From positions 1 to 64,000 of the forward strand of contig CAIXEA010000155.1 of the NCBI GenBank assembly GCA_903918315.1: 64,000 bases of DNA. The letters run 5' to 3'. The translations under genes were made by a program, and so were the position numbers. Below the pieces are notes generated by a model that saw only the letters and a list, made by a program, of their open reading frames with translations, was not told where the DNA came from and made no database searches. This DNA comes from an uncultured Acetobacteraceae bacterium (GTDB lineage: Bacteria > Pseudomonadota > Alphaproteobacteria > Acetobacterales > Acetobacteraceae). Shown here piece after piece: positions 1 to 64,000 of this stretch; within the stretch, counting starts at the first letter, position 1, and every line of letters starts with the position of its first letter.

Positions 1-36
1 AAAACGCATCCGACGGATCCCTTCGTGAATGCGTGC

Positions 37-119
37 CCGGTCCATCTGTGCCCCCGTTCCTCACAGGGCAGATGACCGGACACGTCACGAGCTACAAACA
101 CCGGACAGATCACGAGCTA
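37..119. repeat. Cluster of short direct and inverted repeats
   Basis: CCGGACACGTCACGAGCTA (76-94) recurs at 101-119 with two mismatches, 25 bases apart. An imperfect inverted repeat pairs 37-53 with 66-79 (CCGGTC-ATCTG type arms), and a further pair ACGCAT/ATGCGT lies at 4-9 and 29-34. No gene is visible in the first 400 bases. Clustered subterminal repeats like these are known from ends of some insertion sequences of the IS21 and IS481 kinds, so this may be the edge or remnant of one, but no transposase is in view and the assignment is only inference. Confidence 0.4.
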
Positions 120-258
120 GCCACACGGTCACCGCCGATAGTTGACAAAATTAGGCAGGCTTTGCAAGTTGCCCAAATATTAGCCCAATAGTGCCGCCGG
201 CTGACAGGCTGGATCGGGGCAGGACGCGGGTTTGTCTCAGCAACGCCGCGGCATAAAG

Positions 259-290
259 CAAAAAACAGGCACCCTTCTGGGGCGCCTGTC
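259..290 (-). terminator. Rho-independent terminator after the secreted-protein gene
   Basis: On the minus strand a stem ACAGGCGCCCC / GGGTGCCTGT with a short loop and one mismatch is followed directly by TTTTTTGC. It lies about 110 bases past the stop codon of the gene at 401-892. Confidence 0.75.
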
Positions 291-400
291 TTGTGTTGAA
301 CGTCCGGCTATTCAGGTCTTCAGATGGATGGCCTGAATAGCCTGCATGGCTTCGGTGTACGTCCCTCCGACCGCCGATGCGTCTTGTGATCGGGTGAGGA

Positions 401-892
401 TTACATCTTGCTCACGGTGAAGATGATCGACGGGACGGCGGGCATGTTCGCCGGCTTCGTCGCGATCAGGCCGAGGCCAGGGACGCTCGCCTGGTACATG
501 ATTTCGACGACGTCGCCCGCTTTCAAGGTCATGATGCCCTGCGACACCAGAACCGTTGTGAAGTCCTTTGAGGGGATGTTCTGGATGGAGTTGGAGTCCG
601 GCACGTCCTTCCCGTTCAGGCGCACCCACAGCCAGATATTGCCCGCGGTGCTGCCGCCGACCTGCGCCGCCGCGACCACGAGGTAATCGCCGCCCTTCAG
701 GACGGTCAGCTTCGAGCCTTCAAGCTTGTAACCGGATGCGGGATCGGACTTCATCGTCACCGCATAGGCGGTGTTAGGGGCTGCTGCGACCTGCGAGTCG
801 CTGCTGATCGGACCGATATAGGTGGCCGCCATGGCGCCGGCCGCGTATAGGCTGAACAGACCGGCGGCAATGATCGCTGTAATTTTACGCAT
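401..892 (-). CDS. Small secreted protein of unknown function
   Basis: Encodes 163 residues. The start at 892 is chosen because a Sec signal peptide begins there (MRKITAIIAAGLFSLYAAGAMAA, cleavage after about residue 23) and AGGAG lies about 10 bases upstream; an in-frame extension to 1048 lacks these features. The mature part (about 140 residues) is rich in beta-strand-type sequence (KLTVLKGGDYLVVAAAQVGG, IWLWVRLNGKDV) with regular Gly and Val, which suggests a compact beta-sandwich in the periplasm or outside the cell. No known family was recognised. It has its own terminator and probably its own promoter in the 214-base gap upstream. Confidence 0.7.
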   Translation of the reverse strand: MRKITAIIAAGLFSLYAAGAMAATYIGPISSDSQVAAAPNTAYAVTMKSDPASGYKLEGSKLTVLKGGDYLVVAAAQVGGSTAGNIWLWVRLNGKDVPDSNSIQNIPSKDFTTVLVSQGIMTLKAGDVVEIMYQASVPGLGLIATKPANMPAVPSIIFTVSKM

Positions 893-1058
893 CGTGATTG
901 CTCCTTGGCATTTTTCGCTATTCGATTGGTCATCCGCGGCGCTTGTCGCTGCGGCATTGTGCAATATGCAAGACGTGGGCCAATTTGATCTTTGAGAGTC
1001 AACCGAGCGCTTGTTTTTGGTTGTGGCGGCGTCTGAAAGGCCGGCCACAAACGCAAAC

Positions 1059-1082
1059 GGGCCGGGGATTGCCCCCCGGCCC
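1059..1082 (-). terminator. Terminator after the porin gene
   Basis: A perfect nine-base stem GGGCCGGGG / CCCCGGCCC with a six-base loop, followed on the minus strand by GTTTGCGTTTG. It begins 25 bases past the stop codon of the porin gene at 1107. Confidence 0.65.
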
Positions 1083-1106
1083 GCCGTTTCCGTGCCGCGT
1101 GTGAGA

Positions 1107-2420
1107 TCAGAACGTCAACACAAAGTCCGTACCGAGCGTGAATGCACCGGTGTCCTTGCCGCCATTGAAGGGCTTCCTGCCATTCAGCGACGTGTCGTAG
1201 CGGAGCTCCGGACGAATGAGCAAGGTTGCTGCCATCGGAAGAAACTCCATGCTCGGCTTATACGTTGCGCCGACCGTAATCGCCCCATAGGTCGTGCCGC
1301 CGTTTCCGGTCACGCTGTAGGCGTTGGTCAGAGCATAGCCCGACTGCGCGGCGTTGAACGCGTTGTTTCCCGGGAATGCGGCAACAAAGAAGTTCTTGCT
1401 GTCGGAAAACACTTCCAGACGCGCATTCAGCGTCGTGGTGTCCGTTATCGAGTAACCGAAATACTGCGCCAGACCCCAGGCCGAGGCACCGTTGGCCGGG
1501 CTGCCGTTCGCGGTCGTGATGAACGGGTTGTTATCGTGAATGTAGTTCAGTTCGGTAATCAGCGTCAGGCTGCCGGTCGCCTTCCACGTCACCACGATGT
1601 CCGCGATCTCACGGTTGTATTTGTTCGCATCCTGGACAGCGCCAGGCCCCCGGGCCGGGTTTTCCGGTCCGATATGGGTCAACGCCAGCACCGTCAGGTC
1701 GCCGCCCATCAGGTTCAGCCCGATGCCCGCCATGAAGGCCGCTGAGCCGTTATTATCACCGGTCCCGATCCCGATCGTCGTGTTCACGCCGGTGTCGATG
1801 CCGGCATAGAGATCAACCAGCGGCGTCACATGGGCGGTCATGAGCGCGCCGGTATGCTTGAAGGGCAGGCCGAAATTGAAAATATACGACTTCGAGTAAA
1901 AGGAGTTGGTCGAGGGATCGATCGTCTCGGCCCCCATCGGCGTGGAATACATGCCGGCTTTGAAGTCGATACCGCCTTCGGTCAGCCAGGGCGTGTGCAG
2001 CAGCACGTTGGCTTCCACGATGTCACCCTGGAAGCGGGTGCTCGATTGGCCTTGGCCGAAATAAGTCCAGCGGGTGTACCGCGCGTCCGTGCCTCCCAGG
2101 GCTTGCAGCTTGAAGCCGAAATCATATCCGGTGGCTTTCGGGTCGAGCGGACGGGTTATCGTCGCCAGGGCCTGATTGAACTGGAAATCGTTTGATTTGT
2201 CGGTGAACGACTGTCCGAAATTAATGCCGTTCCTTGGGCTTGCGGGGTTGCCGATGATGCCGCCTTCGAACTGCAAGCCAAATGTGACCGCATCGGTCCA
2301 TTTCGCCTGTGCCGACGGCGGCGCCGGGGCAGCCGTCTCGGCCTGCGCCGCGAAGCTGGTGGGTATCAGGATGGTGGCCGCCAGGAGCAGGCTGCGCCGC
2401 GTTCCGGATGCAAAGCTCAT
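1107..2420 (-). CDS. Outer-membrane beta-barrel porin, BBP2-like
   Basis: Encodes 437 residues with a signal peptide (MSFASGTRRSLLLAATILIPTSFAAQA) followed by a protein of alternating amphipathic strands ending in phenylalanine (TDFVLTF), the usual outer-membrane barrel signature. The segment NSFYSKSYIFNFGLPFKHTG and the pattern of a barrel porin with few cysteines match the putative beta-barrel porin-2 family as I know it. Its substrate cannot be read from sequence. The gene follows amtB on the same strand, beyond amtB's terminator, and has an AGGAAA ribosome-binding site, so it is probably transcribed separately. A role in letting small nitrogen compounds cross the outer membrane is inference from position. 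Confidence 0.75.
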   Translation of the reverse strand: MSFASGTRRSLLLAATILIPTSFAAQAETAAPAPPSAQAKWTDAVTFGLQFEGGIIGNPASPRNGINFGQSFTDKSNDFQFNQALATITRPLDPKATGYDFGFKLQALGGTDARYTRWTYFGQGQSSTRFQGDIVEANVLLHTPWLTEGGIDFKAGMYSTPMGAETIDPSTNSFYSKSYIFNFGLPFKHTGALMTAHVTPLVDLYAGIDTGVNTTIGIGTGDNNGSAAFMAGIGLNLMGGDLTVLALTHIGPENPARGPGAVQDANKYNREIADIVVTWKATGSLTLITELNYIHDNNPFITTANGSPANGASAWGLAQYFGYSITDTTTLNARLEVFSDSKNFFVAAFPGNNAFNAAQSGYALTNAYSVTGNGGTTYGAITVGATYKPSMEFLPMAATLLIRPELRYDTSLNGRKPFNGGKDTGAFTLGTDFVLTF

Positions 2421-2537
2421 TGGTCGATTTCCTTCGGTATGCCGTGTTGTGACATGACGGTTGGAGAGGCAGGGGAGGGCGCGAACTGTGAACAGCGGCC
2501 AAGCGTGAAGCGATTGAGAGCGGACCGGCTGTCAACC

Positions 2538-2566
2538 AAAACGAGGCGCCCCACCGGGACGCCTCG
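2538..2566 (-). terminator. Terminator after amtB
   Basis: A stem GAGGCGTCCC / GGGGCGCCTC followed by GTTTTGG on the minus strand, 15 bases past the amtB stop codon. Confidence 0.7.
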
Positions 2567-2580
2567 CTTCGATTTCGGGA

Positions 2581-3927
2581 TTACAGGATCTGTTCGCCGT
2601 GCAGCGAGATGTCGAGACCTTCACGCTCCTCGTCGTCCGTCACCCGCAGACCGACAAGGGCCTTGGTGATGTAGAGGATGATGAGAGTGCCAACGCCGCT
2701 GTAGACGATGGTGGCCGCGACGCCCTTGCACTGCAGGATCAACTGCGCCACCCCGCCCGGGCTGCCGTCCGGCGACGCATCGGTCGCTGACAACGGCCCG
2801 AAGGCGAACACACCCGTCAGCAGCGCGCCGACGATACCACCGATCCCATGGACACCGAACGCATCCAGCGAGTCATCGTAGCCGAGCATGTGCTTCAGCG
2901 CCGTGGCAGACCAGAAGCAAATGACGCCGGCCGCGAGGCCAATCACGATCGACGCACCCGGAAGCACGAAGCCGGATGCGGGCGTAATCGCCACCAGCCC
3001 GGCAACCGCGCCGGAAATCGCGCCGAGGACCGACGGCTTACCTTTGGTGATCCATTCCGCGAACATCCAGCCCATCGCCGCTGCCGCCGTCGCGATCTGC
3101 GTGACCGCCATCGCCATGGACGCACGGCCGTTAGCACCCACCGCGGAGCCCGCGTTGAACCCGAACCAGCCAACCCACAGCAAGGACGCGCCGATGACGG
3201 CATAGCTCAGGTTGTAAGGCGACATGTTGGTCGTGCCGTAACCCTGGCGCTTACCGAGAACCAAACAGCAGACCAGACCGGCAACACCGGCGTTGATGTG
3301 AACCACCGTGCCGCCAGCGAAGTCGAGCACGCCTGCGACCGAGGCCCAGCCCGTCGGCGCCCAGACCCAATGCGCGACCGGCGAGTAAATCAGCAGCGAC
3401 CAAAGCGTCGTGAAGATGCACAGCGCGGAGAACTTCAAACGGTCAGCGAACGCGCCGCAGATCAGGGCCGGCGTGATGATCGCGAACGTCATCTGATACA
3501 TCATGTAGAGCGTTTCAGAGATCGTCTGTTGCGCTTCGGCCGGGCTACCAGCGCCCAGCAGGAAAGGAACGTCGCCGCCCTTGGTGATGCCATCCGCGAT
3601 GCCTTTCAGCATCACACGGGAAAAGTCACCAATGAACGCGTTACCGTTGGTGAAGGCGATGCTGTAACCGGCAACCACCCAAACCAGCGTCACAATGCAG
3701 GTGATCGCGAAGGACTGCATCATGGTGGCGAGAATGTTCTTCTTACGGACCATGCCGGCATAGAACAGCGCCAGGCCGGGTATCGTCATCATCAGAACGA
3801 GCGCGGTGGACGTCAGCATCCAGGCAGAATCGCCGGTGTCAATCTGCGGTTCGGCGAAGGCCGGAGCCGCGGCCAGAAGCATCGGCACAAAAGCGGCCAA
3901 GCCCCTCTTGAGGCGGGGTTTCATCAT
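2581..3927 (-). CDS. amtB: Ammonium transporter AmtB
   Basis: Encodes 448 residues: a cleavable signal peptide (about 1-25, ending AAAPAFA) followed by an 11-helix Amt channel. Family landmarks are visible: the Phe-gate region (MTFAIITPALICGAFADR), the two pore histidines in GGTVVHINAG and GVHGIGG, and a cytoplasmic tail ending EEREGLDISLHGE, which is the surface bound by GlnK. It moves ammonia or ammonium across the inner membrane under nitrogen limitation. glnK lies 24 bases upstream on the same strand, the usual glnK-amtB operon, driven by the sigma-54-like promoter at 4376-4391. Confidence 0.97.
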   Translation of the reverse strand: MMKPRLKRGLAAFVPMLLAAAPAFAEPQIDTGDSAWMLTSTALVLMMTIPGLALFYAGMVRKKNILATMMQSFAITCIVTLVWVVAGYSIAFTNGNAFIGDFSRVMLKGIADGITKGGDVPFLLGAGSPAEAQQTISETLYMMYQMTFAIITPALICGAFADRLKFSALCIFTTLWSLLIYSPVAHWVWAPTGWASVAGVLDFAGGTVVHINAGVAGLVCCLVLGKRQGYGTTNMSPYNLSYAVIGASLLWVGWFGFNAGSAVGANGRASMAMAVTQIATAAAAMGWMFAEWITKGKPSVLGAISGAVAGLVAITPASGFVLPGASIVIGLAAGVICFWSATALKHMLGYDDSLDAFGVHGIGGIVGALLTGVFAFGPLSATDASPDGSPGGVAQLILQCKGVAATIVYSGVGTLIILYITKALVGLRVTDDEEREGLDISLHGEQIL

Positions 3928-3951
3928 AGTCCTGTTTCCCTCGTTGTTGGT

Positions 3952-4566
<615 letters not shown>

Positions 4567-4633
4567 TTATTAATCAGGCAAGTGCCCGCCCGAGTGCCGG
4601 TCAATGGATGACAAACAGCAAAATGCAGGGCCC

Positions 4634-4674
4634 AAAAAGAAACGCCCCGCTGTCCATATGGACAGCGGGGCGTT
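4634..4674 (-). terminator. Strong terminator after glnA
   Basis: A perfect 15-base stem AACGCCCCGCTGTCC / GGACAGCGGGGCGTT around an ATAT loop (4641-4674), followed on the minus strand by TCTTTTTGGG. It starts 20 bases past the glnA stop codon. Confidence 0.92.
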
Positions 4675-4694
4675 GGCCGGACATGTGACTCGGA

Positions 4695-6128
4695 TCAGAC
4701 CGAGTAATACATCTCGAACTCGACCGGGTGCGGGGTGTGCTCGAAGCGGTACACTTCGTTCCACTTCAATTCGATGTAGCTCTCGATCTGGTCGATCGAG
4801 AACACATCGCCGGCCAGCAGGAATTCGTGGTCCGCGGCGAGCGCGCCCAGAGCTTCACGCAGGCTGCCGCACACCGTCGGGATGTCCTTCAGCTCTTCCG
4901 GCGGCAGGTCATACAGATCCTTGTCCATCGGATCGCCAGGATGGATCTTGTTCTTGATGCCATCCAGGCCAGCCATCAGCATCGCGGCGAACGCCAGATA
5001 GGGATTGGCGGTCGGATCGGGGAAGCGGACTTCCACGCGCTTGGCCTTCGGGCTGGTCGCATAGGGGATGCGGCAGGAAGCCGAACGGTTACGCGCGGAA
5101 TAGGCCAACAGCACCGGCGCTTCGAACCCGGGGATCAACCGCTTGTAGCTGTTGGTCGACGGGTTGGTGAACGCGTTCAGCGCCTTGGCGTGCTTGATGA
5201 TGCCGCCGATGTAATACAGGCAGGTTTCAGACAGGTCTGCGTAGCTGTTGCCCGCGAACAGCGGCTTGCCAGCCTTCCAGATCGACTGATGCACATGCAT
5301 GCCAGAGCCATTGTCGCCGTAGATCGGCTTCGGCATGAACGTGGCCGACTTGCCATAGCTGTGAGCGACATTGTGCACGCAGTACTTGTAGATCTGCATG
5401 TGATCAGCCTGCCGGGTCAGCGGGCCGAACTTGGTCCCGAGCTCGTGCTGGCTCTGCGCCACTTCGTGGTGGTGCTTCTCGATCGCCAGGCCCATCTCAC
5501 CCATGGTGGACAGCATTTCAGCGCGCAGATCGACTTCGCTATCGACCGGGGCAACCGGGAAGTAACCGCCCTTGACGCCCGGGCGATGGCCCATGTTGCC
5601 TTCCGGGTAGTCCTTCATGGACGCCTGCGGGCCTTCCTGGCTGTCCAGCTGGTACATGCCGTAGTTGCCGCCGGTGCCGAACTTCACGTTGTCGAACACG
5701 AAAAATTCAGCTTCCGGGCCGACATAGACCGCGTCGCCAATGCCCGACGACTTCACATAGGCTTCCGCCTTTTTCGCGGTGCTGCGCGGGTCGCGCGCGT
5801 AACCCTGGCCGGTCGAGGGCTCAACGATATCGCAGATGATGATCATCTGCGGCTTGGCCGAGAACGGATCCATGACGGCCGTTTCCGGATCCAGCATCAG
5901 GATCATGTCGGACTCGTTGATGGCCTTCCAGCCGGCGATCGACGAACCGTCGAACATGATCCCATCGCGGAACACATCTTCGTCGATGGTCGAGACATGC
6001 TGTGCGGTGTGGTGCCACTTGCCGCGCGGGTCAGTGAACCGCAGGTCCACATATTCCACGGAATGCTCCTTGAGCATATCCAGCACCTTTGTCACGGCTG
6101 AGTTCGTGACGGTCGGCTTCTTCACCAT
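4695..6128 (-). CDS. glnA: Type I glutamine synthetase
   Basis: Encodes 477 residues from the start at 6128 ([19 protein letters not shown]); an upstream extension in frame looks non-coding. It makes glutamine from glutamate, ammonia and ATP as a dodecamer. Seen in the sequence: the beta-grasp motif [10 protein letters not shown], metal-binding [10 protein letters not shown], the ATP-binding stretch [17 protein letters not shown], and the adenylylation tyrosine near residue 406 in [10 protein letters not shown], which marks the GlnE-regulated GSI-beta subtype. glnB lies 161 bases upstream, and a strong terminator follows. Expression probably comes from the glnB promoter and perhaps also from the gap between the two genes. 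Confidence 0.97.
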
Positions 6129-6289
6129 GCCTGAAAATCCCCATTTACCAGTTCTTGGGAACCGCTTTGATCGTACCCCCCACGAAATCGTGGCGGAAGC
6201 GGCGTGCGAATGGGGCCGCACCATGCGAGCCCCCTTGATCCGGCCCCTCCGCGTGCCTCCGCGAAGGGCCGAAAACAGTCAAAATCCAA

Positions 6290-6634
<345 letters not shown>

Positions 6635-6636
6635 TT

Positions 6637-6655
6637 AGCCCGGCTTTGCCGGGCT
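6637..6655 (-). promoter_or_regulatory. Leader hairpin next to the glnB ribosome-binding site
   Basis: A perfect eight-base stem AGCCCGGC / GCCGGGCT with a three-base loop lies in the glnB leader, 8 bases upstream of the start codon and touching the AAGGA ribosome-binding site. It is downstream of the predicted promoter, so it would be in the mRNA. A role in mRNA stability or translation control is inference. Confidence 0.45.
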
Positions 6656-6719
6656 CTCCCATGCTAGATGGCTGCCCGACGTGCCGCCAAACCGTGGCAG
6701 CGTTAACAGCCACTAAGGT

Positions 6720-6737
6720 TTGCACGCGGCGTGCCAA
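6720..6737 (-). promoter_or_regulatory. Sigma-54-type promoter for glnB-glnA
   Basis: On the minus strand TTGGCACGCCGCGTGCAA matches YTGGCACG-N4-TTGCW with one mismatch (G for the first T of TTGCA). The predicted transcription start is about 80 bases before glnB. The remaining stretch 6738-7097, upstream of the aminotransferase, holds no gene or motif I recognise. Confidence 0.65.
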
Positions 6738-7097
6738 GCTTCAATCTATGATGCGACATTCCGGCGGCCAACAGTGCTTTAATCAGGCTGCTGCCGCCTT
6801 GTCTGTTGTCATATAAGGATTCTCAGGTTTTACCAGCGCCCCCGTCAGGCAAAAATGGTAATGGAAACAGCGTGTTTTTCGAAGGTGGGTGTCCCGATGC
6901 GGCCGCGGATGCCGTGATTGGACGAGGTGCTTAATCCAAGAGCAGGGCTTCCGCATGCAGACTGCTCGAATCATGAGCATGTCGTGTGGCATTTTTCATC
7001 TTGATGGCGCCCACCGCCGTCATATCCCAATATCTTTGCAAGCCGTGCCCAACGCGGTACTGCTGGGCCAGCAGTCATTCGGACAGGCAAGAACATC

Positions 7098-8279
7098 ATG
7101 CGTGGCACAAATTCTTATCTCGGCAGCATTGGCACGACGATCTTCACCGTGATGTCGGCCCTGGCGGCGGAGCATCAGTCGATCAACCTCGGCCAAGGGT
7201 TCCCCGATACCGATGGGCCCGACGACGTGGTGCGTGCCGCGGCCGACGCGCTGATGGATGGGCGCAACCAATATCCGCCGATGCCGGGCGTAACGGAATT
7301 GCGCCTCGCCGTCGCGGAGGCCAACCGCCGCTTCCACGGTCTCGATGTCGATGGCATGCGGCAAGTCACCGTCACCTCAGGCGCGACCGAGGCGCTCGCC
7401 GCCTGCCTCATGGCGGTTGTGAACCCGGGCGATGAGGTTGTGCTCATCGAGCCCCTCTATGACACCTATGCGCCGATGGTGCGGATGCTGGGTGCCATTC
7501 CCCGCTTCGTGCGCCTGCAGCCGCCGCATTGGGATCTGCCGCGCGCCGAACTCGCCGCCGCCTTCGGGCCAAAAACCAAGGCGATCCTGTTCAACACGCC
7601 GATGAACCCGTGCAGCAAGGTGTTCACGGCTGACGAACTCGGCTTCATCGCCGGATTGGTCGAGCAGCATGACACCTACGCCATTTGCGATGAGGTCTAT
7701 GAGCACCTGATTTTCGACGGCCTGCGCCATATTCCACTCATGACCCTACCCGGCATGGCGGAGCGCTGCATGCGGATCGGCAGCGCCGGAAAGACGTTCT
7801 CCCTGACCGGATGGAAGGTCGGATATGTGACCGCGCCGATCGCGCTGACGCCTTTGATTCAGAAGGCGCATCAGAACCTGACCTTCACCACCGCGCCCAA
7901 CCTGCAACGCGCGGTGGCGGTTGGTCTCGGCAAGGACGATGCCTATTTCGCATCCCTTGCCAGTGATTTGCAGGATCGGCGTGACGTGCTCGCAGCGGGG
8001 TTGAGCGCCGTCGGCCTGACGGTGCTGCCGGCGCAAGGCACGTATTTTGTCACCGCCGATTTCGCGCCACTGGCAGCGAGTGTCGGCTTCAACGGCGACG
8101 ATGTGGCCTTTTGCCGCCATATCACCGAGCAGGCCGGTGTGACCGCGATCCCGGTTTCGGCCTTCTACGACGCGCCCGATGCACCGCGGCACTATGCCCG
8201 TTTCGCCTTCTGTAAGCGGTTTGAGGTCCTGAATGACGCGATCGCGCGGCTTCGTCGGCATTTCCTCGGCACGGCATGA
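7098..8279 (+). CDS. PLP-dependent class I/II aminotransferase
   Basis: Encodes 393 residues of fold-type I aminotransferase. The PLP lysine is Lys232 in SAGKTFSLTGWKVGY, Asp198 in the ICDEVYE segment contacts the cofactor ring, and the NPxNP-like motif is NTPMNP (166-171). The opening GQGFPDTDGPDDV resembles the kynurenine/methionine aminotransferase and succinyldiaminopimelate aminotransferase (DapC-like) subgroup; substrate cannot be fixed from sequence. The length is typical. It is a single gene on the plus strand, divergent from glnB, with AGG about 10 bases before the ATG. The substrate therefore remains a guess; the enzyme class is firm. Confidence 0.9.
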   Translation: MRGTNSYLGSIGTTIFTVMSALAAEHQSINLGQGFPDTDGPDDVVRAAADALMDGRNQYPPMPGVTELRLAVAEANRRFHGLDVDGMRQVTVTSGATEALAACLMAVVNPGDEVVLIEPLYDTYAPMVRMLGAIPRFVRLQPPHWDLPRAELAAAFGPKTKAILFNTPMNPCSKVFTADELGFIAGLVEQHDTYAICDEVYEHLIFDGLRHIPLMTLPGMAERCMRIGSAGKTFSLTGWKVGYVTAPIALTPLIQKAHQNLTFTTAPNLQRAVAVGLGKDDAYFASLASDLQDRRDVLAAGLSAVGLTVLPAQGTYFVTADFAPLAASVGFNGDDVAFCRHITEQAGVTAIPVSAFYDAPDAPRHYARFAFCKRFEVLNDAIARLRRHFLGTA

Positions 8280-8323
8280 TTGACGGCCCCCCCATCTCTG
8301 GATTACACCGCGCCCCCTGGATG

Positions 8324-8399
8324 GCGGGCGTAGCTCAATCGGTAGAGCGCCAGGTTGTGGTCTTGGATGTAGTGGGTTCGAAACCCATCGCTCGCCCCA
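8324..8399 (+). tRNA. tRNA-His (GTG)
   Basis: Full cloverleaf with anticodon GTG at 8357-8359, D-loop AGCTCAATCGGTAGAGC, T-arm GGGTTCGAAACCC and encoded CCA. Position -1 is G (8323) opposite discriminator C (8396), the identity element for histidine tRNA. mobA starts only 14 bases downstream. Confidence 0.97.
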
Positions 8400-8412
8400 G
8401 GTTTTCCCTCTC

Positions 8413-9018
8413 GTGACCGATACTGTTGCCGCGCTGGTGCTGGCCGGTGGGCGCGCGCGTCGCATGGGCGTGGGTGACAAGCCGCTCTTGCCCGTGGGCG
8501 GCCAGCCGATGATCGCCCGCGTGATCGCGGCCCTGCATCCCTTGCCGGTGGCGATCAGCGCCAACGGGGACCCCGCGCGCTTCGCGGCCTTCGGCTGTCC
8601 CGTTCTGAACGATGGTCCGTTCGAGGATCAGGGCCCCCTGGCGGGACTCCTGGCCGGCATGGACTGGGCGGCAGAGGGCGGGGCCGCGCGCCTGCTGACT
8701 ATTCCTGGCGACGCCCCCTTCGTGCCATCGGGGTTGGCGCACCGCCTATGCCCCGCGCCCGCCTGCGCGGCATCGGGCGGGCGGGTCCATCACCTGATCG
8801 CCTTATGGCCGATTTCGGCCCGCGACGCCTTGCGAAGCCTGCTGTCACGGCCTGGACCCCGCGATGTTCATCATTTTGCCGCGAGCATTGGCATGAGGCG
8901 GGTTGATTTCCCGACCGGGAAATGGGACCCGTTTACCAATGTGAACACTCCGGAGGACCTGGCGGCCGCCAGAGCCCTCGCGGAGGAGACGGGGACGGAG
9001 AGCGCGATATGGCCATGA
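8413..9018 (+). CDS. mobA: Molybdenum cofactor guanylyltransferase MobA
   Basis: Encodes 201 residues starting with GTG at 8413. The N-terminal nucleotide-binding motif LVLAGGRARRMGVGDKPLLP is the MobA signature, followed by GPLAGLLAGMDW and the metal-binding region TIPGDAPFVP. The enzyme joins GMP to molybdopterin to form the bis-MGD cofactor of DMSO-reductase-family enzymes. No clear ribosome-binding site precedes the GTG, and the gene begins 14 bases after tRNA-His, so read-through from the tRNA promoter is possible (inference). It overlaps the next gene by 10 bases. Confidence 0.92.
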   Translation: MTDTVAALVLAGGRARRMGVGDKPLLPVGGQPMIARVIAALHPLPVAISANGDPARFAAFGCPVLNDGPFEDQGPLAGLLAGMDWAAEGGAARLLTIPGDAPFVPSGLAHRLCPAPACAASGGRVHHLIALWPISARDALRSLLSRPGPRDVHHFAASIGMRRVDFPTGKWDPFTNVNTPEDLAAARALAEETGTESAIWP

Positions 9019-9812
9019 CGGTTGCGATCGCGGGTCTGGGGGCCATCGGCCTCCCGCTCGCCCGGGCGTTGGACAGCGGTGTGGATGGGCTTCGTCTGGT
9101 GGCGGTCGCCGCGCGTGATCACACCAAGGCAGCCATCAGCCTGGCGGGATTTCGCAATCCACCGCCGCTGGTGAGCCTGACGGAACTCGCCGAGGCCGAT
9201 ATCGTGGTCGAAGCGGTTCCCGCCGGGCTTTTTGAGCATGTCGCGCTGCCGGCCATCGAAGGCGGCAAAACCTTCGTGACCGTGTCCGTTGGCGCCCTGC
9301 TGCCGCGCATGCATTACGTGCATCGCGCCGCCGCGACCGGTGCCCGGATCATCGTGCCGACCGGGGCGCTGCTGGGCCTTGATGCGGTGCGGGCGGCGGC
9401 GGAGGGGCCGGTTGAACGCGTCACGATCGAGACGCGCAAGCCACCCGGGGGGCTCAAGGGCGCGCCCTATCTCGAACGCAACCGGATTTCGGTCGATGGA
9501 TTGACCGAAGCGAAGCTGGTGTTTGATGGGAATGCCCTCGAAGCCGCGGCCGGCTTTCCGGCGAACGTCAATGTCGCGGCGGCGCTTGCCCTGGCCGGAA
9601 TCGGTCCTGTGCGCACCAAGGTCAAAATCTGGGCCGACCCAGCGATGACCCGCAATGTCCACACGATTGAGGTCGAGGCAGAGGCCGCGCGCTTCAGCAT
9701 GCGAATCGAAAATGTGCCGTCGGACGAAAATCCACGCACCGGGAAGCTGGTGGCCTTGTCCGTGCTGTCGTGCCTGCGGGGACTCGTGTCACCGCTCAAG
9801 GTGGGGAGCTGA
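9009..9812 (+). CDS. L-aspartate dehydrogenase family protein
   Basis: Encodes 267 residues. The start at 9009 (MAMTVAIAGLGAIG) places a Rossmann GxGxxG at residues 8-13. The later motif GGLKGAPYL and the segment GFPANVNVAAALALAGIG are characteristic of the aspartate dehydrogenase domain family, which oxidises L-aspartate to iminoaspartate/oxaloacetate with NAD(P). In bacteria these enzymes serve NAD biosynthesis or aspartate catabolism; no nadA or nadC is nearby, so the pathway is open. It overlaps mobA by 10 bases, implying translational coupling to an unrelated cofactor gene. Confidence 0.85.
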   Translation: MAMTVAIAGLGAIGLPLARALDSGVDGLRLVAVAARDHTKAAISLAGFRNPPPLVSLTELAEADIVVEAVPAGLFEHVALPAIEGGKTFVTVSVGALLPRMHYVHRAAATGARIIVPTGALLGLDAVRAAAEGPVERVTIETRKPPGGLKGAPYLERNRISVDGLTEAKLVFDGNALEAAAGFPANVNVAAALALAGIGPVRTKVKIWADPAMTRNVHTIEVEAEAARFSMRIENVPSDENPRTGKLVALSVLSCLRGLVSPLKVGS

Positions 9813-9828
9813 CAGGCGACCGCGCGTC

Positions 9829-10155
9829 ATGCTGGAGGCGCTGATCTATGGGGCGGCTCTGGCGGGCTTTGGCTTCGTGATCATGGCGACGGCGCGCATG
9901 CCGCATGACATGATGGTCGTCGCCTGCATGCCGGCTGTCTTCCTGGCCATCATCATGGGCTTCATCATGGCGATTTATGCCGGGGATACATTCGGGGTGG
10001 CGATGCCGATTGGCGCGAGCGTCGCTGGCGCGGCCGTGGGCTGGCGTCAGGCCCGCCGGTTCAATCCCCGCGACGTTTTGGTGATGATTTACCTTATCTG
10101 GGCGGCCGCATTGGTGCTCGCCGCCATCGGTGTGCGCATGCCCGACGCGGAGTGA
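9829..10155 (+). CDS. Small integral membrane protein, unknown function
   Basis: Encodes 108 residues, start ATG at 9829, 16 bases after the aspartate dehydrogenase gene. About four hydrophobic helices fill it (ALIYGAALAGFGFVIMATA, MVVACMPAVFLAIIMGFIMA, VAMPIGASVAGAAVGW, VLVMIYLIWAAALVLAAIGV), with short charged loops. No family was recognised. Position between mobA/aspartate dehydrogenase and psd suggests it belongs to the first operon, but nothing points to its task. Confidence 0.6.
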   Translation: MLEALIYGAALAGFGFVIMATARMPHDMMVVACMPAVFLAIIMGFIMAIYAGDTFGVAMPIGASVAGAAVGWRQARRFNPRDVLVMIYLIWAAALVLAAIGVRMPDAE

Positions 10156-10205
10156 ACCGTGCTTTCACTTGCCGCCCGGGATGAAAGCGGGTCTAAGCTC
10201 GTCCC

Positions 10206-10889
10206 ATGTCCCTGATGAATGATATCTCCAGCGTCTTCTCGCCCCCGCACCCCGCCGGGCGCCCATTCGTGGCCGGCGGCGTGGTGGTTATGGCCATTGG
10301 CTTGTTTTTCGGCACCTGGCTCATTTGGCTTGGCGGGTTGTTCACCCTCTTTTGCCTGTATTTCTTCCGTGATCCGGAGCGAATCCCCCCCACCCGGCCA
10401 GGCGCGTTCCTCGCGCCCGCCGACGGCCGGGTCGTGGCCATCGCCTCCGTACCGCCGCCCGTTGAGCTGGAGATCGGCGACACGCCGGTCTGGCGGGTAT
10501 CGATCTTCCTGTCGGTGCTGAACGTGCATGTGAATCGCGTGCCGATGGACGCGACGGTGACCCGCATCGCGTACCACCACGGCGCGTTCGTCAGCGCCAG
10601 CCTCGACAAAGCCAGCGACCAGAATGAGCGTAACGCAATCGCGATGCGCCTGGCTGACGGGCGGGCTTACGCGGTGGTGCAGATCGCCGGGCTGATCGCA
10701 CGCCGAATCCTGTGCGGAATCCATGAAGGGCAGGCCGTTATCGGCGGCGACCGATTCGGCATTATCCGCTTTGGAAGCCGCACCGATCTGTATTTGCCCG
10801 CCGGCGTGCAGCCTTTGGTGGTGGTCGGGCAGACCATGATCGGTGGGGAAACGGTGATGGCGGAATGCGCGCCGGCTGATACCCCATGA
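10206..10889 (+). CDS. psd: Phosphatidylserine decarboxylase, short form
   Basis: Encodes 227 residues of the short, alphaproteobacterial/archaeal-type Psd. Two hydrophobic helices near residues 22-54 precede the catalytic domain, with FFRDPERIPP, the APADGRVV block and NVHVNRVPMDATV. Self-cleavage is expected at Gly190-Ser191 (RFGSRTDLYLP), giving the pyruvoyl cofactor on the alpha chain. It converts phosphatidylserine to phosphatidylethanolamine at the inner membrane. The end overlaps pssA by 4 bases (ATGA), so the two consecutive pathway enzymes are coupled. Confidence 0.95.
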   Translation: MSLMNDISSVFSPPHPAGRPFVAGGVVVMAIGLFFGTWLIWLGGLFTLFCLYFFRDPERIPPTRPGAFLAPADGRVVAIASVPPPVELEIGDTPVWRVSIFLSVLNVHVNRVPMDATVTRIAYHHGAFVSASLDKASDQNERNAIAMRLADGRAYAVVQIAGLIARRILCGIHEGQAVIGGDRFGIIRFGSRTDLYLPAGVQPLVVVGQTMIGGETVMAECAPADTP

Positions 10890-11755
10890 ACCATACGCCG
10901 TTCCGCTCCCCCATTCAGCGGCTGCGGCGATACCGTCCTCGCCGGCACCCCCGTTACAAGGGCCCGTCGTTCAATCAGATCATACCGAATCTGTTGACGA
11001 TCGCTGGCCTCTGCGCCGGGCTGACATCCATGCGGTTCGCGCTGGAAGGCCGGTTCGGTTCGGCCGCCGCTGCTATCACCGCCGCGGCCATCATCGATGG
11101 GCTCGATGGCCGGCTGGCCCGCCTGCTGAACGCGACGTCGCGCTTCGGGGCCGAGTTCGACAGTCTGTCCGATTTTCTGTGTTTCGGGGTCGCGCCGGGA
11201 TTCACGCTCTATCTCTGGTCGCTGCAACGGGCCGGTGCCTATGGTTACACGCCCTGCCTGATGTTTGCCGTCTGCATGGCTTTGCGCCTGGCTCGTTTCA
11301 ATGCCGCCCTCGATAGTGCGCCGAAGCCGGCTTATTCCTACAATTTCTTCACCGGCGTGCCGGCACCGGCCGGCGCGGGGCTCGTGATGTTCCCGCTGTT
11401 TCTGGGGCTGGAAGCGAAGTCGCTGGGGTTGGCTGGCTTGCTGGCATTCACCCAGTACCCGCTGGTTTGCGCATTCATGCTGATCGGCACCGCCGTCCTG
11501 CTGGTCTCGACGCTGCCGGTTTGGAGTTTCAAGAATTTCCGGATCCCATCCCGCTACGTTCTCGCGGTGCTGCTGGGAACGGGATTATTCGTGGGCCTGT
11601 TGATCGCCGATCCGTGGGCGGCGCTGGCGGCGGGCGGGTTGATTTATGTGGGCATGATACCACTGAGCGTGCGCAGCTTCAGGCGGTTGCGGCGCGATGC
11701 AGAATTGGCGCGGGGGCCGGACGAGCCGCAGTCGCAGGCGCTGCCTCAACCCTGA
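10886..11755 (+). CDS. pssA: CDP-diacylglycerol-serine O-phosphatidyltransferase
   Basis: Encodes 289 residues with about eight membrane helices. The CDP-alcohol phosphotransferase motif D-G-x2-A-R-x8-G-x3-D-x3-D is intact at residues 74-96 (DGRLARLLNATSRFGAEFDS, then Asp96), followed by FLCFGVAPGF. It makes phosphatidylserine from CDP-diacylglycerol and serine, the substrate of the preceding Psd. The N-terminus has a basic Arg/His-rich stretch (residues 7-24), common in this subfamily. The gene starts inside the psd stop codon. Confidence 0.95.
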   Translation: MNHTPFRSPIQRLRRYRPRRHPRYKGPSFNQIIPNLLTIAGLCAGLTSMRFALEGRFGSAAAAITAAAIIDGLDGRLARLLNATSRFGAEFDSLSDFLCFGVAPGFTLYLWSLQRAGAYGYTPCLMFAVCMALRLARFNAALDSAPKPAYSYNFFTGVPAPAGAGLVMFPLFLGLEAKSLGLAGLLAFTQYPLVCAFMLIGTAVLLVSTLPVWSFKNFRIPSRYVLAVLLGTGLFVGLLIADPWAALAAGGLIYVGMIPLSVRSFRRLRRDAELARGPDEPQSQALPQP

Positions 11756-11844
11756 GCGAACCGGCGCCGCCGGGCTGATATACCCCTTCCGGTGCGCCGA
11801 AAGCACGGCGTATGCTGTTTCTTCCAGCAGGGGACACAGAACCG

Positions 11845-12699
11845 ATGACCACCCACAAGACCATCCTCGGACGTCGTGCTTTGGCCGGTGCCACCTTGGC
11901 TTTGCCGTTGGTGGCCGTCGCCGGGGCGGCGCGCGCCGATACCGCGCCCGAAAGCACCTTTGACCGGGTCCGCCGCACCAAGGTGCTGCGCATCGCCGCC
12001 TTCCCGGGGGCCGCGCCCTATTTTCAGAAGGACCTCGCCACCGGTGAATGGTCGGGCGCGTGCATGTCCATGGCCCGGGACGTCGCCAAGGTTTTCGACG
12101 CCAAGCTGGAATACCTCGATTCGACCTATGGCAACGCGGTGCTCGACCTGCAGTCCAACAAGGTCGATCTGGCCTTCGCATTGAACCCCACCCCGGCGCG
12201 GGCGTTGTCGATCAGCTTCACGCATCCCATGATCATTCATCCTTTCGGCTGCGTCGCCAAAAAGGGCTTCGATCCCGTGAAGTGGGAAGATTTGAACAAG
12301 CCCGACGTCAGGATCGTCTTCGACCTCGGCTCGCTGCACGAAACCGCCGCCCGGCGCTACTGCCCCAAGGCGCAGTTGACCGGCTACAAGACCACCGATG
12401 AATGCACCCTGGCCCTGCAATCCGGGCGGGCGGACGCCCATATCCTGGCGGCCGTCCTCGGGCTGGCCGCGGTTGGCAAGAACCCGGCACTGGGGTCTTA
12501 CCGTCTGCTGGGTGAACCGACGGTGGCGCTCCCGAGCTGCCTCGGCGTGCAGCGTGAGCCGGATACCCGGTTCCGGGAGGTCATGGACGCCTGGCTGGAC
12601 ATGAACCGCGGCAACGGTCAGATCCGTGAATGGCTGTTGGAAAGCCTGGCGTCATTCGGCGTGACCCGCGACCAGGTCCCATCGGCGCTGAGTTTCTGA
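11845..12699 (+). CDS. Amino-acid-type ABC transporter periplasmic binding protein
   Basis: Encodes 284 residues, start at 11845 with AGGGG upstream. The signal peptide contains a twin arginine (GRRALAGATLALPLVAVAG...ARA), possibly Tat-dependent. The mature protein has the family-3 binding-protein layout: FDRVRRTKVLRIAAFPGAAP, then GACMSMARDVAKVF and LDLQSNKVDLAFALNPTP. It should capture a polar amino acid or similar solute and deliver it to the permease encoded 25 bases downstream. No ATPase gene accompanies the pair. Confidence 0.85.
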   Translation: MTTHKTILGRRALAGATLALPLVAVAGAARADTAPESTFDRVRRTKVLRIAAFPGAAPYFQKDLATGEWSGACMSMARDVAKVFDAKLEYLDSTYGNAVLDLQSNKVDLAFALNPTPARALSISFTHPMIIHPFGCVAKKGFDPVKWEDLNKPDVRIVFDLGSLHETAARRYCPKAQLTGYKTTDECTLALQSGRADAHILAAVLGLAAVGKNPALGSYRLLGEPTVALPSCLGVQREPDTRFREVMDAWLDMNRGNGQIREWLLESLASFGVTRDQVPSALSF

Positions 12700-12723
12700 T
12701 CCGCCCCGGCGAAGGCGGATCGC

Positions 12724-13389
12724 ATGCATTACCAATGGGATTTCGTCTTCCTCAGCCGCTACATCCCCCTGTTCTGGCGGGGTGTGGAGGTCACGTTGGC
12801 CTATACCGTCGGCACGATCACGCTCGGTCTGATGATCGGGCTGGTCATCGGTCTTGGCCGGCTGTCGCCATCGCGGCTGCTCAACATCCCGCTGATCGCC
12901 TTCATTGAGATCTTCCGCTGCACGCCGCTGCTGGTGCAGATCGTCTGGGTCTATTACGCGCTGCCGGTGATCCTGGGGATCCAGATCCCCGCCATCGTCG
13001 CCGCGGTCCTGACTCTGTCCTGCTACACGGGCGCATTCTACGCGGAGATTTTTCGTGGCGGTATCATCTCGATTGAGCGCGGGCAGTGGGATGCGGCACG
13101 GGCATTGGGGCTGCGGCGCTGGACGATGATGCGGCAGGTGATCCTGCCGCAGGCGATGCGGCGGATGATTCCCCCCTTCGTCAACCAGTCGATCACCCAG
13201 TTGAAGAACACGTCGCTGGTTTCAACCATCGCGGTGCCCGACCTGCTCTACAACGGCACGCTGATCACCGCCGACACCTACCGGCCGCTGGAAGTCTATA
13301 CGGTCGTTGCGCTGATCTATTTCGCGCTGCTCTTCCCCAGCACGATGCTGGCGCAATGGTATGAGCGGCGACTGGAAAAGGGACGCTGA
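12724..13389 (+). CDS. Amino-acid-type ABC transporter permease
   Basis: Encodes 221 residues with five or so membrane helices of the His/Glu/Gln (HisM/GlnP) permease family. The EAA coupling motif is GQWDAARALGLRRWTMMRQV, followed by ILPQAMRRMIPP, and the N-terminus contains the family stretch WRGVEVTLAYTVGT. It follows its binding protein directly. The cognate ATPase and any second permease must be elsewhere, or this permease works as a homodimer with a shared ATPase (inference). A ~90-base repeat follows the gene. Confidence 0.9.
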   Translation: MHYQWDFVFLSRYIPLFWRGVEVTLAYTVGTITLGLMIGLVIGLGRLSPSRLLNIPLIAFIEIFRCTPLLVQIVWVYYALPVILGIQIPAIVAAVLTLSCYTGAFYAEIFRGGIISIERGQWDAARALGLRRWTMMRQVILPQAMRRMIPPFVNQSITQLKNTSLVSTIAVPDLLYNGTLITADTYRPLEVYTVVALIYFALLFPSTMLAQWYERRLEKGR

Positions 13390-13425
13390 CGACGGCGGGA
13401 GGTCCGGATCCTGGGATCAGGATCT

Positions 13426-13516
13426 AGAGCGTGATCGGCGGAGGTGGAATCATCGGAGCCGTGAATCACGCGATCAAACAATCGGTTAGAGCTTGTCAGG
13501 TGCGCCTCAAAGCACC
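13426..13516. repeat. Dispersed 91-bp repeat, copy A
   Basis: The reverse complement of this stretch matches 59495-59584 with 5 differences in 90 positions. It contains a hairpin part (GGTGCTTT...GCGCACC) and an end TCCGCCGATCACGCTC. Both copies sit between the 3' ends of convergent genes; here between the permease (ends 13389) and the M20 amidohydrolase (ends 13527). Confidence 0.85.
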
Positions 13517-13526
13517 GGACGGGCTC

Positions 13527-14702
13527 CTAGCCGCCGCGCGGCATCTGCTGCTCCACCAGCGTCGCCCACCAGGATGCGCCGATGGGCAGGATGTCGTCAT
13601 TGAAGTCATAGCCGGGGTTATGCAGTTGCTTCTCCCCCGGGCCGCGCGCGGCGCCGAGCATCAGATACGCGCCCTGCTTGGCATTCAGCATGAAGGCGAA
13701 ATCCTCCCCGCCCATGGTGGGGGCGTGCATTTCACGCACTTTGGCATCGCCGGCGGTCGCGGTGGCGGCGCGAACAGCGAGGGTGGTGGCGTCTTCATCA
13801 TTGACGGTCGCGGGGGCATGGCGGCTGAAGCTGACCTCGGCCTTGGCGCCGAAACTGGCGGCGATGCCGGTGGCCAGGCGCGCGATTCCGGCTTCGATGG
13901 TGGTCCCGACTTCAGGCAGGTACCAGCGCGCGGTGCCTTTCATGAACACGCGCTCGGGGATGATATTCGGTGCGTCGCCAGCGCTGATATGTCCGACCGA
14001 GACCACGCCACCCTGAATGGGTTCGACATTGCGGGACACGATGGTTTGCAAGGCATTGATGATTTGTGCGGCAACGACGATCGCGTCGACCCCGCGATGC
14101 GGCTCCGCGCCGTGGCTGCCGGTGCCGGTGACGGTGATTTCGAACCAGCCGACGGCGGCCATGACCGGGCCGGTCCGCCACAAGAATGTGCCGGCCTGTG
14201 CCTGTGGCCAGTTATGCAGGCCGTAGACCTTGTCCATCGGGCAGCGCTGGAACAGGCCATCCTTGACCATCTTGTCGGCACCAGCCTCGAACTCTTCCGC
14301 CGGTTGGAAGATCAGGTAGACCGTGCCATCGAAATTGCGGGTTTCCGCCAGGTATTTCGCCGCGCCCAGCAGCATGGCGGTGTGCCCGTCATGGCCGCAG
14401 GCATGCATCACGCCGGGATTTTGACTGGCATAGGGTACGCCGGTCTCTTCAACGATGCCCAAAGCGTCCATGTCCGCGCGCAGACCGATGGCACGGTCCG
14501 AGGTGCCGTTGCGGATGACCCCGACAACGCCATGCACAGCCATGCCCGTGATGATCTCATCGACGCCAAACGCCCGCAGCCGTTCCTGAACGACGGCCGA
14601 GGTGCGGGCTTCCTGCATCGACAGCTCGGGATGGGCATGGAAATCCCGGCGCCATTCCGTCATGTCGGCATGAAAATCTGCGATACGATTGATGATTGGC
14701 AT
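13527..14702 (-). CDS. M20 family amidohydrolase (hippurate hydrolase-like)
   Basis: Encodes 391 residues of the M20D aminoacylase/amidohydrolase group. Metal-binding features are visible: HACGHDGHTAMLLGAAKYLA near residues 100-120, FQPAEEFEAGADKMVKDG, and a late His in PTMGGEDFAFML, with the bacterial dimerisation domain between. Such enzymes remove N-acyl groups from amino acids (hippurate, N-acetyl amino acids, indole-acetyl conjugates); the substrate is not predictable. The gene for an NAD(P)-binding protein lies 35 bases upstream on the same strand, a likely two-gene operon. Confidence 0.92.
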   Translation of the reverse strand: MPIINRIADFHADMTEWRRDFHAHPELSMQEARTSAVVQERLRAFGVDEIITGMAVHGVVGVIRNGTSDRAIGLRADMDALGIVEETGVPYASQNPGVMHACGHDGHTAMLLGAAKYLAETRNFDGTVYLIFQPAEEFEAGADKMVKDGLFQRCPMDKVYGLHNWPQAQAGTFLWRTGPVMAAVGWFEITVTGTGSHGAEPHRGVDAIVVAAQIINALQTIVSRNVEPIQGGVVSVGHISAGDAPNIIPERVFMKGTARWYLPEVGTTIEAGIARLATGIAASFGAKAEVSFSRHAPATVNDEDATTLAVRAATATAGDAKVREMHAPTMGGEDFAFMLNAKQGAYLMLGAARGPGEKQLHNPGYDFNDDILPIGASWWATLVEQQMPRGG

Positions 14703-14737
14703 GGTTCTACTTTGGTTGCCCCAGGACCCCGTTAACG

Positions 14738-15652
14738 TCAGCGATCGTGGGCGTTTCCGAAGGTCCGTGCAAGGCCGCCGGTAAGTGGCATGGGGGAAAA
14801 CCCAAGACGGGCACGGGCCGGTTCGATGTCGAACGCCTTGTCTTCCAACAACCGGCGGATTTCCGCCGGACCAACCCGGGGCAGGAAGGGAAGGGCCTGC
14901 GCGACGAAGGCGGCGGCAATCAACGGCCGGGCGGGGAGGGCAACGATCCGCGGCGGCGCCAAACCAGCCGCCCTCGCGACCGCACGCACGAAATCCGCGT
15001 AGGTCACCGCGGCCGGGCCCGCGATCGTCAGACTTTCCGGCCCTGTCCAGGTTCGGTCCAGCGCGGCGTGAATCGCGGCTGTGACATCGCCCTGATAGAC
15101 GGGCTGCACCAGCGCGCGCCCGCCATGCGGCAACGGCACGATCGGCAATTTCCGTAAAACCTGCGCCAGACGCTGAACATTATCCTCCCCCCGCGCGCCG
15201 TAAATCATCGTGGGATGCAGCATGACGCCACGGCGGCCGGAGGTCAGGAACGCCCGCTCTCCTGCGAGAACACCATTGCCGTGATCGTCCGGCCATTGGG
15301 TGAATTTCCGGGTGCTGCCCAGGAAGACGAACTGTGCGTCTGCTGGTGCGGCAGCCAGGATCGCGCCGGCATGGCGTGCATGGGCACAGGACACGATATG
15401 CGTCGCATCCGCCAGCGCCGCGCGCAGTGCCGGCGGGTCTGTCAGGTCAGCTTTGCGCGGCTCCACCGCGATGCCGGTGGTCAGGAATTTCGCCGGGCTC
15501 CGCACGATCGGTACCACAGGCTGGCCACGGGCCAGCAAAGCCTCGCTCAAGGTACTGCCTGATCGGCCGGAGGCTCCTATGATATGAACGGGTGCGCGCA
15601 TTCGGTGCCGTGGCGCATATTCTAACAGGAACCGCAAGAAGCGTATCGTCAT
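14738..15652 (-). CDS. NAD(P)-binding epimerase/NmrA-like protein
   Basis: Encodes 304 residues of an atypical SDR. The nucleotide-binding glycine motif is VHIIGASGRSG, with later segments FVFLGSTRKFTQW, YGARGEDNVQRLAQVLRK and a PVYQGDVTAAIHAAL block typical of NAD(P)H-binding epimerase/NmrA relatives. The start at 15652 is chosen for the GGAG five bases ahead; ATG at 15601, just before the Rossmann motif, is the alternative and lacks a ribosome-binding site. The catalytic YxxxK is not obvious, so it may be a sensor or reductase rather than an epimerase. It probably shares a transcript with the M20 amidohydrolase. Confidence 0.8.
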   Translation of the reverse strand: MTIRFLRFLLEYAPRHRMRAPVHIIGASGRSGSTLSEALLARGQPVVPIVRSPAKFLTTGIAVEPRKADLTDPPALRAALADATHIVSCAHARHAGAILAAAPADAQFVFLGSTRKFTQWPDDHGNGVLAGERAFLTSGRRGVMLHPTMIYGARGEDNVQRLAQVLRKLPIVPLPHGGRALVQPVYQGDVTAAIHAALDRTWTGPESLTIAGPAAVTYADFVRAVARAAGLAPPRIVALPARPLIAAAFVAQALPFLPRVGPAEIRRLLEDKAFDIEPARARLGFSPMPLTGGLARTFGNAHDR

Positions 15653-15700
15653 GGCTGCTCCGTTTGCGTATGGTCCGCCGGGTTTAAAAGGGAATCGTCC

Positions 15701-16924
15701 ATGAAAATCACCCGCCGCTCCGTCATTGCCTCCGCCACAGCCGCCGGCGTCGTCGCGCCTGCCTTTCGGGCCCGCGCCCAAGGCAAGCCCGTCATCAAGA
15801 TCGGCGTCATCAACGACCAGTCCGGCCCCTATCGCGATTTGAACGGGCCAACCTCGGTCGTCTGCACGAAGCAGGCGGTGCTTGAATTTGGCGCAGGTGA
15901 TTTCGATGTCGAGGTGCTGTCCGCGGATCACCAGAATAAGCCGGACGTGGCGGTGTCGATTGCGCGGCAGTGGTTCGATCAGAATGGGGTCGATATTGTG
16001 ATGGATTGCGCGGCGTCTTCCGCTGCACTGGCGCTCGCTTCGCTCTGCAAAGAGAAGAATAAGGTGATGATCGCCACCAGCACGGCGACATCCGACATCA
16101 GCGGCAAGGCCTGCACGCCCAATTCCATCCATTGGGTGTTCGACACTTATATGGAAGCCCGCTCCACCGGTGGCGCGCTGGTGAAATCGGGCGGCGATAC
16201 CTGGTTCTTCATCACCCCCAACTACGCGTTCGGCGAAGCGGTGCAGCGCGACGCGACCAAGATCATTCAGGCGTCCGGCGGCAAGGTGCTCGGCGCGCAG
16301 ATCTACCCGTTCCCGGAAACCACCGACTACTCCGGTCAGCTGATCCAGGCGCAGGCCTCAGGCGCGAAGATCCTGGGCATGGCCGGCGCGGGCTCCGATC
16401 TGATCAACGTGGTCAAGCAGGCGCATGAATTCGGGCTGACGAAGACCATGAGCATCGCGGCCATGGTCTGTTATTCGACCGACGTGCGCTCGATCGGGCT
16501 GGAGATGGCGCAAGGTCTGAAACTGTCGGAATCCTATTATTGGGACCTGAATGACCGCACGCGGTCCTTCCAGAACCGCATCAAGGACAAGGTCACGCTG
16601 TGGCCGAATATGGCGCAGGCTGGCAATTACTCCTGCACGATGCACTATCTGAAAGCGGTCAAGGACCTCGGCGCCGCCGCGGCCAAGGCCGATGGTGCCG
16701 CGACGGTCGCGCGCATGAAAGCGATGCCGACGGATGACGATTGCTTCGGCCCGGGCCGCATTCGGGAAGATGGGCGCAAAATCCACCCGGTCTATCTGTT
16801 TGAGGCGAAGAAGCCGTCGGAGAGCAAGCACAGCTGGGACCTGCTCAAAGTCCTCGGCGTCACCCCCGCGGAAGACGCATTCCGGCCATTGTCCGAACGT
16901 GCCTGCCCGCTGATCAAGGCATAA
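15701..16924 (+). CDS. LivK-type ABC transporter substrate-binding protein
   Basis: Encodes 407 residues. A twin-arginine-like signal (MKITRRSVIASATAAGVVAPAFRARA) precedes a type I periplasmic-binding fold: KIGVINDQSGPYRDLNGP, then NKPDVAVSIARQWFDQNGVD and WFFITPNYAFGEAVQRD. Proteins of this family bind branched-chain amino acids, amides or aromatic acids. No permease or ATPase is adjacent, so transport would need components encoded elsewhere. The VOC-family gene begins 4 bases after the stop, and a CoA transferase converges, which together suggest uptake and breakdown of an organic acid (inference). Confidence 0.88.
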   Translation: MKITRRSVIASATAAGVVAPAFRARAQGKPVIKIGVINDQSGPYRDLNGPTSVVCTKQAVLEFGAGDFDVEVLSADHQNKPDVAVSIARQWFDQNGVDIVMDCAASSAALALASLCKEKNKVMIATSTATSDISGKACTPNSIHWVFDTYMEARSTGGALVKSGGDTWFFITPNYAFGEAVQRDATKIIQASGGKVLGAQIYPFPETTDYSGQLIQAQASGAKILGMAGAGSDLINVVKQAHEFGLTKTMSIAAMVCYSTDVRSIGLEMAQGLKLSESYYWDLNDRTRSFQNRIKDKVTLWPNMAQAGNYSCTMHYLKAVKDLGAAAAKADGAATVARMKAMPTDDDCFGPGRIREDGRKIHPVYLFEAKKPSESKHSWDLLKVLGVTPAEDAFRPLSERACPLIKA

Positions 16925-16928
16925 GCCC

Positions 16929-17462
16929 ATGAGCCGCCTGTTCGGGACCATGCGCCAGGTTGGCATCGTCGTGCGCGATATCGAAGCGGCGATGCGTCAT
17001 TGGGTCGAGGTGTGCGGTGTGGGACCCTGGTTCTACACCGACCGCCTCGCGGTGACCGCCTTCACGTATCGCGGCCAGCGTTATGATGACGCGCATATTT
17101 CAATCGCGCTGGCCAATTCCGGCGATGTCCAGTTGGAACTGATCCAGCAGCGGTGTGACACGCCCAGCATGTACCGCGATTTCCTCGCCGCCGGGCATGA
17201 GGGCATGCAGCATTGGTCAAGCTGGCCGGAGGACTATGACGCGATCTACCAGCGCGCCTTGGCCTCTGGTTACACGGTGGGGCAGGAAGGTGACAGCCCG
17301 CGCGGCCGCTTCGTGTATTTCCACCAGGAAGGCCATCCCGGCACGGTGATCGAGATGGCGCATGCGACACCGGAACGCATGCGCATTTTCGCCGCCGTTC
17401 GCCAGGCCGCGGTCGGGTGGGACGGGTCCGATCCGATCAGGCGGCAATGGCCGACGGCTTAG
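16929..17462 (+). CDS. VOC (glyoxalase-fold) family protein
   Basis: Encodes 177 residues. MRQVGIVVRDIEAAMRHWVE and the second half FVYFHQEGHPGTVIEMAHA show paired beta-alpha-beta-beta-beta modules of the vicinal-oxygen-chelate fold; QLELIQQRCDTPSMYRDFL joins them. Family members include methylmalonyl-CoA epimerase, glyoxalase and ring-cleavage dioxygenases. The first metal position that is usually His in MH(V/I) is Gln here (RQVGIVV), so metal binding is uncertain. It is cotranscribed with the LivK-type binding protein, 4 bases upstream. Confidence 0.8.
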   Translation: MSRLFGTMRQVGIVVRDIEAAMRHWVEVCGVGPWFYTDRLAVTAFTYRGQRYDDAHISIALANSGDVQLELIQQRCDTPSMYRDFLAAGHEGMQHWSSWPEDYDAIYQRALASGYTVGQEGDSPRGRFVYFHQEGHPGTVIEMAHATPERMRIFAAVRQAAVGWDGSDPIRRQWPTA

Positions 17463-17514
17463 TTTCAGGCTGGCAGCCTTAAGCGGTTCGGAATGACCGA
17501 CCGGGCGGCCCGTG

Positions 17515-19632
17515 TCACCCCAGGGCGCCATGGTCGCGCAACGATGCGATCCGTTCTGGGGATAAGCCAAGGACCTCCCGCAAGACGATCTCGGTGTGTT
17601 CCCCCAGTGCGGGCGCGACACCCGCCGCGCGCCCAAAGCTGGCACGCCATGGCAGGCCGGGGACCAGGCCGCCGTCCAGCGGATCCCAGAAACCGCGCGC
17701 GCGCAGATGCGGGCTTTCGACCAGGTCGAACGATCCCGTGACCGGTGCGGCCGGGATTCCCGACCGATTCAGCAGCATCGCGGTCGCGGCGGCATCTCGG
17801 GATGCACACCAGTCCGCCAATGCGGCGTCCACGCCGGGGGCGGATGCGTCGTGCTTATCTCCCAATCCCGGCACGATCCCGCGCAGCACCGCCAGTTCAT
17901 CCGCGTCGCGGACGGCGATGCCGATCCACTGATCGTCACCGGCGCAGCGATAAACGCCATGGGGGGCGCAGGTGTCGGATTGGTTGCCTCGCGGCTGCGG
18001 CGGCGCGCCCGATTGAGCGGCCAGCAGCGGTTCGACCATGGTCCAGAGCATGGCTTCGATCATGGAGAAATCGATCCGGGCGACCGCGCCGCCATGGCCG
18101 CGCTGCCATAGGGCGGCGGCGGTGATGAAAGCGATCAGCAGGCCGCACATCGGGTCGAGCCAGGCCAGACCAACGCGGGGCGGCACATCCGGATGCCGGT
18201 TCAGCCCGGCGAATCCGGCGAAACACTGCAACAGCGTGCCATAGGCCACGGCGTGGGACTCCGGCCCCGTGCGTCCCATCCCCGATGCCGAGACATAGAT
18301 CAGCCGGGGATTGACGGTCCGCAGCGCCTCCGCCCCCAGGCCAAGACGATCCATCACCCCGGTCGCGTAATTCTCAATGACGATGTCCGCCTGAGCGGCC
18401 AGATCACGAGCGACGGCGACGGCATCGGGGTTTTTGAGATCCAGCACGATCGCGCGCTTGCCCTGGCCAAGCACCGTGTGCAGCTCCGACCCGCGGCCAG
18501 GATCGCCTTTGCCGGGAGCCTCAATCTTGATCACGTCGGCACCCATGGCGGCGAGGGTGCGGGTCACGGTCGGACCGGCGATGATCCAGCTGAAATCCAG
18601 GACCCGGATTCCCGCGAGCGGCAAGGTGCTTTTGGGGGGCGCTACCGGCACGCCCGGGAACAGGGTCAGGCCGTAGGGTGCGCCGGGGGCTTGCACGGGC
18701 TTGCCGGCGATCTCCATGGGGCGGAAATACCCGCGATGGCGGGACTGCGGCGTATCGAGCTGCTCGTGCAGGTCACGCAACGGAAAGCTGGGCACCCTGG
18801 CTTTCTGCGCGGTGTCGGCGATCCACTGCTTGGGATGCTGGCGGCTCCAGTCCGACATCAGCGCATGCAGCGCATCCCAGTTCGCAACCCGATCGGCTTT
18901 TGTTCGAAAGCGCCGTTCCTCGCCCCAGGCAGGGGAACCCATGGCCACCAGCCAGGACGCCCATTGTTTGTCCTCCCGCGGGGAGATGGCGGTGAAGCCG
19001 TCGCTGGCCGGCAGGATGCACACCGTGGCACCATTACCGTCGGCGACGCGCCCGCGCGGCCATTTTTTGCCGGAAACACCGGCGCGGGTCAGTTCGGTGA
19101 TCGCGATCGTGGCCAGCGCTTCCTGGATGGACACATCGACCACCGCGGGTTCGGCGGCCTGCACCGCATGCATGCCGGCGCAGGCACCCGCCAACCCGCC
19201 GAGGAAGGCCGACTGATGCCCGACCGGGCGGATGGGCGGCTCGCTCAGATCGTCCACCTGGCCGGTCAGCAGCCGGGCGATGCCGCTGGCGCAGAGGAGC
19301 GTCAGATCGGTCGCGGGATCGTCGGCCTGAGAACCGGTCTGGCCATAGGGGGAAATCAGGACGATGGCGGCTGTGGGATTGGCGCGGCGCAACGTTTCGG
19401 CGTCATGGCCGCGCGCTCGCAATGCGGCGGGGCCACCTTCGGCGATGATCACGTCGGCTGTTGCGATATCAGCCTCGCCTTTGCCGTGGTTCAGATACTG
19501 TTCCAGCGGCGTGGCCGCCCTGGCCTCCGCTGCCCCGACCTCAGCACCCGCATCGGCGAACAGGCGGCCACAGACGGCGGCGGCAAGCCCATTCCCCAGT
19601 TGTGCGACCCGTAATCCCGTCAGTATCGACAT
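17515..19632 (-). CDS. Tandem CaiB/BaiF family CoA transferase (two domains fused)
   Basis: Encodes 705 residues, nearly twice the usual ~400. Residues 1-330 are a shortened, diverged class III CoA-transferase domain (LRVAQLGNGLAAAVCGRLFADAGAEV; VDVSIQEAL at 166-173). Residues 338-705 form a more complete one (GIRVLDFSWIIAGPTVTRTL, DVIKIEAPGKGDPGR, VSASGMGRTGP, IDFSMIEAMLW). Such enzymes move CoA between carboxylic acids. The residue aligned with the catalytic Asp of formyl-CoA transferase seems to be Glu in both halves (Glu171, Glu526). Both halves may build one pseudo-dimer. The substrate is unknown. Confidence 0.88.
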   Translation of the reverse strand: MSILTGLRVAQLGNGLAAAVCGRLFADAGAEVGAAEARAATPLEQYLNHGKGEADIATADVIIAEGGPAALRARGHDAETLRRANPTAAIVLISPYGQTGSQADDPATDLTLLCASGIARLLTGQVDDLSEPPIRPVGHQSAFLGGLAGACAGMHAVQAAEPAVVDVSIQEALATIAITELTRAGVSGKKWPRGRVADGNGATVCILPASDGFTAISPREDKQWASWLVAMGSPAWGEERRFRTKADRVANWDALHALMSDWSRQHPKQWIADTAQKARVPSFPLRDLHEQLDTPQSRHRGYFRPMEIAGKPVQAPGAPYGLTLFPGVPVAPPKSTLPLAGIRVLDFSWIIAGPTVTRTLAAMGADVIKIEAPGKGDPGRGSELHTVLGQGKRAIVLDLKNPDAVAVARDLAAQADIVIENYATGVMDRLGLGAEALRTVNPRLIYVSASGMGRTGPESHAVAYGTLLQCFAGFAGLNRHPDVPPRVGLAWLDPMCGLLIAFITAAALWQRGHGGAVARIDFSMIEAMLWTMVEPLLAAQSGAPPQPRGNQSDTCAPHGVYRCAGDDQWIGIAVRDADELAVLRGIVPGLGDKHDASAPGVDAALADWCASRDAAATAMLLNRSGIPAAPVTGSFDLVESPHLRARGFWDPLDGGLVPGLPWRASFGRAAGVAPALGEHTEIVLREVLGLSPERIASLRDHGALG

Positions 19633-19761
19633 TCCCGCCCCATCACGCCGCGTTATGTGTCATGACGCGAGGAAGCGGCTGGCGTGTCAATCGCGCAACC
19701 CCCTTACAAACCGGCCACCCCAGCACGATCTCATCGGTTTCGGGGACAAGGAGTAAGCAGC

Positions 19762-20460
19762 ATGATCGAATTACGTCCTTTCAATGGCCTCGGTGGTGGT
19801 CACCACGGCTGGCTGGATTCCAGGCACCATTTCTCCTTCGCAGGCTATCACGATGACGCCCGTATCAACTGGGGGCGGCTGCGTGTTTGGAACGACGATG
19901 AGATTGCCGCCGGTTCCGGCTTCGATCCGCATCCGCACGCCAATATGGAAATCATCACCTACGTCACGCAGGGTGCGATCACCCATAAGGACAGCCTGGG
20001 GAATACCGGCCGCACCGAGGCTGGCGACGTGCAGGTCATGAGCGCGGGCACCGGCATTCGCCATTCCGAATACAATCTGGAGAAAGAGACGACCAAACTG
20101 TTCCAGATCTGGATCGTGCCGAACGAGCGTGGCGGTGCCCCATATTGGGATGCGAAGCCATTCCCAAAAGATGCCCGCGCCGGCCGGTTCGTGACATTGG
20201 CAAGCGGAATCGCCTCCGATACGGATGCGCTGCCCATTCGGGCGGATGCGCGCGTCGCGGGTGCGACGCTGGCGGCGGGTACGACGACGGAGTACCGTCT
20301 TGGCGTCGGTCGCTACGCCTATTTGGTGGCCGCGCGCGGCGCGATCGAGATCAATGGCGTGCGCGCCGGCACCCGCGATGGCCTGGCGATCGCGGATGAG
20401 GACCTGTTGCGGGTCACCGCGCTGGAAGAGTCGGAGATCGTACTGGTCGATGCCGGCTGA
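19762..20460 (+). CDS. Pirin family protein (YhhW-like bicupin)
   Basis: Encodes 232 residues from ATG 19762, preceded by ACAAGGAG. It is a two-cupin pirin. The metal ligands of the N-terminal cupin are His57 and His59 in DPHPHANMEIITYV and His101 and Glu103 in GIRHSEYN, the same spacing as in E. coli YhhW, which has quercetin 2,3-dioxygenase activity in vitro. The C-terminal cupin lacks these ligands, as usual. Its physiological substrate is unknown. It stands alone, followed by a GC-rich hairpin. Confidence 0.92.
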   Translation: MIELRPFNGLGGGHHGWLDSRHHFSFAGYHDDARINWGRLRVWNDDEIAAGSGFDPHPHANMEIITYVTQGAITHKDSLGNTGRTEAGDVQVMSAGTGIRHSEYNLEKETTKLFQIWIVPNERGGAPYWDAKPFPKDARAGRFVTLASGIASDTDALPIRADARVAGATLAAGTTTEYRLGVGRYAYLVAARGAIEINGVRAGTRDGLAIADEDLLRVTALEESEIVLVDAG

Positions 20461-20472
20461 ATGGGGCTGATT

Positions 20473-20495
20473 CTCCCCCTGGCGGCAAGGGGGAG
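20473..20495 (+). terminator. Hairpin after the pirin gene
   Basis: Perfect stem CTCCCCCT / AGGGGGAG with a seven-base loop, 12 bases past the pirin stop. No run of T follows, so it may be a weak terminator or an mRNA 3'-end stabiliser. Confidence 0.4.
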
Positions 20496-20573
20496 GCGGA
20501 CCTTCCCGGTTGCAACGGAACCCCACACGGTCCAAATCACGGTCGTCGTATAACCAGACTGTGAGGACCCTTC

Positions 20574-22148
20574 ATGCGCCGCCGCACCCTTCTGAAAGCC
20601 GCGCCTGCTCTGGCCGCCGCGCCCCTGTCGATGCCAGCACTGGCACAGGCTCAGAAGCCTTTGCGCTTCATCCCACAGGCGAATCTGACCGTGCTCGACC
20701 CGATCTGGAGCACGGCGGTCATCACCTACAACCATGCCTATATGGTTTACGACCTGCTCTATGGATACGACGGCGCCGGCACCATGCGCCCGCAGATGTG
20801 CGAAGGGCATGAGGTCTCGGCCGACGGCCTGACCTGGACCTTTACCCTGCGTGACGGCCTGAAATTCCACGATAACGAGCCCGTGCGCGCGCGGGATTGC
20901 GTGCCATCCATCACGCGGTGGGGTTCGCGTGATTCCTTCGGCCAAAAGCTGATGGGCTATGTGAATGAGGTCGTCGCCCTCGATGACAAGCGGTTCGCCA
21001 TCCGCCTGAAGCGTCCCTGCCCGCAGTTGCTGTTCGGCTTCGGCGGCCGCCAGTGCTTCATCATGCCCGAACGCGTCGCCCTTCGCCCCGGCACTGAGCA
21101 GATCACCGAGACCATCGGCTCCGGCCCGTTCAAATTCCACAAGGACCAGTGGGTCTCCGGCGTCAGCGCCGCCTATTCCAAATTCGACGGCTATGTGCCG
21201 CGCAACGAGCCGCCGCAGTTCTTCGCCGGCGGCAAGGTGGTGAATTTCGACCGGGTGGAATGGACGGTACAGCCCGATCCCTCCACCGCCGCGGCGGCCC
21301 TGCAGAAGGGGGAGGTGGACTGGGTCGAACTGCCGCTGATCGACCTCGTGCCGATGCTGAACAAATCCCCCGGCGTCTATACCAAGGTCACCGATCCCGG
21401 CGGCTGGCTGATGTTCATGGTGCTCAACCACCTCAATCCGCCCTTCGACAATATCAAGGTGCGTCAGGCCATTCTGGCCGCGCTGGATCAGCAGAGCTTC
21501 GTCGAGTCGGTTGTCGGCGACCAGAAGCAGCTCGCGATCGTGCCCACCGGCCTGTTCGCGCCGACGATGCCGATGTCCAACATGGCCGGGATCGAGAAGC
21601 TGACCAGCCCGCGCGATATCGCCAAGGCCAAAAAGATGATCGCGGAGTCCGGCTACAAGGGCGAGCCGGTGATGATCATGGCACCCAGCGACCAGCCGGC
21701 ACTGACCCAGATGTCGCAGGTCGCCCGCGAGCTGTTCGAAAGCATCGGCCTGAAGGTCGATTACCAGGTCATGGACTGGGGCAGCGTGGTGACCCGCCGC
21801 GTCAACCAGAACCCGCTCGACCAGGGCGGCTGGGGCGCCTTCATCACGGTCATGAGCCCGCTCACCTCCGCCAATCCGGGCAGCATGCTGTCGCTGCGCG
21901 GCAACGGCCGCAAAGGCTGGTACGGCTGGCCCACAGATCCGCGGATCGAGGAACTGCGGGAGGCCTGGTTCGATGCCCCCGACGTCGCCGCACAGAAGAA
22001 GGCCGCCGAAGAGGTCCAGCGCCAGTATTTCGAGACGGTGCCCTTCCTGACGCTGTGCCGGATGCAGCAGCCGATGGCCTTCCGCTCCGACATCAAGGAC
22101 GTGGTCGCGGCGTCCTTCCCGGTGTTCTGGGGTGTTCGGCGGGGTTAG
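20574..22148 (+). CDS. Family-5 ABC substrate-binding protein (peptide/nickel type), orphan
   Basis: Encodes 524 residues. The signal MRRRTLLKAAPALAAAPLSMPALAQA carries an arginine cluster of the Tat kind. The mature part is a DppA/OppA-like binding protein: LRFIPQANLTVLDPIWSTA, WTFTLRDGLKFHDNEPVRA, AVQPDPS-type core and a C-terminal PFLTLCRMQQPMAFR. These proteins bind oligopeptides, nickel chelates or sugars. No permease or ATPase adjoins it. Two close paralogues in the window (48756-50330 and 56890-58488) share the opening LRF(I/V)P(Q/R)xNLxxxDPIW and are likewise orphans. Confidence 0.9.
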   Translation: MRRRTLLKAAPALAAAPLSMPALAQAQKPLRFIPQANLTVLDPIWSTAVITYNHAYMVYDLLYGYDGAGTMRPQMCEGHEVSADGLTWTFTLRDGLKFHDNEPVRARDCVPSITRWGSRDSFGQKLMGYVNEVVALDDKRFAIRLKRPCPQLLFGFGGRQCFIMPERVALRPGTEQITETIGSGPFKFHKDQWVSGVSAAYSKFDGYVPRNEPPQFFAGGKVVNFDRVEWTVQPDPSTAAAALQKGEVDWVELPLIDLVPMLNKSPGVYTKVTDPGGWLMFMVLNHLNPPFDNIKVRQAILAALDQQSFVESVVGDQKQLAIVPTGLFAPTMPMSNMAGIEKLTSPRDIAKAKKMIAESGYKGEPVMIMAPSDQPALTQMSQVARELFESIGLKVDYQVMDWGSVVTRRVNQNPLDQGGWGAFITVMSPLTSANPGSMLSLRGNGRKGWYGWPTDPRIEELREAWFDAPDVAAQKKAAEEVQRQYFETVPFLTLCRMQQPMAFRSDIKDVVAASFPVFWGVRRG

Positions 22149-22187
22149 GAGCAGGATCACCGGCGGTCTGAATTCCGCGATCAGGCT

Positions 22188-23582
22188 TTAACCCCGCCGC
22201 CAGCCCGTCCGCAGGGAACTCAGTACCATCGCCGTGGCCGCGAAGCCCGCGGCCATACCAATGGAAATCTTGGTCCCCAGCGCGATCGTCTCCGTCCCCG
22301 CGCCATGGGTCAGGCCGAACACCAACGCCACCAAAGCGCTGCCGGTCGTCTGGCCCAGCAGGCGGGAGGTGGACAGGATCCCGCTCCCCGCGCCCGCCCG
22401 ATGCGGGGGCGCGCTGCCAATCAGCAGGCGATTGTTGGGGGTCTGGAAGCAACCGAAGCCGAGACCACAGACCGCCAGCCGCCAGGCGACCTCCCACCGG
22501 TCGATCGGCACCGGCATGAACAGCACCAGCACCAGTCCCGTGGCCATCACCGCCAGTCCGAACCCGCCTAGCAGCCCCGTATCATACCGATCCGCCAACC
22601 GCCCCGAGATCGGCGCCATGATCACCAGCGCCGCCGGCCAGGGCGTGATCAGCACCCCGATCTCGATCGGGCTCAACCCGCCGATATATTGGAAGAAGAA
22701 CGGCAGTGAGACCATGGCGATGATCTGCGCCGCATGCGCGCAGACGGCGGTCGCCGACGACAGGGCGAAGACCGGGTTGGCGAACAGATCCACCGGCAGC
22801 ATCGGCGCCTTCAGGCCGAGCTGACGCCGCACGAACACATAACCCACCGCGACCGAGACCAGGAACTCCGCCGCGATCATCAGTGGCGACTGGCCCCGCC
22901 CCACCCCGTCCAGGGCGGTGATGAACAGCCCGAAGGTGATCGCGTTCAGCAGCGCGCTGAGCGGGTCGAATGGTGCGCCTGCCAGCGGCGTACGCGGCAG
23001 GAACCGCAGCGACAGCGCCAGCGCGATGATGCCCAACGGCACCTGGATCAGGAACAGCCACGGCCAGGACGTCACCGCCATCACCGCCGCCGCCACCGAC
23101 GGCCCGGCAGCCGAGGAAGCCGAGACCACCAGCCCGTTGAACCCGATGCCCCGCCCCAGCTGCGCCCGCGGGAAGATGAACCGCACGATCGCGCCATTCA
23201 CCCCCATGATCCCCGCGCCGCCAAAGCCCTGGACCACCCGTGCCGCCACCAGCAGCGGCATGTTGGGTGCCAGGGCGCAGGCCAGCGATGACAGGATGTA
23301 AAGTCCCAGACCCCAGCAATAGACCCGCCGATGCCCGTAGATATCGCCCAAGGAGGCGAACGGCAGCAGCGTCACCGTCACCGCCAGTTGATAGGCATTC
23401 ACGACCCAGATCGACTCCGCCGGCGTCGCCGCCAGGTCCCGCGCGATCGTCGGCAGCGCCACATTCGCGACCGAGCCCACCAGGACCGACATCGCGATGG
23501 AGATCGCGACCGCCAGCATGGCAATCCAGCGCGTGGCCGGAGGCAACCCGTCGGGAATCGGCACGTGCGGGGCGGTGGCCAT
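22188..23582 (-). CDS. DHA2-family MFS transporter (multidrug efflux type)
   Basis: Encodes 464 residues with about 14 membrane helices. The start at 23582 is preceded by GAGGAG. Motif A is [19 protein letters not shown]-like in loop 2-3, and motif C-type glycines/prolines follow ([24 protein letters not shown]). The first helix [19 protein letters not shown] and [19 protein letters not shown] are typical of EmrB/QacA relatives. It probably exports drugs or metabolites with protons in exchange. No membrane-fusion partner (EmrA) is adjacent. It converges on the family-5 binding-protein gene. Confidence 0.88.
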
Positions 23583-23708
23583 GCGGGGGAAACTCCTCAC
23601 CCCGATCAATCGCCCGGCCGGGCACGCTTGCCAAGCCGGGACTCACGCGCGTGCTTGCCAAGAACCACCCGTGTGGCAGTTTGTGCCCATCATACACAGG
23701 AGGACGCG

Positions 23709-24695
23709 ATGCAAATCGGCGTGGTAGGTCTGGGCCGCATGGGGGCCAATATTTCGCGGCGGCTGATGCTGGCCGGCCATTCCACCGTGGTCTGGGATGC
23801 CAATCCCGGCCCGGTGGCGGAACTGGGCACGGATGGCGCGATTCCCGCCGACGGCCTGGCCGATCTGGTGGGGAAACTGAGCGGTTCGCCGAAGGCGGTG
23901 TGGGTGATGCTGCCGCATGGCAAAATCACCGAGGACACGATCGCCACGCTCTCCGGCCTGATGGGCCCGGGCGATATCATCATCGACGGCGGCAACACCT
24001 ATTACAAGGACGACGTCCGGCGCGGGAAGGAACTGGCCGCCAAGGGACAGCGCTACCTCGATGTCGGCACGTCCGGAGGCGTCTGGGGGCTGCAACGCGG
24101 CTACTGTCTCATGATTGGAGGCGACACGGATGCGGTCGATCATCTCGATCCTATCTTCAAAGCCCTCGCCCCCGGGATCGGTACGATTGAGCGCACGTCG
24201 GGCCGCGAAAATCACGATCCCCGCGCCGAGCAAGGCTATATCCATGCCGGCCCCGTCGGTGCCGGGCATTTCGTGAAGATGATCCATAACGGCATCGAAT
24301 ACGGCATGATGCAGGCGATGGCGGAAGGCTTCGACATCCTGCGCAACCGTAATTCACCGAAGCTGCCGGAGGATATGCGCTACGACCTTAATCTCGGCGA
24401 CATCGCCGAGGTCTGGCGTCGCGGATCGGTGGTGACCTCCTGGCTGCTGGACCTGACCTCCTCGGCGCTGGCCAAGGATGAGGCGCTGGATGGTTTCTCC
24501 GGCGTTGTGGAAGACTCCGGCGAAGGCCGTTGGACCGTCGAAGCGGCGGTCGAGGAAGCCGTCCCGGCCGAAGTGCTGGCCGCGTCCCTGTTCGTGCGCT
24601 TTCGCTCCCGCCAGGAACACACCTTTGCCGAAAAAGTGCTGTCGGCGATGCGCTTCGGCTTCGGCGGGCACGTCGAGGCCCCAAAAAAGGGATGA
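23709..24695 (+). CDS. gnd: 6-phosphogluconate dehydrogenase, decarboxylating
   Basis: Encodes 328 residues, shorter than the 470-residue classical Gnd and matching the YqeC/GndZ-type short enzyme, often NAD-dependent. [19 protein letters not shown] holds the dinucleotide motif; [25 protein letters not shown] and [21 protein letters not shown] supply substrate and catalytic residues (Lys, Asn). The start at 23709 has an ideal AGGAGG. It oxidises 6-phosphogluconate to ribulose 5-phosphate and CO2. Gluconokinase overlaps its stop codon, so the pair turns gluconate into pentose phosphate. Confidence 0.93.
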
Positions 24696-25186
24696 CGATC
24701 GCACTTGTCATGGGTGTATCCGGCTGCGGCAAAACCACCGTCGCGGCCGGCGTTGCCCAACGCCTCGGTTGGCCACTGCTGGAGGGGGATGCGTTCCATC
24801 CCCCATCGAACGTCGCCAAAATGGCGTCCGGTACGCCCCTGACGGATGCGGATCGCTGGCCCTGGCTGCGCGCCATCGCGGCCGCCGCGGCCGAGGTGCC
24901 CTCCGCCGTGATCGCCTGTTCGGCGCTGAAGCGCGCCTATCGTGATGTCCTGAAAGCGGGGCGCGATGACGTGGTCATCGTCTACCTGCGGGGATCGCGC
25001 GAGCTGATCGGGGCCCGGTTGGCGGCCCGGAAAGGCCACTTCATGCCACCCGGCCTGCTGGACAGCCAGTTCGTGACGCTGGAAGAGCCCGGCGCTGACG
25101 AAAAACCGTTGACCATTCCGATCAATGACGCGCCAGGCAAATTGATCGACGCCGTGGTCGCTGGCCTGCGGGGGCGAACGGCCTGA
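24692..25186 (+). CDS. gntK: Gluconokinase
   Basis: Encodes 164 residues, start ATG at 24692 overlapping the gnd stop by 4 bases. Walker A is GVSGCGKTT (8-16), followed by [24 protein letters not shown]-type substrate-binding residues, [11 protein letters not shown] and [15 protein letters not shown]. It phosphorylates gluconate with ATP to give 6-phosphogluconate, the substrate of the upstream dehydrogenase. No gluconate permease is nearby. Confidence 0.94.
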
Positions 25187-25209
25187 TCAGCGGCCGTCGC
25201 CCTTTCCTG

Positions 25210-26838
25210 TTAATCCAGATCAATCGGCAGGAAATGCCCCGCTGCATCCAATTGCGTCCCCCAAACCTTATGGGAGGCCTGATGGTCGGCGCGGCTGTAA
25301 TTGATCATCGTACCCAGGCCGAGGTCCAGATCACGCAGGTTTTCGAGGGTGCTGACCAGCCGTTCCGATTCAAGCTGTGGACCAGCGCGGCGCAATCCCT
25401 CGATCAGGACGTTGGCGGACAGATATCCCTCCAGGGACACATAGTCCGGAGATTCGCCGGGAAAAAATTTCGCCAACGCAGTCTTGTAGTCGAGAACAAC
25501 ACTGGCATAACTCTCGACAGCCGGTACGACCTGCGTGACGATCACACCAGATGCATATTTCGGCCCGAGCACCATCAGTTCTTCCGCCAGCGACGTGCTG
25601 CCGACAAATGATACGTTGGTGTAAGTCAGGCCAGCGATCTGATCGCGGGTCTTTTCGATGAATTTAGCCGCGGCCCGGTACGTTGCCACCATCACAACGG
25701 CTTTGATCGGCGCGTTGGGACGTTGGCGTTGCAATTGAGCCAGTTGCCCCACGGCCTCATCGACATCGACAGTATTGCGCTGATAATTCAGCCGCGTAAT
25801 CGGCGCGCCTTCACTGTTGCCACGCAGGGTGCGCAGGGCTTTCATAACCCCTTCGAAACCGGCATCGCCATACCCGTCCTGCTGCGCAAAAACCGCAATC
25901 TGTTCGGGCCGGATCCGTTTTACTTTCACCAGATATTGCATAACCGCGCTGGTTTCCTCAGCGTAGCTGGCGCGATAGTTGAAAACATAACGATCGGGTG
26001 GGTCGCGCCGCAAAAGCCCCGCGCCTGTGAACGCACCGAAAAAGACCATTTTGTGGGACAGGGCATAGGGCAGCGCGACAGCCGCCGTGGGGGTGCCGAC
26101 ATTGCCGATGACGCCGAATACCTGCTCCTTCTCATACAATGCCTTCATGGCATCAGCGGTTCGGTTGGGCTCGTAACCGTCATCGGCGGTGACCAGGGTG
26201 AGCCTGCGCCCATGAATGCCGCCGGCCTCGTTCACGCCATTGAAGGCGGTCTCGATGCCCTGCTTCATCTGACGGCCCAGTTCCTTGGCGGGGCCCGAAA
26301 AAGGGGCAGCCATGCCCATCCGGATTTCCCGATCGCTGATGCCGCGGGCAGCGAACACCGCGGATGGAGGGGCAGAGGACGGAACCGATGGAGCCGCGGC
26401 CGGGGTACTGACCTCGGTCGTGACGGCAGCCTTTGTAATACCGTTCAGCGAGCCAGGGCCATTCGGAGCCATAAACCAGGTCGTGGATGATGTTTCCCAA
26501 TAAGACAGATCAGACAGCATCGATCCGCATCGTGAGCGATTGGTAGCGACAGCCTGCTGCCCGATGTCGATGCCCTGATTGAACGCATCCTCCAGGATGG
26601 AAATGACGGCACGATCTTTGCTGAATGAACGAATGGCCGTATCAATCTGGGTATTTAATGTCTTTACGCGCTGTATAGGTATTATTTCGCAACTAAATGC
26701 GCCGCCCGCGGCGATGCCGATATTCCGTGACACACGCTTCGCATCGTCCAGTCCATCGGCCGCGAAGGCTCCATGAGTGAACAGACTCGCTCCCATGAAC
26801 GTCGAACAGAGAAGAGTCCGAACCGATTGCGCTATCAT
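25210..26838 (-). CDS. ABC substrate-binding protein, type I fold, with an added N-terminal region
   Basis: Encodes 542 residues; start at 26838 with AGGAGG upstream and a signal peptide (MIAQSVRTLLCSTFMGASLF...AFA). Residues about 28-170 form an extra region with cysteines in FSCEIIP and NRSRCGSMLSDLSYW, then an Ala/Ser/Pro linker ([15 protein letters not shown]). From about residue 172 a LivK-type domain follows: REIRMGMAAPFSGPAKELGR, GVIGNVGTPTAAVALPYAL and FVGSTSLAEELMVLG. The ligand is unknown and no transporter genes adjoin. The 5' part uses more A/T-rich codons than its neighbours, a hint of a different history. Confidence 0.85.
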   Translation of the reverse strand: MIAQSVRTLLCSTFMGASLFTHGAFAADGLDDAKRVSRNIGIAAGGAFSCEIIPIQRVKTLNTQIDTAIRSFSKDRAVISILEDAFNQGIDIGQQAVATNRSRCGSMLSDLSYWETSSTTWFMAPNGPGSLNGITKAAVTTEVSTPAAAPSVPSSAPPSAVFAARGISDREIRMGMAAPFSGPAKELGRQMKQGIETAFNGVNEAGGIHGRRLTLVTADDGYEPNRTADAMKALYEKEQVFGVIGNVGTPTAAVALPYALSHKMVFFGAFTGAGLLRRDPPDRYVFNYRASYAEETSAVMQYLVKVKRIRPEQIAVFAQQDGYGDAGFEGVMKALRTLRGNSEGAPITRLNYQRNTVDVDEAVGQLAQLQRQRPNAPIKAVVMVATYRAAAKFIEKTRDQIAGLTYTNVSFVGSTSLAEELMVLGPKYASGVIVTQVVPAVESYASVVLDYKTALAKFFPGESPDYVSLEGYLSANVLIEGLRRAGPQLESERLVSTLENLRDLDLGLGTMINYSRADHQASHKVWGTQLDAAGHFLPIDLD

Positions 26839-27078
26839 GATGGCCTCCTTATTGCTGTCACCGGTATCGACGCATCGCCATGACGACGAATACATTGATT
26901 GTGTTCGGCTTTTGGCTTCGTGTCGGAGCGTGTGGTCCTTTGACAGACGCTGTGAGGTCGGTTGATATTCCAACGGCATCAAAAAAAATGCCGATCAGGC
27001 GGTGACGCCGCTCCCGCACTGCCAATGCCGGTTCCGATAAACCCCGTGATCCCCGTTCAGGCGGGCGTGAAAGCATCG

Positions 27079-27855
27079 ATGACCATGACCGATACCGCCG
27101 CCATCTATCCCAGTCTGCGCGATCGCGTTGTGTTCATCACCGGCGGCGCCAGTGGCATCGGTGCGGAGGAGGTCACCCAGTTCGCCCGCCAGGGCGCGCG
27201 GGTCGCCTTCGTGGACATCGCCGATGCGCCGGCGCTCGCTTTGTGCACCCGTCTGCGGGAGGCAGGATATCAAGAGCCATTCTACCAACCCTGCGACATC
27301 ACCGATATCGCGGCGCTTCAGGCCGCCATTGCCGCCGCGGCGGCGCGGTTGGGACCGATTACCGTGCTGGTGAACAATGCCGCCAACGACCAGCGGCACC
27401 AATGGGAGGATGTGACACCGGCCTATTGGGACGAACGGATGGCGACCAATCTGCGCCACCAGTTCTTCGCCATCCAGACGGTGGCACCGATGATGAAGGC
27501 CGCGGGCGGTGGTTCGATCGTCAATTTCGGTTCGATCAGCTGGCACAACAACCAGGGCGGCATGCCGGCCTATACCACGGCCAAGGCGGCGATCGAGGGC
27601 CTGAGTAAGGGCATGGCCCGCGACCTCGGCCCGGATGGGATCAGGGTGAATACGGTCATCCCCGGCTGGATCATGACGCAGCGGCAGATCGACCTGTGGC
27701 TGACGCCGGACGCCGAGGCTACTCTGTTGCGGATGCAGTGTTTGAAAGAGAAGGTCTATCCGATCGACGTTGCCCGGATGGTGCTGTGGCTGGCATCCGA
27801 CGACAGCCGGATGTGTTCGGCCCAGCTATGGGTGGTCGATGGCGGGCGGATGTGA
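27079..27855 (+). CDS. SDR family oxidoreductase
   Basis: Encodes 258 residues from ATG 27079 (27085 is equally possible). Classical short-chain dehydrogenase: TGGASGIG at 21-28, NNAAN around 99-103, catalytic Ser152 (NFGSIS), Tyr165 and Lys169 (PAYTTAKAA), and the C-terminal WLASDDSRMCSAQLWVVDGG. Asp46 in VDIADA after the second strand suggests NAD(H). The substrate is unknown. The last 30 bases overlap the convergent PPC-domain gene. Confidence 0.92.
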   Translation: MTMTDTAAIYPSLRDRVVFITGGASGIGAEEVTQFARQGARVAFVDIADAPALALCTRLREAGYQEPFYQPCDITDIAALQAAIAAAAARLGPITVLVNNAANDQRHQWEDVTPAYWDERMATNLRHQFFAIQTVAPMMKAAGGGSIVNFGSISWHNNQGGMPAYTTAKAAIEGLSKGMARDLGPDGIRVNTVIPGWIMTQRQIDLWLTPDAEATLLRMQCLKEKVYPIDVARMVLWLASDDSRMCSAQLWVVDGGRM

Positions 27856-28677
27856 CCGCTCCAGCACCAGATCGAAGGTGATGCACACGGGGTTCGCGCC
27901 GCGGATCAGAGGTCCGTCATGCACCTGGCCTGCCATGTCCACGACCAGAAGATCCAGCGACCCAACGCCGTCGCGTACTCGGCCAGAGCGGACCAGGACC
28001 TCGGTGGCGTGATCCTGCACCGTGGCGCCATGGGCGAAACGAGCACCAATCAGGCTGCCCAGGCTGCCGCGCACCACCGCGTCACGCATGCCATGCGCGG
28101 CGGCGATGGTCTCGACAGCGGTGAGGATGTCCTCGTTCGGTTTGATGCGCGCGAATACGGCCGTACCCGGGCTGGTCGTGCCGCTCGGCTGGAACAGGGT
28201 GAAGTTGGTTTCCGCATCCGCGGCCGTCGCGACGCGGATGGTGGGAAAGCCCCAGGCTTCGACCTCGGTTTCCTCACACACGATGCTTTCATGCGGCAGG
28301 ATATGCCCGCCGCGCCGGGCGCCGTCGGGTTCGGTCCAGGCGGCGTGGCAATGCAGGAAGGGCTTGTCGTCCGACCAGCCGAAGGTGGCGTTGGCCTGTT
28401 CGATGCGGGTGGTGTCCTCCGGCGCGCGCGGGGCGGTGAAATAGGCGACGTGGGACGCGTTATCGGCCGGGCCGGGCATGACGTAGCGGAACGGGTTGAA
28501 CGCGCCACCCTTGAACGTCAGCGTCGCGCTTTGGAACCCGGCGGCGATCAGCGGGCCGGTCAGGGCCTCGGTCAGGGGCAGGCCCCGGCGTAGGGTGAAG
28601 CGCAGCGGCACCGCATCCCCGCCGATACTGTCGATCCGGACCGGGTGGATCGGCCCGGGTTGCACCAGGTGGCGCAT
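27826..28677 (-). CDS. Tandem PPC/DUF296 domain protein
   Basis: Encodes 283 residues. The first half holds a PPC-like domain with metal-ligand histidines (FLHCHAAWTEPDGARRGGHI, around residues 105-128) followed by SIVCEETEVEAWGF. The second half (about 165-283) repeats the fold: FARIKPNEDILTAVETIAAA, VVRGSLGSLIGARFAHGA and CITFDLVLE, but its HxH/GGH region is replaced by VVDMAGQVHDGPLI, so it looks metal-free. Function is unknown; stand-alone PPC proteins are trimeric. The start codon shares a base with the ggt stop (TGATG), so translation is coupled to gamma-glutamyltransferase. Confidence 0.75.
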   Translation of the reverse strand: MRHLVQPGPIHPVRIDSIGGDAVPLRFTLRRGLPLTEALTGPLIAAGFQSATLTFKGGAFNPFRYVMPGPADNASHVAYFTAPRAPEDTTRIEQANATFGWSDDKPFLHCHAAWTEPDGARRGGHILPHESIVCEETEVEAWGFPTIRVATAADAETNFTLFQPSGTTSPGTAVFARIKPNEDILTAVETIAAAHGMRDAVVRGSLGSLIGARFAHGATVQDHATEVLVRSGRVRDGVGSLDLLVVDMAGQVHDGPLIRGANPVCITFDLVLERSHPPAIDHP

Positions 28678-30458
28678 CAGCGGCCGACCGCGTAGCCCTG
28701 CATGCCGCGGGGGTTGGCGCCGGCATGCATCTGGCCGTCGGCTTCCAGCCGGGCGCCGGACAGGCGGCCCTCACTCCAGTCCTCGCCCTTTTCGGCTTTG
28801 TGGTCCCGGGCTTTGAGCTCGTACATCACTGCATTGGGGAAGCGGCCTTCCAGCACCAGTTTCCCTGGCTTGGCCGTGCGCGGCCAGAAACTGGACGGCC
28901 AGTGCTCGGAATGGAAGGACGGCGCGTCGATCGCCTCCTGGATGTTCATCTTGTGGTGCACCATGCGCAGGAAGAAGGTGGCCGACCACTGGTCCTGCTG
29001 CTCCCCGCCCGGGGTGCCGAAGGCCATCCAGGCTTTGCCGTCGCGCAGCGCGAAGCTGGGGGACAAGGTGGTGCGCGGGCGTTTGCCGGGTGCGAGGCTG
29101 TTGGGCAGACCCTCTTTCAACCAGAACATCTGGCCGCGGCTGCCCATGGGGAAGCCGAGTTCGGGGATCACCGGCGACGACTGCAGCCACCCGGCGGAGG
29201 GTGTGGCGCTGACCATATTGCCGTGCTTGTCGATCACGTCGATATGGCAGGTATCGCCGGCACTGACACCAAGCTGCGACACCGTCGGCTCCCCGGTGCC
29301 GGCGGCATTGCCCTCCAGCAGAGACGCGCGATCCGCCGCATTGTGATCAACCCAATTGGTGAAGCCGGGGATGGTACCGGGGCGGAGGTCCAGCGACGCA
29401 TCGCGCCCGATCAGCTTGCGGCGTTCATCGTTATAGGCGTCGGATAGCAGGTGCTCCATCGGCACCTTCACGAAATCCGGATCCCCGTAAAACGCCTCGC
29501 GGTCGGCGTAGGCCAATTTTTGCGCCTCGATCACATGGTGCACGAAATTGGCGCCCAGCGGATCCATGGCGCCGAGGTCGAAACCCTTCAGCAGAGCCAG
29601 TTGTTGCAGCATGACCGGGCCCTGGCTCCAGGGGCCGCATTTCAGCAGGGTGTGGCCGTGGTAGTCGTAGGCCAGCGGCGCTTCCACGCCGGCGGACCAG
29701 CGGGCGAAGTCGTCGGCTGCCAGCAGGCCGCGGTGCTTGCGTCCGGAGGAATCCAGGATGTCGTTGGAGGCGAAGAACTTGCCCACCACCTCCGCCACGT
29801 AGCCCTTGTACCAGAAATCACGCGCGGCCTCGATCCGCGCTTCCCGGCTGTCGCCCACGGCCTCCTTGCAGACACGCTCATAGGTGGCGGCCAGGGCCGG
29901 GCGGCGGAACAGCTTGCCGGGGGCGGGGACGTTGCCGCCGGGCAGGAACACGGCGGCGGAGGTCTTCCACTCCTGCTCGAACATCGGCTTCATGGTGTTG
30001 ATCTGGGCGCTGACGCGAGCGACCAGGTGGACGCCGTTTTTCGCGTAACCGATCGCGTATTCCAACACGTCCGCCAGTTCCCAGGTGCCCCAATCGCGCA
30101 GCAGCCGGCACCAGGCGTCGAAGGCGCCGGGCACGACGGCCGGCAGCAGGCCCGTGCCAGGGATGAGGTCGATGCCGATATCGGCGAATTTGGCGAGCGT
30201 GGCGGCTTGCGGGGAGGGACCCTGACCGCAGATCACATGCTGCGTGCCGGTTTTGCTATTGTGCAGGATGATGGGTGCGTCGCCGCCGGGACCGTTCAGG
30301 TGGGGTTCGGCGACATGCAGGGTGAAGGCAGCGGCGGCGGCGGCGTCGAAGGCATTGCCCCCGCGCTCCAGCACGGCCATGCCGACCTGACTGGCGAGCC
30401 AGTGGGTGGAGGCGACCACGCCGAAGGTGCCGGCGATTTCCGGGCGGGTTGTGAACAT
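28677..30458 (-). CDS. ggt: Gamma-glutamyltransferase family protein
   Basis: Encodes 593 residues. The start at 30458 has AAGGAGG upstream. The autoprocessing/catalytic threonine is Thr403 in SAGDTCHIDVIDKHG, splitting a large and a small chain; downstream PSAGWLQSSPVIPELGF and SRGQMFWL form the glycine-rich active-site region. No signal peptide is evident, so the enzyme is probably cytoplasmic, unlike the periplasmic E. coli Ggt. Family members split gamma-glutamyl bonds of glutathione or related compounds, or act as acylases. It is coupled to the tandem PPC gene downstream. Confidence 0.9.
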   Translation of the reverse strand: MFTTRPEIAGTFGVVASTHWLASQVGMAVLERGGNAFDAAAAAAFTLHVAEPHLNGPGGDAPIILHNSKTGTQHVICGQGPSPQAATLAKFADIGIDLIPGTGLLPAVVPGAFDAWCRLLRDWGTWELADVLEYAIGYAKNGVHLVARVSAQINTMKPMFEQEWKTSAAVFLPGGNVPAPGKLFRRPALAATYERVCKEAVGDSREARIEAARDFWYKGYVAEVVGKFFASNDILDSSGRKHRGLLAADDFARWSAGVEAPLAYDYHGHTLLKCGPWSQGPVMLQQLALLKGFDLGAMDPLGANFVHHVIEAQKLAYADREAFYGDPDFVKVPMEHLLSDAYNDERRKLIGRDASLDLRPGTIPGFTNWVDHNAADRASLLEGNAAGTGEPTVSQLGVSAGDTCHIDVIDKHGNMVSATPSAGWLQSSPVIPELGFPMGSRGQMFWLKEGLPNSLAPGKRPRTTLSPSFALRDGKAWMAFGTPGGEQQDQWSATFFLRMVHHKMNIQEAIDAPSFHSEHWPSSFWPRTAKPGKLVLEGRFPNAVMYELKARDHKAEKGEDWSEGRLSGARLEADGQMHAGANPRGMQGYAVGR

Positions 30459-30532
30459 GACGTGGCCTCCTTGGTTGATCGCGGCGCAGGCTAGCGTCAG
30501 GGTGCGCGGCGTCAATGAGGGGATTTCGCGCG

Positions 30533-31063
30533 ATGCTGGTGTTGGTGGTGGGGCCGAGCGGGGCGGGCAAGGACACGATGCTGGAAGCCGCGCGTGCGGC
30601 GCTGCCAGGGATCCGCTTCGTCCGTCGTGTCATCACCCGTCCTGCGGAAGCGGGCGGGGAGGATCACGAAGCGGTGTCCGAGGCCGCGTTTGCCCGGCGT
30701 GACTTTGCCTTGCAGTGGCAGGCGCATGGGCTGCGCTACGGCATTCCGGCCGACATTGCGGATGATCTGGCGGCGGGGCGGACGGTGGTCGCGAATGTGT
30801 CGCGTGGCGTGATCGCGGACGCGGCGGCGCGGTTTCCGGTGCATGTGATCGAAGTGACAGCGCCACCGGCCGTTCTCGCGGCCCGGCTGGCGGCCCGCGG
30901 GCGTGAGAGCGGTGCGGATGTCGCCGCGCGGCTGGCCCGAACGGTGCCTCTTCCCGATGGCGTGCGGGTCTCGCAGGTGGTGAACGACGGGACGATGGCG
31001 GAAGGCGTAGCGCGCTTTTTGGGGGCGCTCACCCAAGCAGCGGCACCCGCTCAGCGATCGTAA
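30533..31063 (+). CDS. phnN: Ribose 1,5-bisphosphate phosphokinase PhnN
   Basis: Encodes 176 residues. The start at 30533 has GAGGGG 10 bases upstream; ATG 30515 is possible. It is a guanylate-kinase-like P-loop protein: VVGPSGAGKDTMLEAAR, then FVRRVITRPAEAGGEDHEAV and LQWQAHGLRYGIP. PhnN phosphorylates ribose 1,5-bisphosphate to PRPP at the end of the C-P lyase pathway. It runs opposite to the phn operon and overlaps the end of the DUF1045 gene by 35 bases, so it needs its own promoter. Confidence 0.92.
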   Translation: MLVLVVGPSGAGKDTMLEAARAALPGIRFVRRVITRPAEAGGEDHEAVSEAAFARRDFALQWQAHGLRYGIPADIADDLAAGRTVVANVSRGVIADAAARFPVHVIEVTAPPAVLAARLAARGRESGADVAARLARTVPLPDGVRVSQVVNDGTMAEGVARFLGALTQAAAPAQRS

Positions 31064-31709
31064 ACGCCGCGCCGGGTTCGGCCTGCGTGAAAAGGCAGAC
31101 ATCCGTCACCCGCCGTGGCATCGCGACCGCGGCGGCGAAATGCGCTTCGGCGGCGGGGAAGTACACCGCTCGTTCCGCCGGTGTCAGCCGCCGGGTCAGC
31201 GTCATGTGGAAGAACCACGTCCCGAACACATAGGGATAGCCCCAGCGCACCAGCATCGCATCCTGCTCCGCCGTCAGCGCGGAACGCCGCCGCCGCGCCA
31301 GTTCGGCATCCGATGGCGGGGCACGGAACGCATCCAGCTCCGCCACACACGCATCGGCGAGTGACTGCAGCGCCGGGCAGGGCATCGTTTCGCGCAGCGC
31401 CAGGAAGCCGTGCAGGTCCCGCACCGCGAGCGGCGGCAGATCGAAGGGTTGCAGCCTTCGCGTGAGGCTTCTCACCGCCGTCAGGACTGCGTCCCACGGC
31501 CGATTGGCGGCCAGGCGCATGGGCGGCTTGAGCGTTGCGTGGAAGCCATAAAGGCGCGCGTCATCGGTGATCTCCGCGATGCCCGGTAAATCCGGTTGGG
31601 CCGCGGGCGCCTGGCTCCATGGATTGCGGCCGAGCCAGGTGGTGCTGGCCGCGAACAGCGGATCGTCGGCGGTGGGGCCGTAATAAACAGCAACGCGGGC
31701 AACGGCCAT
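31029..31709 (-). CDS. DUF1045 phosphonate-operon protein, 2H phosphoesterase-like
   Basis: Encodes 226 residues. Two HxT motifs, GFHATLKPP and FFHMTLTRR, mark a 2H phosphoesterase-like fold, and the whole matches the DUF1045 family that regularly accompanies phn operons. By position it may act on a cyclic ribose phosphate intermediate in place of PhnP, which is absent here (inference). The gene starts 3 bases after phnM and ends in an overlap with convergent phnN. Confidence 0.88.
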   Translation of the reverse strand: MAVARVAVYYGPTADDPLFAASTTWLGRNPWSQAPAAQPDLPGIAEITDDARLYGFHATLKPPMRLAANRPWDAVLTAVRSLTRRLQPFDLPPLAVRDLHGFLALRETMPCPALQSLADACVAELDAFRAPPSDAELARRRRSALTAEQDAMLVRWGYPYVFGTWFFHMTLTRRLTPAERAVYFPAAEAHFAAAVAMPRRVTDVCLFTQAEPGAAFTIAERVPLLG

Positions 31710-31712
31710 CGC

Positions 31713-32864
31713 TTAGATCACTCTGATCCCGCCGCACCAGACCTGTCGCACGACCGGCAGGGTGTCATGCATCCGCACCCGTGCCACATCCGCTCGGCAC
31801 CACAGCGCCAGCCGACCGCGATCTTGCAAACCGCCCATGCGTGCGGGGACGTCAGTGACCATCCGTACCGCCGCGGGCAGGGACAGGCCCTTGGTCCGGG
31901 CGCAGAGGAACGCCGCCTCCACCAGGCTCGGCGGCACATAGTCGGAGGCGAAGGCATCCACCGCCCCCGCGTCGATCAGATCAGAAGCAGAAACATTGCC
32001 CGAATGCGAGCCGCCGCGCACGATATTCGGCGCCCCTGCGATCACCTGCATCCCCGCCGCCTTGGCCGCCTTGGCGGCGAGCAGGGTCACCGGGAACTCA
32101 CTGATGGTGATGCCGTCAGCGATATTCTCCGCGATTTCGTCCTCGGTCCGGTCGTCGTGGCTGGCGATGGGCACATCCCGGGGCCGTGCCATGTCCAGTA
32201 GTGCCTTGCGGTTGGGTCCCCGCAGCAGCGCCCGCTGGTCTTGCAGTTCCTTGATCCGCCGTTCGATCGTTGCCGCATCGACGCCGCTGTCGCGGCGGAT
32301 TTTGCGGTAATAATCCAGGTTGGCGTATTGCCCTACGCCTGGGCTGTGATCCATCAGGCTGATCATGCGCACCAGCCGGTGGCCCACCACCGGTTCGGTC
32401 AGTTCCAGCGTGTCAGCCGCCGGCACCTCACAACGCAGATGCAGATAATGTTCCACTTTCAGCACCCCCGCCGGGCCAAGGGAATCCAGATCGGCCACAC
32501 CCTCCCGGAAAGTGCGGATCCGATCCTTTTCGAAACCCAGATCGCCCAGGCACAGCGCGTCGAAAATCGTTGTCACCCCGGCGGAGGCGCATTGCGCGTC
32601 ATGCGCCACCATGGCCGACTTCGACGGCCAGCGTGATGTCGCGCGCGGCTGCACCTGACGTTCCAGGTTGTCGGTATGCACATCGACGATGCCAGGAATG
32701 AGGTAATCCCCTTGCATATCGATCGCGCCGGGCAACGACGAATTGCCCTTGTCCAGTCCGACGATGGTCGCCCCCTTGAAGGCGATGGTGCCGTGCACGG
32801 TCTCATCCGGTAGCACCAGCACGGCGTTGGTCAGAATGGTTTCGGGGTCCATGAACGCGGTCAT
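31713..32864 (-). CDS. phnM: RPnTP diphosphatase PhnM (operon copy)
   Basis: Encodes 383 residues of the amidohydrolase superfamily. LIPGIVDVHTDNLERQVQPR carries the HxD metal motif, followed by MVAHDAQCASAGVTTIFDAL and MARPRDVPIASHDDRTEDE. It removes diphosphate from ribose 1-methylphosphonate 5-triphosphate. It overlaps phnL by 4 bases and is the canonical form (HTDNLER); a divergent second copy lies at 38181-39329. Confidence 0.95.
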   Translation of the reverse strand: MTAFMDPETILTNAVLVLPDETVHGTIAFKGATIVGLDKGNSSLPGAIDMQGDYLIPGIVDVHTDNLERQVQPRATSRWPSKSAMVAHDAQCASAGVTTIFDALCLGDLGFEKDRIRTFREGVADLDSLGPAGVLKVEHYLHLRCEVPAADTLELTEPVVGHRLVRMISLMDHSPGVGQYANLDYYRKIRRDSGVDAATIERRIKELQDQRALLRGPNRKALLDMARPRDVPIASHDDRTEDEIAENIADGITISEFPVTLLAAKAAKAAGMQVIAGAPNIVRGGSHSGNVSASDLIDAGAVDAFASDYVPPSLVEAAFLCARTKGLSLPAAVRMVTDVPARMGGLQDRGRLALWCRADVARVRMHDTLPVVRQVWCGGIRVI

Positions 32865-33565
32865 GCGGCCTCTCGGATCGGGGTCAAAGGGAACAGGCGA
32901 TCTGCGATGGCGTCGCGGACGGCGGCGTCATGGCAGATGGCGATGATGGCGGTGCCGCAGGCTTTGGCTTCGGCGATCATCGATACCACGACCGCGCTAT
33001 TTTCCGCATCCAACGATGCCGTTGGTTCGTCAAGCAGCAGGATCGGGTGGGCGGCGATGAAGCCGCGCGCCAGGTTCACCCGCTGCTGCTCCCCGCCGGA
33101 GAACGTCGCCGGTGGAATGCCATGCAGCCGGCGGGGAATGTTCAGCCGCAGCAGCAAGGCCGCCGCCTGCGCCCGCGCCGCATCGACGGCGATGCCCCGG
33201 CTGGCCAGCGGTTCGGCCACGATATCCAGCGTGGACACACGCGGCACCACGCGCAAAAACTGGCTGACATAGCCCAGCGTGGCATGCCGTACCGCCAGCA
33301 CGACGCGCGGTTCGGCGCGCGCGATATCGATCATCTCGTCGCCATGACGGACCAGGATCCGCCCCGCCTCGGCCCGATAATTGCCATAGAGGCTGCGCAT
33401 CAGCGTCGACTTCCCCGCGCCGGAGGGGCCGGAAAGCACCACGCACTGCCCGGCCTGGACCTCCAGATCGATGCCGGCCAGCACGGCCAGCTGCATCCCG
33501 CCCCGCAGATGCAGGGTGAAGGTCTTTGCCAGCGATTCGGTGCGGAGCATGACGGTGGTGCTCAT
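32861..33565 (-). CDS. phnL: C-P lyase ABC-type ATPase PhnL
   Basis: Encodes 234 residues: Walker A GPSGAGKST, signature FSGGEQQRVNLARGF, Walker B ILLLDEPTASLD. PhnL binds the PhnGHIJ core and supports phosphonate activation; it is not a transporter ATPase. It overlaps both neighbours by 4 bases. Confidence 0.95.
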   Translation of the reverse strand: MSTTVMLRTESLAKTFTLHLRGGMQLAVLAGIDLEVQAGQCVVLSGPSGAGKSTLMRSLYGNYRAEAGRILVRHGDEMIDIARAEPRVVLAVRHATLGYVSQFLRVVPRVSTLDIVAEPLASRGIAVDAARAQAAALLLRLNIPRRLHGIPPATFSGGEQQRVNLARGFIAAHPILLLDEPTASLDAENSAVVVSMIAEAKACGTAIIAICHDAAVRDAIADRLFPLTPIREAA

Positions 33566-34329
33566 GCCTGCAACACCGAGCTGACCAGCAACTGCGTGTA
33601 GGCATGCTGGGGGTCATCCAGAACCTGATCGGTCAACCCTGTCTCCACGATCCGGCCGCGCTGCATCACCGCGATGCGGTGCGCCAGCAGCCGCGCCACC
33701 GCGATATCATGGGTCACCAGTACCGCCGCGATGCCGAGCCGGGCGACCAGGGTCCGGATCAGGTCCAGCAGCCGCGCCTGCACCGATACATCGAGGCCGC
33801 CCGTCGGCTCATCCATGAAGACCAGCCGGGGATGGGTCACCAGCGTGCGCGCGATCTGCAGCCGTTGCAGCATCCCGCCCGAGAATGTCCGGGGCAGGTC
33901 GTCCACCCGATCAGCGTCGATTTCCACCTGTTCCAGCCAGTCAATCGCCTGGGCGCGGATATGGTCATAGTGCCGCGCCCCGCGCGCCATCAGCCGCTCG
34001 CCGACATTGCCGCCGGCGCTGACATTCATCCGCAGGCTCTGACGTGGATCCTGATGCACGAAACCCCAGTCGGAGCGATGCAGCGTCCGCAACACCGGCG
34101 CTGGCATCGTATGCACGTCGTGCGGCTGCCCCTGCGGATCGGTGTAGACCACCGTGCCGGCATCCGGCGCCTGCCGGCCGGACAGCACATTCAGCAGGGT
34201 TGTCTTGCCGGAGCCGGATTCACCGACGATCGCCAGGACCTCCCCCGGCCAAAGATCGATATCGACATCCACCAGCGCCGGAATGCTGCCAAACCGCAGC
34301 CGCAGCCCCCGCCCGGAAATCAGGGTCAT
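33562..34329 (-). CDS. phnK: C-P lyase ABC-type ATPase PhnK
   Basis: Encodes 255 residues from the start at 34329 (MTLISGRGLRLRFG). Walker A GESGSGKTT, signature FSGGMLQRLQIARTL, Walker B LVFMDEPTGGLDV. PhnK docks on the PhnJ subunits of the C-P lyase core. Its ATG shares one base with the phnJ stop (TGATG), an arrangement for coupled translation. Confidence 0.95.
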   Translation of the reverse strand: MTLISGRGLRLRFGSIPALVDVDIDLWPGEVLAIVGESGSGKTTLLNVLSGRQAPDAGTVVYTDPQGQPHDVHTMPAPVLRTLHRSDWGFVHQDPRQSLRMNVSAGGNVGERLMARGARHYDHIRAQAIDWLEQVEIDADRVDDLPRTFSGGMLQRLQIARTLVTHPRLVFMDEPTGGLDVSVQARLLDLIRTLVARLGIAAVLVTHDIAVARLLAHRIAVMQRGRIVETGLTDQVLDDPQHAYTQLLVSSVLQA

Positions 34330-35186
34330 CACGCCACCCCTTCCGTGCCGACGTGCCCGCCATCCCGTCGTTCCGCGCAATGATCGGTGTCGGAGCAGAC
34401 GAACAGCCGCCCGCCCTGATCATCGGTCACGACCTCGTCCAAAAACGAATCCGTCGCCCCGCACAGACCGCACGGATGCGGCGCATTGATCGCCCGGAAT
34501 GGGTGGTCGTCGAAATCCAGCGACTGAACCGAGGTCCAGGGCGGCACGGCATAAATACGCTTCTCCCGCCCCGCCCCGAACAGTTGCAGCGCCGGCATGC
34601 GATCCAGCTTCGGATTGTCGAAAGCCGGGATCGGGCTGGGCGACATCAGGTAGCGCTGGTTCACCAGCACCGGATAGTCGTAAGCGATGGAGATCTGCCC
34701 AAATCGGGCGATGTCCTCGTATAGCTTCACATGCATCAGCCCGTAATCGGCCAGGCCGTGCATGCGCCGCGTTTCCACCCGGCTGGGCTCCAGACGGAAC
34801 AAGGGCTCCGGCTGCGGCACCTGGTAGACGATGATCTGATCCTCCCGCAGCGCCTTCTCGGGGATGCGGTGGCGGGTCTGGATCACCGTCGCCTCGGCGG
34901 TCTTCGTCGTTGTCGCCACGCCAGCCGTCCGGGCGAAGAACCGGCGGATGGACACCGCATTGGTGGTGTCGTCGGCGCCCTGATCAATCACCTTCAACAC
35001 GTCCTCCGCGCCCAGGATGGACGCCGTGACCTGAATCCCCCCGGTGCCCCAGCCATAAGGCAACGGCATCTCGCGGGAGCCGAACGGCACCTGATGCCCG
35101 GGGATCGCCACCGCCTTCAACAGGGCGCGGCGGATCATCCGTTTGGTCTGTTCGTCCAGATAGGCGAAATTATACCCTTCGGTCAT
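34329..35186 (-). CDS. phnJ: Carbon-phosphorus lyase PhnJ (radical SAM)
   Basis: Encodes 285 residues; the start at 35186 overlaps the phnI stop. The iron-sulfur cysteines follow C-x2-C-x21-C-x5-C at 239, 242, 264 and 270, close to the positions 241, 244, 266 and 272 of the E. coli enzyme. The N-terminal MTEGYNFAYLDEQTKRMIRR and MPLPYGWGTGGIQVTA blocks are also family-typical. PhnJ uses SAM to cleave the C-P bond of ribose 1-methylphosphonate 5-phosphate, freeing methane from methylphosphonate. Confidence 0.97.
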   Translation of the reverse strand: MTEGYNFAYLDEQTKRMIRRALLKAVAIPGHQVPFGSREMPLPYGWGTGGIQVTASILGAEDVLKVIDQGADDTTNAVSIRRFFARTAGVATTTKTAEATVIQTRHRIPEKALREDQIIVYQVPQPEPLFRLEPSRVETRRMHGLADYGLMHVKLYEDIARFGQISIAYDYPVLVNQRYLMSPSPIPAFDNPKLDRMPALQLFGAGREKRIYAVPPWTSVQSLDFDDHPFRAINAPHPCGLCGATDSFLDEVVTDDQGGRLFVCSDTDHCAERRDGGHVGTEGVA

Positions 35187-36265
35187 TCCGCTGCCTCCGC
35201 CATTCGGGCGACCTCGTCGCGCAAGCGCCGCACGTTTTGCAGCTCGCTCTGGAAATCCACGTAATGCGGCAGTTTGAGGTGCTCGGTAAAACCCGTCGCC
35301 TCGATATTGTCGCAGTGCGACAGCACGAACTCGACGTCCTGGGCCGGCGCGGTCACGTCCTGGCCCAGCTCCGCGGTGCGCATCGCGCGATCGACCAGCG
35401 CCATCGCCATCGCGCGGCGCTCGCTGAAGCCGAACACCAGCCCATAACCGCGGGTGAATTGCGGCGCCACGGACTTGCTGCCTTTGAACTGGTTCACCAT
35501 CTGGCATTCGGTCACGACAATATCGCCGATATCAATGGCGAAGCCGAGTTCCGCTGGTTCGATCGTCACCGCCACCGCCCCCATCCGGATCTCCCCGGCA
35601 AAGGGATGGGCGCCGCCATAGCCCCGCTGCGTCGAATAGCCGAGCGCGAGCAGGAACCCCTCATCCCCACGCGCCAGAGCCTGCAGCCGCACATCGCGGT
35701 CCGCCGGAAATGCCAGCGGTTCCCGCGTCAGATCGCCCGGAGGCTTGTCGCAGGCCACATCGGGCTCGATCAGCCCTTCCTGCCCCAGAATATCCAGCAC
35801 CCGCGGCAACGCGGTCGTCTCGGGGGCCACCTTGGCTGCCGGCGGTGGCGAAACCGCGCCGGCGGCCAGGCTGAAATCCAACAAGCGGTGCGTGTAATCG
35901 TATGTCGGGCCCAGAATCTGGCCGCCCGGAACATCCTTGAAAATGGCGGAAATCCGACGTTGCGCCACCATCGTGTTGGTGTCCAGCGGTTGCGCATGGG
36001 CGAAGCGCGGCAGCGTGGTGCGATAAGCGCGCAACAGGAACGCCGCCTCGATCAAGTCACCTTGCGATTGCTTGATCGCGAGCGCCGCCAGGCCTGGGTC
36101 ATACAGTGATCCCTCGCCCATCACCCGATCCACCGATCGGCCGAGTTGTTCGGCAATCTGCTCGACCCCGAGATCCGGCACCGCCGGGTCACCGCGGCGC
36201 TCTTCAGCCATCCAGGCATGCGCCGCGTCGATCGCCTGCTCGCCGCCTTTGACGGTGACATACAT
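35183..36265 (-). CDS. phnI: C-P lyase core subunit PhnI
   Basis: Encodes 360 residues, the family's usual length. MYVTVKGGEQAIDAAHAWMA and the RGYGLVFGFSERRAMAMALVDRA region are recognisable. With PhnG, PhnH and PhnL it displaces adenine from ATP to form ribose 1-phosphonate 5-triphosphate. It lies between phnH (3-base gap) and phnJ (4-base overlap). Confidence 0.96.
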   Translation of the reverse strand: MYVTVKGGEQAIDAAHAWMAEERRGDPAVPDLGVEQIAEQLGRSVDRVMGEGSLYDPGLAALAIKQSQGDLIEAAFLLRAYRTTLPRFAHAQPLDTNTMVAQRRISAIFKDVPGGQILGPTYDYTHRLLDFSLAAGAVSPPPAAKVAPETTALPRVLDILGQEGLIEPDVACDKPPGDLTREPLAFPADRDVRLQALARGDEGFLLALGYSTQRGYGGAHPFAGEIRMGAVAVTIEPAELGFAIDIGDIVVTECQMVNQFKGSKSVAPQFTRGYGLVFGFSERRAMAMALVDRAMRTAELGQDVTAPAQDVEFVLSHCDNIEATGFTEHLKLPHYVDFQSELQNVRRLRDEVARMAEAAE

Positions 36266-36268
36266 GGC

Positions 36269-36844
36269 TCAGATCTCCTCGATCAGGACGGTGCGCGGCA
36301 GAGCGGTCATCATGGCGTCCGCGCAGAGGATCAGATCGACCCCGCCCGGGAACAGCGCCCGGTTCCGCCGCCAGAGTGTCGCGAAATCCGCCGGTAGTCC
36401 CAAGGGCGCCAGACAGGCGCTGTCCCGCAGCCCCGGACCGCTCAAGCGCCAGGGCCGCCCGCCGGCCAATGCCGGAAGCTGCACGATCAGCGTCGCCGCG
36501 TTCTCCGGTGCCTCATGCGTGCCAGGCGAAAATCGCGTCAGATCAGGCAGGCCAAGGCTGAACGCGAAGGCCGCTGATGCTGTGTCCACCACGAACGGCG
36601 CGCCACAATGGAACGCGATCCAGTGCCGCGCGCTGGTGGCATCGGGATCGAGCCAAAAGGGGGTTTCCTGATCAACCAGGGTCAGTAACAGAGCCGCCGC
36701 CGCCGGACATAAAGGGGAGGGCGCTACCACGGGCCGGAGATGATGCAGGCTGCCAGGCCGTGCCAGCGCATCCAGCGCCGCGCGGAAGCAGGATTGCGCG
36801 TCCTGGACCGGTTTGGCGAACCCGGCGGTCAAAGGTGCGGTCAT
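36269..36844 (-). CDS. phnH: C-P lyase core subunit PhnH
   Basis: Encodes 191 residues. TAGFAKPVQDAQSCFRAALDALARPG is the PhnH opening, and LLTLVDQETPFWLD and LPDLTRFSPGTHEAPENAATL follow in order. PhnH is a structural subunit of the PhnGHIJ complex. It overlaps phnG by 4 bases. Confidence 0.95.
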   Translation of the reverse strand: MTAPLTAGFAKPVQDAQSCFRAALDALARPGSLHHLRPVVAPSPLCPAAAALLLTLVDQETPFWLDPDATSARHWIAFHCGAPFVVDTASAAFAFSLGLPDLTRFSPGTHEAPENAATLIVQLPALAGGRPWRLSGPGLRDSACLAPLGLPADFATLWRRNRALFPGGVDLILCADAMMTALPRTVLIEEI

Positions 36845-37308
36845 GAGCGAGTGGTCTGCATGGTGAAGAATCGCACTTTCGTGGCCTCGGCCTTCGCCGC
36901 GATGGACTCCCGGCGGAGCCGCTCGGCGGTTTCCAGGGGGGTGATGACCTGATGCTCCAGGGTCCGAGCGTCATCCGGGCGCTGCATGAGCGCATCGACC
37001 AGAGCGGCCAACTCAGCGTGACGGCCATCGCGGCCTTTGACATAGGCGTGGCCGATGGTGCCATCCGCAAGCTGGACCGTGCAGCGGGTGACCGTTGTCT
37101 CCCCGAGGTTGAACGGCGCCCCGCCGCCCCCGGCGCGGCCACGGACCATGACCAATCCCCCTTCCGGACCCCGCAGCCGCTCATAGTCCGGCATCGCGCC
37201 GCAGTCTCCAAGCCGATCGGCGATCGCCGCGGCACTGGCCCGGGCGAGAACGCCCATCCAGCGCTGGCGGGCCGCGTTCGTCGTCGGATGAGGGATGGTT
37301 TCCGGCAT
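36841..37308 (-). CDS. phnG: C-P lyase core subunit PhnG
   Basis: Encodes 155 residues from ATG 37308, the only ATG before the conserved part (ARQRWMGVLARASAAAI, LVMVRGRAGGGGAPFNLGET, GYAYVKGRD-like GHAYVKGRDGRHAELAALVD). It opens the phnGHIJKLM-DUF1045 operon. The ribosome-binding site is weak. The 102-base gap to phnF contains a palindrome at 37325-37338 only 17 bases upstream of the start codon. Confidence 0.94.
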   Translation of the reverse strand: MPETIPHPTTNAARQRWMGVLARASAAAIADRLGDCGAMPDYERLRGPEGGLVMVRGRAGGGGAPFNLGETTVTRCTVQLADGTIGHAYVKGRDGRHAELAALVDALMQRPDDARTLEHQVITPLETAERLRRESIAAKAEATKVRFFTMQTTRS

Positions 37309-37324
37309 TGTGACCCGATATTCA

Positions 37325-37338
37325 TCTAGACGTCTGGA
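37325..37338. promoter_or_regulatory. Candidate PhnF operator
   Basis: TCTAGACGTCTGGA is a 14-base near-perfect palindrome (one symmetric mismatch pair) in the divergent phnG/phnF gap, followed by CAAC. GntR/HutC regulators bind such palindromes, and a site here would control both directions. The assignment to PhnF is inference. Confidence 0.5.
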
Positions 37339-37410
37339 CAACTAACCGCGCTGCGGGTTACCGTCAATCACCAACTAGGCGCCCCCTCGAACCCATTGGA
37401 TGAAACCTGC

Positions 37411-38169
37411 GTGAACGTCGAAAAACCCCTGGATGAACCCTCCGGTCATCCGGTTCTCCGTCAGGATGGGATCGCGCTTTGGCGGCAGATCGCGGCGTCC
37501 CTGCAACGTGACATCACCAGCGGCATCTATCCGCCCGGCGCGCGTCTGCCGACGGAGGCTGAATTGTCAGCCACTTTCGGGGTCAATCGGCACACGGTCC
37601 GCCGCGCGATCGAGGAGATGTCGCGCGATGGACTCGTGCAGGTCGAACAAGGGCGCGGCACATTCGTGACGGAGGACGTGCTCGATTACGCGGTCGAACC
37701 GCGGACCCGGTTTTCCGAATGGATCCGCCGCCACAACAAGGAACCATCGGGTCAGATCCTGCAACTCAAAGAGATGGGCGCCGAATCGCTGATCGCGGCG
37801 GCCCTTGGCATCCGATCCGGCGGGCGGGTGGTCATGGTGGAGCGATTGGGCCTGGCCGATGATCGGCCGGTCAGCCTGACCCGGCATTATTTCCCCGCGA
37901 CCCGCTTGCGCGGCATGCTGGAGGCGTTGCGGGCCGAAGACAGCATCACCGCCGCGCTGCGGAGCGTGGGCGTGCCGGATTATCTGCGGCAAACCACGCG
38001 TGTCAGCGCGCGGCTGCCGACACCGACAGAAGCGGACTTGCTGCGGATGCCGCGCAACCGGCCGGTGCTTCTGGCGGAGAACCTGAATGTCGATAACGCG
38101 GGTACGGTGATCGAGTTCGCCGTTGGCCTCTATCCGACGCCGCGCGTACAAATGGTGTTCGAACCGTGA
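37411..38169 (+). CDS. phnF: GntR-family regulator PhnF
   Basis: Encodes 252 residues from GTG 37411 (TTG 37396 is an alternative; no ATG occurs before residue 60). The N-terminal winged helix (LWRQIAASLQRDITSGIYPPG, LPTEAELSATFGVNRHTVRR, GRGTFVTEDV) is followed by a UTRA effector domain (from about residue 85, ending FAVGLYPTPRVQMVFEP). This HutC-type layout and the divergent position beside phnG identify PhnF, probably a repressor of the phn operon that responds to phosphonates or phosphate status. Confidence 0.92.
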   Translation: MNVEKPLDEPSGHPVLRQDGIALWRQIAASLQRDITSGIYPPGARLPTEAELSATFGVNRHTVRRAIEEMSRDGLVQVEQGRGTFVTEDVLDYAVEPRTRFSEWIRRHNKEPSGQILQLKEMGAESLIAAALGIRSGGRVVMVERLGLADDRPVSLTRHYFPATRLRGMLEALRAEDSITAALRSVGVPDYLRQTTRVSARLPTPTEADLLRMPRNRPVLLAENLNVDNAGTVIEFAVGLYPTPRVQMVFEP

Positions 38170-38180
38170 AAGTGTCATCC

Positions 38181-39329
38181 ATGCGATCCCTGCGAATCAC
38201 CGGCGGTCAGACTTTGCTGGCGGACGGGCTGGCCCCCGCGGGGGATGTGTTGCTGGCGGGCGGACGGATTGAATCCGTCGGGTCCGGGCGCCCGGGGGAC
38301 CTCGCCCTCGATGCCACCGGCCTGCTGGTTTTGCCCGGTATCGTGGACATTCATGGCGATGCGTTTGAGCGTCAGATGCAGCCCCGCCCGGGAATCGATT
38401 TTCCGGCTGATCTCGCGTTACGCGACACCGAAGCCCAATTGCTGGCCAATGGCATCACCACCGCCTTTCACGGCGTGACCCTGTCATGGGAACCGGGTCT
38501 GCGCAGTCTGGAGGCCTGGCGCCGGCTGCTGGGCGCCCTGGAGGCCGGCCAGTGGACCTGCGACATGCGCGTGCACTTGCGGTGGGAGGCATTCAACCTC
38601 GACGCATTGGATGCGGCGGTCGCGGATATCGCCGCGGGGCGCGTGCACCTGCTGGCCTTCAACGACCACACCCCGGCGATTCTGCAAAAACTGAAAGACC
38701 CCGTCGCGGCCGCCAAATACAGCGATCGCGCCGGTATGAAGCTGGACGCCTTCCGGACACTCGCCGCTGAGATCGGCGCGCGGGCTGATTCGGTGTCCGC
38801 CGGGCTGGCGCGGCTTGGTGCCGCGGCCAGGGCCGCGAGACTGCCAATGGCGAGCCATGACGACGATTCGCTGGCCAGACGCACGATGTTTCGTGACCTC
38901 GGTGCACGGATTTGCGAGTTCCCCATCGCCGAGGACGTCGGTCAGGCAGCACGAGAGGCTGGCGATTTCGTCGTGATGGGCAGTCCGAATGTGGTGAGGG
39001 GCCGATCGCATCTTGGCTGGGCCTCGGCGGCGGTGCTGGCGGAGGCGGGGATCTGCAATGTCCTGTCGTCGGATTATTTCTACCCGGCGATGTCGCGGGC
39101 GGCACTGATCCTGGCAGGGCGGGGCGTGTTGGACCTGGCCCAGGCCTGGGCGCTGATCTCATCCAATCCGGCGGCTGCGACCGGGCTCGCGGATCGTGGC
39201 CGGATCGCCCCCGGCTGCCGCGCGGATATCGTGGTGATCGATCCCGGTACCGCCCGGGCGGTCGCGACCATTGCTGGCGGCCAGATCGCGCATGCGACTC
39301 AGGACGGCTGGTCCCGCTTGACGTTATGA
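38181..39329 (+). CDS. phnM: Second PhnM-like amidohydrolase
   Basis: Encodes 382 residues from ATG 38181 (GTG 38166, overlapping the phnF stop, is possible). LPGIVDIHGDAFERQMQPRP has HGD where the operon PhnM has HTD; then RDTEAQLLANGITTAFHGVT, FNDHTPA, LPMASHDDDS and VMGSPNVVRGRSHLGW. This is a distinct PhnM subgroup usually annotated as RPnTP diphosphatase. It is transcribed with phnF, not with the catabolic operon. It could act on a different alkylphosphonate triphosphate or hydrolyse another ribose polyphosphate (inference). Confidence 0.88.
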   Translation: MRSLRITGGQTLLADGLAPAGDVLLAGGRIESVGSGRPGDLALDATGLLVLPGIVDIHGDAFERQMQPRPGIDFPADLALRDTEAQLLANGITTAFHGVTLSWEPGLRSLEAWRRLLGALEAGQWTCDMRVHLRWEAFNLDALDAAVADIAAGRVHLLAFNDHTPAILQKLKDPVAAAKYSDRAGMKLDAFRTLAAEIGARADSVSAGLARLGAAARAARLPMASHDDDSLARRTMFRDLGARICEFPIAEDVGQAAREAGDFVVMGSPNVVRGRSHLGWASAAVLAEAGICNVLSSDYFYPAMSRAALILAGRGVLDLAQAWALISSNPAAATGLADRGRIAPGCRADIVVIDPGTARAVATIAGGQIAHATQDGWSRLTL

Positions 39330-39376
39330 AATCGCGTCATGGTCTGAGACAGAGACCAGTGCCATGGGGAGGCGAC

Positions 39377-39451
39377 TGGCTCGGGCGGTAGGATTCGAAC
39401 CTACGACCGATCGGTTAACAGCCGATTGCTCTACCGCTGAGCTACACCCGA
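39377..39451 (-). tRNA. tRNA-Asn (GTT)
   Basis: Complete cloverleaf on the minus strand: acceptor TCGGGTG / CGCCCGA, D-arm AGCTCAGCGGTAGAGC, anticodon GTT in CGGCTGTTAACCG, T-arm TAGGTTCGAATCCTA and encoded CCA. Confidence 0.97.
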
Positions 39452-39556
39452 ACATGCTCGCGAGGCCGTCCGTTTAGAGGGGAGCGGCCGGGCGGTCAAC
39501 AGGCAACCTGCATCTTCTCATCGCTTCCGGCATCTGCTATCGAGTGCGCCCTGCGT

Positions 39557-39642
39557 GGCCGTCTGGCGGAATGGTAGACGCAAGCGACTCAAAATCGCTC
39601 GCTCGAAAGGGCATCCCGGTTCGAGTCCGGGGATGGCCACCA
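39557..39642 (+). tRNA. tRNA-Leu (CAA)
   Basis: Class II tRNA with acceptor GGCCGTC / GATGGCC, anticodon CAA in GCGACTCAAAATCGC, a variable arm CTCGCTCGAAAGGGCAT, T-arm CCCGGTTCGAGTCCGGG and encoded CCA. It lies 40 bases from the convergent end of tssM. Confidence 0.96.
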
Positions 39643-39682
39643 CGCAGGTTTCTGTCTTCATCCTGACTCTTGAACGGCCCGA

Positions 39683-42600
39683 CTACTGAACCGCGGGGCA
39701 GCGGAATTCCGCGAGCAGCGTCGTCGTGAACGGATTGGGGTTCGCCCGCAGATCAAACCGCGCGGTGCGGCCATTCGCGCCGAATTGCAGCGACTGACGA
39801 TCGCCCGTGCCGGTGATCCGCGCCCGTGCTGCGAGTCGGAACAGCGCCCAGGGGCCCGACTCCTCCACCTGGAACGGTGACCCGGCCGCACTGATCGTCA
39901 GACGCGCCATGACCGGCCCCGGCCATGACAAAGCGGCCGGCCGAACCGGCGAATCACGCCCGATCGCCACCCGCGTGCTGTCGAGTTCCAGCGCCGCGCT
40001 GTCAGTTGCCGGGTCGATCTCGCCCGGAACCAGGTCGAATCGGACCAGAGGCTTCGCACCGCCAGGGGGGAAGAACAGGTCCCGAATCGCCGCGGCCCGC
40101 TGAAACTGACTGAGCGCGGCCGCGGTCACGGGGGGATTAAACCCATCGATGACCTTGAATTTCCATGGCCGCGTCGTGGTGTCGACATAGGATTTCAGCT
40201 GGGTGTTGAAATAGGCGTCAATGCCCCCGCCCGGTCCGAACACCTGGCTGAAATCCGCGATGGGTGTGTCCGCCGAGGCCCCGGCCGCGAAGGGGTAGCG
40301 ATTGGTGGTGGCGGTCAGGCATTGCGCCAGCGGACCGCCGCCCGCGTTCCAGGCGGCGATCAAGGCCCCGCGCGGGCCGCCATCGCGCAGTGCGGCGCCG
40401 CTGGTGGCCAGGCTCGCCAGCCAGCGCGCCAGAGGTTGCGGCTGGCGCGCGCTCTCGGTCCGCAACGCGGCGGCCGGGTCCTGGCCCACGTCCTGCACAG
40501 AGGGCCGTGTGGTGCTGGCGGCGAGTTTCGCCAACTGCTGTTGCAGATCGCCCAAAGGCCGCAGCACCTGATCGATCGGCGCCGCCCCACCAGAGCCGAA
40601 CAGGCCACGCACCGGGCGGAAACGCTGATCCACCACACCGATGGCATCGGCCACCGGGCTCGGCTTCATGTCGCTGGCAGGGGCCAGTTCCTTGGCCGCC
40701 GAAGCCAGAACGGTGCGTATCGGTGAATAGGGGGAGGCAAGGATGAACAGATCCTGCGCCGCCTGCGTCAGGCTGCGGGGGGGCGACGGATTGATGTCGG
40801 CCAGCATCGCATCCCAGACCGCGATATATTCGGCGGCATAGAGCGCCACGACATCGGCATCCAGTGTCGCGCGGGCCGGGCTGTCGGCGGCAATCGTCTC
40901 CCCGATCACCCAGCCCTCGGCGGTCGTGTCTTTCACCGCCTTGGCCAAGGCCGGCAGCACCGTGTCCTGGAAGCCGGCGGCGGTGAACAGGCCGGAAATG
41001 CCTTCCTCCAGTCCACGCCCGGACAGGCGGCCGAACAGCTGAACACCAGCCGGTCCTAACGCCGTGCTGGGTTTCCAGGGCGGGGGGAGGTGACCCGCGA
41101 TCGCGGGCTTCAGCCGGGACCAGGCGCGTTCCGCCAGCGGGACGCGGCCAATAACGGCGCGGGCTTGCGCCACGAGGGGCCCGTCCAGCCCGATTCGGGG
41201 CAGGGGTTCGCGCAGCAGCGCGGCCAGATGGGCTTGCAATGCGGCACGAAGGGCCGCGTTCTCCTCGCCGGCATAGATGGCCGCCCAGTCATTGGTGAAC
41301 CAGTCCTGGACCAACAGGCTATCCATCGGGCCCGCACCGCCCAGCATCAGGTAAAGCCGCGTCGCGTCATAAAGCGCGTCGGGATCGTTCAGAGCGCCGC
41401 GCATGCGGGTCTCGACCCGCCAGAGCAACCGGGGATACAGCACGAATTCCAGCGCATGCCGATATTGCGCCGCCCGCGCCGCCTGCAGCTTGCCATTTTG
41501 CGCGAAGCCGATTCGGTCGGTGGTCTCACTCTGCGAATCCTGGGCAGCCGAGTCGAGGAACGGGCGCACGCGTGGAAAATCTGATTCAGCGACGGCGTCG
41601 GTGGGCACATCCGCGGCCAGCGGCAACACCGCGCTCAGGGCTTTCGCCTCTTGGTCGATGGCTGCCTGGGCGGTGGCATGGGCATGCCATAGCAGCCCGA
41701 CCCCCGCCAACGCGGCCAGGCCGCACAGCGTGAAACCGGCAAGGCGCAGCCGCTTGCGCAGCCGATCGGCGCCCGGCCGATGGACCATCAGCATGGCCTC
41801 GCGGAATACGACATCGCGCAGCAGGCCGCCCAGGAAGTAGGAACGGCCCACTTCCGGCCGCAAGCGGGCCGCACGTTGTTGATCCAGGCCAAAGGTCCGC
41901 GCCATCGTGCCGATCAGGCGGTCGATCGGCGTGCCTTCCTGGGTGCCGGAGGTCAGGTAGGCACCGCGCAGGAACGGGCTTTTGCCCGCGGTATTGGGAC
42001 CGAACGCACGGGTGATGAACGCCTCCAGCCGAGGCAGAACGCTGGCCAATTGGGCCGGGAAACCGGCGATCAGCGTGCGGCGTTCGGGGTCGGATTCCGC
42101 ATCCAAACGCACGTACATCCGTTGATTCAGACGTTCGAGCAGGGGGCGCAGCGCGGTGGTCAGATCCGTCGTCACGTCCAGGGGTAACGTCGTGCCCCAG
42201 ATCTGATCCCGTCCGGCGCGGTCCAGATCGGCGAAGAACTCGGTAAAGCCGGCCAGCAGGTCCGTCTTCGTGAAGACGGCGTAGATGGGCATCCGCACCC
42301 CCAGGCGAGTCTCCAGTTCATCGATGCGCGCGCGGATGGCGCGGGCGTGGGTTTCCAGGACGGCGGGTTGATCGCTCGCGATGTCACTGAGAGCGATGGC
42401 GACGATCACGCCGTTCAGGGGCTGGCGCGGGCGGGTCCGGCGCAGCAGCGTCAGAAAGGCGTCCCATCCCGCCCGATCGACATCCTTGTCACTGTCCTGG
42501 GTAGTGTAACGGCCGGCGGTATCGATCAGCACGGCGTCGTCGGTAAACCACCAGTCGCACAGGCGGGTGCCGCCGACGCCGGCGACCGCGCCCGGGCCCA

Positions 42601-43012
42601 GTTCGTTCGATAAGGGGAAATTCAGCCCCGCATTCAACAATGCGGTGGTCTTGCCGGCGCCGGGGGGGCCGATGATCGCGTACCAGGGTTGTTCATACAG
42701 AAAGCCCCGCCGACCATTGGCCTGCTTCAAATGGGCGATTGCGGTGGCGAGCCGGGCGCCGATGGCGGCGGCTTCTTCATCGGCACCGCTGGCGATGCCG
42801 TTGGCCAGGGCGGCTTCACGGTTCGAACGCCGCCAGTCCAGCGCCAGATTGGCGATGGCCCAGACGATCAACGCCGCCGCGACCAAGCAGATGCGCGGCG
42901 TGAGCGGTTCCAGAACCGAAAGCAGCGGGCCCAGAATCCATACGACGGCGCACAGTAGCTGGACGCCTAGAAGTGTAATGAGCCAGCGGAGCGGCGACAC
43001 CTTAAGCTTCAT
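39683..43012 (-). CDS. tssM: Type VI secretion membrane protein TssM (IcmF/VasK)
   Basis: Encodes 1109 residues. Two N-terminal membrane helices (about 11-33 and 41-58), then a GTPase-like domain with Walker A GPPGAGKT at 115-122 and VLIDTAGRY soon after, a third helix near 425-450 (LAGFTLCGLAALAGVGLLW), and a long periplasmic part ending in the all-beta C-terminal domain. TssM is the inner-membrane pillar of the T6SS membrane complex, binding TssL and the lipoprotein TssJ. It overlaps tssL by 4 bases. No tssJ, tssK, sheath, tube, TssE or ClpV gene is in the window. Confidence 0.95.
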   Translation of the reverse strand: MKLKVSPLRWLITLLGVQLLCAVVWILGPLLSVLEPLTPRICLVAAALIVWAIANLALDWRRSNREAALANGIASGADEEAAAIGARLATAIAHLKQANGRRGFLYEQPWYAIIGPPGAGKTTALLNAGLNFPLSNELGPGAVAGVGGTRLCDWWFTDDAVLIDTAGRYTTQDSDKDVDRAGWDAFLTLLRRTRPRQPLNGVIVAIALSDIASDQPAVLETHARAIRARIDELETRLGVRMPIYAVFTKTDLLAGFTEFFADLDRAGRDQIWGTTLPLDVTTDLTTALRPLLERLNQRMYVRLDAESDPERRTLIAGFPAQLASVLPRLEAFITRAFGPNTAGKSPFLRGAYLTSGTQEGTPIDRLIGTMARTFGLDQQRAARLRPEVGRSYFLGGLLRDVVFREAMLMVHRPGADRLRKRLRLAGFTLCGLAALAGVGLLWHAHATAQAAIDQEAKALSAVLPLAADVPTDAVAESDFPRVRPFLDSAAQDSQSETTDRIGFAQNGKLQAARAAQYRHALEFVLYPRLLWRVETRMRGALNDPDALYDATRLYLMLGGAGPMDSLLVQDWFTNDWAAIYAGEENAALRAALQAHLAALLREPLPRIGLDGPLVAQARAVIGRVPLAERAWSRLKPAIAGHLPPPWKPSTALGPAGVQLFGRLSGRGLEEGISGLFTAAGFQDTVLPALAKAVKDTTAEGWVIGETIAADSPARATLDADVVALYAAEYIAVWDAMLADINPSPPRSLTQAAQDLFILASPYSPIRTVLASAAKELAPASDMKPSPVADAIGVVDQRFRPVRGLFGSGGAAPIDQVLRPLGDLQQQLAKLAASTTRPSVQDVGQDPAAALRTESARQPQPLARWLASLATSGAALRDGGPRGALIAAWNAGGGPLAQCLTATTNRYPFAAGASADTPIADFSQVFGPGGGIDAYFNTQLKSYVDTTTRPWKFKVIDGFNPPVTAAALSQFQRAAAIRDLFFPPGGAKPLVRFDLVPGEIDPATDSAALELDSTRVAIGRDSPVRPAALSWPGPVMARLTISAAGSPFQVEESGPWALFRLAARARITGTGDRQSLQFGANGRTARFDLRANPNPFTTTLLAEFRCPAVQ

Positions 43013-44382
43013 GAATCGACCGCCAACTGGATTTCAATACGCCGGTTGCGCTCACGGCCTTCCGCGGTTGTGTTCGGCGCCAGCGGGTCCGCATCGGCCC
43101 GGCCTTCCGACACAATCCGCTCCGGCGCCGGGAGGACGCGGGCCAGGGCCGAACGGATGGCCTTGGCTCTGGCGGTGGACAAAGCGAAATTGGATGGAAA
43201 CGCGACCGACCGTTCCGCCTGAGAGTCTGTATAGGCCAGCACGCGGATCGGCCCGCTTTCGGCCTTGAGCGCCTGAATCAGGCGTTCGGACAGCGGACCG
43301 GCGCTGAGGGTTGCGTTCGGCTGCGTGAACAGCAGGCGCGCGGGAATGCGCAGGGTGACCGACGCGCCGCCGTTCACGATTTCGATCCCATCGATATCAG
43401 CCAAGGCCGCGCGGAGGCGAACATCCGGCCCCGGAACCTCCGGCGGCGGGGGCGGCGGGGGTGGCGGCGTGGCAGGTGGGCGGGCCAGAACCGGCATCGT
43501 TGTCGGCGGGGCGGCCAGCGCGGTGCGATAGACCTCATCGGAGGCCGCGTTCAACCCGGTCAGCCAGAAGGCATACAGCCCCGCCACCAGTGCGAAGGCG
43601 GCGCTCGCGGCCAACCATATCGGCATCCCGCCGCGGGCCGGCGCGAAGCGGGCGTCGATGCCCATGGCGTCGGGCGCCAATGCGGCGGAAGGCGCGGGTG
43701 CCCCGGACGTGATCAACTCGTAGGCGTGATGGCGCACCCGTTCCAACTGCGCGCGGCCGTCCGGCAGGTTGCGATAGGGGCCCATCATGCCCAGGGACAG
43801 GCAGACGAACATCAGCTCGATCACCGGGCGGGAGTCGGGCAACGAGTCCCGCAGGACCCGCAACTGCTCGAAGAAGCCGCCGCCCGCGCTGTCGTCCTGA
43901 TGGAGCGATTTGGCCAGCGGTTCGTCATGCCAGCGGCCATGGCTGCCCCACGGCGTATTCAGCACGACGTCATCCAAAGCCGCGCACAGGGCATAATGGG
44001 CGTAGCGGAACTGCACCTGAGGGATGCCCAGCGTGCGGGCGCGGCTCTCAAAGGCCCGCAGTTCCCGCCATGTTCGTTCGCGGATGTCGCCGGGGTTGGG
44101 GGCGCTGGCGGTGTTGCGGATATGGGCCAGCAGTTGTACCAACGGGGCTGCCGCGATGGCCAAAGGATCGCTGCTGGCGGAAACGATTTCGACGGCTGGC
44201 GCCGCATCCGCCTCCCGGTCCCGCGCGGGCGTGGGCTGGGTGGACACCGGTTGCGGTGGACCAGATGGCGCAGGGGTAGGTGCAGCGGCAACCGGCCGCG
44301 CCAGCCCGCGCGCGCCGCCGGGCCGGGGCCGGATGACGGTCCGGTCGTGGTCACCCTGGTCGTCGAATGGGTTCTCGGTCAT
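43009..44382 (-). CDS. tssL: Type VI secretion protein TssL with OmpA-like domain
   Basis: Encodes 457 residues: a Pro-rich cytoplasmic start (1-65), the DotU/IcmH domain (about 70-240, with FRYAHYALCAALDDVVLNTPWG and LMFVCLSLGMMGPYR), one membrane helix (about 256-281), a polyproline linker (PPATPPPPPPPPPEVPGPD), and an OmpA-like peptidoglycan-binding domain (about 340-457, SNFALSTARAKAIRSAL and GRERNRRIEIQL). This is the specialised TssL that anchors the machine to the wall by itself. Its start faces the divergent glucosaminidase gene. Confidence 0.95.
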   Translation of the reverse strand: MTENPFDDQGDHDRTVIRPRPGGARGLARPVAAAPTPAPSGPPQPVSTQPTPARDREADAAPAVEIVSASSDPLAIAAAPLVQLLAHIRNTASAPNPGDIRERTWRELRAFESRARTLGIPQVQFRYAHYALCAALDDVVLNTPWGSHGRWHDEPLAKSLHQDDSAGGGFFEQLRVLRDSLPDSRPVIELMFVCLSLGMMGPYRNLPDGRAQLERVRHHAYELITSGAPAPSAALAPDAMGIDARFAPARGGMPIWLAASAAFALVAGLYAFWLTGLNAASDEVYRTALAAPPTTMPVLARPPATPPPPPPPPPEVPGPDVRLRAALADIDGIEIVNGGASVTLRIPARLLFTQPNATLSAGPLSERLIQALKAESGPIRVLAYTDSQAERSVAFPSNFALSTARAKAIRSALARVLPAPERIVSEGRADADPLAPNTTAEGRERNRRIEIQLAVDS

Positions 44383-44473
44383 GCGGGGCTCCCCCGCCTA
44401 CAGAGCTAGCATTCCATTGGGGCCCGTTCAATCGCAAGGCGGCCTCGGCGGATTTCAATGACGGAGAAGCGAC

Positions 44474-45250
44474 ATGCCTTTGGTGCCTTCCCAGACCGTC
44501 CTCAGCCTCGATGAAATGGGGCGCATCGCACCCCCGATCGTGGCGAGTGTAGGGCGTGGGGCAGATAACCGGCCTGGCGATGTGTTCGTCATCCAGTCGC
44601 TGCTGAACGACCGGTTGCCGCGACCGCATTCGGATGTGCCGGTGACCGGCCAGGCCGATTTTGGCACCGTGCTGGCGATCGAGGCCTATCAGGCGGTCGT
44701 GCTGCACATGTTCCCGCCGACGGGGCGGGTCGATCCCGGCAGCCCAACCTACTACGCCCTGGCGGCGCGCCCGATGGTCGATGAAACCAAGCTGAGCGGC
44801 GGCGGGCATTTCGGGGTGGTGCCGCCCGAAGTCGTTGATGCCGCGGTCGCCTCCAAGGTCAAATGGAGCGTGCCGGCCTCCATCACCATCGCCCAATGGG
44901 CGGTTGAAAGCGCCTGGGGGGCCGCGATGCCACCGGGCAGCAACAACCCGTTCGGGATCAAGGCCACCGGCGACGACCCCGCCGTCGAGGCCGACACGCG
45001 GGAGGTCATGGCCGGTCAGAGCATCATGATCTCCGCCAAATTCCGGAAATTCATGTCATTGACCGAGGCGTTCGATCTGCACGGCAAACTGCTCGCCACC
45101 GCCCCGGTCTATGCGCCCGCGATGCAGAAAAAAGATGACCCGGAAGCCTTCGCTGACGCGCTGACGGGCGTCTACGCAACCGATCCGCTGTACGGCAGCA
45201 CGCTGAAATACGTGATCAAGACCTATAATTTCACCATGCACGACAAATAG
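44474..45250 (+). CDS. Peptidoglycan-binding/glucosaminidase protein; candidate T6SS partner
   Basis: Encodes 258 residues with no signal peptide, GGAG before the ATG. Residues about 30-100 resemble a peptidoglycan-binding domain (VFVIQSLLNDRLPRP, VTGQADFGTVLAIEAYQAVV, GRVDPGSPTYYALA). Residues about 115-258 form a glucosaminidase domain of the FlgJ/LytD kind: SVPASITIAQWAVESAWG with likely catalytic Glu145, NNPFGIKAT, FRKFMSLTEAFDLHGKLLA and YATDPLYGSTLKYVI. It lies divergent from tssL. It may be a wall-degrading effector or help the secretion apparatus cross the wall. No adjacent immunity gene was recognised. Confidence 0.82.
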   Translation: MPLVPSQTVLSLDEMGRIAPPIVASVGRGADNRPGDVFVIQSLLNDRLPRPHSDVPVTGQADFGTVLAIEAYQAVVLHMFPPTGRVDPGSPTYYALAARPMVDETKLSGGGHFGVVPPEVVDAAVASKVKWSVPASITIAQWAVESAWGAAMPPGSNNPFGIKATGDDPAVEADTREVMAGQSIMISAKFRKFMSLTEAFDLHGKLLATAPVYAPAMQKKDDPEAFADALTGVYATDPLYGSTLKYVIKTYNFTMHDK

Positions 45251-45275
45251 TCGGTGCGGGTCAGGCCAGCACGGG

Positions 45276-46013
45276 TCATGACAGACCTGACGCCATGCCT
45301 TCCAGCGCCACCGGCGCGCGGATGGTGATCTCCGACGCCGAGGGTATGTCGATAAACCCCTCCGCGCGGAGCTTGGTGAAGGTTCGGCTCACGGTTTCAA
45401 TGGTCAGCCCAAGGTAATCGGCGATATCGCCCCGCGACATCGGCAGCGGAAACCGGGTCCGTGACGTCTGGCACATGACGCCCTGGCGGGCCTGCATCAT
45501 CAGGAACGACGCCAGCCGTTCCCGGGCGGTTTTGCGGCCGAGCAGCAGCATCTGATCCTGGGCCGCGACGAGCTCGGTCGAGGCGACTTCCAGCAGCCGC
45601 TTTTCCATCTTCGGGTAGTCATCCAACAAAGTGCGCACCCGGGCGCGGGAGAAGCGGCAAAAGCGCACGGTGTCGATCGCTTCGGCGCTGAAGGCATAGG
45701 TCTCGGATACCGCAAGGCCAAGGAAATGCCCCACGCCGGCAAAGCCGGTGATCTGCCGCCGCCCGTCCGGCAGCAGCTTGTACATGCGAACGGTTCCAGA
45801 CGAGATATTGAAGAAATGCGTCGCCGGATCGCCTTCCTGGATAAAGGTCGTGCCGGGCTGGGCGTGGGTCACTGTCGCGATCGCGGTCAGGCGGGCGAGG
45901 TCGGAGTCGGGAATGGCGTTGCAAACACTGTGTGGACGAGCATCGCAACTGGCGCAGGCATTGACCGTCGCATGTGGATCTAACACCACCGGCCGGGTCG
46001 AAAGCGCGAGCAT
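45276..46013 (-). CDS. fnrL: FnrL-type Crp/Fnr regulator with iron-sulfur cysteines
   Basis: Encodes 245 residues from ATG 46013 (46091 is possible). Cys20, Cys23, Cys31 and Cys119 fit the C-x2-C-x7-C...C set that binds an oxygen-labile [4Fe-4S] cluster in FnrL/FnrN proteins. A cNMP-type sensory domain (QEGDPATHFFNISSGTVRMYK) and a winged helix follow; the recognition helix TIETVSRTF has the E..SR residues that read TTGAT half-sites. A perfect FNR box lies upstream at 46122-46135, so oxygen-dependent autoregulation is likely. Confidence 0.9.
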   Translation of the reverse strand: MLALSTRPVVLDPHATVNACASCDARPHSVCNAIPDSDLARLTAIATVTHAQPGTTFIQEGDPATHFFNISSGTVRMYKLLPDGRRQITGFAGVGHFLGLAVSETYAFSAEAIDTVRFCRFSRARVRTLLDDYPKMEKRLLEVASTELVAAQDQMLLLGRKTARERLASFLMMQARQGVMCQTSRTRFPLPMSRGDIADYLGLTIETVSRTFTKLRAEGFIDIPSASEITIRAPVALEGMASGLS

Positions 46014-46121
46014 GGGGTAACCCCTTTCGTCTGAGACTCCTCCAGCGTTTAAGGTTCGCGCTTGTTTGATTACGCGTTCGCTGGCTGTCATTCACTCTCG
46101 ACCCCCAGGTCCCGGCGGGCA

Positions 46122-46135
46122 TTGATCTGGATCAA
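46122..46135. promoter_or_regulatory. FNR box in the divergent promoter region
   Basis: TTGATCTGGATCAA is a perfect match to the FNR consensus TTGAT-N4-ATCAA. Its centre is 115 bases before the fnrL start (46013) and 61 bases before the start at 46190, where CATAGT at 46167-46172 could be a -10 element. Confidence 0.85.
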
Positions 46136-46189
46136 CGCCATCCGGCGGAAACCGGTGCAGCATGTGCATAGTAGCCGGGCTTGAGCCGC

Positions 46190-46651
46190 ATGTCGAACGT
46201 CACAACTGAAATACTCTCCGCGGAGCACGCACGCTCTGCCTATCCTTTGATACGGGAGGCGCTGCCAGGCCTCGATCTGCAAACCTGGCTGCGGTTCGCC
46301 CGTCAGACCGCGGCAGCGCGCAAGGCCGGCAAGGCCGGGATCATCGCCGCCCGGCGCTCCGGTCGCGCGCATCCCTGCGGTCTGTTCTGCTATCGGGTGG
46401 ATCACGACCTTGAGCGGGGCCGGGTGCTGATCGCGGAGCATTTCGTCGCCGTGGATCTGCTGGAACCGGAGGTGGTGCTGGCCGCGCTCGTGGCCGAACT
46501 CGACGCGCTCGGCCGCCGGCTTGGATGCAACGCGGTCCGCAGCCTCGTGCATGGCACCGCCGCCGAGGTGTCCGGCGGGTTAACCGATGCCGGCCATATC
46601 CAGGCCGGCACGCTGTTGTTCAAATCCCTGCCCGCGGTGCTGCCGCCTTGA
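46190..46651 (+). CDS. Uncharacterised protein downstream of an FNR box
   Basis: Encodes 153 residues from ATG 46190. The order of segments (SAYPLIREALPGLDLQTWLRFA, IIAARRSGRAHPCGLFCYRVD, LIAEHFVAVDLLEPEVVLAALV, LGCNAVRSLVHG, GHIQAGTLLFKSL) suggests the alpha/beta pattern of a GNAT-type acyltransferase without a confident family match. Its promoter region contains the FNR box shared with fnrL, so it is likely part of the low-oxygen regulon. Function unknown. Confidence 0.7.
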   Translation: MSNVTTEILSAEHARSAYPLIREALPGLDLQTWLRFARQTAAARKAGKAGIIAARRSGRAHPCGLFCYRVDHDLERGRVLIAEHFVAVDLLEPEVVLAALVAELDALGRRLGCNAVRSLVHGTAAEVSGGLTDAGHIQAGTLLFKSLPAVLPP

Positions 46652-46704
46652 CCGCGACAGCCTGAAGCGTCCACATCCCCCTCGGCGTTATTCAGGCACA
46701 CTCC

Positions 46705-48033
46705 ATGGCTCGAACCCACGGGCGGCATCGGCGGCACCCAATTCTGGCGGGGCGGATCGCGCGGGTTCGCGCTCCGCTCGCACCACCCCGCAAGGGATGG
46801 TTCGCGGCGCTGGGGCCAGGCCTGATCACCGGTGCGTCCGATGATGACCCAAGCGGCATCGCCACCTATTCCCAGGCTGGCGCCCAGTTCGGCTTCAGCA
46901 TGTGCTGGGTGATGCTGTTCGCGTTCCCCCTGATGGCCGCCATTCAGGAAATCAGCGCCCGAATCGGCCGCGTGACCGGGCATGGCATCGCCGGCAATAT
47001 CCGCGCCCATTATCCGGCCTGGCTGCTGCGGATCATCGTCGCCCTCCTGCTGATTGCGAATATCATCAATCTGGGCGCCGATCTGGGGGCGATGGCGGAG
47101 GCACTGGCGCTGCTGATCCATGGGCCGGTGCATCTTTATGTTGTTGGCTTCGCGGTCGGCTGCGTGCTCCTGGAGGTTTTTTCCCGCTATGAGCGATATG
47201 TCTCCATCCTGAAATGGTCCGCGCTTTTCCTGCTGGCCTATGTCGCCACGACGCTGGCTGTCGATGTGCCCTGGGCCACCGTGGCGCGGAGCACCTTCAT
47301 CCCGAATTTCTCCTTCAAGACCGATTACGTGATCGCGATCGTCGCGGTCCTGGGAACAACGATCACCCCCTACTGCTTCTTCTGGCAGTCGTCGCAGGAA
47401 GCAGAGGATGAGCGGATCGATCCCCATGCCCAACCGCTTCTGGAGGCCCCCGAACAGGCGAAGGCGCAGATCGGCCGCATGCGGATCGATACCTATGTCG
47501 GGATGGGCTATTCCAACATCATCAGCCTGTTTATTATCGTTACGACAGCCGCGACGCTGAACGCGCATGGCATCACCGACATTCAGACCTCCGCCCAGGC
47601 GGCGGAAGCGCTGCGGCCCATCGCCGGAGACTTTACCTTCTTTCTCTTTGCCGCTGGCATCATCGGCATTGGCCTTCTCGCGGTGCCGGTTCTGGCCGGA
47701 TCGTGCGCCTATGCCCTTGGCGAAGCGCTCGGCTGGACCACCGGTCTCGATCGGCTGCCATTGGATGCGAAAGCGTTCTATGGGACCATCGCGGTTTCGA
47801 CATTGATTGGAATCATTGTCAATTTCATTGGGATCGATCCGATCAAAGCGCTGTTCTGGGCGGCGGTATTGAACGGGGTCGTGGCCGTACCGCTGATGGT
47901 TGTCATGATGATCATGGCTATGGCGCCCAAGGTCATGGGGCGCTTCATCCTGCCCTGGCCGCTGTGGGTGATGGGTTGGCTCTGCACGCTCACCATGACC
48001 GCGGCCGTGGGGATCATGGTCTGGACATGGTGA
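46705..48033 (+). CDS. Nramp-like divalent metal transporter with variant motifs
   Basis: Encodes 442 residues with about 11 membrane helices and a basic N-terminus (1-35). The helix-1 motif, DPGN in classical Nramp, reads DDDPSGIATYSQAG (46-59), and the helix-6 motif, classically MPH, reads TTITPYCFFWQSSQEAEDE (219-237). It therefore belongs to a divergent branch and may carry Mg or another ion rather than Mn/Fe; ion choice is inference. Other landmarks are MAAIQEISARIGRVTGHGI and IANIINLGADLGAMAEAL. It overlaps the next gene. Confidence 0.85.
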   Translation: MARTHGRHRRHPILAGRIARVRAPLAPPRKGWFAALGPGLITGASDDDPSGIATYSQAGAQFGFSMCWVMLFAFPLMAAIQEISARIGRVTGHGIAGNIRAHYPAWLLRIIVALLLIANIINLGADLGAMAEALALLIHGPVHLYVVGFAVGCVLLEVFSRYERYVSILKWSALFLLAYVATTLAVDVPWATVARSTFIPNFSFKTDYVIAIVAVLGTTITPYCFFWQSSQEAEDERIDPHAQPLLEAPEQAKAQIGRMRIDTYVGMGYSNIISLFIIVTTAATLNAHGITDIQTSAQAAEALRPIAGDFTFFLFAAGIIGIGLLAVPVLAGSCAYALGEALGWTTGLDRLPLDAKAFYGTIAVSTLIGIIVNFIGIDPIKALFWAAVLNGVVAVPLMVVMMIMAMAPKVMGRFILPWPLWVMGWLCTLTMTAAVGIMVWTW

Positions 48034-48725
48034 TGCGGGCCTTCCCTCGGGCCCTTATCGGGGCGCTGGGGCTGGGTTTGATGATGACCGTCGTGATGCC
48101 GGCCGCCGCGGCTGACCGGTTGGCGGAGGCGGACCGTCTGATCCGCGACGCGGATGCGATCTGGGGCCAGGATATGGTCCGGATCGATACACTCCTACGC
48201 CATGCCCTGACCCTGCGGGAGCAAGCCCTGCCACCAGGCGATACCAACATCGCCGACACGCTGGGCATGCTCGGGCGCAACGCCTTCAACCAGGGCCAAA
48301 TGCCGGACGCGGACCGCTGGTTCCGCCGCCAACTGGCGTTGGAGGAACAGGCAAGGCCCTTCAGTCTGGAGACCGCGCGCGCCCTCGGTGATCTCGGGGC
48401 CACGATGCGGGAGGAATGCCAACTGCCGCAAGCCGAGCAACTGGTCCGGCGGTCACTGGCGTTGCGGCAGGCTTTGTCGGCAGACGGCATCGTCTGGTGG
48501 CGGGCGGGGAGCCACGACAACCTGTCGAAAATCCACGAACTGATGGGGCGTCTGGACGACGCGATCGCTGACACGATCAATGCCGCTGACGTCATGCGCG
48601 ACACAGGAACGGCGGGGGATATGCGGCGGCGCCAGTATACCGAACGCTTGATCTGCCTGCGACACAGGCTGGAGTCTGGCGCGCCGCCCTGCTGGCCAAC
48701 GCCATGCCCGGTTCCGATCTCGTAA
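48027..48725 (+). CDS. Secreted TPR-repeat protein
   Basis: Encodes 232 residues from ATG 48027 (48033, forming TGATG with the previous stop, is possible). A signal peptide (VMRAFPRALIGALGLGLMMTVVMPAAAA) precedes about three tetratricopeptide repeats with the A/L pattern (NIADTLGMLGRNAFNQGQMP, ARALGDLGATMREECQLPQA, SHDNLSKIHELMGRLDDAIA). It would act as a periplasmic protein-interaction scaffold. Coupling to the Nramp-like transporter by overlap suggests a joint role, not otherwise supported. Confidence 0.72.
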   Translation: MVMRAFPRALIGALGLGLMMTVVMPAAAADRLAEADRLIRDADAIWGQDMVRIDTLLRHALTLREQALPPGDTNIADTLGMLGRNAFNQGQMPDADRWFRRQLALEEQARPFSLETARALGDLGATMREECQLPQAEQLVRRSLALRQALSADGIVWWRAGSHDNLSKIHELMGRLDDAIADTINAADVMRDTGTAGDMRRRQYTERLICLRHRLESGAPPCWPTPCPVPIS

Positions 48726-48755
48726 CCCGCCTACCGGTCAGCTCTGAGCGGCGGG

Positions 48756-50330
48756 CTACGCTGGCCGCAAGTTCCACGGATAGGGGCACGGCCCCTGCAG
48801 CATCCCGGTCAACCGTTTGTTGAACACGGTGCGGATATAATATTGGCCGAGCGGGATGGATGGCGCCTCCTCCAGCGCCAGGACGCCGATGGCCTTCGCC
48901 ACAGTGGTCTGGGCGGCCTCATCCGGGGCGGCGAGCCAGTCGTTCACCATCGCTTCCAGCCTGGGGTTGTCCCACCAGCCGAACCAACCCTGCTTGCCCT
49001 GACCGCGCCAAGGGGAGGCAACCGCCGGATTGATCCAGTTCGACGACGATCCGGTGGTATGGAAGATGTTCCAGCCCCCTTTGTCCGGGGGCTCCCTCGA
49101 CGCACGCCGTTGCACCACGGTGCCCCAGTCGGATTCCTGCAGATCGACCGTCATCCCCATCGTGCGCAGCAAATCCGCGGTGACCTGACCCAGGGGGCCG
49201 ATCAGGGGGAAGTCGGTGGGGTTGATGATGACGACCTTCTGGCCGGCATAGCCGGATGCCGCCAGCAGGCGTTTCGCCTGGGCCATGTCCCCTGGCATCA
49301 GCCGATCGCCGGCCTCTTCGGTGGCATAGGGGGTGCCGCAGGGGAAGGCGGTCCGGCAGGCACGCCATAACGCGGTGTCATCGCCGACCGCGGTGCGCAT
49401 GTAATCGTCCTGTTTGACCGCCGTCATCACCGCGCGCCGCACGCGCACATCGTTAAACGGCGGATACAGGCTGTTGAACCGCAAAATGCTGTTCCGCCCC
49501 GTGGGGTCGGCGATGATGCTGGTCAGGCTCGGTTCCTTCAACAGCATCGGCAGCAGGTCGTTGAAGGGCCGTTCCCACCAATCAGCCTCCCCACGCTGCA
49601 TCGCCGCGGCCGCGGTGGCGGCATCGGGGATCACATTCCATTCCACACGCGGGAAATGCGCGATTTTCCCACCCGTCGCCCATTCCGGCTTTTCCTGGCG
49701 CGGCACGTAGCCATCGAACCGTGCATAGGCGACGCGCGCACCGGACACATAGTCATCCGCCAGGAAACGGTAGGGACCGGAGCCCACAACGTCCGTGATG
49801 GCCTTCATGGCGTCGGTCCGGGCAAAACGCTCCGGCATGATGAACGGGACCGAGGCATCCGGCTTCGCCAGGGCGTCGAGCAACAATGGAAACGGGCGGG
49901 TCAACCGGATTTCCATGGTCCGGTCATCAGGGGCGCTCCATGCCTCGACGATCGCCTCCAGGATCTGGCCCAGTGGATCGCGTTTGCACCAGCGTTGGAT
50001 GGACGCAACGCAGTCGGCACCACGCACCGGTGTCCCGTCGTGGAAGATCAGGCCTTCGCGGAGCCGGATGCGCCAAACGCGCGCGTCGGCGGAAACCGTG
50101 TGCCCTTCCGCCATCTGCGGCCTGGGGCGCATATCCGGCCCGGCGGAATAGAGCGTGTCATAGACATAGTAGCCATGATTGTTGGTGACCGTCGCCGTGG
50201 TCCAAATCGGATCAAGGGACGTCAAATTTGATTGCGGAATGAACCGCAAGGTCGCGGCCTTCGCCGGCTGCGCGACGGCGGGGGCGGCGAGGGTCGAGGC
50301 GGCAGCAACCAGAAAATCACGGCGACGCAT
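48756..50330 (-). CDS. Family-5 ABC substrate-binding protein, orphan
   Basis: Encodes 524 residues. The start at 50330 gives a Tat-like signal (MRRRDFLVAAASTLAAPAVA). The mature part LRFIPQSNLTSLDPIWTTA, VWRIRLREGLIFHDGTPVRG, VEWNVIPDAATAAAAMQRGE and a tail IPLGQYYIRTVFNKRLTG make it a paralogue of the proteins at 20574-22148 and 56890-58488. Ligand unknown; no permease or ATPase adjoins. A palindromic repeat lies 32 bases upstream of the start. Confidence 0.9.
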   Translation of the reverse strand: MRRRDFLVAAASTLAAPAVAQPAKAATLRFIPQSNLTSLDPIWTTATVTNNHGYYVYDTLYSAGPDMRPRPQMAEGHTVSADARVWRIRLREGLIFHDGTPVRGADCVASIQRWCKRDPLGQILEAIVEAWSAPDDRTMEIRLTRPFPLLLDALAKPDASVPFIMPERFARTDAMKAITDVVGSGPYRFLADDYVSGARVAYARFDGYVPRQEKPEWATGGKIAHFPRVEWNVIPDAATAAAAMQRGEADWWERPFNDLLPMLLKEPSLTSIIADPTGRNSILRFNSLYPPFNDVRVRRAVMTAVKQDDYMRTAVGDDTALWRACRTAFPCGTPYATEEAGDRLMPGDMAQAKRLLAASGYAGQKVVIINPTDFPLIGPLGQVTADLLRTMGMTVDLQESDWGTVVQRRASREPPDKGGWNIFHTTGSSSNWINPAVASPWRGQGKQGWFGWWDNPRLEAMVNDWLAAPDEAAQTTVAKAIGVLALEEAPSIPLGQYYIRTVFNKRLTGMLQGPCPYPWNLRPA

Positions 50331-50361
50331 GGCGGTTGATCCCTTCGCGGTGTCACGCATA

Positions 50362-50418
50362 GAGCAATACCGGTTTAGGTTGAATCGCGCAGCGATCAAC
50401 AAACCGGTGAAATTGCTC
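50362..50418. repeat. REP-like palindrome
   Basis: Nested inverted arms: GAGCAATACCGGTTT (50362-50376) pairs with AAACCGGT (50401-50408) and ATTGCTC (50412-50418), and inside GTTGAATCGC pairs with GCGATCAAC around a GCA loop. Such palindromes with an ACCGGTTT...GCGCAGCG core are common dispersed repeats in alphaproteobacteria. It separates the Nudix gene from the family-5 binding protein. Confidence 0.7.
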
Positions 50419-50437
50419 GATCAAACATAGCAGGAGC

Positions 50438-50459
50438 CTGTCCGTCTTTAGCCGGACAG
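50438..50459 (-). terminator. Hairpin after the Nudix gene
   Basis: Stem CTGTCCG / CGGACAG with an eight-base loop, 14 bases past the Nudix stop codon. No T-run follows, so termination would be weak; it may belong to the adjacent repeat. Confidence 0.35.
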
Positions 50460-50472
50460 ACTCTAGCGCGAA

Positions 50473-50904
50473 TCAGCCGATGAGGCCGCGCGCGATCTCA
50501 ATGATCCGATGAGCCTCGGTCCAAAGATTATACGGTGCCAGGTCGTCCATCGAAACCCATGCGACTTCGGATACATCCGATCCGGCGACCGCGATGCCGC
50601 CTTGGTAGCGAGCCGCGAAGTCCAGGATCGTATAATGAAAGCGCACCCGGCCGGCGCTATCGTGCCGGATGGTATCGACATAGGCGCAAAAATGCAGATC
50701 GCCGACGGTTAGCCCGGTTTCCTCGTGCAATTCCCGCCGCGCCGCGTCCTGGCAGGTTTCGCCAACATCCTGGGCGCCGCCAGGGAGGGTCCAACTGCCG
50801 ACATTCGGCGGTTTGCCGCGCCGGCATAGCAGTACCTCGTTGTCCCGAATGACCACGATGCCAATCCCGACGATGGGCCGGGGCGGGTATTCCCGATCGG
50901 TCAT
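50473..50904 (-). CDS. Nudix hydrolase
   Basis: Encodes 143 residues; the start at 50904 overlaps the DUF4340 stop by 4 bases. The Nudix box G-x5-E-x7-R-E-L-x-E-E-x-G-L is perfect at residues 43-65. SWTLPGG before it and the opening VGIGIVVIRDNEVLLCRRGK fit nucleoside-diphosphate-linked substrates of the MutT/ADP-ribose kind. It is the last gene of the ABC-2 exporter operon, an unexpected partner. Confidence 0.92.
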   Translation of the reverse strand: MTDREYPPRPIVGIGIVVIRDNEVLLCRRGKPPNVGSWTLPGGAQDVGETCQDAARRELHEETGLTVGDLHFCAYVDTIRHDSAGRVRFHYTILDFAARYQGGIAVAGSDVSEVAWVSMDDLAPYNLWTEAHRIIEIARGLIG

Positions 50905-51935
50905 GGTTTGGCCGGCGCTTCCGCGGGTTTCTCCGTCGCCTTGAGATCGTCCATCGCCGGGATAAGGGTCTTGCCCTTCCACGCACCAATTTCGAACAGC
51001 CAGGGTGATAGCCGGGCATGCAGCGTCTTGGCTTCGTCGGCGGCTTTGCCGGTGCCGGTGATCGTGAAGTTCACCCAAAGGTCCTTGTCAGCCCGGTAGA
51101 ACACGCCCGTGATCTCCAGCCCATCCGTGGTCGTGAAGACCGAGGAGCCGACGGTCTGACCGACGGGATCGCTGACGGCGCGAACATCCTGCAAGGTGAA
51201 TGATTCATAGCCCCGGGCGATGTCCTCCAGCTTGTAGTCTTCCAGCTTCGGATGCTCCGCCGGAGTGGTGAGTTCGAGCTTCGCATCCTTGCGGGTGAAG
51301 GTCAGGCCAGGGGCGTCGCTGCGTTTGACGACGACCGACTGAATGCGGTCATGCTTGATGTCAAGGATATCCCGCGGCAACCACATGCCCGGATCGTGGT
51401 CCGCCTCCAGCCCGCCATTGGCCAGCCAGGCCTGATTTTCCGCCGGACGGCGGACATAGACCTGGTCTTCCACCTTGCCCTGACTGCGGATGCGGCGATG
51501 GCCCACGATCACGTCCACGATCGCGGTGCCCTTCGCATCGAGGATACGCAGATGGTTGGCGTTGGAGTCCGCCTTCGTCGCGTCATCAACCCCCAGGCGG
51601 CCGAACTGTGCCGGGTCGGCGGTGCGCGGCTCCGCGAGGCGCAATTCCGTCAGAACCGTCAGCATGCTGTGCAATTTGGACTCGATCACGGGATAGCCCG
51701 CCCGGTCCACGATCCCCCACCGGCCGTCCTTCAGGGCGATGGTCGTGGTCTTTCCCTGGAACGTGATCTCGATCCGCGCGGCCTGCTTCAGCGTCGCCGC
51801 GAGCCCGGGGAACATCGTTTGACCCACCGCGATCGCGGTCTGCTGGGGTGGTTTGGAGGCGGTCCCGAAATACCAGCCAGCCCCAAGCGTGGCCGTGCCA
51901 AGGCCGACAAGGATCAGAAGCGTGCGTTGGTTCAT
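50901..51935 (-). CDS. DUF4340 domain protein of an ABC-2 exporter
   Basis: Encodes 344 residues with one N-terminal membrane anchor (LLILVGLGTATLGAGWYFG) and a long periplasmic part: KLHSMLTVLTELRLAEPRTA, VDVIVGHRRIRSQGKVEDQV, WLPRDILDIKHDRIQSVVVK. This matches DUF4340, which commonly follows GldG-like genes. It ends in an Ala/Pro/Lys tail. It overlaps both neighbours by 4 bases. Its role is probably structural within the exporter complex. Confidence 0.85.
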   Translation of the reverse strand: MNQRTLLILVGLGTATLGAGWYFGTASKPPQQTAIAVGQTMFPGLAATLKQAARIEITFQGKTTTIALKDGRWGIVDRAGYPVIESKLHSMLTVLTELRLAEPRTADPAQFGRLGVDDATKADSNANHLRILDAKGTAIVDVIVGHRRIRSQGKVEDQVYVRRPAENQAWLANGGLEADHDPGMWLPRDILDIKHDRIQSVVVKRSDAPGLTFTRKDAKLELTTPAEHPKLEDYKLEDIARGYESFTLQDVRAVSDPVGQTVGSSVFTTTDGLEITGVFYRADKDLWVNFTITGTGKAADEAKTLHARLSPWLFEIGAWKGKTLIPAMDDLKATEKPAEAPAKP

Positions 51936-53842
51936 GCCCGGGCCCTCGCGCGGCGGGCGCGTTGCACCAGCCCCATGCTGATCGCCAGAAGCGTCAGCAG
52001 CGCCGGCACGACGACGATGTTGAACAGCCGAAGCTCGGTTTCAAGGCGGGAAATGCCGCGGTTCAGCTCCAGTTGTACCGCCCGCAGCTTCTGCCGGGTC
52101 TCGACGATATCCTTTCGGGCGGCGTCGATGGCGGCCCGTTGCTCTTCGGTGACCATGGCTTCTTGTTTGGCTTTGTCGCCATCGCCGCTCGTACCCGAAC
52201 GGAGCGCGCGCATCTGCTTCTCCACCTCTTCGAGATGCTTTTGCAACGCCTGTTCGGTCTGGCGATACGATGCTTCAGCGTCGCTCTGCATCTGGGCGAC
52301 CAGGGTGAAGGGATGGTTGGTATCGCCCCGGGCGCGCAGGCCGATGAGCATATCGCCGCCCGTGAGGGTGCCAATGAGGTTGGCGACGAAAGGCCCGTTA
52401 TCCGCGAAGGGCGTTGCCGTCGGCTGCCCGAAGAAGTCGGCGATGCGGACCCAGAACCGGTCAGCCAGGATGTCGGTGTCGGCCACGACCACCAGGTTGG
52501 CCGGCGCATCCGTGGCGGCCTTATGGGCCGGGAATGACTCGGCGCGCTTCTCATCCTTGCCCAGCGGCGGTGGCCCGTCGAAGGCGGATTTCAGGACGCC
52601 ACGCACGCGCGCCGCGATGACCCGCTGTTTGCCGTCGGGCCGGAAATCGGCCAGCAGTTTCGCCGGCTCTGGTGTGGCCAGTTTGCCAAGCGGCACCGGG
52701 CCGGAGCGGTCGCTGGTCGTGAGCAGTGGTGTGAAGGTGATCGACGCGCCCTCTTTCTTGCTCAGCGCCCCCGGTGAAGCCACCGTGACCTGCTGCAACG
52801 TGGCGGTTGCGGGGTCGTCGGTGTTCAGACCTTCCCGGATGTTGAACCAGGGGACGTAGTTGACGGCCTGCACCCGCTCGTCGCGGCCCGCCCGGACGCG
52901 CCAGGCCCCGGTCAGATCGCCATAGACCTGGGTCGGATCAAACACGATGCCCCAGGCGTCGAACAACTTCTTCAGATCGGAATGGGTGTCGGTCGTTGGC
53001 ATCCCGTTCGGGCCGGGCATCTGGGCGGTGGCCTCGCTCCAAGGGTCCACCATCGCCATCAGGCGGCCACCCCGCATGACGAACTGGTCGATGGCATACA
53101 GCGTGTCGTCGGACAGATCCCGCGCCTGTGCGACCAGCAGCACCTGGATGTCGGGGTCGATCACCTTGGCGTCGGTCGGGACCGTGCGCAGCGTATTGGT
53201 CTGGCGCAACAGGAAGGCGGAGGCATAAGGCTGCCCATCCTGCCCCTGTCCACGCGCCATCATCATCGCCTGCCGATCGCCATCCAGTGGCAGGGACGAC
53301 ATGACACCAACGAGGGGGCGCTTGGGATTGGACAGCTCGTAGATCAGTTTGGTCAGGTCGTATTCCAGAAAGCGCTCGCGCTCCGCCTGGAAGAAGGGAA
53401 TGGTGCGTTCGTCGTCTTCGAGATTGGAGCCGACAAGGCCGAACCACACTTGCACCCCGCCGGTATCGACCGGCACACCCTGCAGGCCGAAGGCCATCGC
53501 GCGATCTTCGACATCGCTGTAGGGCTCGGGATCGAAGAATTCGAGCTTCACCTTCCCGCCGGAGATCGAGGCATAGTTCTGCAGCATCTCCTGCACATGG
53601 TCCGCGAAGGTGCCGTACGCGGGCACGGTGGCGCCCAGTTTGCGGGAATAGAACAGCCGCAGCGTTATGGGCTCTTTCAGGGCCGCGAGCACATTTTTGG
53701 TGCCCTCCGACAGCGTGTAGATGTGCGACGCGGTCAGATCGATCCGCGTGCTGCTGAGACGGGCATCGGCCAGCATATTCAGGCCGATGGCGATACCGGC
53801 GGCCGCGATGACCCCGATAATGGAAAACCACAGACGGCGCAT
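51932..53842 (-). CDS. GldG-like ABC-2 transporter auxiliary protein
   Basis: Encodes 636 residues from the start at 53842. An N-terminal anchor (RLWFSIIGVIAAAGIAIGLNML) leads into a large periplasmic domain opening RIDLTASHIYTLSEGTKNVL, with LRLFYSRKLGATVP, FFDPEPYSDVEDRA and VLLVAQARDLSDDTLYAIDQ. A coiled coil (about 535-600, rich in Glu/Lys/Arg) precedes a C-terminal helix VVVPALLTLLAISMGLVQRA. This is the GldG/DUF7088-type layout found beside ABC-2 permeases. The substrate is unknown. Confidence 0.85.
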   Translation of the reverse strand: MRRLWFSIIGVIAAAGIAIGLNMLADARLSSTRIDLTASHIYTLSEGTKNVLAALKEPITLRLFYSRKLGATVPAYGTFADHVQEMLQNYASISGGKVKLEFFDPEPYSDVEDRAMAFGLQGVPVDTGGVQVWFGLVGSNLEDDERTIPFFQAERERFLEYDLTKLIYELSNPKRPLVGVMSSLPLDGDRQAMMMARGQGQDGQPYASAFLLRQTNTLRTVPTDAKVIDPDIQVLLVAQARDLSDDTLYAIDQFVMRGGRLMAMVDPWSEATAQMPGPNGMPTTDTHSDLKKLFDAWGIVFDPTQVYGDLTGAWRVRAGRDERVQAVNYVPWFNIREGLNTDDPATATLQQVTVASPGALSKKEGASITFTPLLTTSDRSGPVPLGKLATPEPAKLLADFRPDGKQRVIAARVRGVLKSAFDGPPPLGKDEKRAESFPAHKAATDAPANLVVVADTDILADRFWVRIADFFGQPTATPFADNGPFVANLIGTLTGGDMLIGLRARGDTNHPFTLVAQMQSDAEASYRQTEQALQKHLEEVEKQMRALRSGTSGDGDKAKQEAMVTEEQRAAIDAARKDIVETRQKLRAVQLELNRGISRLETELRLFNIVVVPALLTLLAISMGLVQRARRARARA

Positions 53843-53846
53843 CGGA

Positions 53847-54578
53847 TCAGTCCGCCTTCCGTTGTTCGACAAGCACCGTGTTCACGAACAGCCAGAACCC
53901 GATGAAAGTCGCGAAATAGACAATATCGCGGGCCGCAATGACGCCGCGGGCGAAAGCCTGGAACCGGTCGATCACCGCCAGGCGGCGCGCGATCTCGGCC
54001 AGTACGGGGGTATTTTTCGACAGGAAGTCCGTCACCAGCGGATACGAGGCGACGGTGAACAGGAAGCACACCGCCACGGCCAGCACGAAGGCGATGACCT
54101 GGTTGCGCGTGACCGCCGACATCGCCGAACCCACCGACAGGAAAGCGCCGGCCACCAGGAAGGAGCCGAGATAGCCGCAGGCGATGACCCCGTTATCCGG
54201 TTGGCCCAGCACGTTGACCGTGATGACGAAGGGGAAGGTCAGCCCCAGTGCGATACCGCAGAACAACCAGGCGGCCACAAACTTACCAAGCACCGCCTCC
54301 CCCTGCGTGATCGGCAGCGTCAGCAGCAGCTCGATCGTGCCAAGCCGCCGCTCCTCGGCCCAAAGGCGCATGGTGATCGCGGGGATCAGCAGCAGGAACA
54401 CCCAGGGGATGAAGGTGAAGAACGGGTTCAGGTCGGCTTGCCCGCGCTCGAAGAAATTGCCGAGGTTGAAGGTCAACGTGCCCTGCATCACGAGGAATAT
54501 GACGATGAATACGGTGGCGACGGGGGTGGCGAAATAGGCCGCCAGCTCCCTGTCGGCGATGGCCAGAATGTTGCGCAT
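53847..54578 (-). CDS. ABC-2 type transporter permease (GldF-like)
   Basis: Encodes 243 residues with six membrane helices. ILAIADRELAAYFATPVATVFIV is the family opening, then FFTFIPWVFLLLIPAITMRLWAEERRLGTIELLLTLP, typical of NosY/GldF permeases. It lies 2 bases after the ATPase gene and 4 bases before the GldG-like gene. It forms the export channel of this complex. Confidence 0.92.
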   Translation of the reverse strand: MRNILAIADRELAAYFATPVATVFIVIFLVMQGTLTFNLGNFFERGQADLNPFFTFIPWVFLLLIPAITMRLWAEERRLGTIELLLTLPITQGEAVLGKFVAAWLFCGIALGLTFPFVITVNVLGQPDNGVIACGYLGSFLVAGAFLSVGSAMSAVTRNQVIAFVLAVAVCFLFTVASYPLVTDFLSKNTPVLAEIARRLAVIDRFQAFARGVIAARDIVYFATFIGFWLFVNTVLVEQRKAD

Positions 54579-54580
54579 GG

Positions 54581-55363
54581 TCAGGCGGCGTCCTTATTCG
54601 CAACCGTGAGGAGGCGGAACACGTCGTCCAGCTTGCCCGACGGATGCCGCTTTTCGAGCTCCGCCGGTGTGGCATCGGCCACGATCCGGCCGCGCGCGAT
54701 CACGATGGCGCGGGTGCAAACGGCATCAACCTCTTCCAGAATATGGGTGGAGATCACGATCGCCTTCTCCGGCGCCATCTTCTGGATCAGAGCGCGGACC
54801 TCGTGCTTCTGATTGGGGTCGAGCCCGTCGGTCGGCTCGTCCAGCACCAGAACCGGCGGATTGTGCAGCAACGCCTGCGCCAGCCCGACGCGGCGTTTGA
54901 AACCCTTGGACAGCGTTTCCACCGGCTGCAGCCGCACGCCTTGCAGGCCGGTCAAGTCCAGCGCATGCGACACCCGATCGCCAAGCTCGCTGCCTGAGTA
55001 TCCCCGGATTTTGGCGCAAAACCGTAGAAATCCGGTCACTGACATTTCCGGATATGTCGGCGCGCCCTCCGGCAGGAAGCCCAACGCGCGCCGGGCGGCC
55101 ACCGAAGCCGTCTGCACGTCATGGCCACAAATTCGGGCGGTGCCGGCGGTGGGCGTCATGAATCCCGCGAGCATGCGCATGGTCGTGGACTTGCCGGCGC
55201 CGTTGGGGCCCAGGAAGCCCAGAACCTCCCCCTTCGCGACGGTGAAAGACACGGTGTCGACGGCGGTAAAGGCGCCGAAGCGCTTCGTCAGCCCGGCGAT
55301 TTCTATCAGGGCCGGCGGGTTGGGTGCCGGCGGGTTCAGTGTTGGTCGCTGTTCGGCAGTCAC
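54581..55363 (-). CDS. ABC transporter ATP-binding protein (GldA-like)
   Basis: Encodes 260 residues from GTG 55363, chosen for GGGAG upstream; an ATG at 55402 has no ribosome-binding site. Walker A GPNGAGKST, signature LSKGFKRRVGLAQALL, Walker B VLVLDEPTDGLD, then VISTHILEEVDAVC. A Pro-rich start (PTLNPPAPNPPALIE) precedes the domain. It powers the ABC-2 exporter encoded downstream and heads the five-gene operon that ends with the Nudix gene. Confidence 0.92.
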   Translation of the reverse strand: MTAEQRPTLNPPAPNPPALIEIAGLTKRFGAFTAVDTVSFTVAKGEVLGFLGPNGAGKSTTMRMLAGFMTPTAGTARICGHDVQTASVAARRALGFLPEGAPTYPEMSVTGFLRFCAKIRGYSGSELGDRVSHALDLTGLQGVRLQPVETLSKGFKRRVGLAQALLHNPPVLVLDEPTDGLDPNQKHEVRALIQKMAPEKAIVISTHILEEVDAVCTRAIVIARGRIVADATPAELEKRHPSGKLDDVFRLLTVANKDAA

Positions 55364-55604
55364 GCTGCGCTCCCCACTGGTGATCGGTCGGGCTGCGGGC
55401 ATAGCGGATATGTGTGGTAATGCAAGCCTCTAAGGATCAGGGCTGACCAAGGTTTAATCTCGCTGAAAGGATTCCGGTCAGGGCCGCGTCGGGCGGCACG
55501 CGCGCGAGGAAATACCGGCCCGCGCGCCTCTTCGCTTGCGCCCCTCGCCGCCCGGCGCTACTCCGCCCCACCCGCCGATGCTCCACCTGATGGAAGGCCC
55601 CGCC

Positions 55605-56834
<1,230 letters not shown>

Positions 56835-56849
56835 ACCATTCGCACCCAT

Positions 56850-56877
56850 CCCCCCAGCGGACGACCCGCTTGGGGGG
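56850..56877 (+). terminator. Terminator after argG
   Basis: Stem CCCCCCAGCGG / CCGCTTGGGGGG with one bulged base, followed by AGCAGCGTTTTGC. It lies 16 bases past the argG stop. Confidence 0.65.
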
Positions 56878-56889
56878 AGCAGCGTTTTG

Positions 56890-58488
56890 CTACCCCTTCG
56901 TAACCCCCCAGAACACCGGAAACGGCGCCGGCGTGATTCCGGACAGGGTCTTTCGCCAGGCCTGCCGATCGCGAAAGAAGCCGAGGGGAATGTAGGTCAC
57001 GTGGTCCATGGCGGCCTGGTTTAGTTCGGCAACCGCTTTCTGTTCGCCGGCCAGATCGACCGCCGCGTACCAGTCCGCGAATTTGTTCTGCACCGCATCC
57101 GACTGCGGCCAGCCGAACCAGGCCTTGTCGCCGGTCGCTTCCAATTCGGTATAAGCGGCCGGATTGGCGCAGGTATCGCCGGGATGGGTGGTATGGAACA
57201 GGTGCCAGCCGCCCTCGGACGGCTTGTCCTTTTTGGCACGCCGCTGCGCCAGGGTGCCGAAATCCATCACATCATATTGCACCGTCATTCCGATCTGCTT
57301 GAGCAAATCGGCGGTCAGATCGCTCCAGGCCTTATAGATCGGGTCGTCGTTCACCCCCATCAGCACGATCGGTTCGTTGCGATAGCCGGCTTCGGCCAGC
57401 AGCTTTTTCGCTTCCTCGATCCGCCGCGGACCCTTCAGTGCTTCACCGCCCTGGTCGCTGTAGAGCGCTGTGCCGGGGGTGAAGAAACTCGCCGAAATCT
57501 GCCACGCCGTCGTATCCTCCCCGAGGCCGGCGGCCATGTAGTCGGTCTGGTTCAGCGCGACCTGCAGCGCCCGGCGGGCGCGCACGTCGTTGAACGGCGC
57601 ATGCAGGTGGTTCACGTGCAATGTACCAAGACGCCCCAGCGGGTTGTTGAAATCCACCGCCACACCCGGCGTTTTCCCCAGCAACGGCACCAGATCGGCG
57701 TTTGCCAGTTCCCACCAGTCGACCTCGCCATTCTGCAACGCGGCCGACGCCGTCGCCGCATCGGGCATGATCTTCCATTCGATGCGGTCGAAATGAATAT
57801 GCTTGCCACCGGCCATCCAGTTGTTCGGCTCGGAACGCGGCTCGTAGCCCACGAAACGCTCAAACACCGCCAGGGACCCGGTCACGAACTCGTCTTTTTT
57901 GAACCGCATCGGGCCGGAGCCGATATGCTCAGATATCTGTTTGAAGGGGTCGGTGGCGGCGATCCGTTCCGGCATGATGAACAGCGCCGGCTGGCAGCCT
58001 TTGCCGAGAGCATACAACAATTTCGGGAATGGCGCATTGAGGCGAAAGCGGAACGTGCGGTCATCGACGACCTCCACCGCATCCAATTGGCGTTTGATTC
58101 GCCCGCCCATCGCATCGCGTGCCATCCAGCGTCTGATGCTGGCGACGACGTCGTTGGCGCGCACGGGTTCGTTGTCGTGAAACCGCAGGCCGGGCCGCAG
58201 GCGAAAGGTCCAGGTTTTGTAGGTGGCATCGACCTCATGCGCTTCCACCATTTGCGGTTGCGGCTGCAGCCGATCATCGACGCCGTAGAGGGTATCCCAG
58301 ATCAGCAGGGCGCCGTTGCGCACGACCAGCAGCGTCGTCCAGATCGGATCGAAATTGGCGAGGTTCTGGCGGGGCACGAATCGCAGCACCTTGTTGTCGG
58401 CCGCGTGACCAATCCGGGGGGCGGACAAAACACCGGCGGCGGCCAGGCCGCCGGCGGCGGAACCCCGCAAAAATCGTCTGCGCTTCAT
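56890..58488 (-). CDS. Family-5 ABC substrate-binding protein, orphan
   Basis: Encodes 532 residues with a strong Tat-type signal (MKRRRFLRGSAAGGLAAAGVL...GHA). LRFVPRQNLANFDPIWTTL, WTFRLRPGLRFHDNEPVRAN, IEWKIMPDAATASAALQNGE and a tail YIPLGFFRDRQAWRKTLSGI identify it as the third DppA/OppA-like paralogue of the window. It stands alone between argG and the LLM oxidoreductase, with no transporter genes. Ligand unknown. Confidence 0.9.
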   Translation of the reverse strand: MKRRRFLRGSAAGGLAAAGVLSAPRIGHAADNKVLRFVPRQNLANFDPIWTTLLVVRNGALLIWDTLYGVDDRLQPQPQMVEAHEVDATYKTWTFRLRPGLRFHDNEPVRANDVVASIRRWMARDAMGGRIKRQLDAVEVVDDRTFRFRLNAPFPKLLYALGKGCQPALFIMPERIAATDPFKQISEHIGSGPMRFKKDEFVTGSLAVFERFVGYEPRSEPNNWMAGGKHIHFDRIEWKIMPDAATASAALQNGEVDWWELANADLVPLLGKTPGVAVDFNNPLGRLGTLHVNHLHAPFNDVRARRALQVALNQTDYMAAGLGEDTTAWQISASFFTPGTALYSDQGGEALKGPRRIEEAKKLLAEAGYRNEPIVLMGVNDDPIYKAWSDLTADLLKQIGMTVQYDVMDFGTLAQRRAKKDKPSEGGWHLFHTTHPGDTCANPAAYTELEATGDKAWFGWPQSDAVQNKFADWYAAVDLAGEQKAVAELNQAAMDHVTYIPLGFFRDRQAWRKTLSGITPAPFPVFWGVTKG

Positions 58489-58648
58489 GATCGTGATCCT
58501 AAACAGAACGAGCCGCGCGATCGCTTAGCGGCGCCTGCCCGGCCTCATGACATGCGCCGCGGCAGGTCGCAATCGCGGCCCCGAGGCTGGGCGCGCAACT
58601 ATCGCGGCCAGCGCATTCCTTCTCTACAATCGGCCGCAGGAGGAACCC

Positions 58649-59485
58649 ATGATCAAATTCGGCATCTCGCTCTTTTTCACCGATTATTCGATGACGCCCG
58701 CTGGCCTGGCGGCTGAACTGGAACGGCGCGGCTTCGAATCCGTCTGGTCGGGTGAGCATTCGCACATTCCGGATGTCCTGAAGACCGCGCCGCCGCCGAC
58801 CGGTCTCAAGCGACATTATTACGATGTGATGGATCCTTTTGTGACCCTCACCGCCGCGGCCATGGCCACGACCACGCTGAAAATCGGCACCGGCGTCTGC
58901 CTGATCCCGCAGCGGGATGCCATTCAGACGGCTAAGCTGGTGGCGTCGATCGACCAGATTTCTCAAGGCCGGTTCCTGTTTGGTGTTGGCAATGGATGGA
59001 ACCAGTCGGAAATCGAGAATCACGGCGCTGACTTCAAGACCCGTCACAAACGGGCCCGGGAAAGCATTGAGGCGATGAAGGCGATCTGGACCCAGTCCAA
59101 GGCCGAATATCATGGCGATATCATCCGATTCGATCCGATGATGACCTGGCCGAAGCCGCGGCAGACGCCGCACCCGCCGGTGCTTGTCGGCGGTGCCTTT
59201 CCATACTCGGCCCGCCGCGCCATCGCCTATGGCAATGGCTGGCTGCCCAGCGGGAACGTGGTCCAGACGATCCCCGTGTTCCGTCAAATGGCGGCGGAGG
59301 CCGGCCGCGATCCAGCCTCGTTGCCGATCACGGTGTGGTATCCGGACCGGGATGCGGCGTTGATCCGGCAGTATGCTGATCTGGGGGTGGAACGGGTGGT
59401 GTTCACCGTGCCCTCGGGCCAGGCTGATATTGTGCTGCCGGCGCTGGATGAGATCGGGGGCATCATGGCGGCGGTCAACGGTTAG
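58649..59485 (+). CDS. LLM-class F420-type oxidoreductase
   Basis: Encodes 278 residues from ATG 58649, preceded by CAGGAGG. Luciferase-like TIM-barrel: MIKFGISLFFTDYSMTPAGLA, GFESVWSGEHSHIP, IGTGVCLIPQRDAIQTAKLV, GVGNGWNQSEIENHG and VLVGGAFPYSARRAIAYGNG. The TIGR03619-like pattern is usually called F420-dependent, although in proteobacteria the cofactor may be FMN. Substrate unknown. Confidence 0.88.
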   Translation: MIKFGISLFFTDYSMTPAGLAAELERRGFESVWSGEHSHIPDVLKTAPPPTGLKRHYYDVMDPFVTLTAAAMATTTLKIGTGVCLIPQRDAIQTAKLVASIDQISQGRFLFGVGNGWNQSEIENHGADFKTRHKRARESIEAMKAIWTQSKAEYHGDIIRFDPMMTWPKPRQTPHPPVLVGGAFPYSARRAIAYGNGWLPSGNVVQTIPVFRQMAAEAGRDPASLPITVWYPDRDAALIRQYADLGVERVVFTVPSGQADIVLPALDEIGGIMAAVNG

Positions 59486-59494
59486 AGCATGTCT

Positions 59495-59584
59495 GGTGCT
59501 TTCAGGCGCACCTGACATGCTCTAACTGATTGTTTGATCGCGTGATTCACGGCTCCGGTGATTCCCCCTCCGCCGATCACGCTC
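59495..59584. repeat. Dispersed 90-bp repeat, copy B
   Basis: Opposite orientation to copy A (13426-13516), with 5 differences in 90 positions. The arms AGAGCATGTC (59483-59492) and GACATGCTCT (59513-59522) with inner GGTGC/GCACC form a hairpin. The copy runs over the stop codon of the methyltransferase gene (59577-59579), so that gene ends inside the repeat. Confidence 0.85.
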
Positions 59585-60368
59585 CAGGCACCCGGCCGGT
59601 CACGGCGTTGGCGCGGGATGGATAGGTGATCCGTCCCGCCGCATCGGCTGGCAGGCGTGCCCGGAGGCGGGCTTTGAAGGTCGCGAGCTCCGCCTCCGGC
59701 AATTTGGCCAGGGCTGGCTTGATGCTGCCCATTGCGGTGTTTGCGTCCCAGTAATCCTCAAAATCGGTGAAACTGCGCTCCACCGTGATTGCGTGGGTTT
59801 CGACGGATTCCAGCCCGGCATCGACCCAGAGGGCGCGCAGCGCGTCCATGCGGGCGACGGGGGCATTCGGTGGCAGGGGCGGGTTGTACCCGGCCGCCCG
59901 GAGTTCCGCCTGAATCGGTTCGAATGGGAAGCCACCGCCCAGGATGTCCCAGGCATAGGCGGTGACGATCCCGCCCGGGCGGACCACCCGCATCATTTCC
60001 GAGACCCCCTTGGCGGGATCGGGAACGAAGAAGATGACCAGCGCCATGACGGCGGCATCGAACTGGTCCGCGTCGAAGGGGAGGGCCATGGCGTCGCCTT
60101 CTTTGAACACGACGGTTTGCAGACCTGGCCGACCGCTCGCGAATTGCAACTGCGGGGCCGAGGGATCGATGCCGTGCACCATTGCGGGCGCACATCGCCG
60201 CATCAACAGCTCGGTGAACGCGCCATTGCCGCAGCCGATATCGACCCAACGGAGGCCGGGTGCGGGCGCCAGCCAGTCGAGGAACTCCATGCCGGCGATC
60301 TGGCTCCAGACGCCCATGCCGCGTTCATAGGCTGCGCCATCGTCGAACCGGATGGGTTGTTGGCTCAT
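59577..60368 (-). CDS. Class I SAM-dependent methyltransferase
   Basis: Encodes 263 residues from ATG 60368, with GGAG upstream. Motif I is RWVDIGCGNGAFTELLM, then GIDPSAPQLQFA, FDAAVMALVIFFVPDPAKGV and MMRVVRPGGIVTAYAWDI, the UbiE/Methyltransf_11 layout. The substrate is unknown. The last codons and the stop lie in the 90-base repeat. Confidence 0.88.
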   Translation of the reverse strand: MSQQPIRFDDGAAYERGMGVWSQIAGMEFLDWLAPAPGLRWVDIGCGNGAFTELLMRRCAPAMVHGIDPSAPQLQFASGRPGLQTVVFKEGDAMALPFDADQFDAAVMALVIFFVPDPAKGVSEMMRVVRPGGIVTAYAWDILGGGFPFEPIQAELRAAGYNPPLPPNAPVARMDALRALWVDAGLESVETHAITVERSFTDFEDYWDANTAMGSIKPALAKLPEAELATFKARLRARLPADAAGRITYPSRANAVTGRVPGA

Positions 60369-60454
60369 GACGTTCTCCAAAGGCTGGTTTAAGAGAGGGT
60401 GTAACGCCTTCCCTGGGTGCGAGTCGTTATAGCACCCAGACAGGAGATCGTGAC

Positions 60455-61135
60455 ATGCAACGACGTACGATGATCGTGGGTGGCGCTGCGTTGGGCCTGA
60501 CTCTGGCTCGACCGGGACGCGCCGCCGCCGCGCCGGTGGTGCTCGAACTTTTCACCTCGCAGGGCTGTTCGTCATGCCCGCCAGCCGATGTGTTGCTGGG
60601 TGAGCTCGCGAAGCAGCCGGGGGTGATCGCGCTCGCCTGGCATGTCGATTATTGGAATAACCTGGGGTGGCGGGATCCCTTCGCGCGCGTTGATTGGACG
60701 CGCCGGCAGCGATTCTACGCCAAGGTGCTGGGTGATGAGGTTTACACGCCGGCCTTGGTGGTCAACGGTTCTTCGATGGTGATCGGCAACAATGGTCCGG
60801 CCGTCCGTCAGGCCATGAGCGCGGCGCCGGCGTTGTCCGTACCGGTCGCCATCCAACGGACGCGGTCCGGGTTGGAGGTTGAGATATCCGGCATGCCGGA
60901 CAATGGGAGCGCTCTTCTGGCCATGTACCATCCGGAGCAGGTGACGGCCGTGGCCGCCGGGGAAAACGCCGGGCGGCAGCTGCGGGATTATCGCGTTGTT
61001 ATGGGGACGAGACGGGTGATCCCGTCAAACGGCCTCGCGACGATGCCGGATGTACCGGCCGGGCAGGGGGCCGTGGTGCTCGTTCACGACGCCAGCGCCC
61101 GGATTATCGGTGCGGCCGACCTGCCGGCATCGTAA
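60455..61135 (+). CDS. DUF1223 secreted thioredoxin-like protein
   Basis: Encodes 226 residues. The signal MQRRTMIVGGAALGLTLARPGRAAAA has a twin arginine. The mature protein opens VVLELFTSQGCSSCPPADVL with a CxxC pair at Cys38 and Cys41, followed by WHVDYWNNLGWRDPFA and TPALVVNG, the DUF1223 signature. Redox activity in the periplasm is likely but untested for most of the family. Confidence 0.9.
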   Translation: MQRRTMIVGGAALGLTLARPGRAAAAPVVLELFTSQGCSSCPPADVLLGELAKQPGVIALAWHVDYWNNLGWRDPFARVDWTRRQRFYAKVLGDEVYTPALVVNGSSMVIGNNGPAVRQAMSAAPALSVPVAIQRTRSGLEVEISGMPDNGSALLAMYHPEQVTAVAAGENAGRQLRDYRVVMGTRRVIPSNGLATMPDVPAGQGAVVLVHDASARIIGAADLPAS

Positions 61136-61138
61136 TGG

Positions 61139-61288
61139 TCAGTGAACCGCGGCGAGTGCGGAGCTGATCAGACGTGGCAGTGCGTGCCAGTCGGCCAGCA
61201 GCCAATAAGAAACCAGCAAACCCAGGATCATGAGGACGGGGAGAGCGAACTGCCGCCCGCTGGCCTCGACCTTTTTCGACATCGGCAT
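61139..61288 (-). CDS. Small single-helix membrane protein
   Basis: Encodes 49 residues from ATG 61288, with GGAG seven bases upstream. A short basic start (MPMSKKVEASGRQ) precedes one helix (FALPVLMILGLLVSYWLLA) and a short tail. The good ribosome-binding site and membrane-protein composition argue for a real gene. Its end lies 3 bases from the convergent DUF1223 stop. Function unknown. Confidence 0.55.
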   Translation of the reverse strand: MPMSKKVEASGRQFALPVLMILGLLVSYWLLADWHALPRLISSALAAVH

Positions 61289-61517
61289 CCAACTTCTCCG
61301 GCGATCGTCAAGGCGCCCGAGACACCGGAAACCCAACGTAGAGCGAGGCATTCCAGAACCGGCCACCTGATGGCGTGACCCTGGCCCCGCAATATGGCGA
61401 CATTTAGTCGGATTTGATTCCGGATTGCTACAGTCCGGTTACCAGCATCCCACCCAGCGCATAGGTGTCGCGGTTGCTCTTCGTCATAATATTGTTCGAA
61501 CCCTTGGGGATACGACG

Positions 61518-62753
61518 TTGAGCGAGAACACTGCTACTTCCGTGCCGCTGGCGCGGTCGGCCGCCGATAGCAACACCACCTTCGCCATCCTGATCTCGCT
61601 CAGCGTGTGCCATCTGCTGAACGACATGAATCAGTCGCTGGTACCGGCGATTTACCCCATCCTGAAAGCGTCCTACCAGCTGGATTTTGGCCAGATCGGG
61701 CTGATCACCCTGGCATTTCAGCTCACCGCCTCGCTCCTGCAGCCGGTGGTGGGGATGGTCACGGACCGTCATCCGCAGCCATTTTCCTTGCCAGTGGCGA
61801 TGTGTTGCAGTCTGGTCGGGTTGCTGATGCTGGCGGTCGCGACATCCTATCCGATGATCCTGTTCTCGGCCGCGCTCGTCGGCATCGGTTCGTCGGTGTT
61901 CCATCCCGAGTCATCACGCGTGGCGCGGATGGCCTCTGGCGGGCGGTACGGTTTCGCGCAGTCCCTGTTTCAGGTCGGGGGCTCGACCGGTTCGGCCATC
62001 GGGCCGCTGCTGGCGGCGTTTATCGTGGTGCCGCGCGGCCAGACCAGCATCGCCTGGTTCTCGGCCGCGGCGCTGCTGGCGATGGTGCTGCTGGCCAATG
62101 TCAGCCTTTGGTACAGCCGCCATCCCGCCATGGCCGCGCGCCGAGGCCGCCGGTCGCCGCCGGCCGCTGTCGTCTCCCCGCTTCCTCGGCGGACCGTGAT
62201 CGGGGCGATGTGCATCCTGCTGGTGCTGCTGTTTTCCAAGAATGTCTACACGTCCAGCCTGAGCTCGTACTACACGTTCTACCTGATCCAGAAATTCCAT
62301 CTGACGGTGCAGGACGCGCAGATTCACCTGTTCGTGTTCCTGGGCTCCGTTGCCCTCGGCACCTTCGCGGGTGGTCCGATCAGCGATCGGTTCGGGCGCA
62401 AGCCGGTGATCTGGTTCTCGATCCTGGGGGCCTTCCCCTTCGCGCTGATGCTGCCTTACGCGAATCTGATGTGGACGGGTGTGCTGTCAGTGGCCATCGG
62501 CCTGATCCTGGCCTCCGCCTTTTCCGCCATTCTGGTCTATGCGCAGGAGCTGATGCCGGGCCGTGTTGGCACCGTGGCGGGCATGGTATTCGGGTTCTCG
62601 TTTGGTCTCGGGGGACTGGGTGCCGCCGCCTTGGGCCGCATCGCTGATATGACGAGTATCGAGACGGTGTATCAGGTCTGCTCGTTTCTGCCGGTCATCG
62701 GCCTGCTGACCGCGCTGCTTCCCAACATAGAAAAACCGCGCGGCCAACGATGA
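61518..62753 (+). CDS. MFS exporter, fosmidomycin-resistance (Fsr) type
   Basis: Encodes 411 residues if it starts at TTG 61518, which has GGGGAT upstream; the frame stays open further 5' and no ATG precedes helix 1, so the start is uncertain. About 12 helices: SLSVCHLLNDMNQSLVPAIYPIL is the Fsr opening, with LTASLLQPVVGMVTDRHPQP, GSSVFHPESSRVARMASGG and GGPISDRFGRKPVIWFSIL (motif A). It is probably an efflux pump for small phosphonate or drug molecules; the natural substrate is not known. Confidence 0.88.
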   Translation: MSENTATSVPLARSAADSNTTFAILISLSVCHLLNDMNQSLVPAIYPILKASYQLDFGQIGLITLAFQLTASLLQPVVGMVTDRHPQPFSLPVAMCCSLVGLLMLAVATSYPMILFSAALVGIGSSVFHPESSRVARMASGGRYGFAQSLFQVGGSTGSAIGPLLAAFIVVPRGQTSIAWFSAAALLAMVLLANVSLWYSRHPAMAARRGRRSPPAAVVSPLPRRTVIGAMCILLVLLFSKNVYTSSLSSYYTFYLIQKFHLTVQDAQIHLFVFLGSVALGTFAGGPISDRFGRKPVIWFSILGAFPFALMLPYANLMWTGVLSVAIGLILASAFSAILVYAQELMPGRVGTVAGMVFGFSFGLGGLGAAALGRIADMTSIETVYQVCSFLPVIGLLTALLPNIEKPRGQR

Positions 62754-62763
62754 GCCGGCGCGG

Positions 62764-63648
62764 TCAGAGTGTGGGCGTCCAGACCTCCGGCACGAAGGCA
62801 TAGCCTTCGCTGGCTTTCGCGACATGCCCGAAGCAGGGGAAATCCAGGTGCATCCCCGCGACCAGCAGGCGGTCGGTCGCGACCATGTCCATGATGCGCT
62901 GACGGGTTGTGATGGCCTGCCCCCCATCGATGTCGAAGCCCATCCCCGCGTCCGGGCGGGTGAACTGGATGCCCGGCATATGCACGATATCACCCCAGAT
63001 CAGCAGCGAGTCATTGCCTGAGGCAATCATCCAGCCGGAATGGCCGGGCGTATGCCCCGGCTCGGGCACGATGGAGATGCCGGCCAAAGCCTCCCCGCTG
63101 GTGAGCAGCTTTGTTCTGTCGGCGTAAGCGGCGATGGTGCTGCGGGCGAGGGCGATGAAACCACGGTCCATATCGGTCGTCGCTCCGGCCAACGTGGCCT
63201 CCGCGCCCCAGAAGCTGTGATCGTCGGCGTGCACGACCAGTTCGGCATTGGGGAACACCGCCTTCCCCGCGGGATCTACGAGCCCGCCGACATGGTCGGG
63301 ATGCAGATGCGTACACAGTACGGTATCGACATCGCCGGGCTTGATGCCGAGCGCGGCCAGATTGCCGGCCAGATTGCCCATGCCATACCCGAAATTGGTG
63401 CCACAGCCGCTATCGACCAGGATGGTGCGCGCCTCGGTCTGGATCAGGAAGCTGTTCACCGCCAGCCGCGGCGGAATGGCGCGGAACGCGGCGCGGTGCA
63501 TCTGCTCCGCGGTGCCGGTTTCAAAGGCCGCGAGCATGGCGAATGAGCCCTCGAACATCCCGTCGTTCAGGGCGGTGACCAGCATGCCGCCGATGGCTTT
63601 GTGATGGATGCCGGGGGCCTGGCGGGTGGGGCGAGGGGACACGGTCAT
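62764..63648 (-). CDS. MBL-fold metallo-hydrolase
   Basis: Encodes 294 residues from ATG 63648, with AGGAG upstream. HxHxDH is HLHPDH at 114-119; VDSGCG, EPGHTPGHSGW and LLIWGDIVH complete the metallo-beta-lactamase set, and MHLDFPCFGHV carries the last histidine. It resembles quorum-quenching lactonases and related hydrolases; the substrate is unknown. It overlaps the upstream SDR stop by 4 bases. Confidence 0.9.
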   Translation of the reverse strand: MTVSPRPTRQAPGIHHKAIGGMLVTALNDGMFEGSFAMLAAFETGTAEQMHRAAFRAIPPRLAVNSFLIQTEARTILVDSGCGTNFGYGMGNLAGNLAALGIKPGDVDTVLCTHLHPDHVGGLVDPAGKAVFPNAELVVHADDHSFWGAEATLAGATTDMDRGFIALARSTIAAYADRTKLLTSGEALAGISIVPEPGHTPGHSGWMIASGNDSLLIWGDIVHMPGIQFTRPDAGMGFDIDGGQAITTRQRIMDMVATDRLLVAGMHLDFPCFGHVAKASEGYAFVPEVWTPTL

Positions 63649-64000
63649 GCGGACTCTCCTGTTCGGTTGGGCATCAGTTTGCCGGTAAGCCCAGGTGGCA
63701 GCAAGCCGAGCATGCGGGTCAGGAACCCCATCCACCAGGGGAATACCAGCCGGATCCGTCCCGCCGCGAGGCCGCGCAGAATCACGCCCGCCGCCCGATC
63801 CGCGTCCATCAGCCCGGGCATGGGGAAGTCATTGCGCGCGGTCAAAGCGGTGCGGATATAGCCGGGACAGACGCTGGTCAGCTGGATGCCCCGGGCCCGC
63901 GCCCCGCGTGCGCTTGCCACCGTCCAGGCATCCGCCGCCGCCTTGGACGCGCTATAAGCCGCTGAATCCGGGATCGCCATGAAGGCGGCGACGGAGGCGA
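63645..64000 (-). CDS. SDR family protein, C-terminal part (cut by the window edge)
   Basis: The frame runs off the right end. The visible part has the catalytic AYSASKAAADAW (YxxxK) and VCPGYIRTALTARNDFPMPG, then a membrane-leaning C-terminus (VFPWWMGFLTRMLGLLPPG). It belongs to the classical SDRs related to acyl-reductase/DltE-like proteins. It is coupled to the MBL hydrolase by an ATGA overlap. Confidence 0.85.
   Translation of the reverse strand, partial: ASVAAFMAIPDSAAYSASKAAADAWTVASARGARARGIQLTSVCPGYIRTALTARNDFPMPGLMDADRAAGVILRGLAAGRIRLVFPWWMGFLTRMLGLLPPGLTGKLMPNRTGESA

Follow-up and report, generated by a model that had tools for sequence, protein, structure and literature searches.

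A two-armed palindromic repeat at gene 3' ends in an uncultured Acetobacteraceae bacterium frequently shares the stop codons of its neighbours

The 64,000-nucleotide stretch of DNA analysed here (the window), derived from an uncultured Acetobacteraceae bacterium, contains two copies of a repeat which is very probably a non-autonomous mobile element of the CIR, RIME and Bru-RS kind, inserting at YTAR tetranucleotides, re-forming the stop codon it strikes as TAG and being tolerated at the 3' ends of genes. It is best read as a largely neutral mobile element.

An earlier note, made from the sequence alone, had described a repeat of about 90 bp present twice in inverted orientation with five differences. 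Recomputation by BLAST and alignment returns the same figure, with 94.4% identity across 90 bases between 13426-13516 (forward strand) and 59495-59584 (reverse strand). These matches are the cores of a two-hairpin element of about 106 bp with the ends YTA-GAGC...GCTC-TAR, the whole unit (13424-13529 and 59482-59587) thus being longer than the noted length. It is composed, in order, of a left arm (YTA-GAGCGTGATC...ATCACGC), a 14-base linker and a right arm (TTAGAGC...GCTC-TAR). The borders were read from BLAST copies printed in register with their flanks, and an alignment of 33 copies and 106 columns (A2) underlies the coordinates that follow. Genes were predicted with a codon-usage script trained on the collected sequences, which recovered both gene pairs of the window and placed both copies between convergent genes, as the earlier note had claimed.

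Copy 1 (13424-13529, forward strand; 106 bp when the flanking Y is counted along with the two TA dinucleotides, at 13425-13426 and 13528-13529) scores 128.1 bits against the covariance model. Its left arm (13429-13471, forward strand) is a three-tier hairpin according to RNA folding and pair counts, with the outer stem GCGTGAT/ATCACGC and an apical GGTG/CATC stem around GAAT. It contains two strandless GANTC sites, both reading GAATC, the first in the apical loop (13447-13451) and the second at 13463-13467. The linker (13472-13485, forward strand), delimited in A2, is in part weakly paired in the single-copy fold and is followed by the right arm, a long hairpin starting with TTAGAGC (13486-13529, forward strand; pair counts, folding and gene prediction). 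The convergent neighbours are an ABC transporter permease (BPD_transp_1; 12724-13389, forward strand; gene prediction and domain) and an M20 peptidase/amidohydrolase (13527-14702, reverse strand; gene prediction, domain and orthologues), the TAG stop of which (13527-13529, reverse strand) forms the outer end of the right arm.

Copy 2 (59482-59587, reverse strand; 106 bp, 130.5 bits, likewise aligned in A2) carries TA at 59483-59484, and the other terminal TA reads CA (59585-59586). Its right arm (59482-59525) is an 18-bp hairpin with one mismatch by pair counts and RNA folding, followed by the linker placed from A2 (59526-59539) and the left arm (59540-59582; RNA folding), all on the reverse strand; its strandless GANTC sites 2 (59544-59548) and 1 (59560-59564) are located by sequence and alignment count. 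The left arm contains the stop codon of an S-adenosylmethionine (SAM) methyltransferase (59577-60368, reverse strand; gene prediction and domain), a TGA at 59577-59579 on the reverse strand, in agreement with the earlier note. That note had overlooked the stop of the opposite gene, a luciferase-like oxidoreductase (58649-59485, forward strand; gene prediction, domain and orthologues), whose TAG (59483-59485, forward strand) coincides with the end of the right arm. A stop codon is hence present at both window copies, offset by one base in copy 1 (TAG, then GAGC). The luciferase-like oxidoreductase family is itself much enlarged, with 86 matches in the genome of the window and up to 98 in one relative.

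The folding proposed for part of the element was borne out by RNA fold z-scores of -4.3 and -6.7 for the two window copies, the left arm forming a three-tier hairpin with GAATC at the apical loop and the right arm an 18-bp hairpin, and the minimum-energy left arm of copy 2 deviating in detail from the consensus. In A2, 95.1% of the cells are paired compared to 93.1% in shuffles, and in 14 cells, all of the right arm, both partners have changed, where shuffling gives 5.0 on average. The double changes are confined to four pairs of the right arm, the left arm having none, and as the copies are closely related this covariation is suggestive only. Columns 75 and 94 of the right arm are unpaired in 16 of 32 distinct rows (A.A in eight, A.G in seven and C.A in one). 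The near-identical copies L023, L030 and L032 show paired changes across the right hairpin, for example TTAGTGC..GCACTAA, as if a palindrome-correcting mutation or selection had acted on the stem. The borders are strongly conserved in A2: of the 33 copies, 31 have C or T at column 1, all have G at column 4, directly after the first TA, and all have A or G at column 106, with the terminal TA present in 26 and 27 copies at the two ends.

The number of repeats is far beyond chance. The case of only two copies, which the earlier note had considered, does not apply, since a covariance model (R1, constructed without the outer right-arm pairs) yields 103 hits scoring 38 bits or more, distributed over 97 sites, in the 5.04-Mb genome of this Acetobacteraceae member. 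Of 140 hits at E <= 1, 105 reach 38 bits; two opposite-strand echoes were subtracted and neighbouring hits were merged into sites, and the 35 weaker hits left out appear by eye to be mostly echoes of the right hairpin on the opposite strand. Every covariance count given here rests on R1, not on A2. By BLAST, for which 97 first-look candidates were obtained and 40 scored, the same genome contains 43 matches, 42 of them at 91% identity or above and some partial, so that the covariance model adds about 60 further, more diverged copies. A pattern written for the right hairpin matches 24 places, and the reversed pattern used as a control matches none. With a length under 200 bp (106 bp), terminal inverted repeats (TAGAGC...GCTCTA) and dispersal over 97 sites, the element has the traits of a MITE. 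The suggestion of a miniature mobile repeat is thereby upheld by the 43 BLAST and roughly 60 diverged copies with short inverted ends, and further by the TA duplicated at the empty sites described below for a rhizobial repeat that shares its anatomy. By eye, 17 of the 97 sites are no more than about 450 bp from the end of a contig; with copies so often in this position, the draft assembly is probably interrupted by the repeats, and more copies may exist than were counted. Tandem left-arm-only units of about 53-65 bp are found at L035, L038, L048 and L051 (positions 264-473, with four 53-bp units), as recombination between repeated TTAGAGC motifs would give.

A BLAST search across 40 genomes identified matches in 14 including the own genome, comprising 13 of the 23 others in the genus and none of the 16 outside it. 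The matches at genus level mostly span query bases 1-56 or 1-67, that is the left arm and linker, and the right arm is the most species-specific portion of the element. R1 reaches further, matching 35 of 80 genomes of the family (one per genus, own included) at E <= 1e-6. The core GTGAATCANGCGATCAAACAA is present, among the matches listed, in named genome contigs of Acidisphaera, Siccirubricoccus, Rhodopila, Roseicella, Belnapia and Plastoroseomonas, and also in other Acetobacteraceae or Rhodospirillales records. Several contigs of one metagenome-assembled genome labelled Nitrosovibrio (CALQHT02) and one Vibrio contig are likewise among the matches listed, perhaps through mislabelling and chance. 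When compared to plasmids by blastn at E <= 1, the window element matched no rhizobial plasmid and gave one weak Azospirillum hit, and at the Rfam gathering score no family matched the element in the window, where only two tRNAs were found.

Placement relative to genes is far from random. The earlier note had placed the repeat between convergent genes on both occasions, which is true of the two window copies; across the genome, the 97 sites comprise 44 convergent, 34 tandem and no divergent gaps, one predicted intragenic site and 18 sites with one neighbour unseen, mostly due to contig ends. Among the 78 intergenic sites with both neighbours, convergent gaps are thus the commonest setting, not the only one, and the alternative that copies are scattered at random relative to gene ends is contradicted by the absence of divergent sites. 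Element-free background gaps in the same sequences, which were drawn from stretches chosen round elements, include 156 tandem, 35 divergent and 24 convergent examples, the divergent ones covering 6,633 of 18,682 bp. The chance of observing none of 78 in divergent gaps is about 1e-15 when gaps are weighted by length and 1e-6 when pairs are counted. Within the 64-kb window itself, 35 gene pairs are tandem, 12 divergent and 12 convergent. The 20 sites chosen in 12 other genera follow the same distribution, with ten tandem, nine convergent, no divergent and one without a neighbour.

At 59 of the 91 sites where a gene 3' end faces the element, the stop codon consists of exactly bases 2-4 of the element end, with 32 sites not joined and copy 1 of the window, being one base off, not counted among the 59. 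Expressed as facing ends, 61 of 135 are joined, 34 through the left and 27 through the right arm, and the joined stops are TAG in 57 cases, TAA in three and TGA in one. Eighty predicted genes end in or traverse an element; 65 of these terminate three to five bases in, at the terminal stop codon, as do 31 of 32 genes at elements of at least 110 bits. Truncation in a random frame predicts about one third ending there (p 2e-18 for all and 4e-14 for those of at least 110 bits). A pyrimidine (C or T) precedes 55 of the 61 joined stops, compared to 28 of 83 background TAA/TAG stops (Fisher p 2e-12). Stop-joining at three to five bases is also observed at 14 of the 20 sites chosen from the other 12 genera, which were picked from the family covariance listing.

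Orthologues of three genes (YggS, M20 and the luciferase-like oxidoreductase) suggest that the genes concerned have natural ends rather than truncations. The YggS orthologues from 14 genomes of the same genus all align to the last residue, 12 stopping right there and two one codon later, and the own-type element is absent from the 170 bases downstream of YggS in all 14. The last residue (391) of the M20 gene at copy 1 is reached in eight of 12 same-genus orthologues and residue 389-390 in the other four, a 13th orthologue, cut by a contig end, having been left out. In the relative G001, where the element is absent and both gene pairs nearly touch, the stops of the permease and M20 genes abut (TAA then TCA; L322), whereas the corresponding gap in the window is 137 bp. 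At the copy 2 locus, where six luciferase-like orthologues were compared, that of G001 (L255) ends in TAA-CGC-CTA, where CTA looks by eye like the stop of the methyltransferase on the opposite side; the window methyltransferase has an altered end, stopping at the TGA inside the element. The orthologous loci compared with the window's family are about 73-86% identical, a near-identical empty site being available only for the rhizobial element. Downstream of YggS in the relatives, a repeat belonging to that species follows in L232, a comparable hairpin in L237 and a start of the TAAAGC type in L234. Hairpin repeats of other sequence thus occur at the same gene ends in relatives (L328, L237, L232 and L234), pointing to several element families sharing one niche.

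A repeat of the same anatomy in rhizobia, used as a left-arm-only query, matches 248 plasmid records. Among the 60 matches listed, many of which represent one locus in related strains, four are without annotation and 17 of the other 56 show a gene under the match; for comparison, the left arm is joined at 34 of the 97 own-genome sites. Fifteen regions (L279-L293) were read, ten picked for a gene under the match and five without, and the repeats they contain are presumably RIMEs. They possess a TAGAGC arm, a linker and usually a second arm ending in TA, in a sequence unlike that of the window's element. In all ten gene-under-match regions (L279, L280, L281, L282, L284, L286, L287, L289, L290 and L291) the last codon of the coding sequence is precisely the opening codon of the repeat, TAG except for TAA in L280. 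None of the other five has a coding sequence ending there: L283 has no annotation, the coding sequences in L285 and L288 end 19 and eight bases before the repeat, L292 contains an IS5-family transposase and in L293 no gene faces that end. The resulting ten of 14 annotated regions reflect the hits chosen and do not constitute a rate. In L292 (positions 350-1200) the IS5-family insertion sequence is inserted exactly at the TA of the two-arm repeat, like IS711 in Bru-RS1.

Six near-identical plasmid regions without the repeat were compared as empty sites, L298 (no clean borders) and L299 (misaligned) being uninformative. The alcohol dehydrogenase and RraA sites considered next (L282/L294 and L284/L296) belong to Rhizobium leguminosarum strains. 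Alignment of L282 with L294 (99.6% identity) shows GGAC-TA-GGACGCC converted to GGAC-TA-[repeat]-TA-GGACGCC, the TAG of the empty site (CTAG) being the annotated stop of an alcohol dehydrogenase. L295 agrees with this empty site save for an A before the TA (ATAG where L294 has CTAG). Similarly, comparison of L284 with L296 and L297 shows GCCGC-TA-A converted to GCCGC-TA-[repeat]-TA-A, by which the annotated RraA stop (CTAA) is turned from TAA into TAG and the protein is left unchanged. In two independent insertions the rhizobial element has therefore duplicated TA at YTAR within a stop codon without changing the protein. For the window's family, the conserved YTA and TAR borders and the diverged orthologous loci suggest that TA may be duplicated at YTAR in the same manner. 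A 4-bp target duplication was ruled out, the four bases on the left not matching those on the right.

These observations are consistent with a mechanism in which an element of about 106 bp, comprising a pair of hairpin arms joined by a linker, bounded by the inverted ends TAGAGC...GCTCTA and lacking a gene of its own, would insert at YTAR tetranucleotides with duplication of the central TA. Insertion in either orientation at the TA with which a TAA or TAG stop begins would give TAG at the same codon because both ends begin with G after TA, and the protein would therefore be unchanged, as in the two rhizobial cases. Such insertions would be tolerated and would build up at the 3' ends of genes, chiefly where two genes converge and not where they diverge. 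The hairpin ends would presumably be the substrate of a transposase supplied in trans; enzymes of the IS711 type obey the same TA-in-YTAR rule, and any effect on RNA 3' ends may be a by-product or a later use. IS711 belongs to the IS5/IS427 group. Excerpts from the Brucella literature describe IS711 as duplicating TA at YTAR and favouring Bru-RS palindromes (PMC3163539, PMC2266754), and in the portion of a Paracoccus table available, ten of 11 IS5/IS427 entries are shown with 2-bp duplications and one with 4 (PMC3281130). The two PF13340 matches in the genome of the window correspond to a two-frame IS5-type transposase (L228) and a 65-residue fragment (L229). L228 was dropped as an IS5/IS427 partner, its flanking inverted repeat not being of the GAGC type, and the IS5-type element of L292 was dropped as an autonomous copy, having the ends GGAGC(C/T)GTGGAC and being inserted at the repeat's own TA. 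No IS630 transposase (DDE_3, PF13358) was found in the genome, and the search for YTAGAGC end pairs 500-2000 bp apart in part of the collected loci gave two pairs and no recognisable autonomous copy.

Several other explanations of the repeat can be weighed against this one. The earlier note had offered a REP-type element, and in the sense of a REP/BIME unit moved by a RAYT (Y1) transposase this is exceedingly improbable and was dropped. Dispersed palindromes at gene ends would be expected of such units, but Y1_Tnp (PF01797) has no match in the genome of the window while five of 14 control genomes, including Caulobacter and E. coli, are positive; the unit is 106 bp with two arms and not a REP of 20-40 bp; and each end carries TA, which the rhizobial counterpart duplicates on insertion. 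One REP-like trait is retained, in that the element end supplies TAG stops as do the GTAG REPs. A role in chromosome organisation or the cell cycle, with the element built round CcrM (GANTC) sites, is somewhat less remote, though still very unlikely. The mean of 1.9 GANTC per element exceeds the 0.62 of dinucleotide shuffles, the first site (columns 24-28) is kept in 30 of 33 copies, twice as GACTC, and the second is GAATC in all 33; the mean is likewise 1.9 in 20 copies from other genera (shuffles 0.78), and a profile search detects a CcrM-like methylase gene (PF01555 and PF18755) in the genome of the window. However, the sites lie in stems, where the sequence is constrained anyway, and the 15 rhizobial repeats have no excess of GANTC over shuffles (0.80 against 0.74); the stop-codon habit therefore does not depend on GANTC.

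A functional bidirectional 3'-end element (a terminator, exonuclease block or insulator), selected between convergent genes and merely spread by mobility, is a possible but doubtful reading. The earlier note's proposal of a bidirectional transcription end is compatible with the placement, never divergent among 78 sites and convergent at 44 although convergent gaps are few and short; the strong folding of both window copies and the double-sided changes of the right arm also favour it, and the part of a Bradyrhizobium study available describes REPs with complementary 3'-UTR sRNAs at convergent genes (PMC5082802). On the other hand, the intrinsic terminator scan (GC stem and U run) detected none at either window copy, relatives retain the genes without the element, purifying selection explains the placement equally well, and the kinship of the copies inflates the covariation test. 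The possibility that elements land randomly at YTAR and are sifted by purifying selection only, stops being the commonest harmless YTAR sites and there being no active targeting, stands slightly better than evenly balanced. It is compatible with the preferred explanation of a largely neutral mobile element and differs from it solely on targeting. Only one of the 97 sites is predicted to be intragenic, and random YTAR in non-divergent gaps or stops already places 39% at stops; the 65% observed (59 of 91) nevertheless departs from this null, estimated from merely 28 stops and 44 gap sites, with p 5e-7. Random TA in the same regions predicts 22% (p 9e-19). Random YTAR landing and purifying selection account for much, not all, of the stop-codon preference, which is read as mostly survival with some possible targeting preference.

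Known repeats close to the window element include the Caulobacter CcrM-associated intergenic repeats (CIR), reportedly described by Chen and Shapiro in 2003, and GTAG REPs, which are associated with RAYT. RIMEs, the rhizobial two-palindrome repeats said to have been described by Osteras in 1995, share with the window element two arms and a linker, the YTAGAGC...TAR ends and stop-codon sharing, and differ in the sequence of the arms. In excerpts from two sources, CIR elements are about 110 bp in length with two arms and a linker, GANTC at the loop and TA at the termini (PMC2229807, PMC10969869). These properties, compared for CIR by description alone, recur in the window element as a length of 106 columns, two arms and a linker, GANTC at the terminal loop (30 of 33), TA termini (26 and 27 of 33), an intergenic location and an alphaproteobacterial host. 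The excerpted 2007 review gives CIR no terminal inverted repeat, marks its target duplication '?' and regards its mobility as unresolved (PMC2229807). The window element, unlike CIR, has short inverted ends, and the '?' contrasts with the TA duplication of the rhizobial element that shares the window element's anatomy; the likeness to CIR seen here is one of anatomy and of the two GANTC sites. Bru-RS1 and Bru-RS2 of Brucella are characterised in the excerpts as a 103-bp palindromic repeat favoured as a target by IS711 (PMC3163539, PMC2266754); by description they resemble the window element in size and palindromes, with IS711 described as inserting into Bru-RS, not as moving it. The termini of GTAG REPs often give TAG stops to flanking ORFs, and REPs lie mostly between unidirectional and convergent genes, according to the available part of PMC3733652, so that stop-sharing by repeats is already in print; the GTAG REPs differ from the window element as 20-40-bp palindromes, and the window's genome is without a RAYT match. 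RUP, Correia/NEMIS and ERIC are, in the excerpts of PMC2229807 and PMC3049150, short MITE-like repeats with TA termini and target duplication, which by that description form one end-to-end stem-loop in contrast to the two arms found here. The accessible portions of the open-licence literature contain no report that was met of TA duplication inside the stop codons of two-arm alphaproteobacterial repeats.

The rhizobial empty sites supply a concrete rule for CIR-type movement, namely duplication of TA within YTAR, and two-arm repeats may crowd gene ends because insertion re-makes the stop codon that is struck. It is conceivable, if rather doubtful, that the two-arm repeats of the alphaproteobacteria (CIR, RIME and their kin) constitute one stop-codon-homing class, in which the machinery would seek the 3' ends of genes, at the stop codon or a terminator hairpin, the ends starting with G would be adapted to restoring TAG in both orientations, and one insertion after another would have remodelled convergent spacing and 3' UTRs throughout the class. 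As a largely neutral mobile element, the repeat is ordinary in being selfish and instructive in how it avoids harm, the insertion rule having been demonstrated in its counterpart of the same anatomy. One insertion can turn a TAA stop into TAG and create a new 3' UTR at a stroke, and tightly packed neighbouring genes would be pried apart without being broken. The ends of the element may serve annotators as a marker of true gene ends, and tests of transposition are made concrete.
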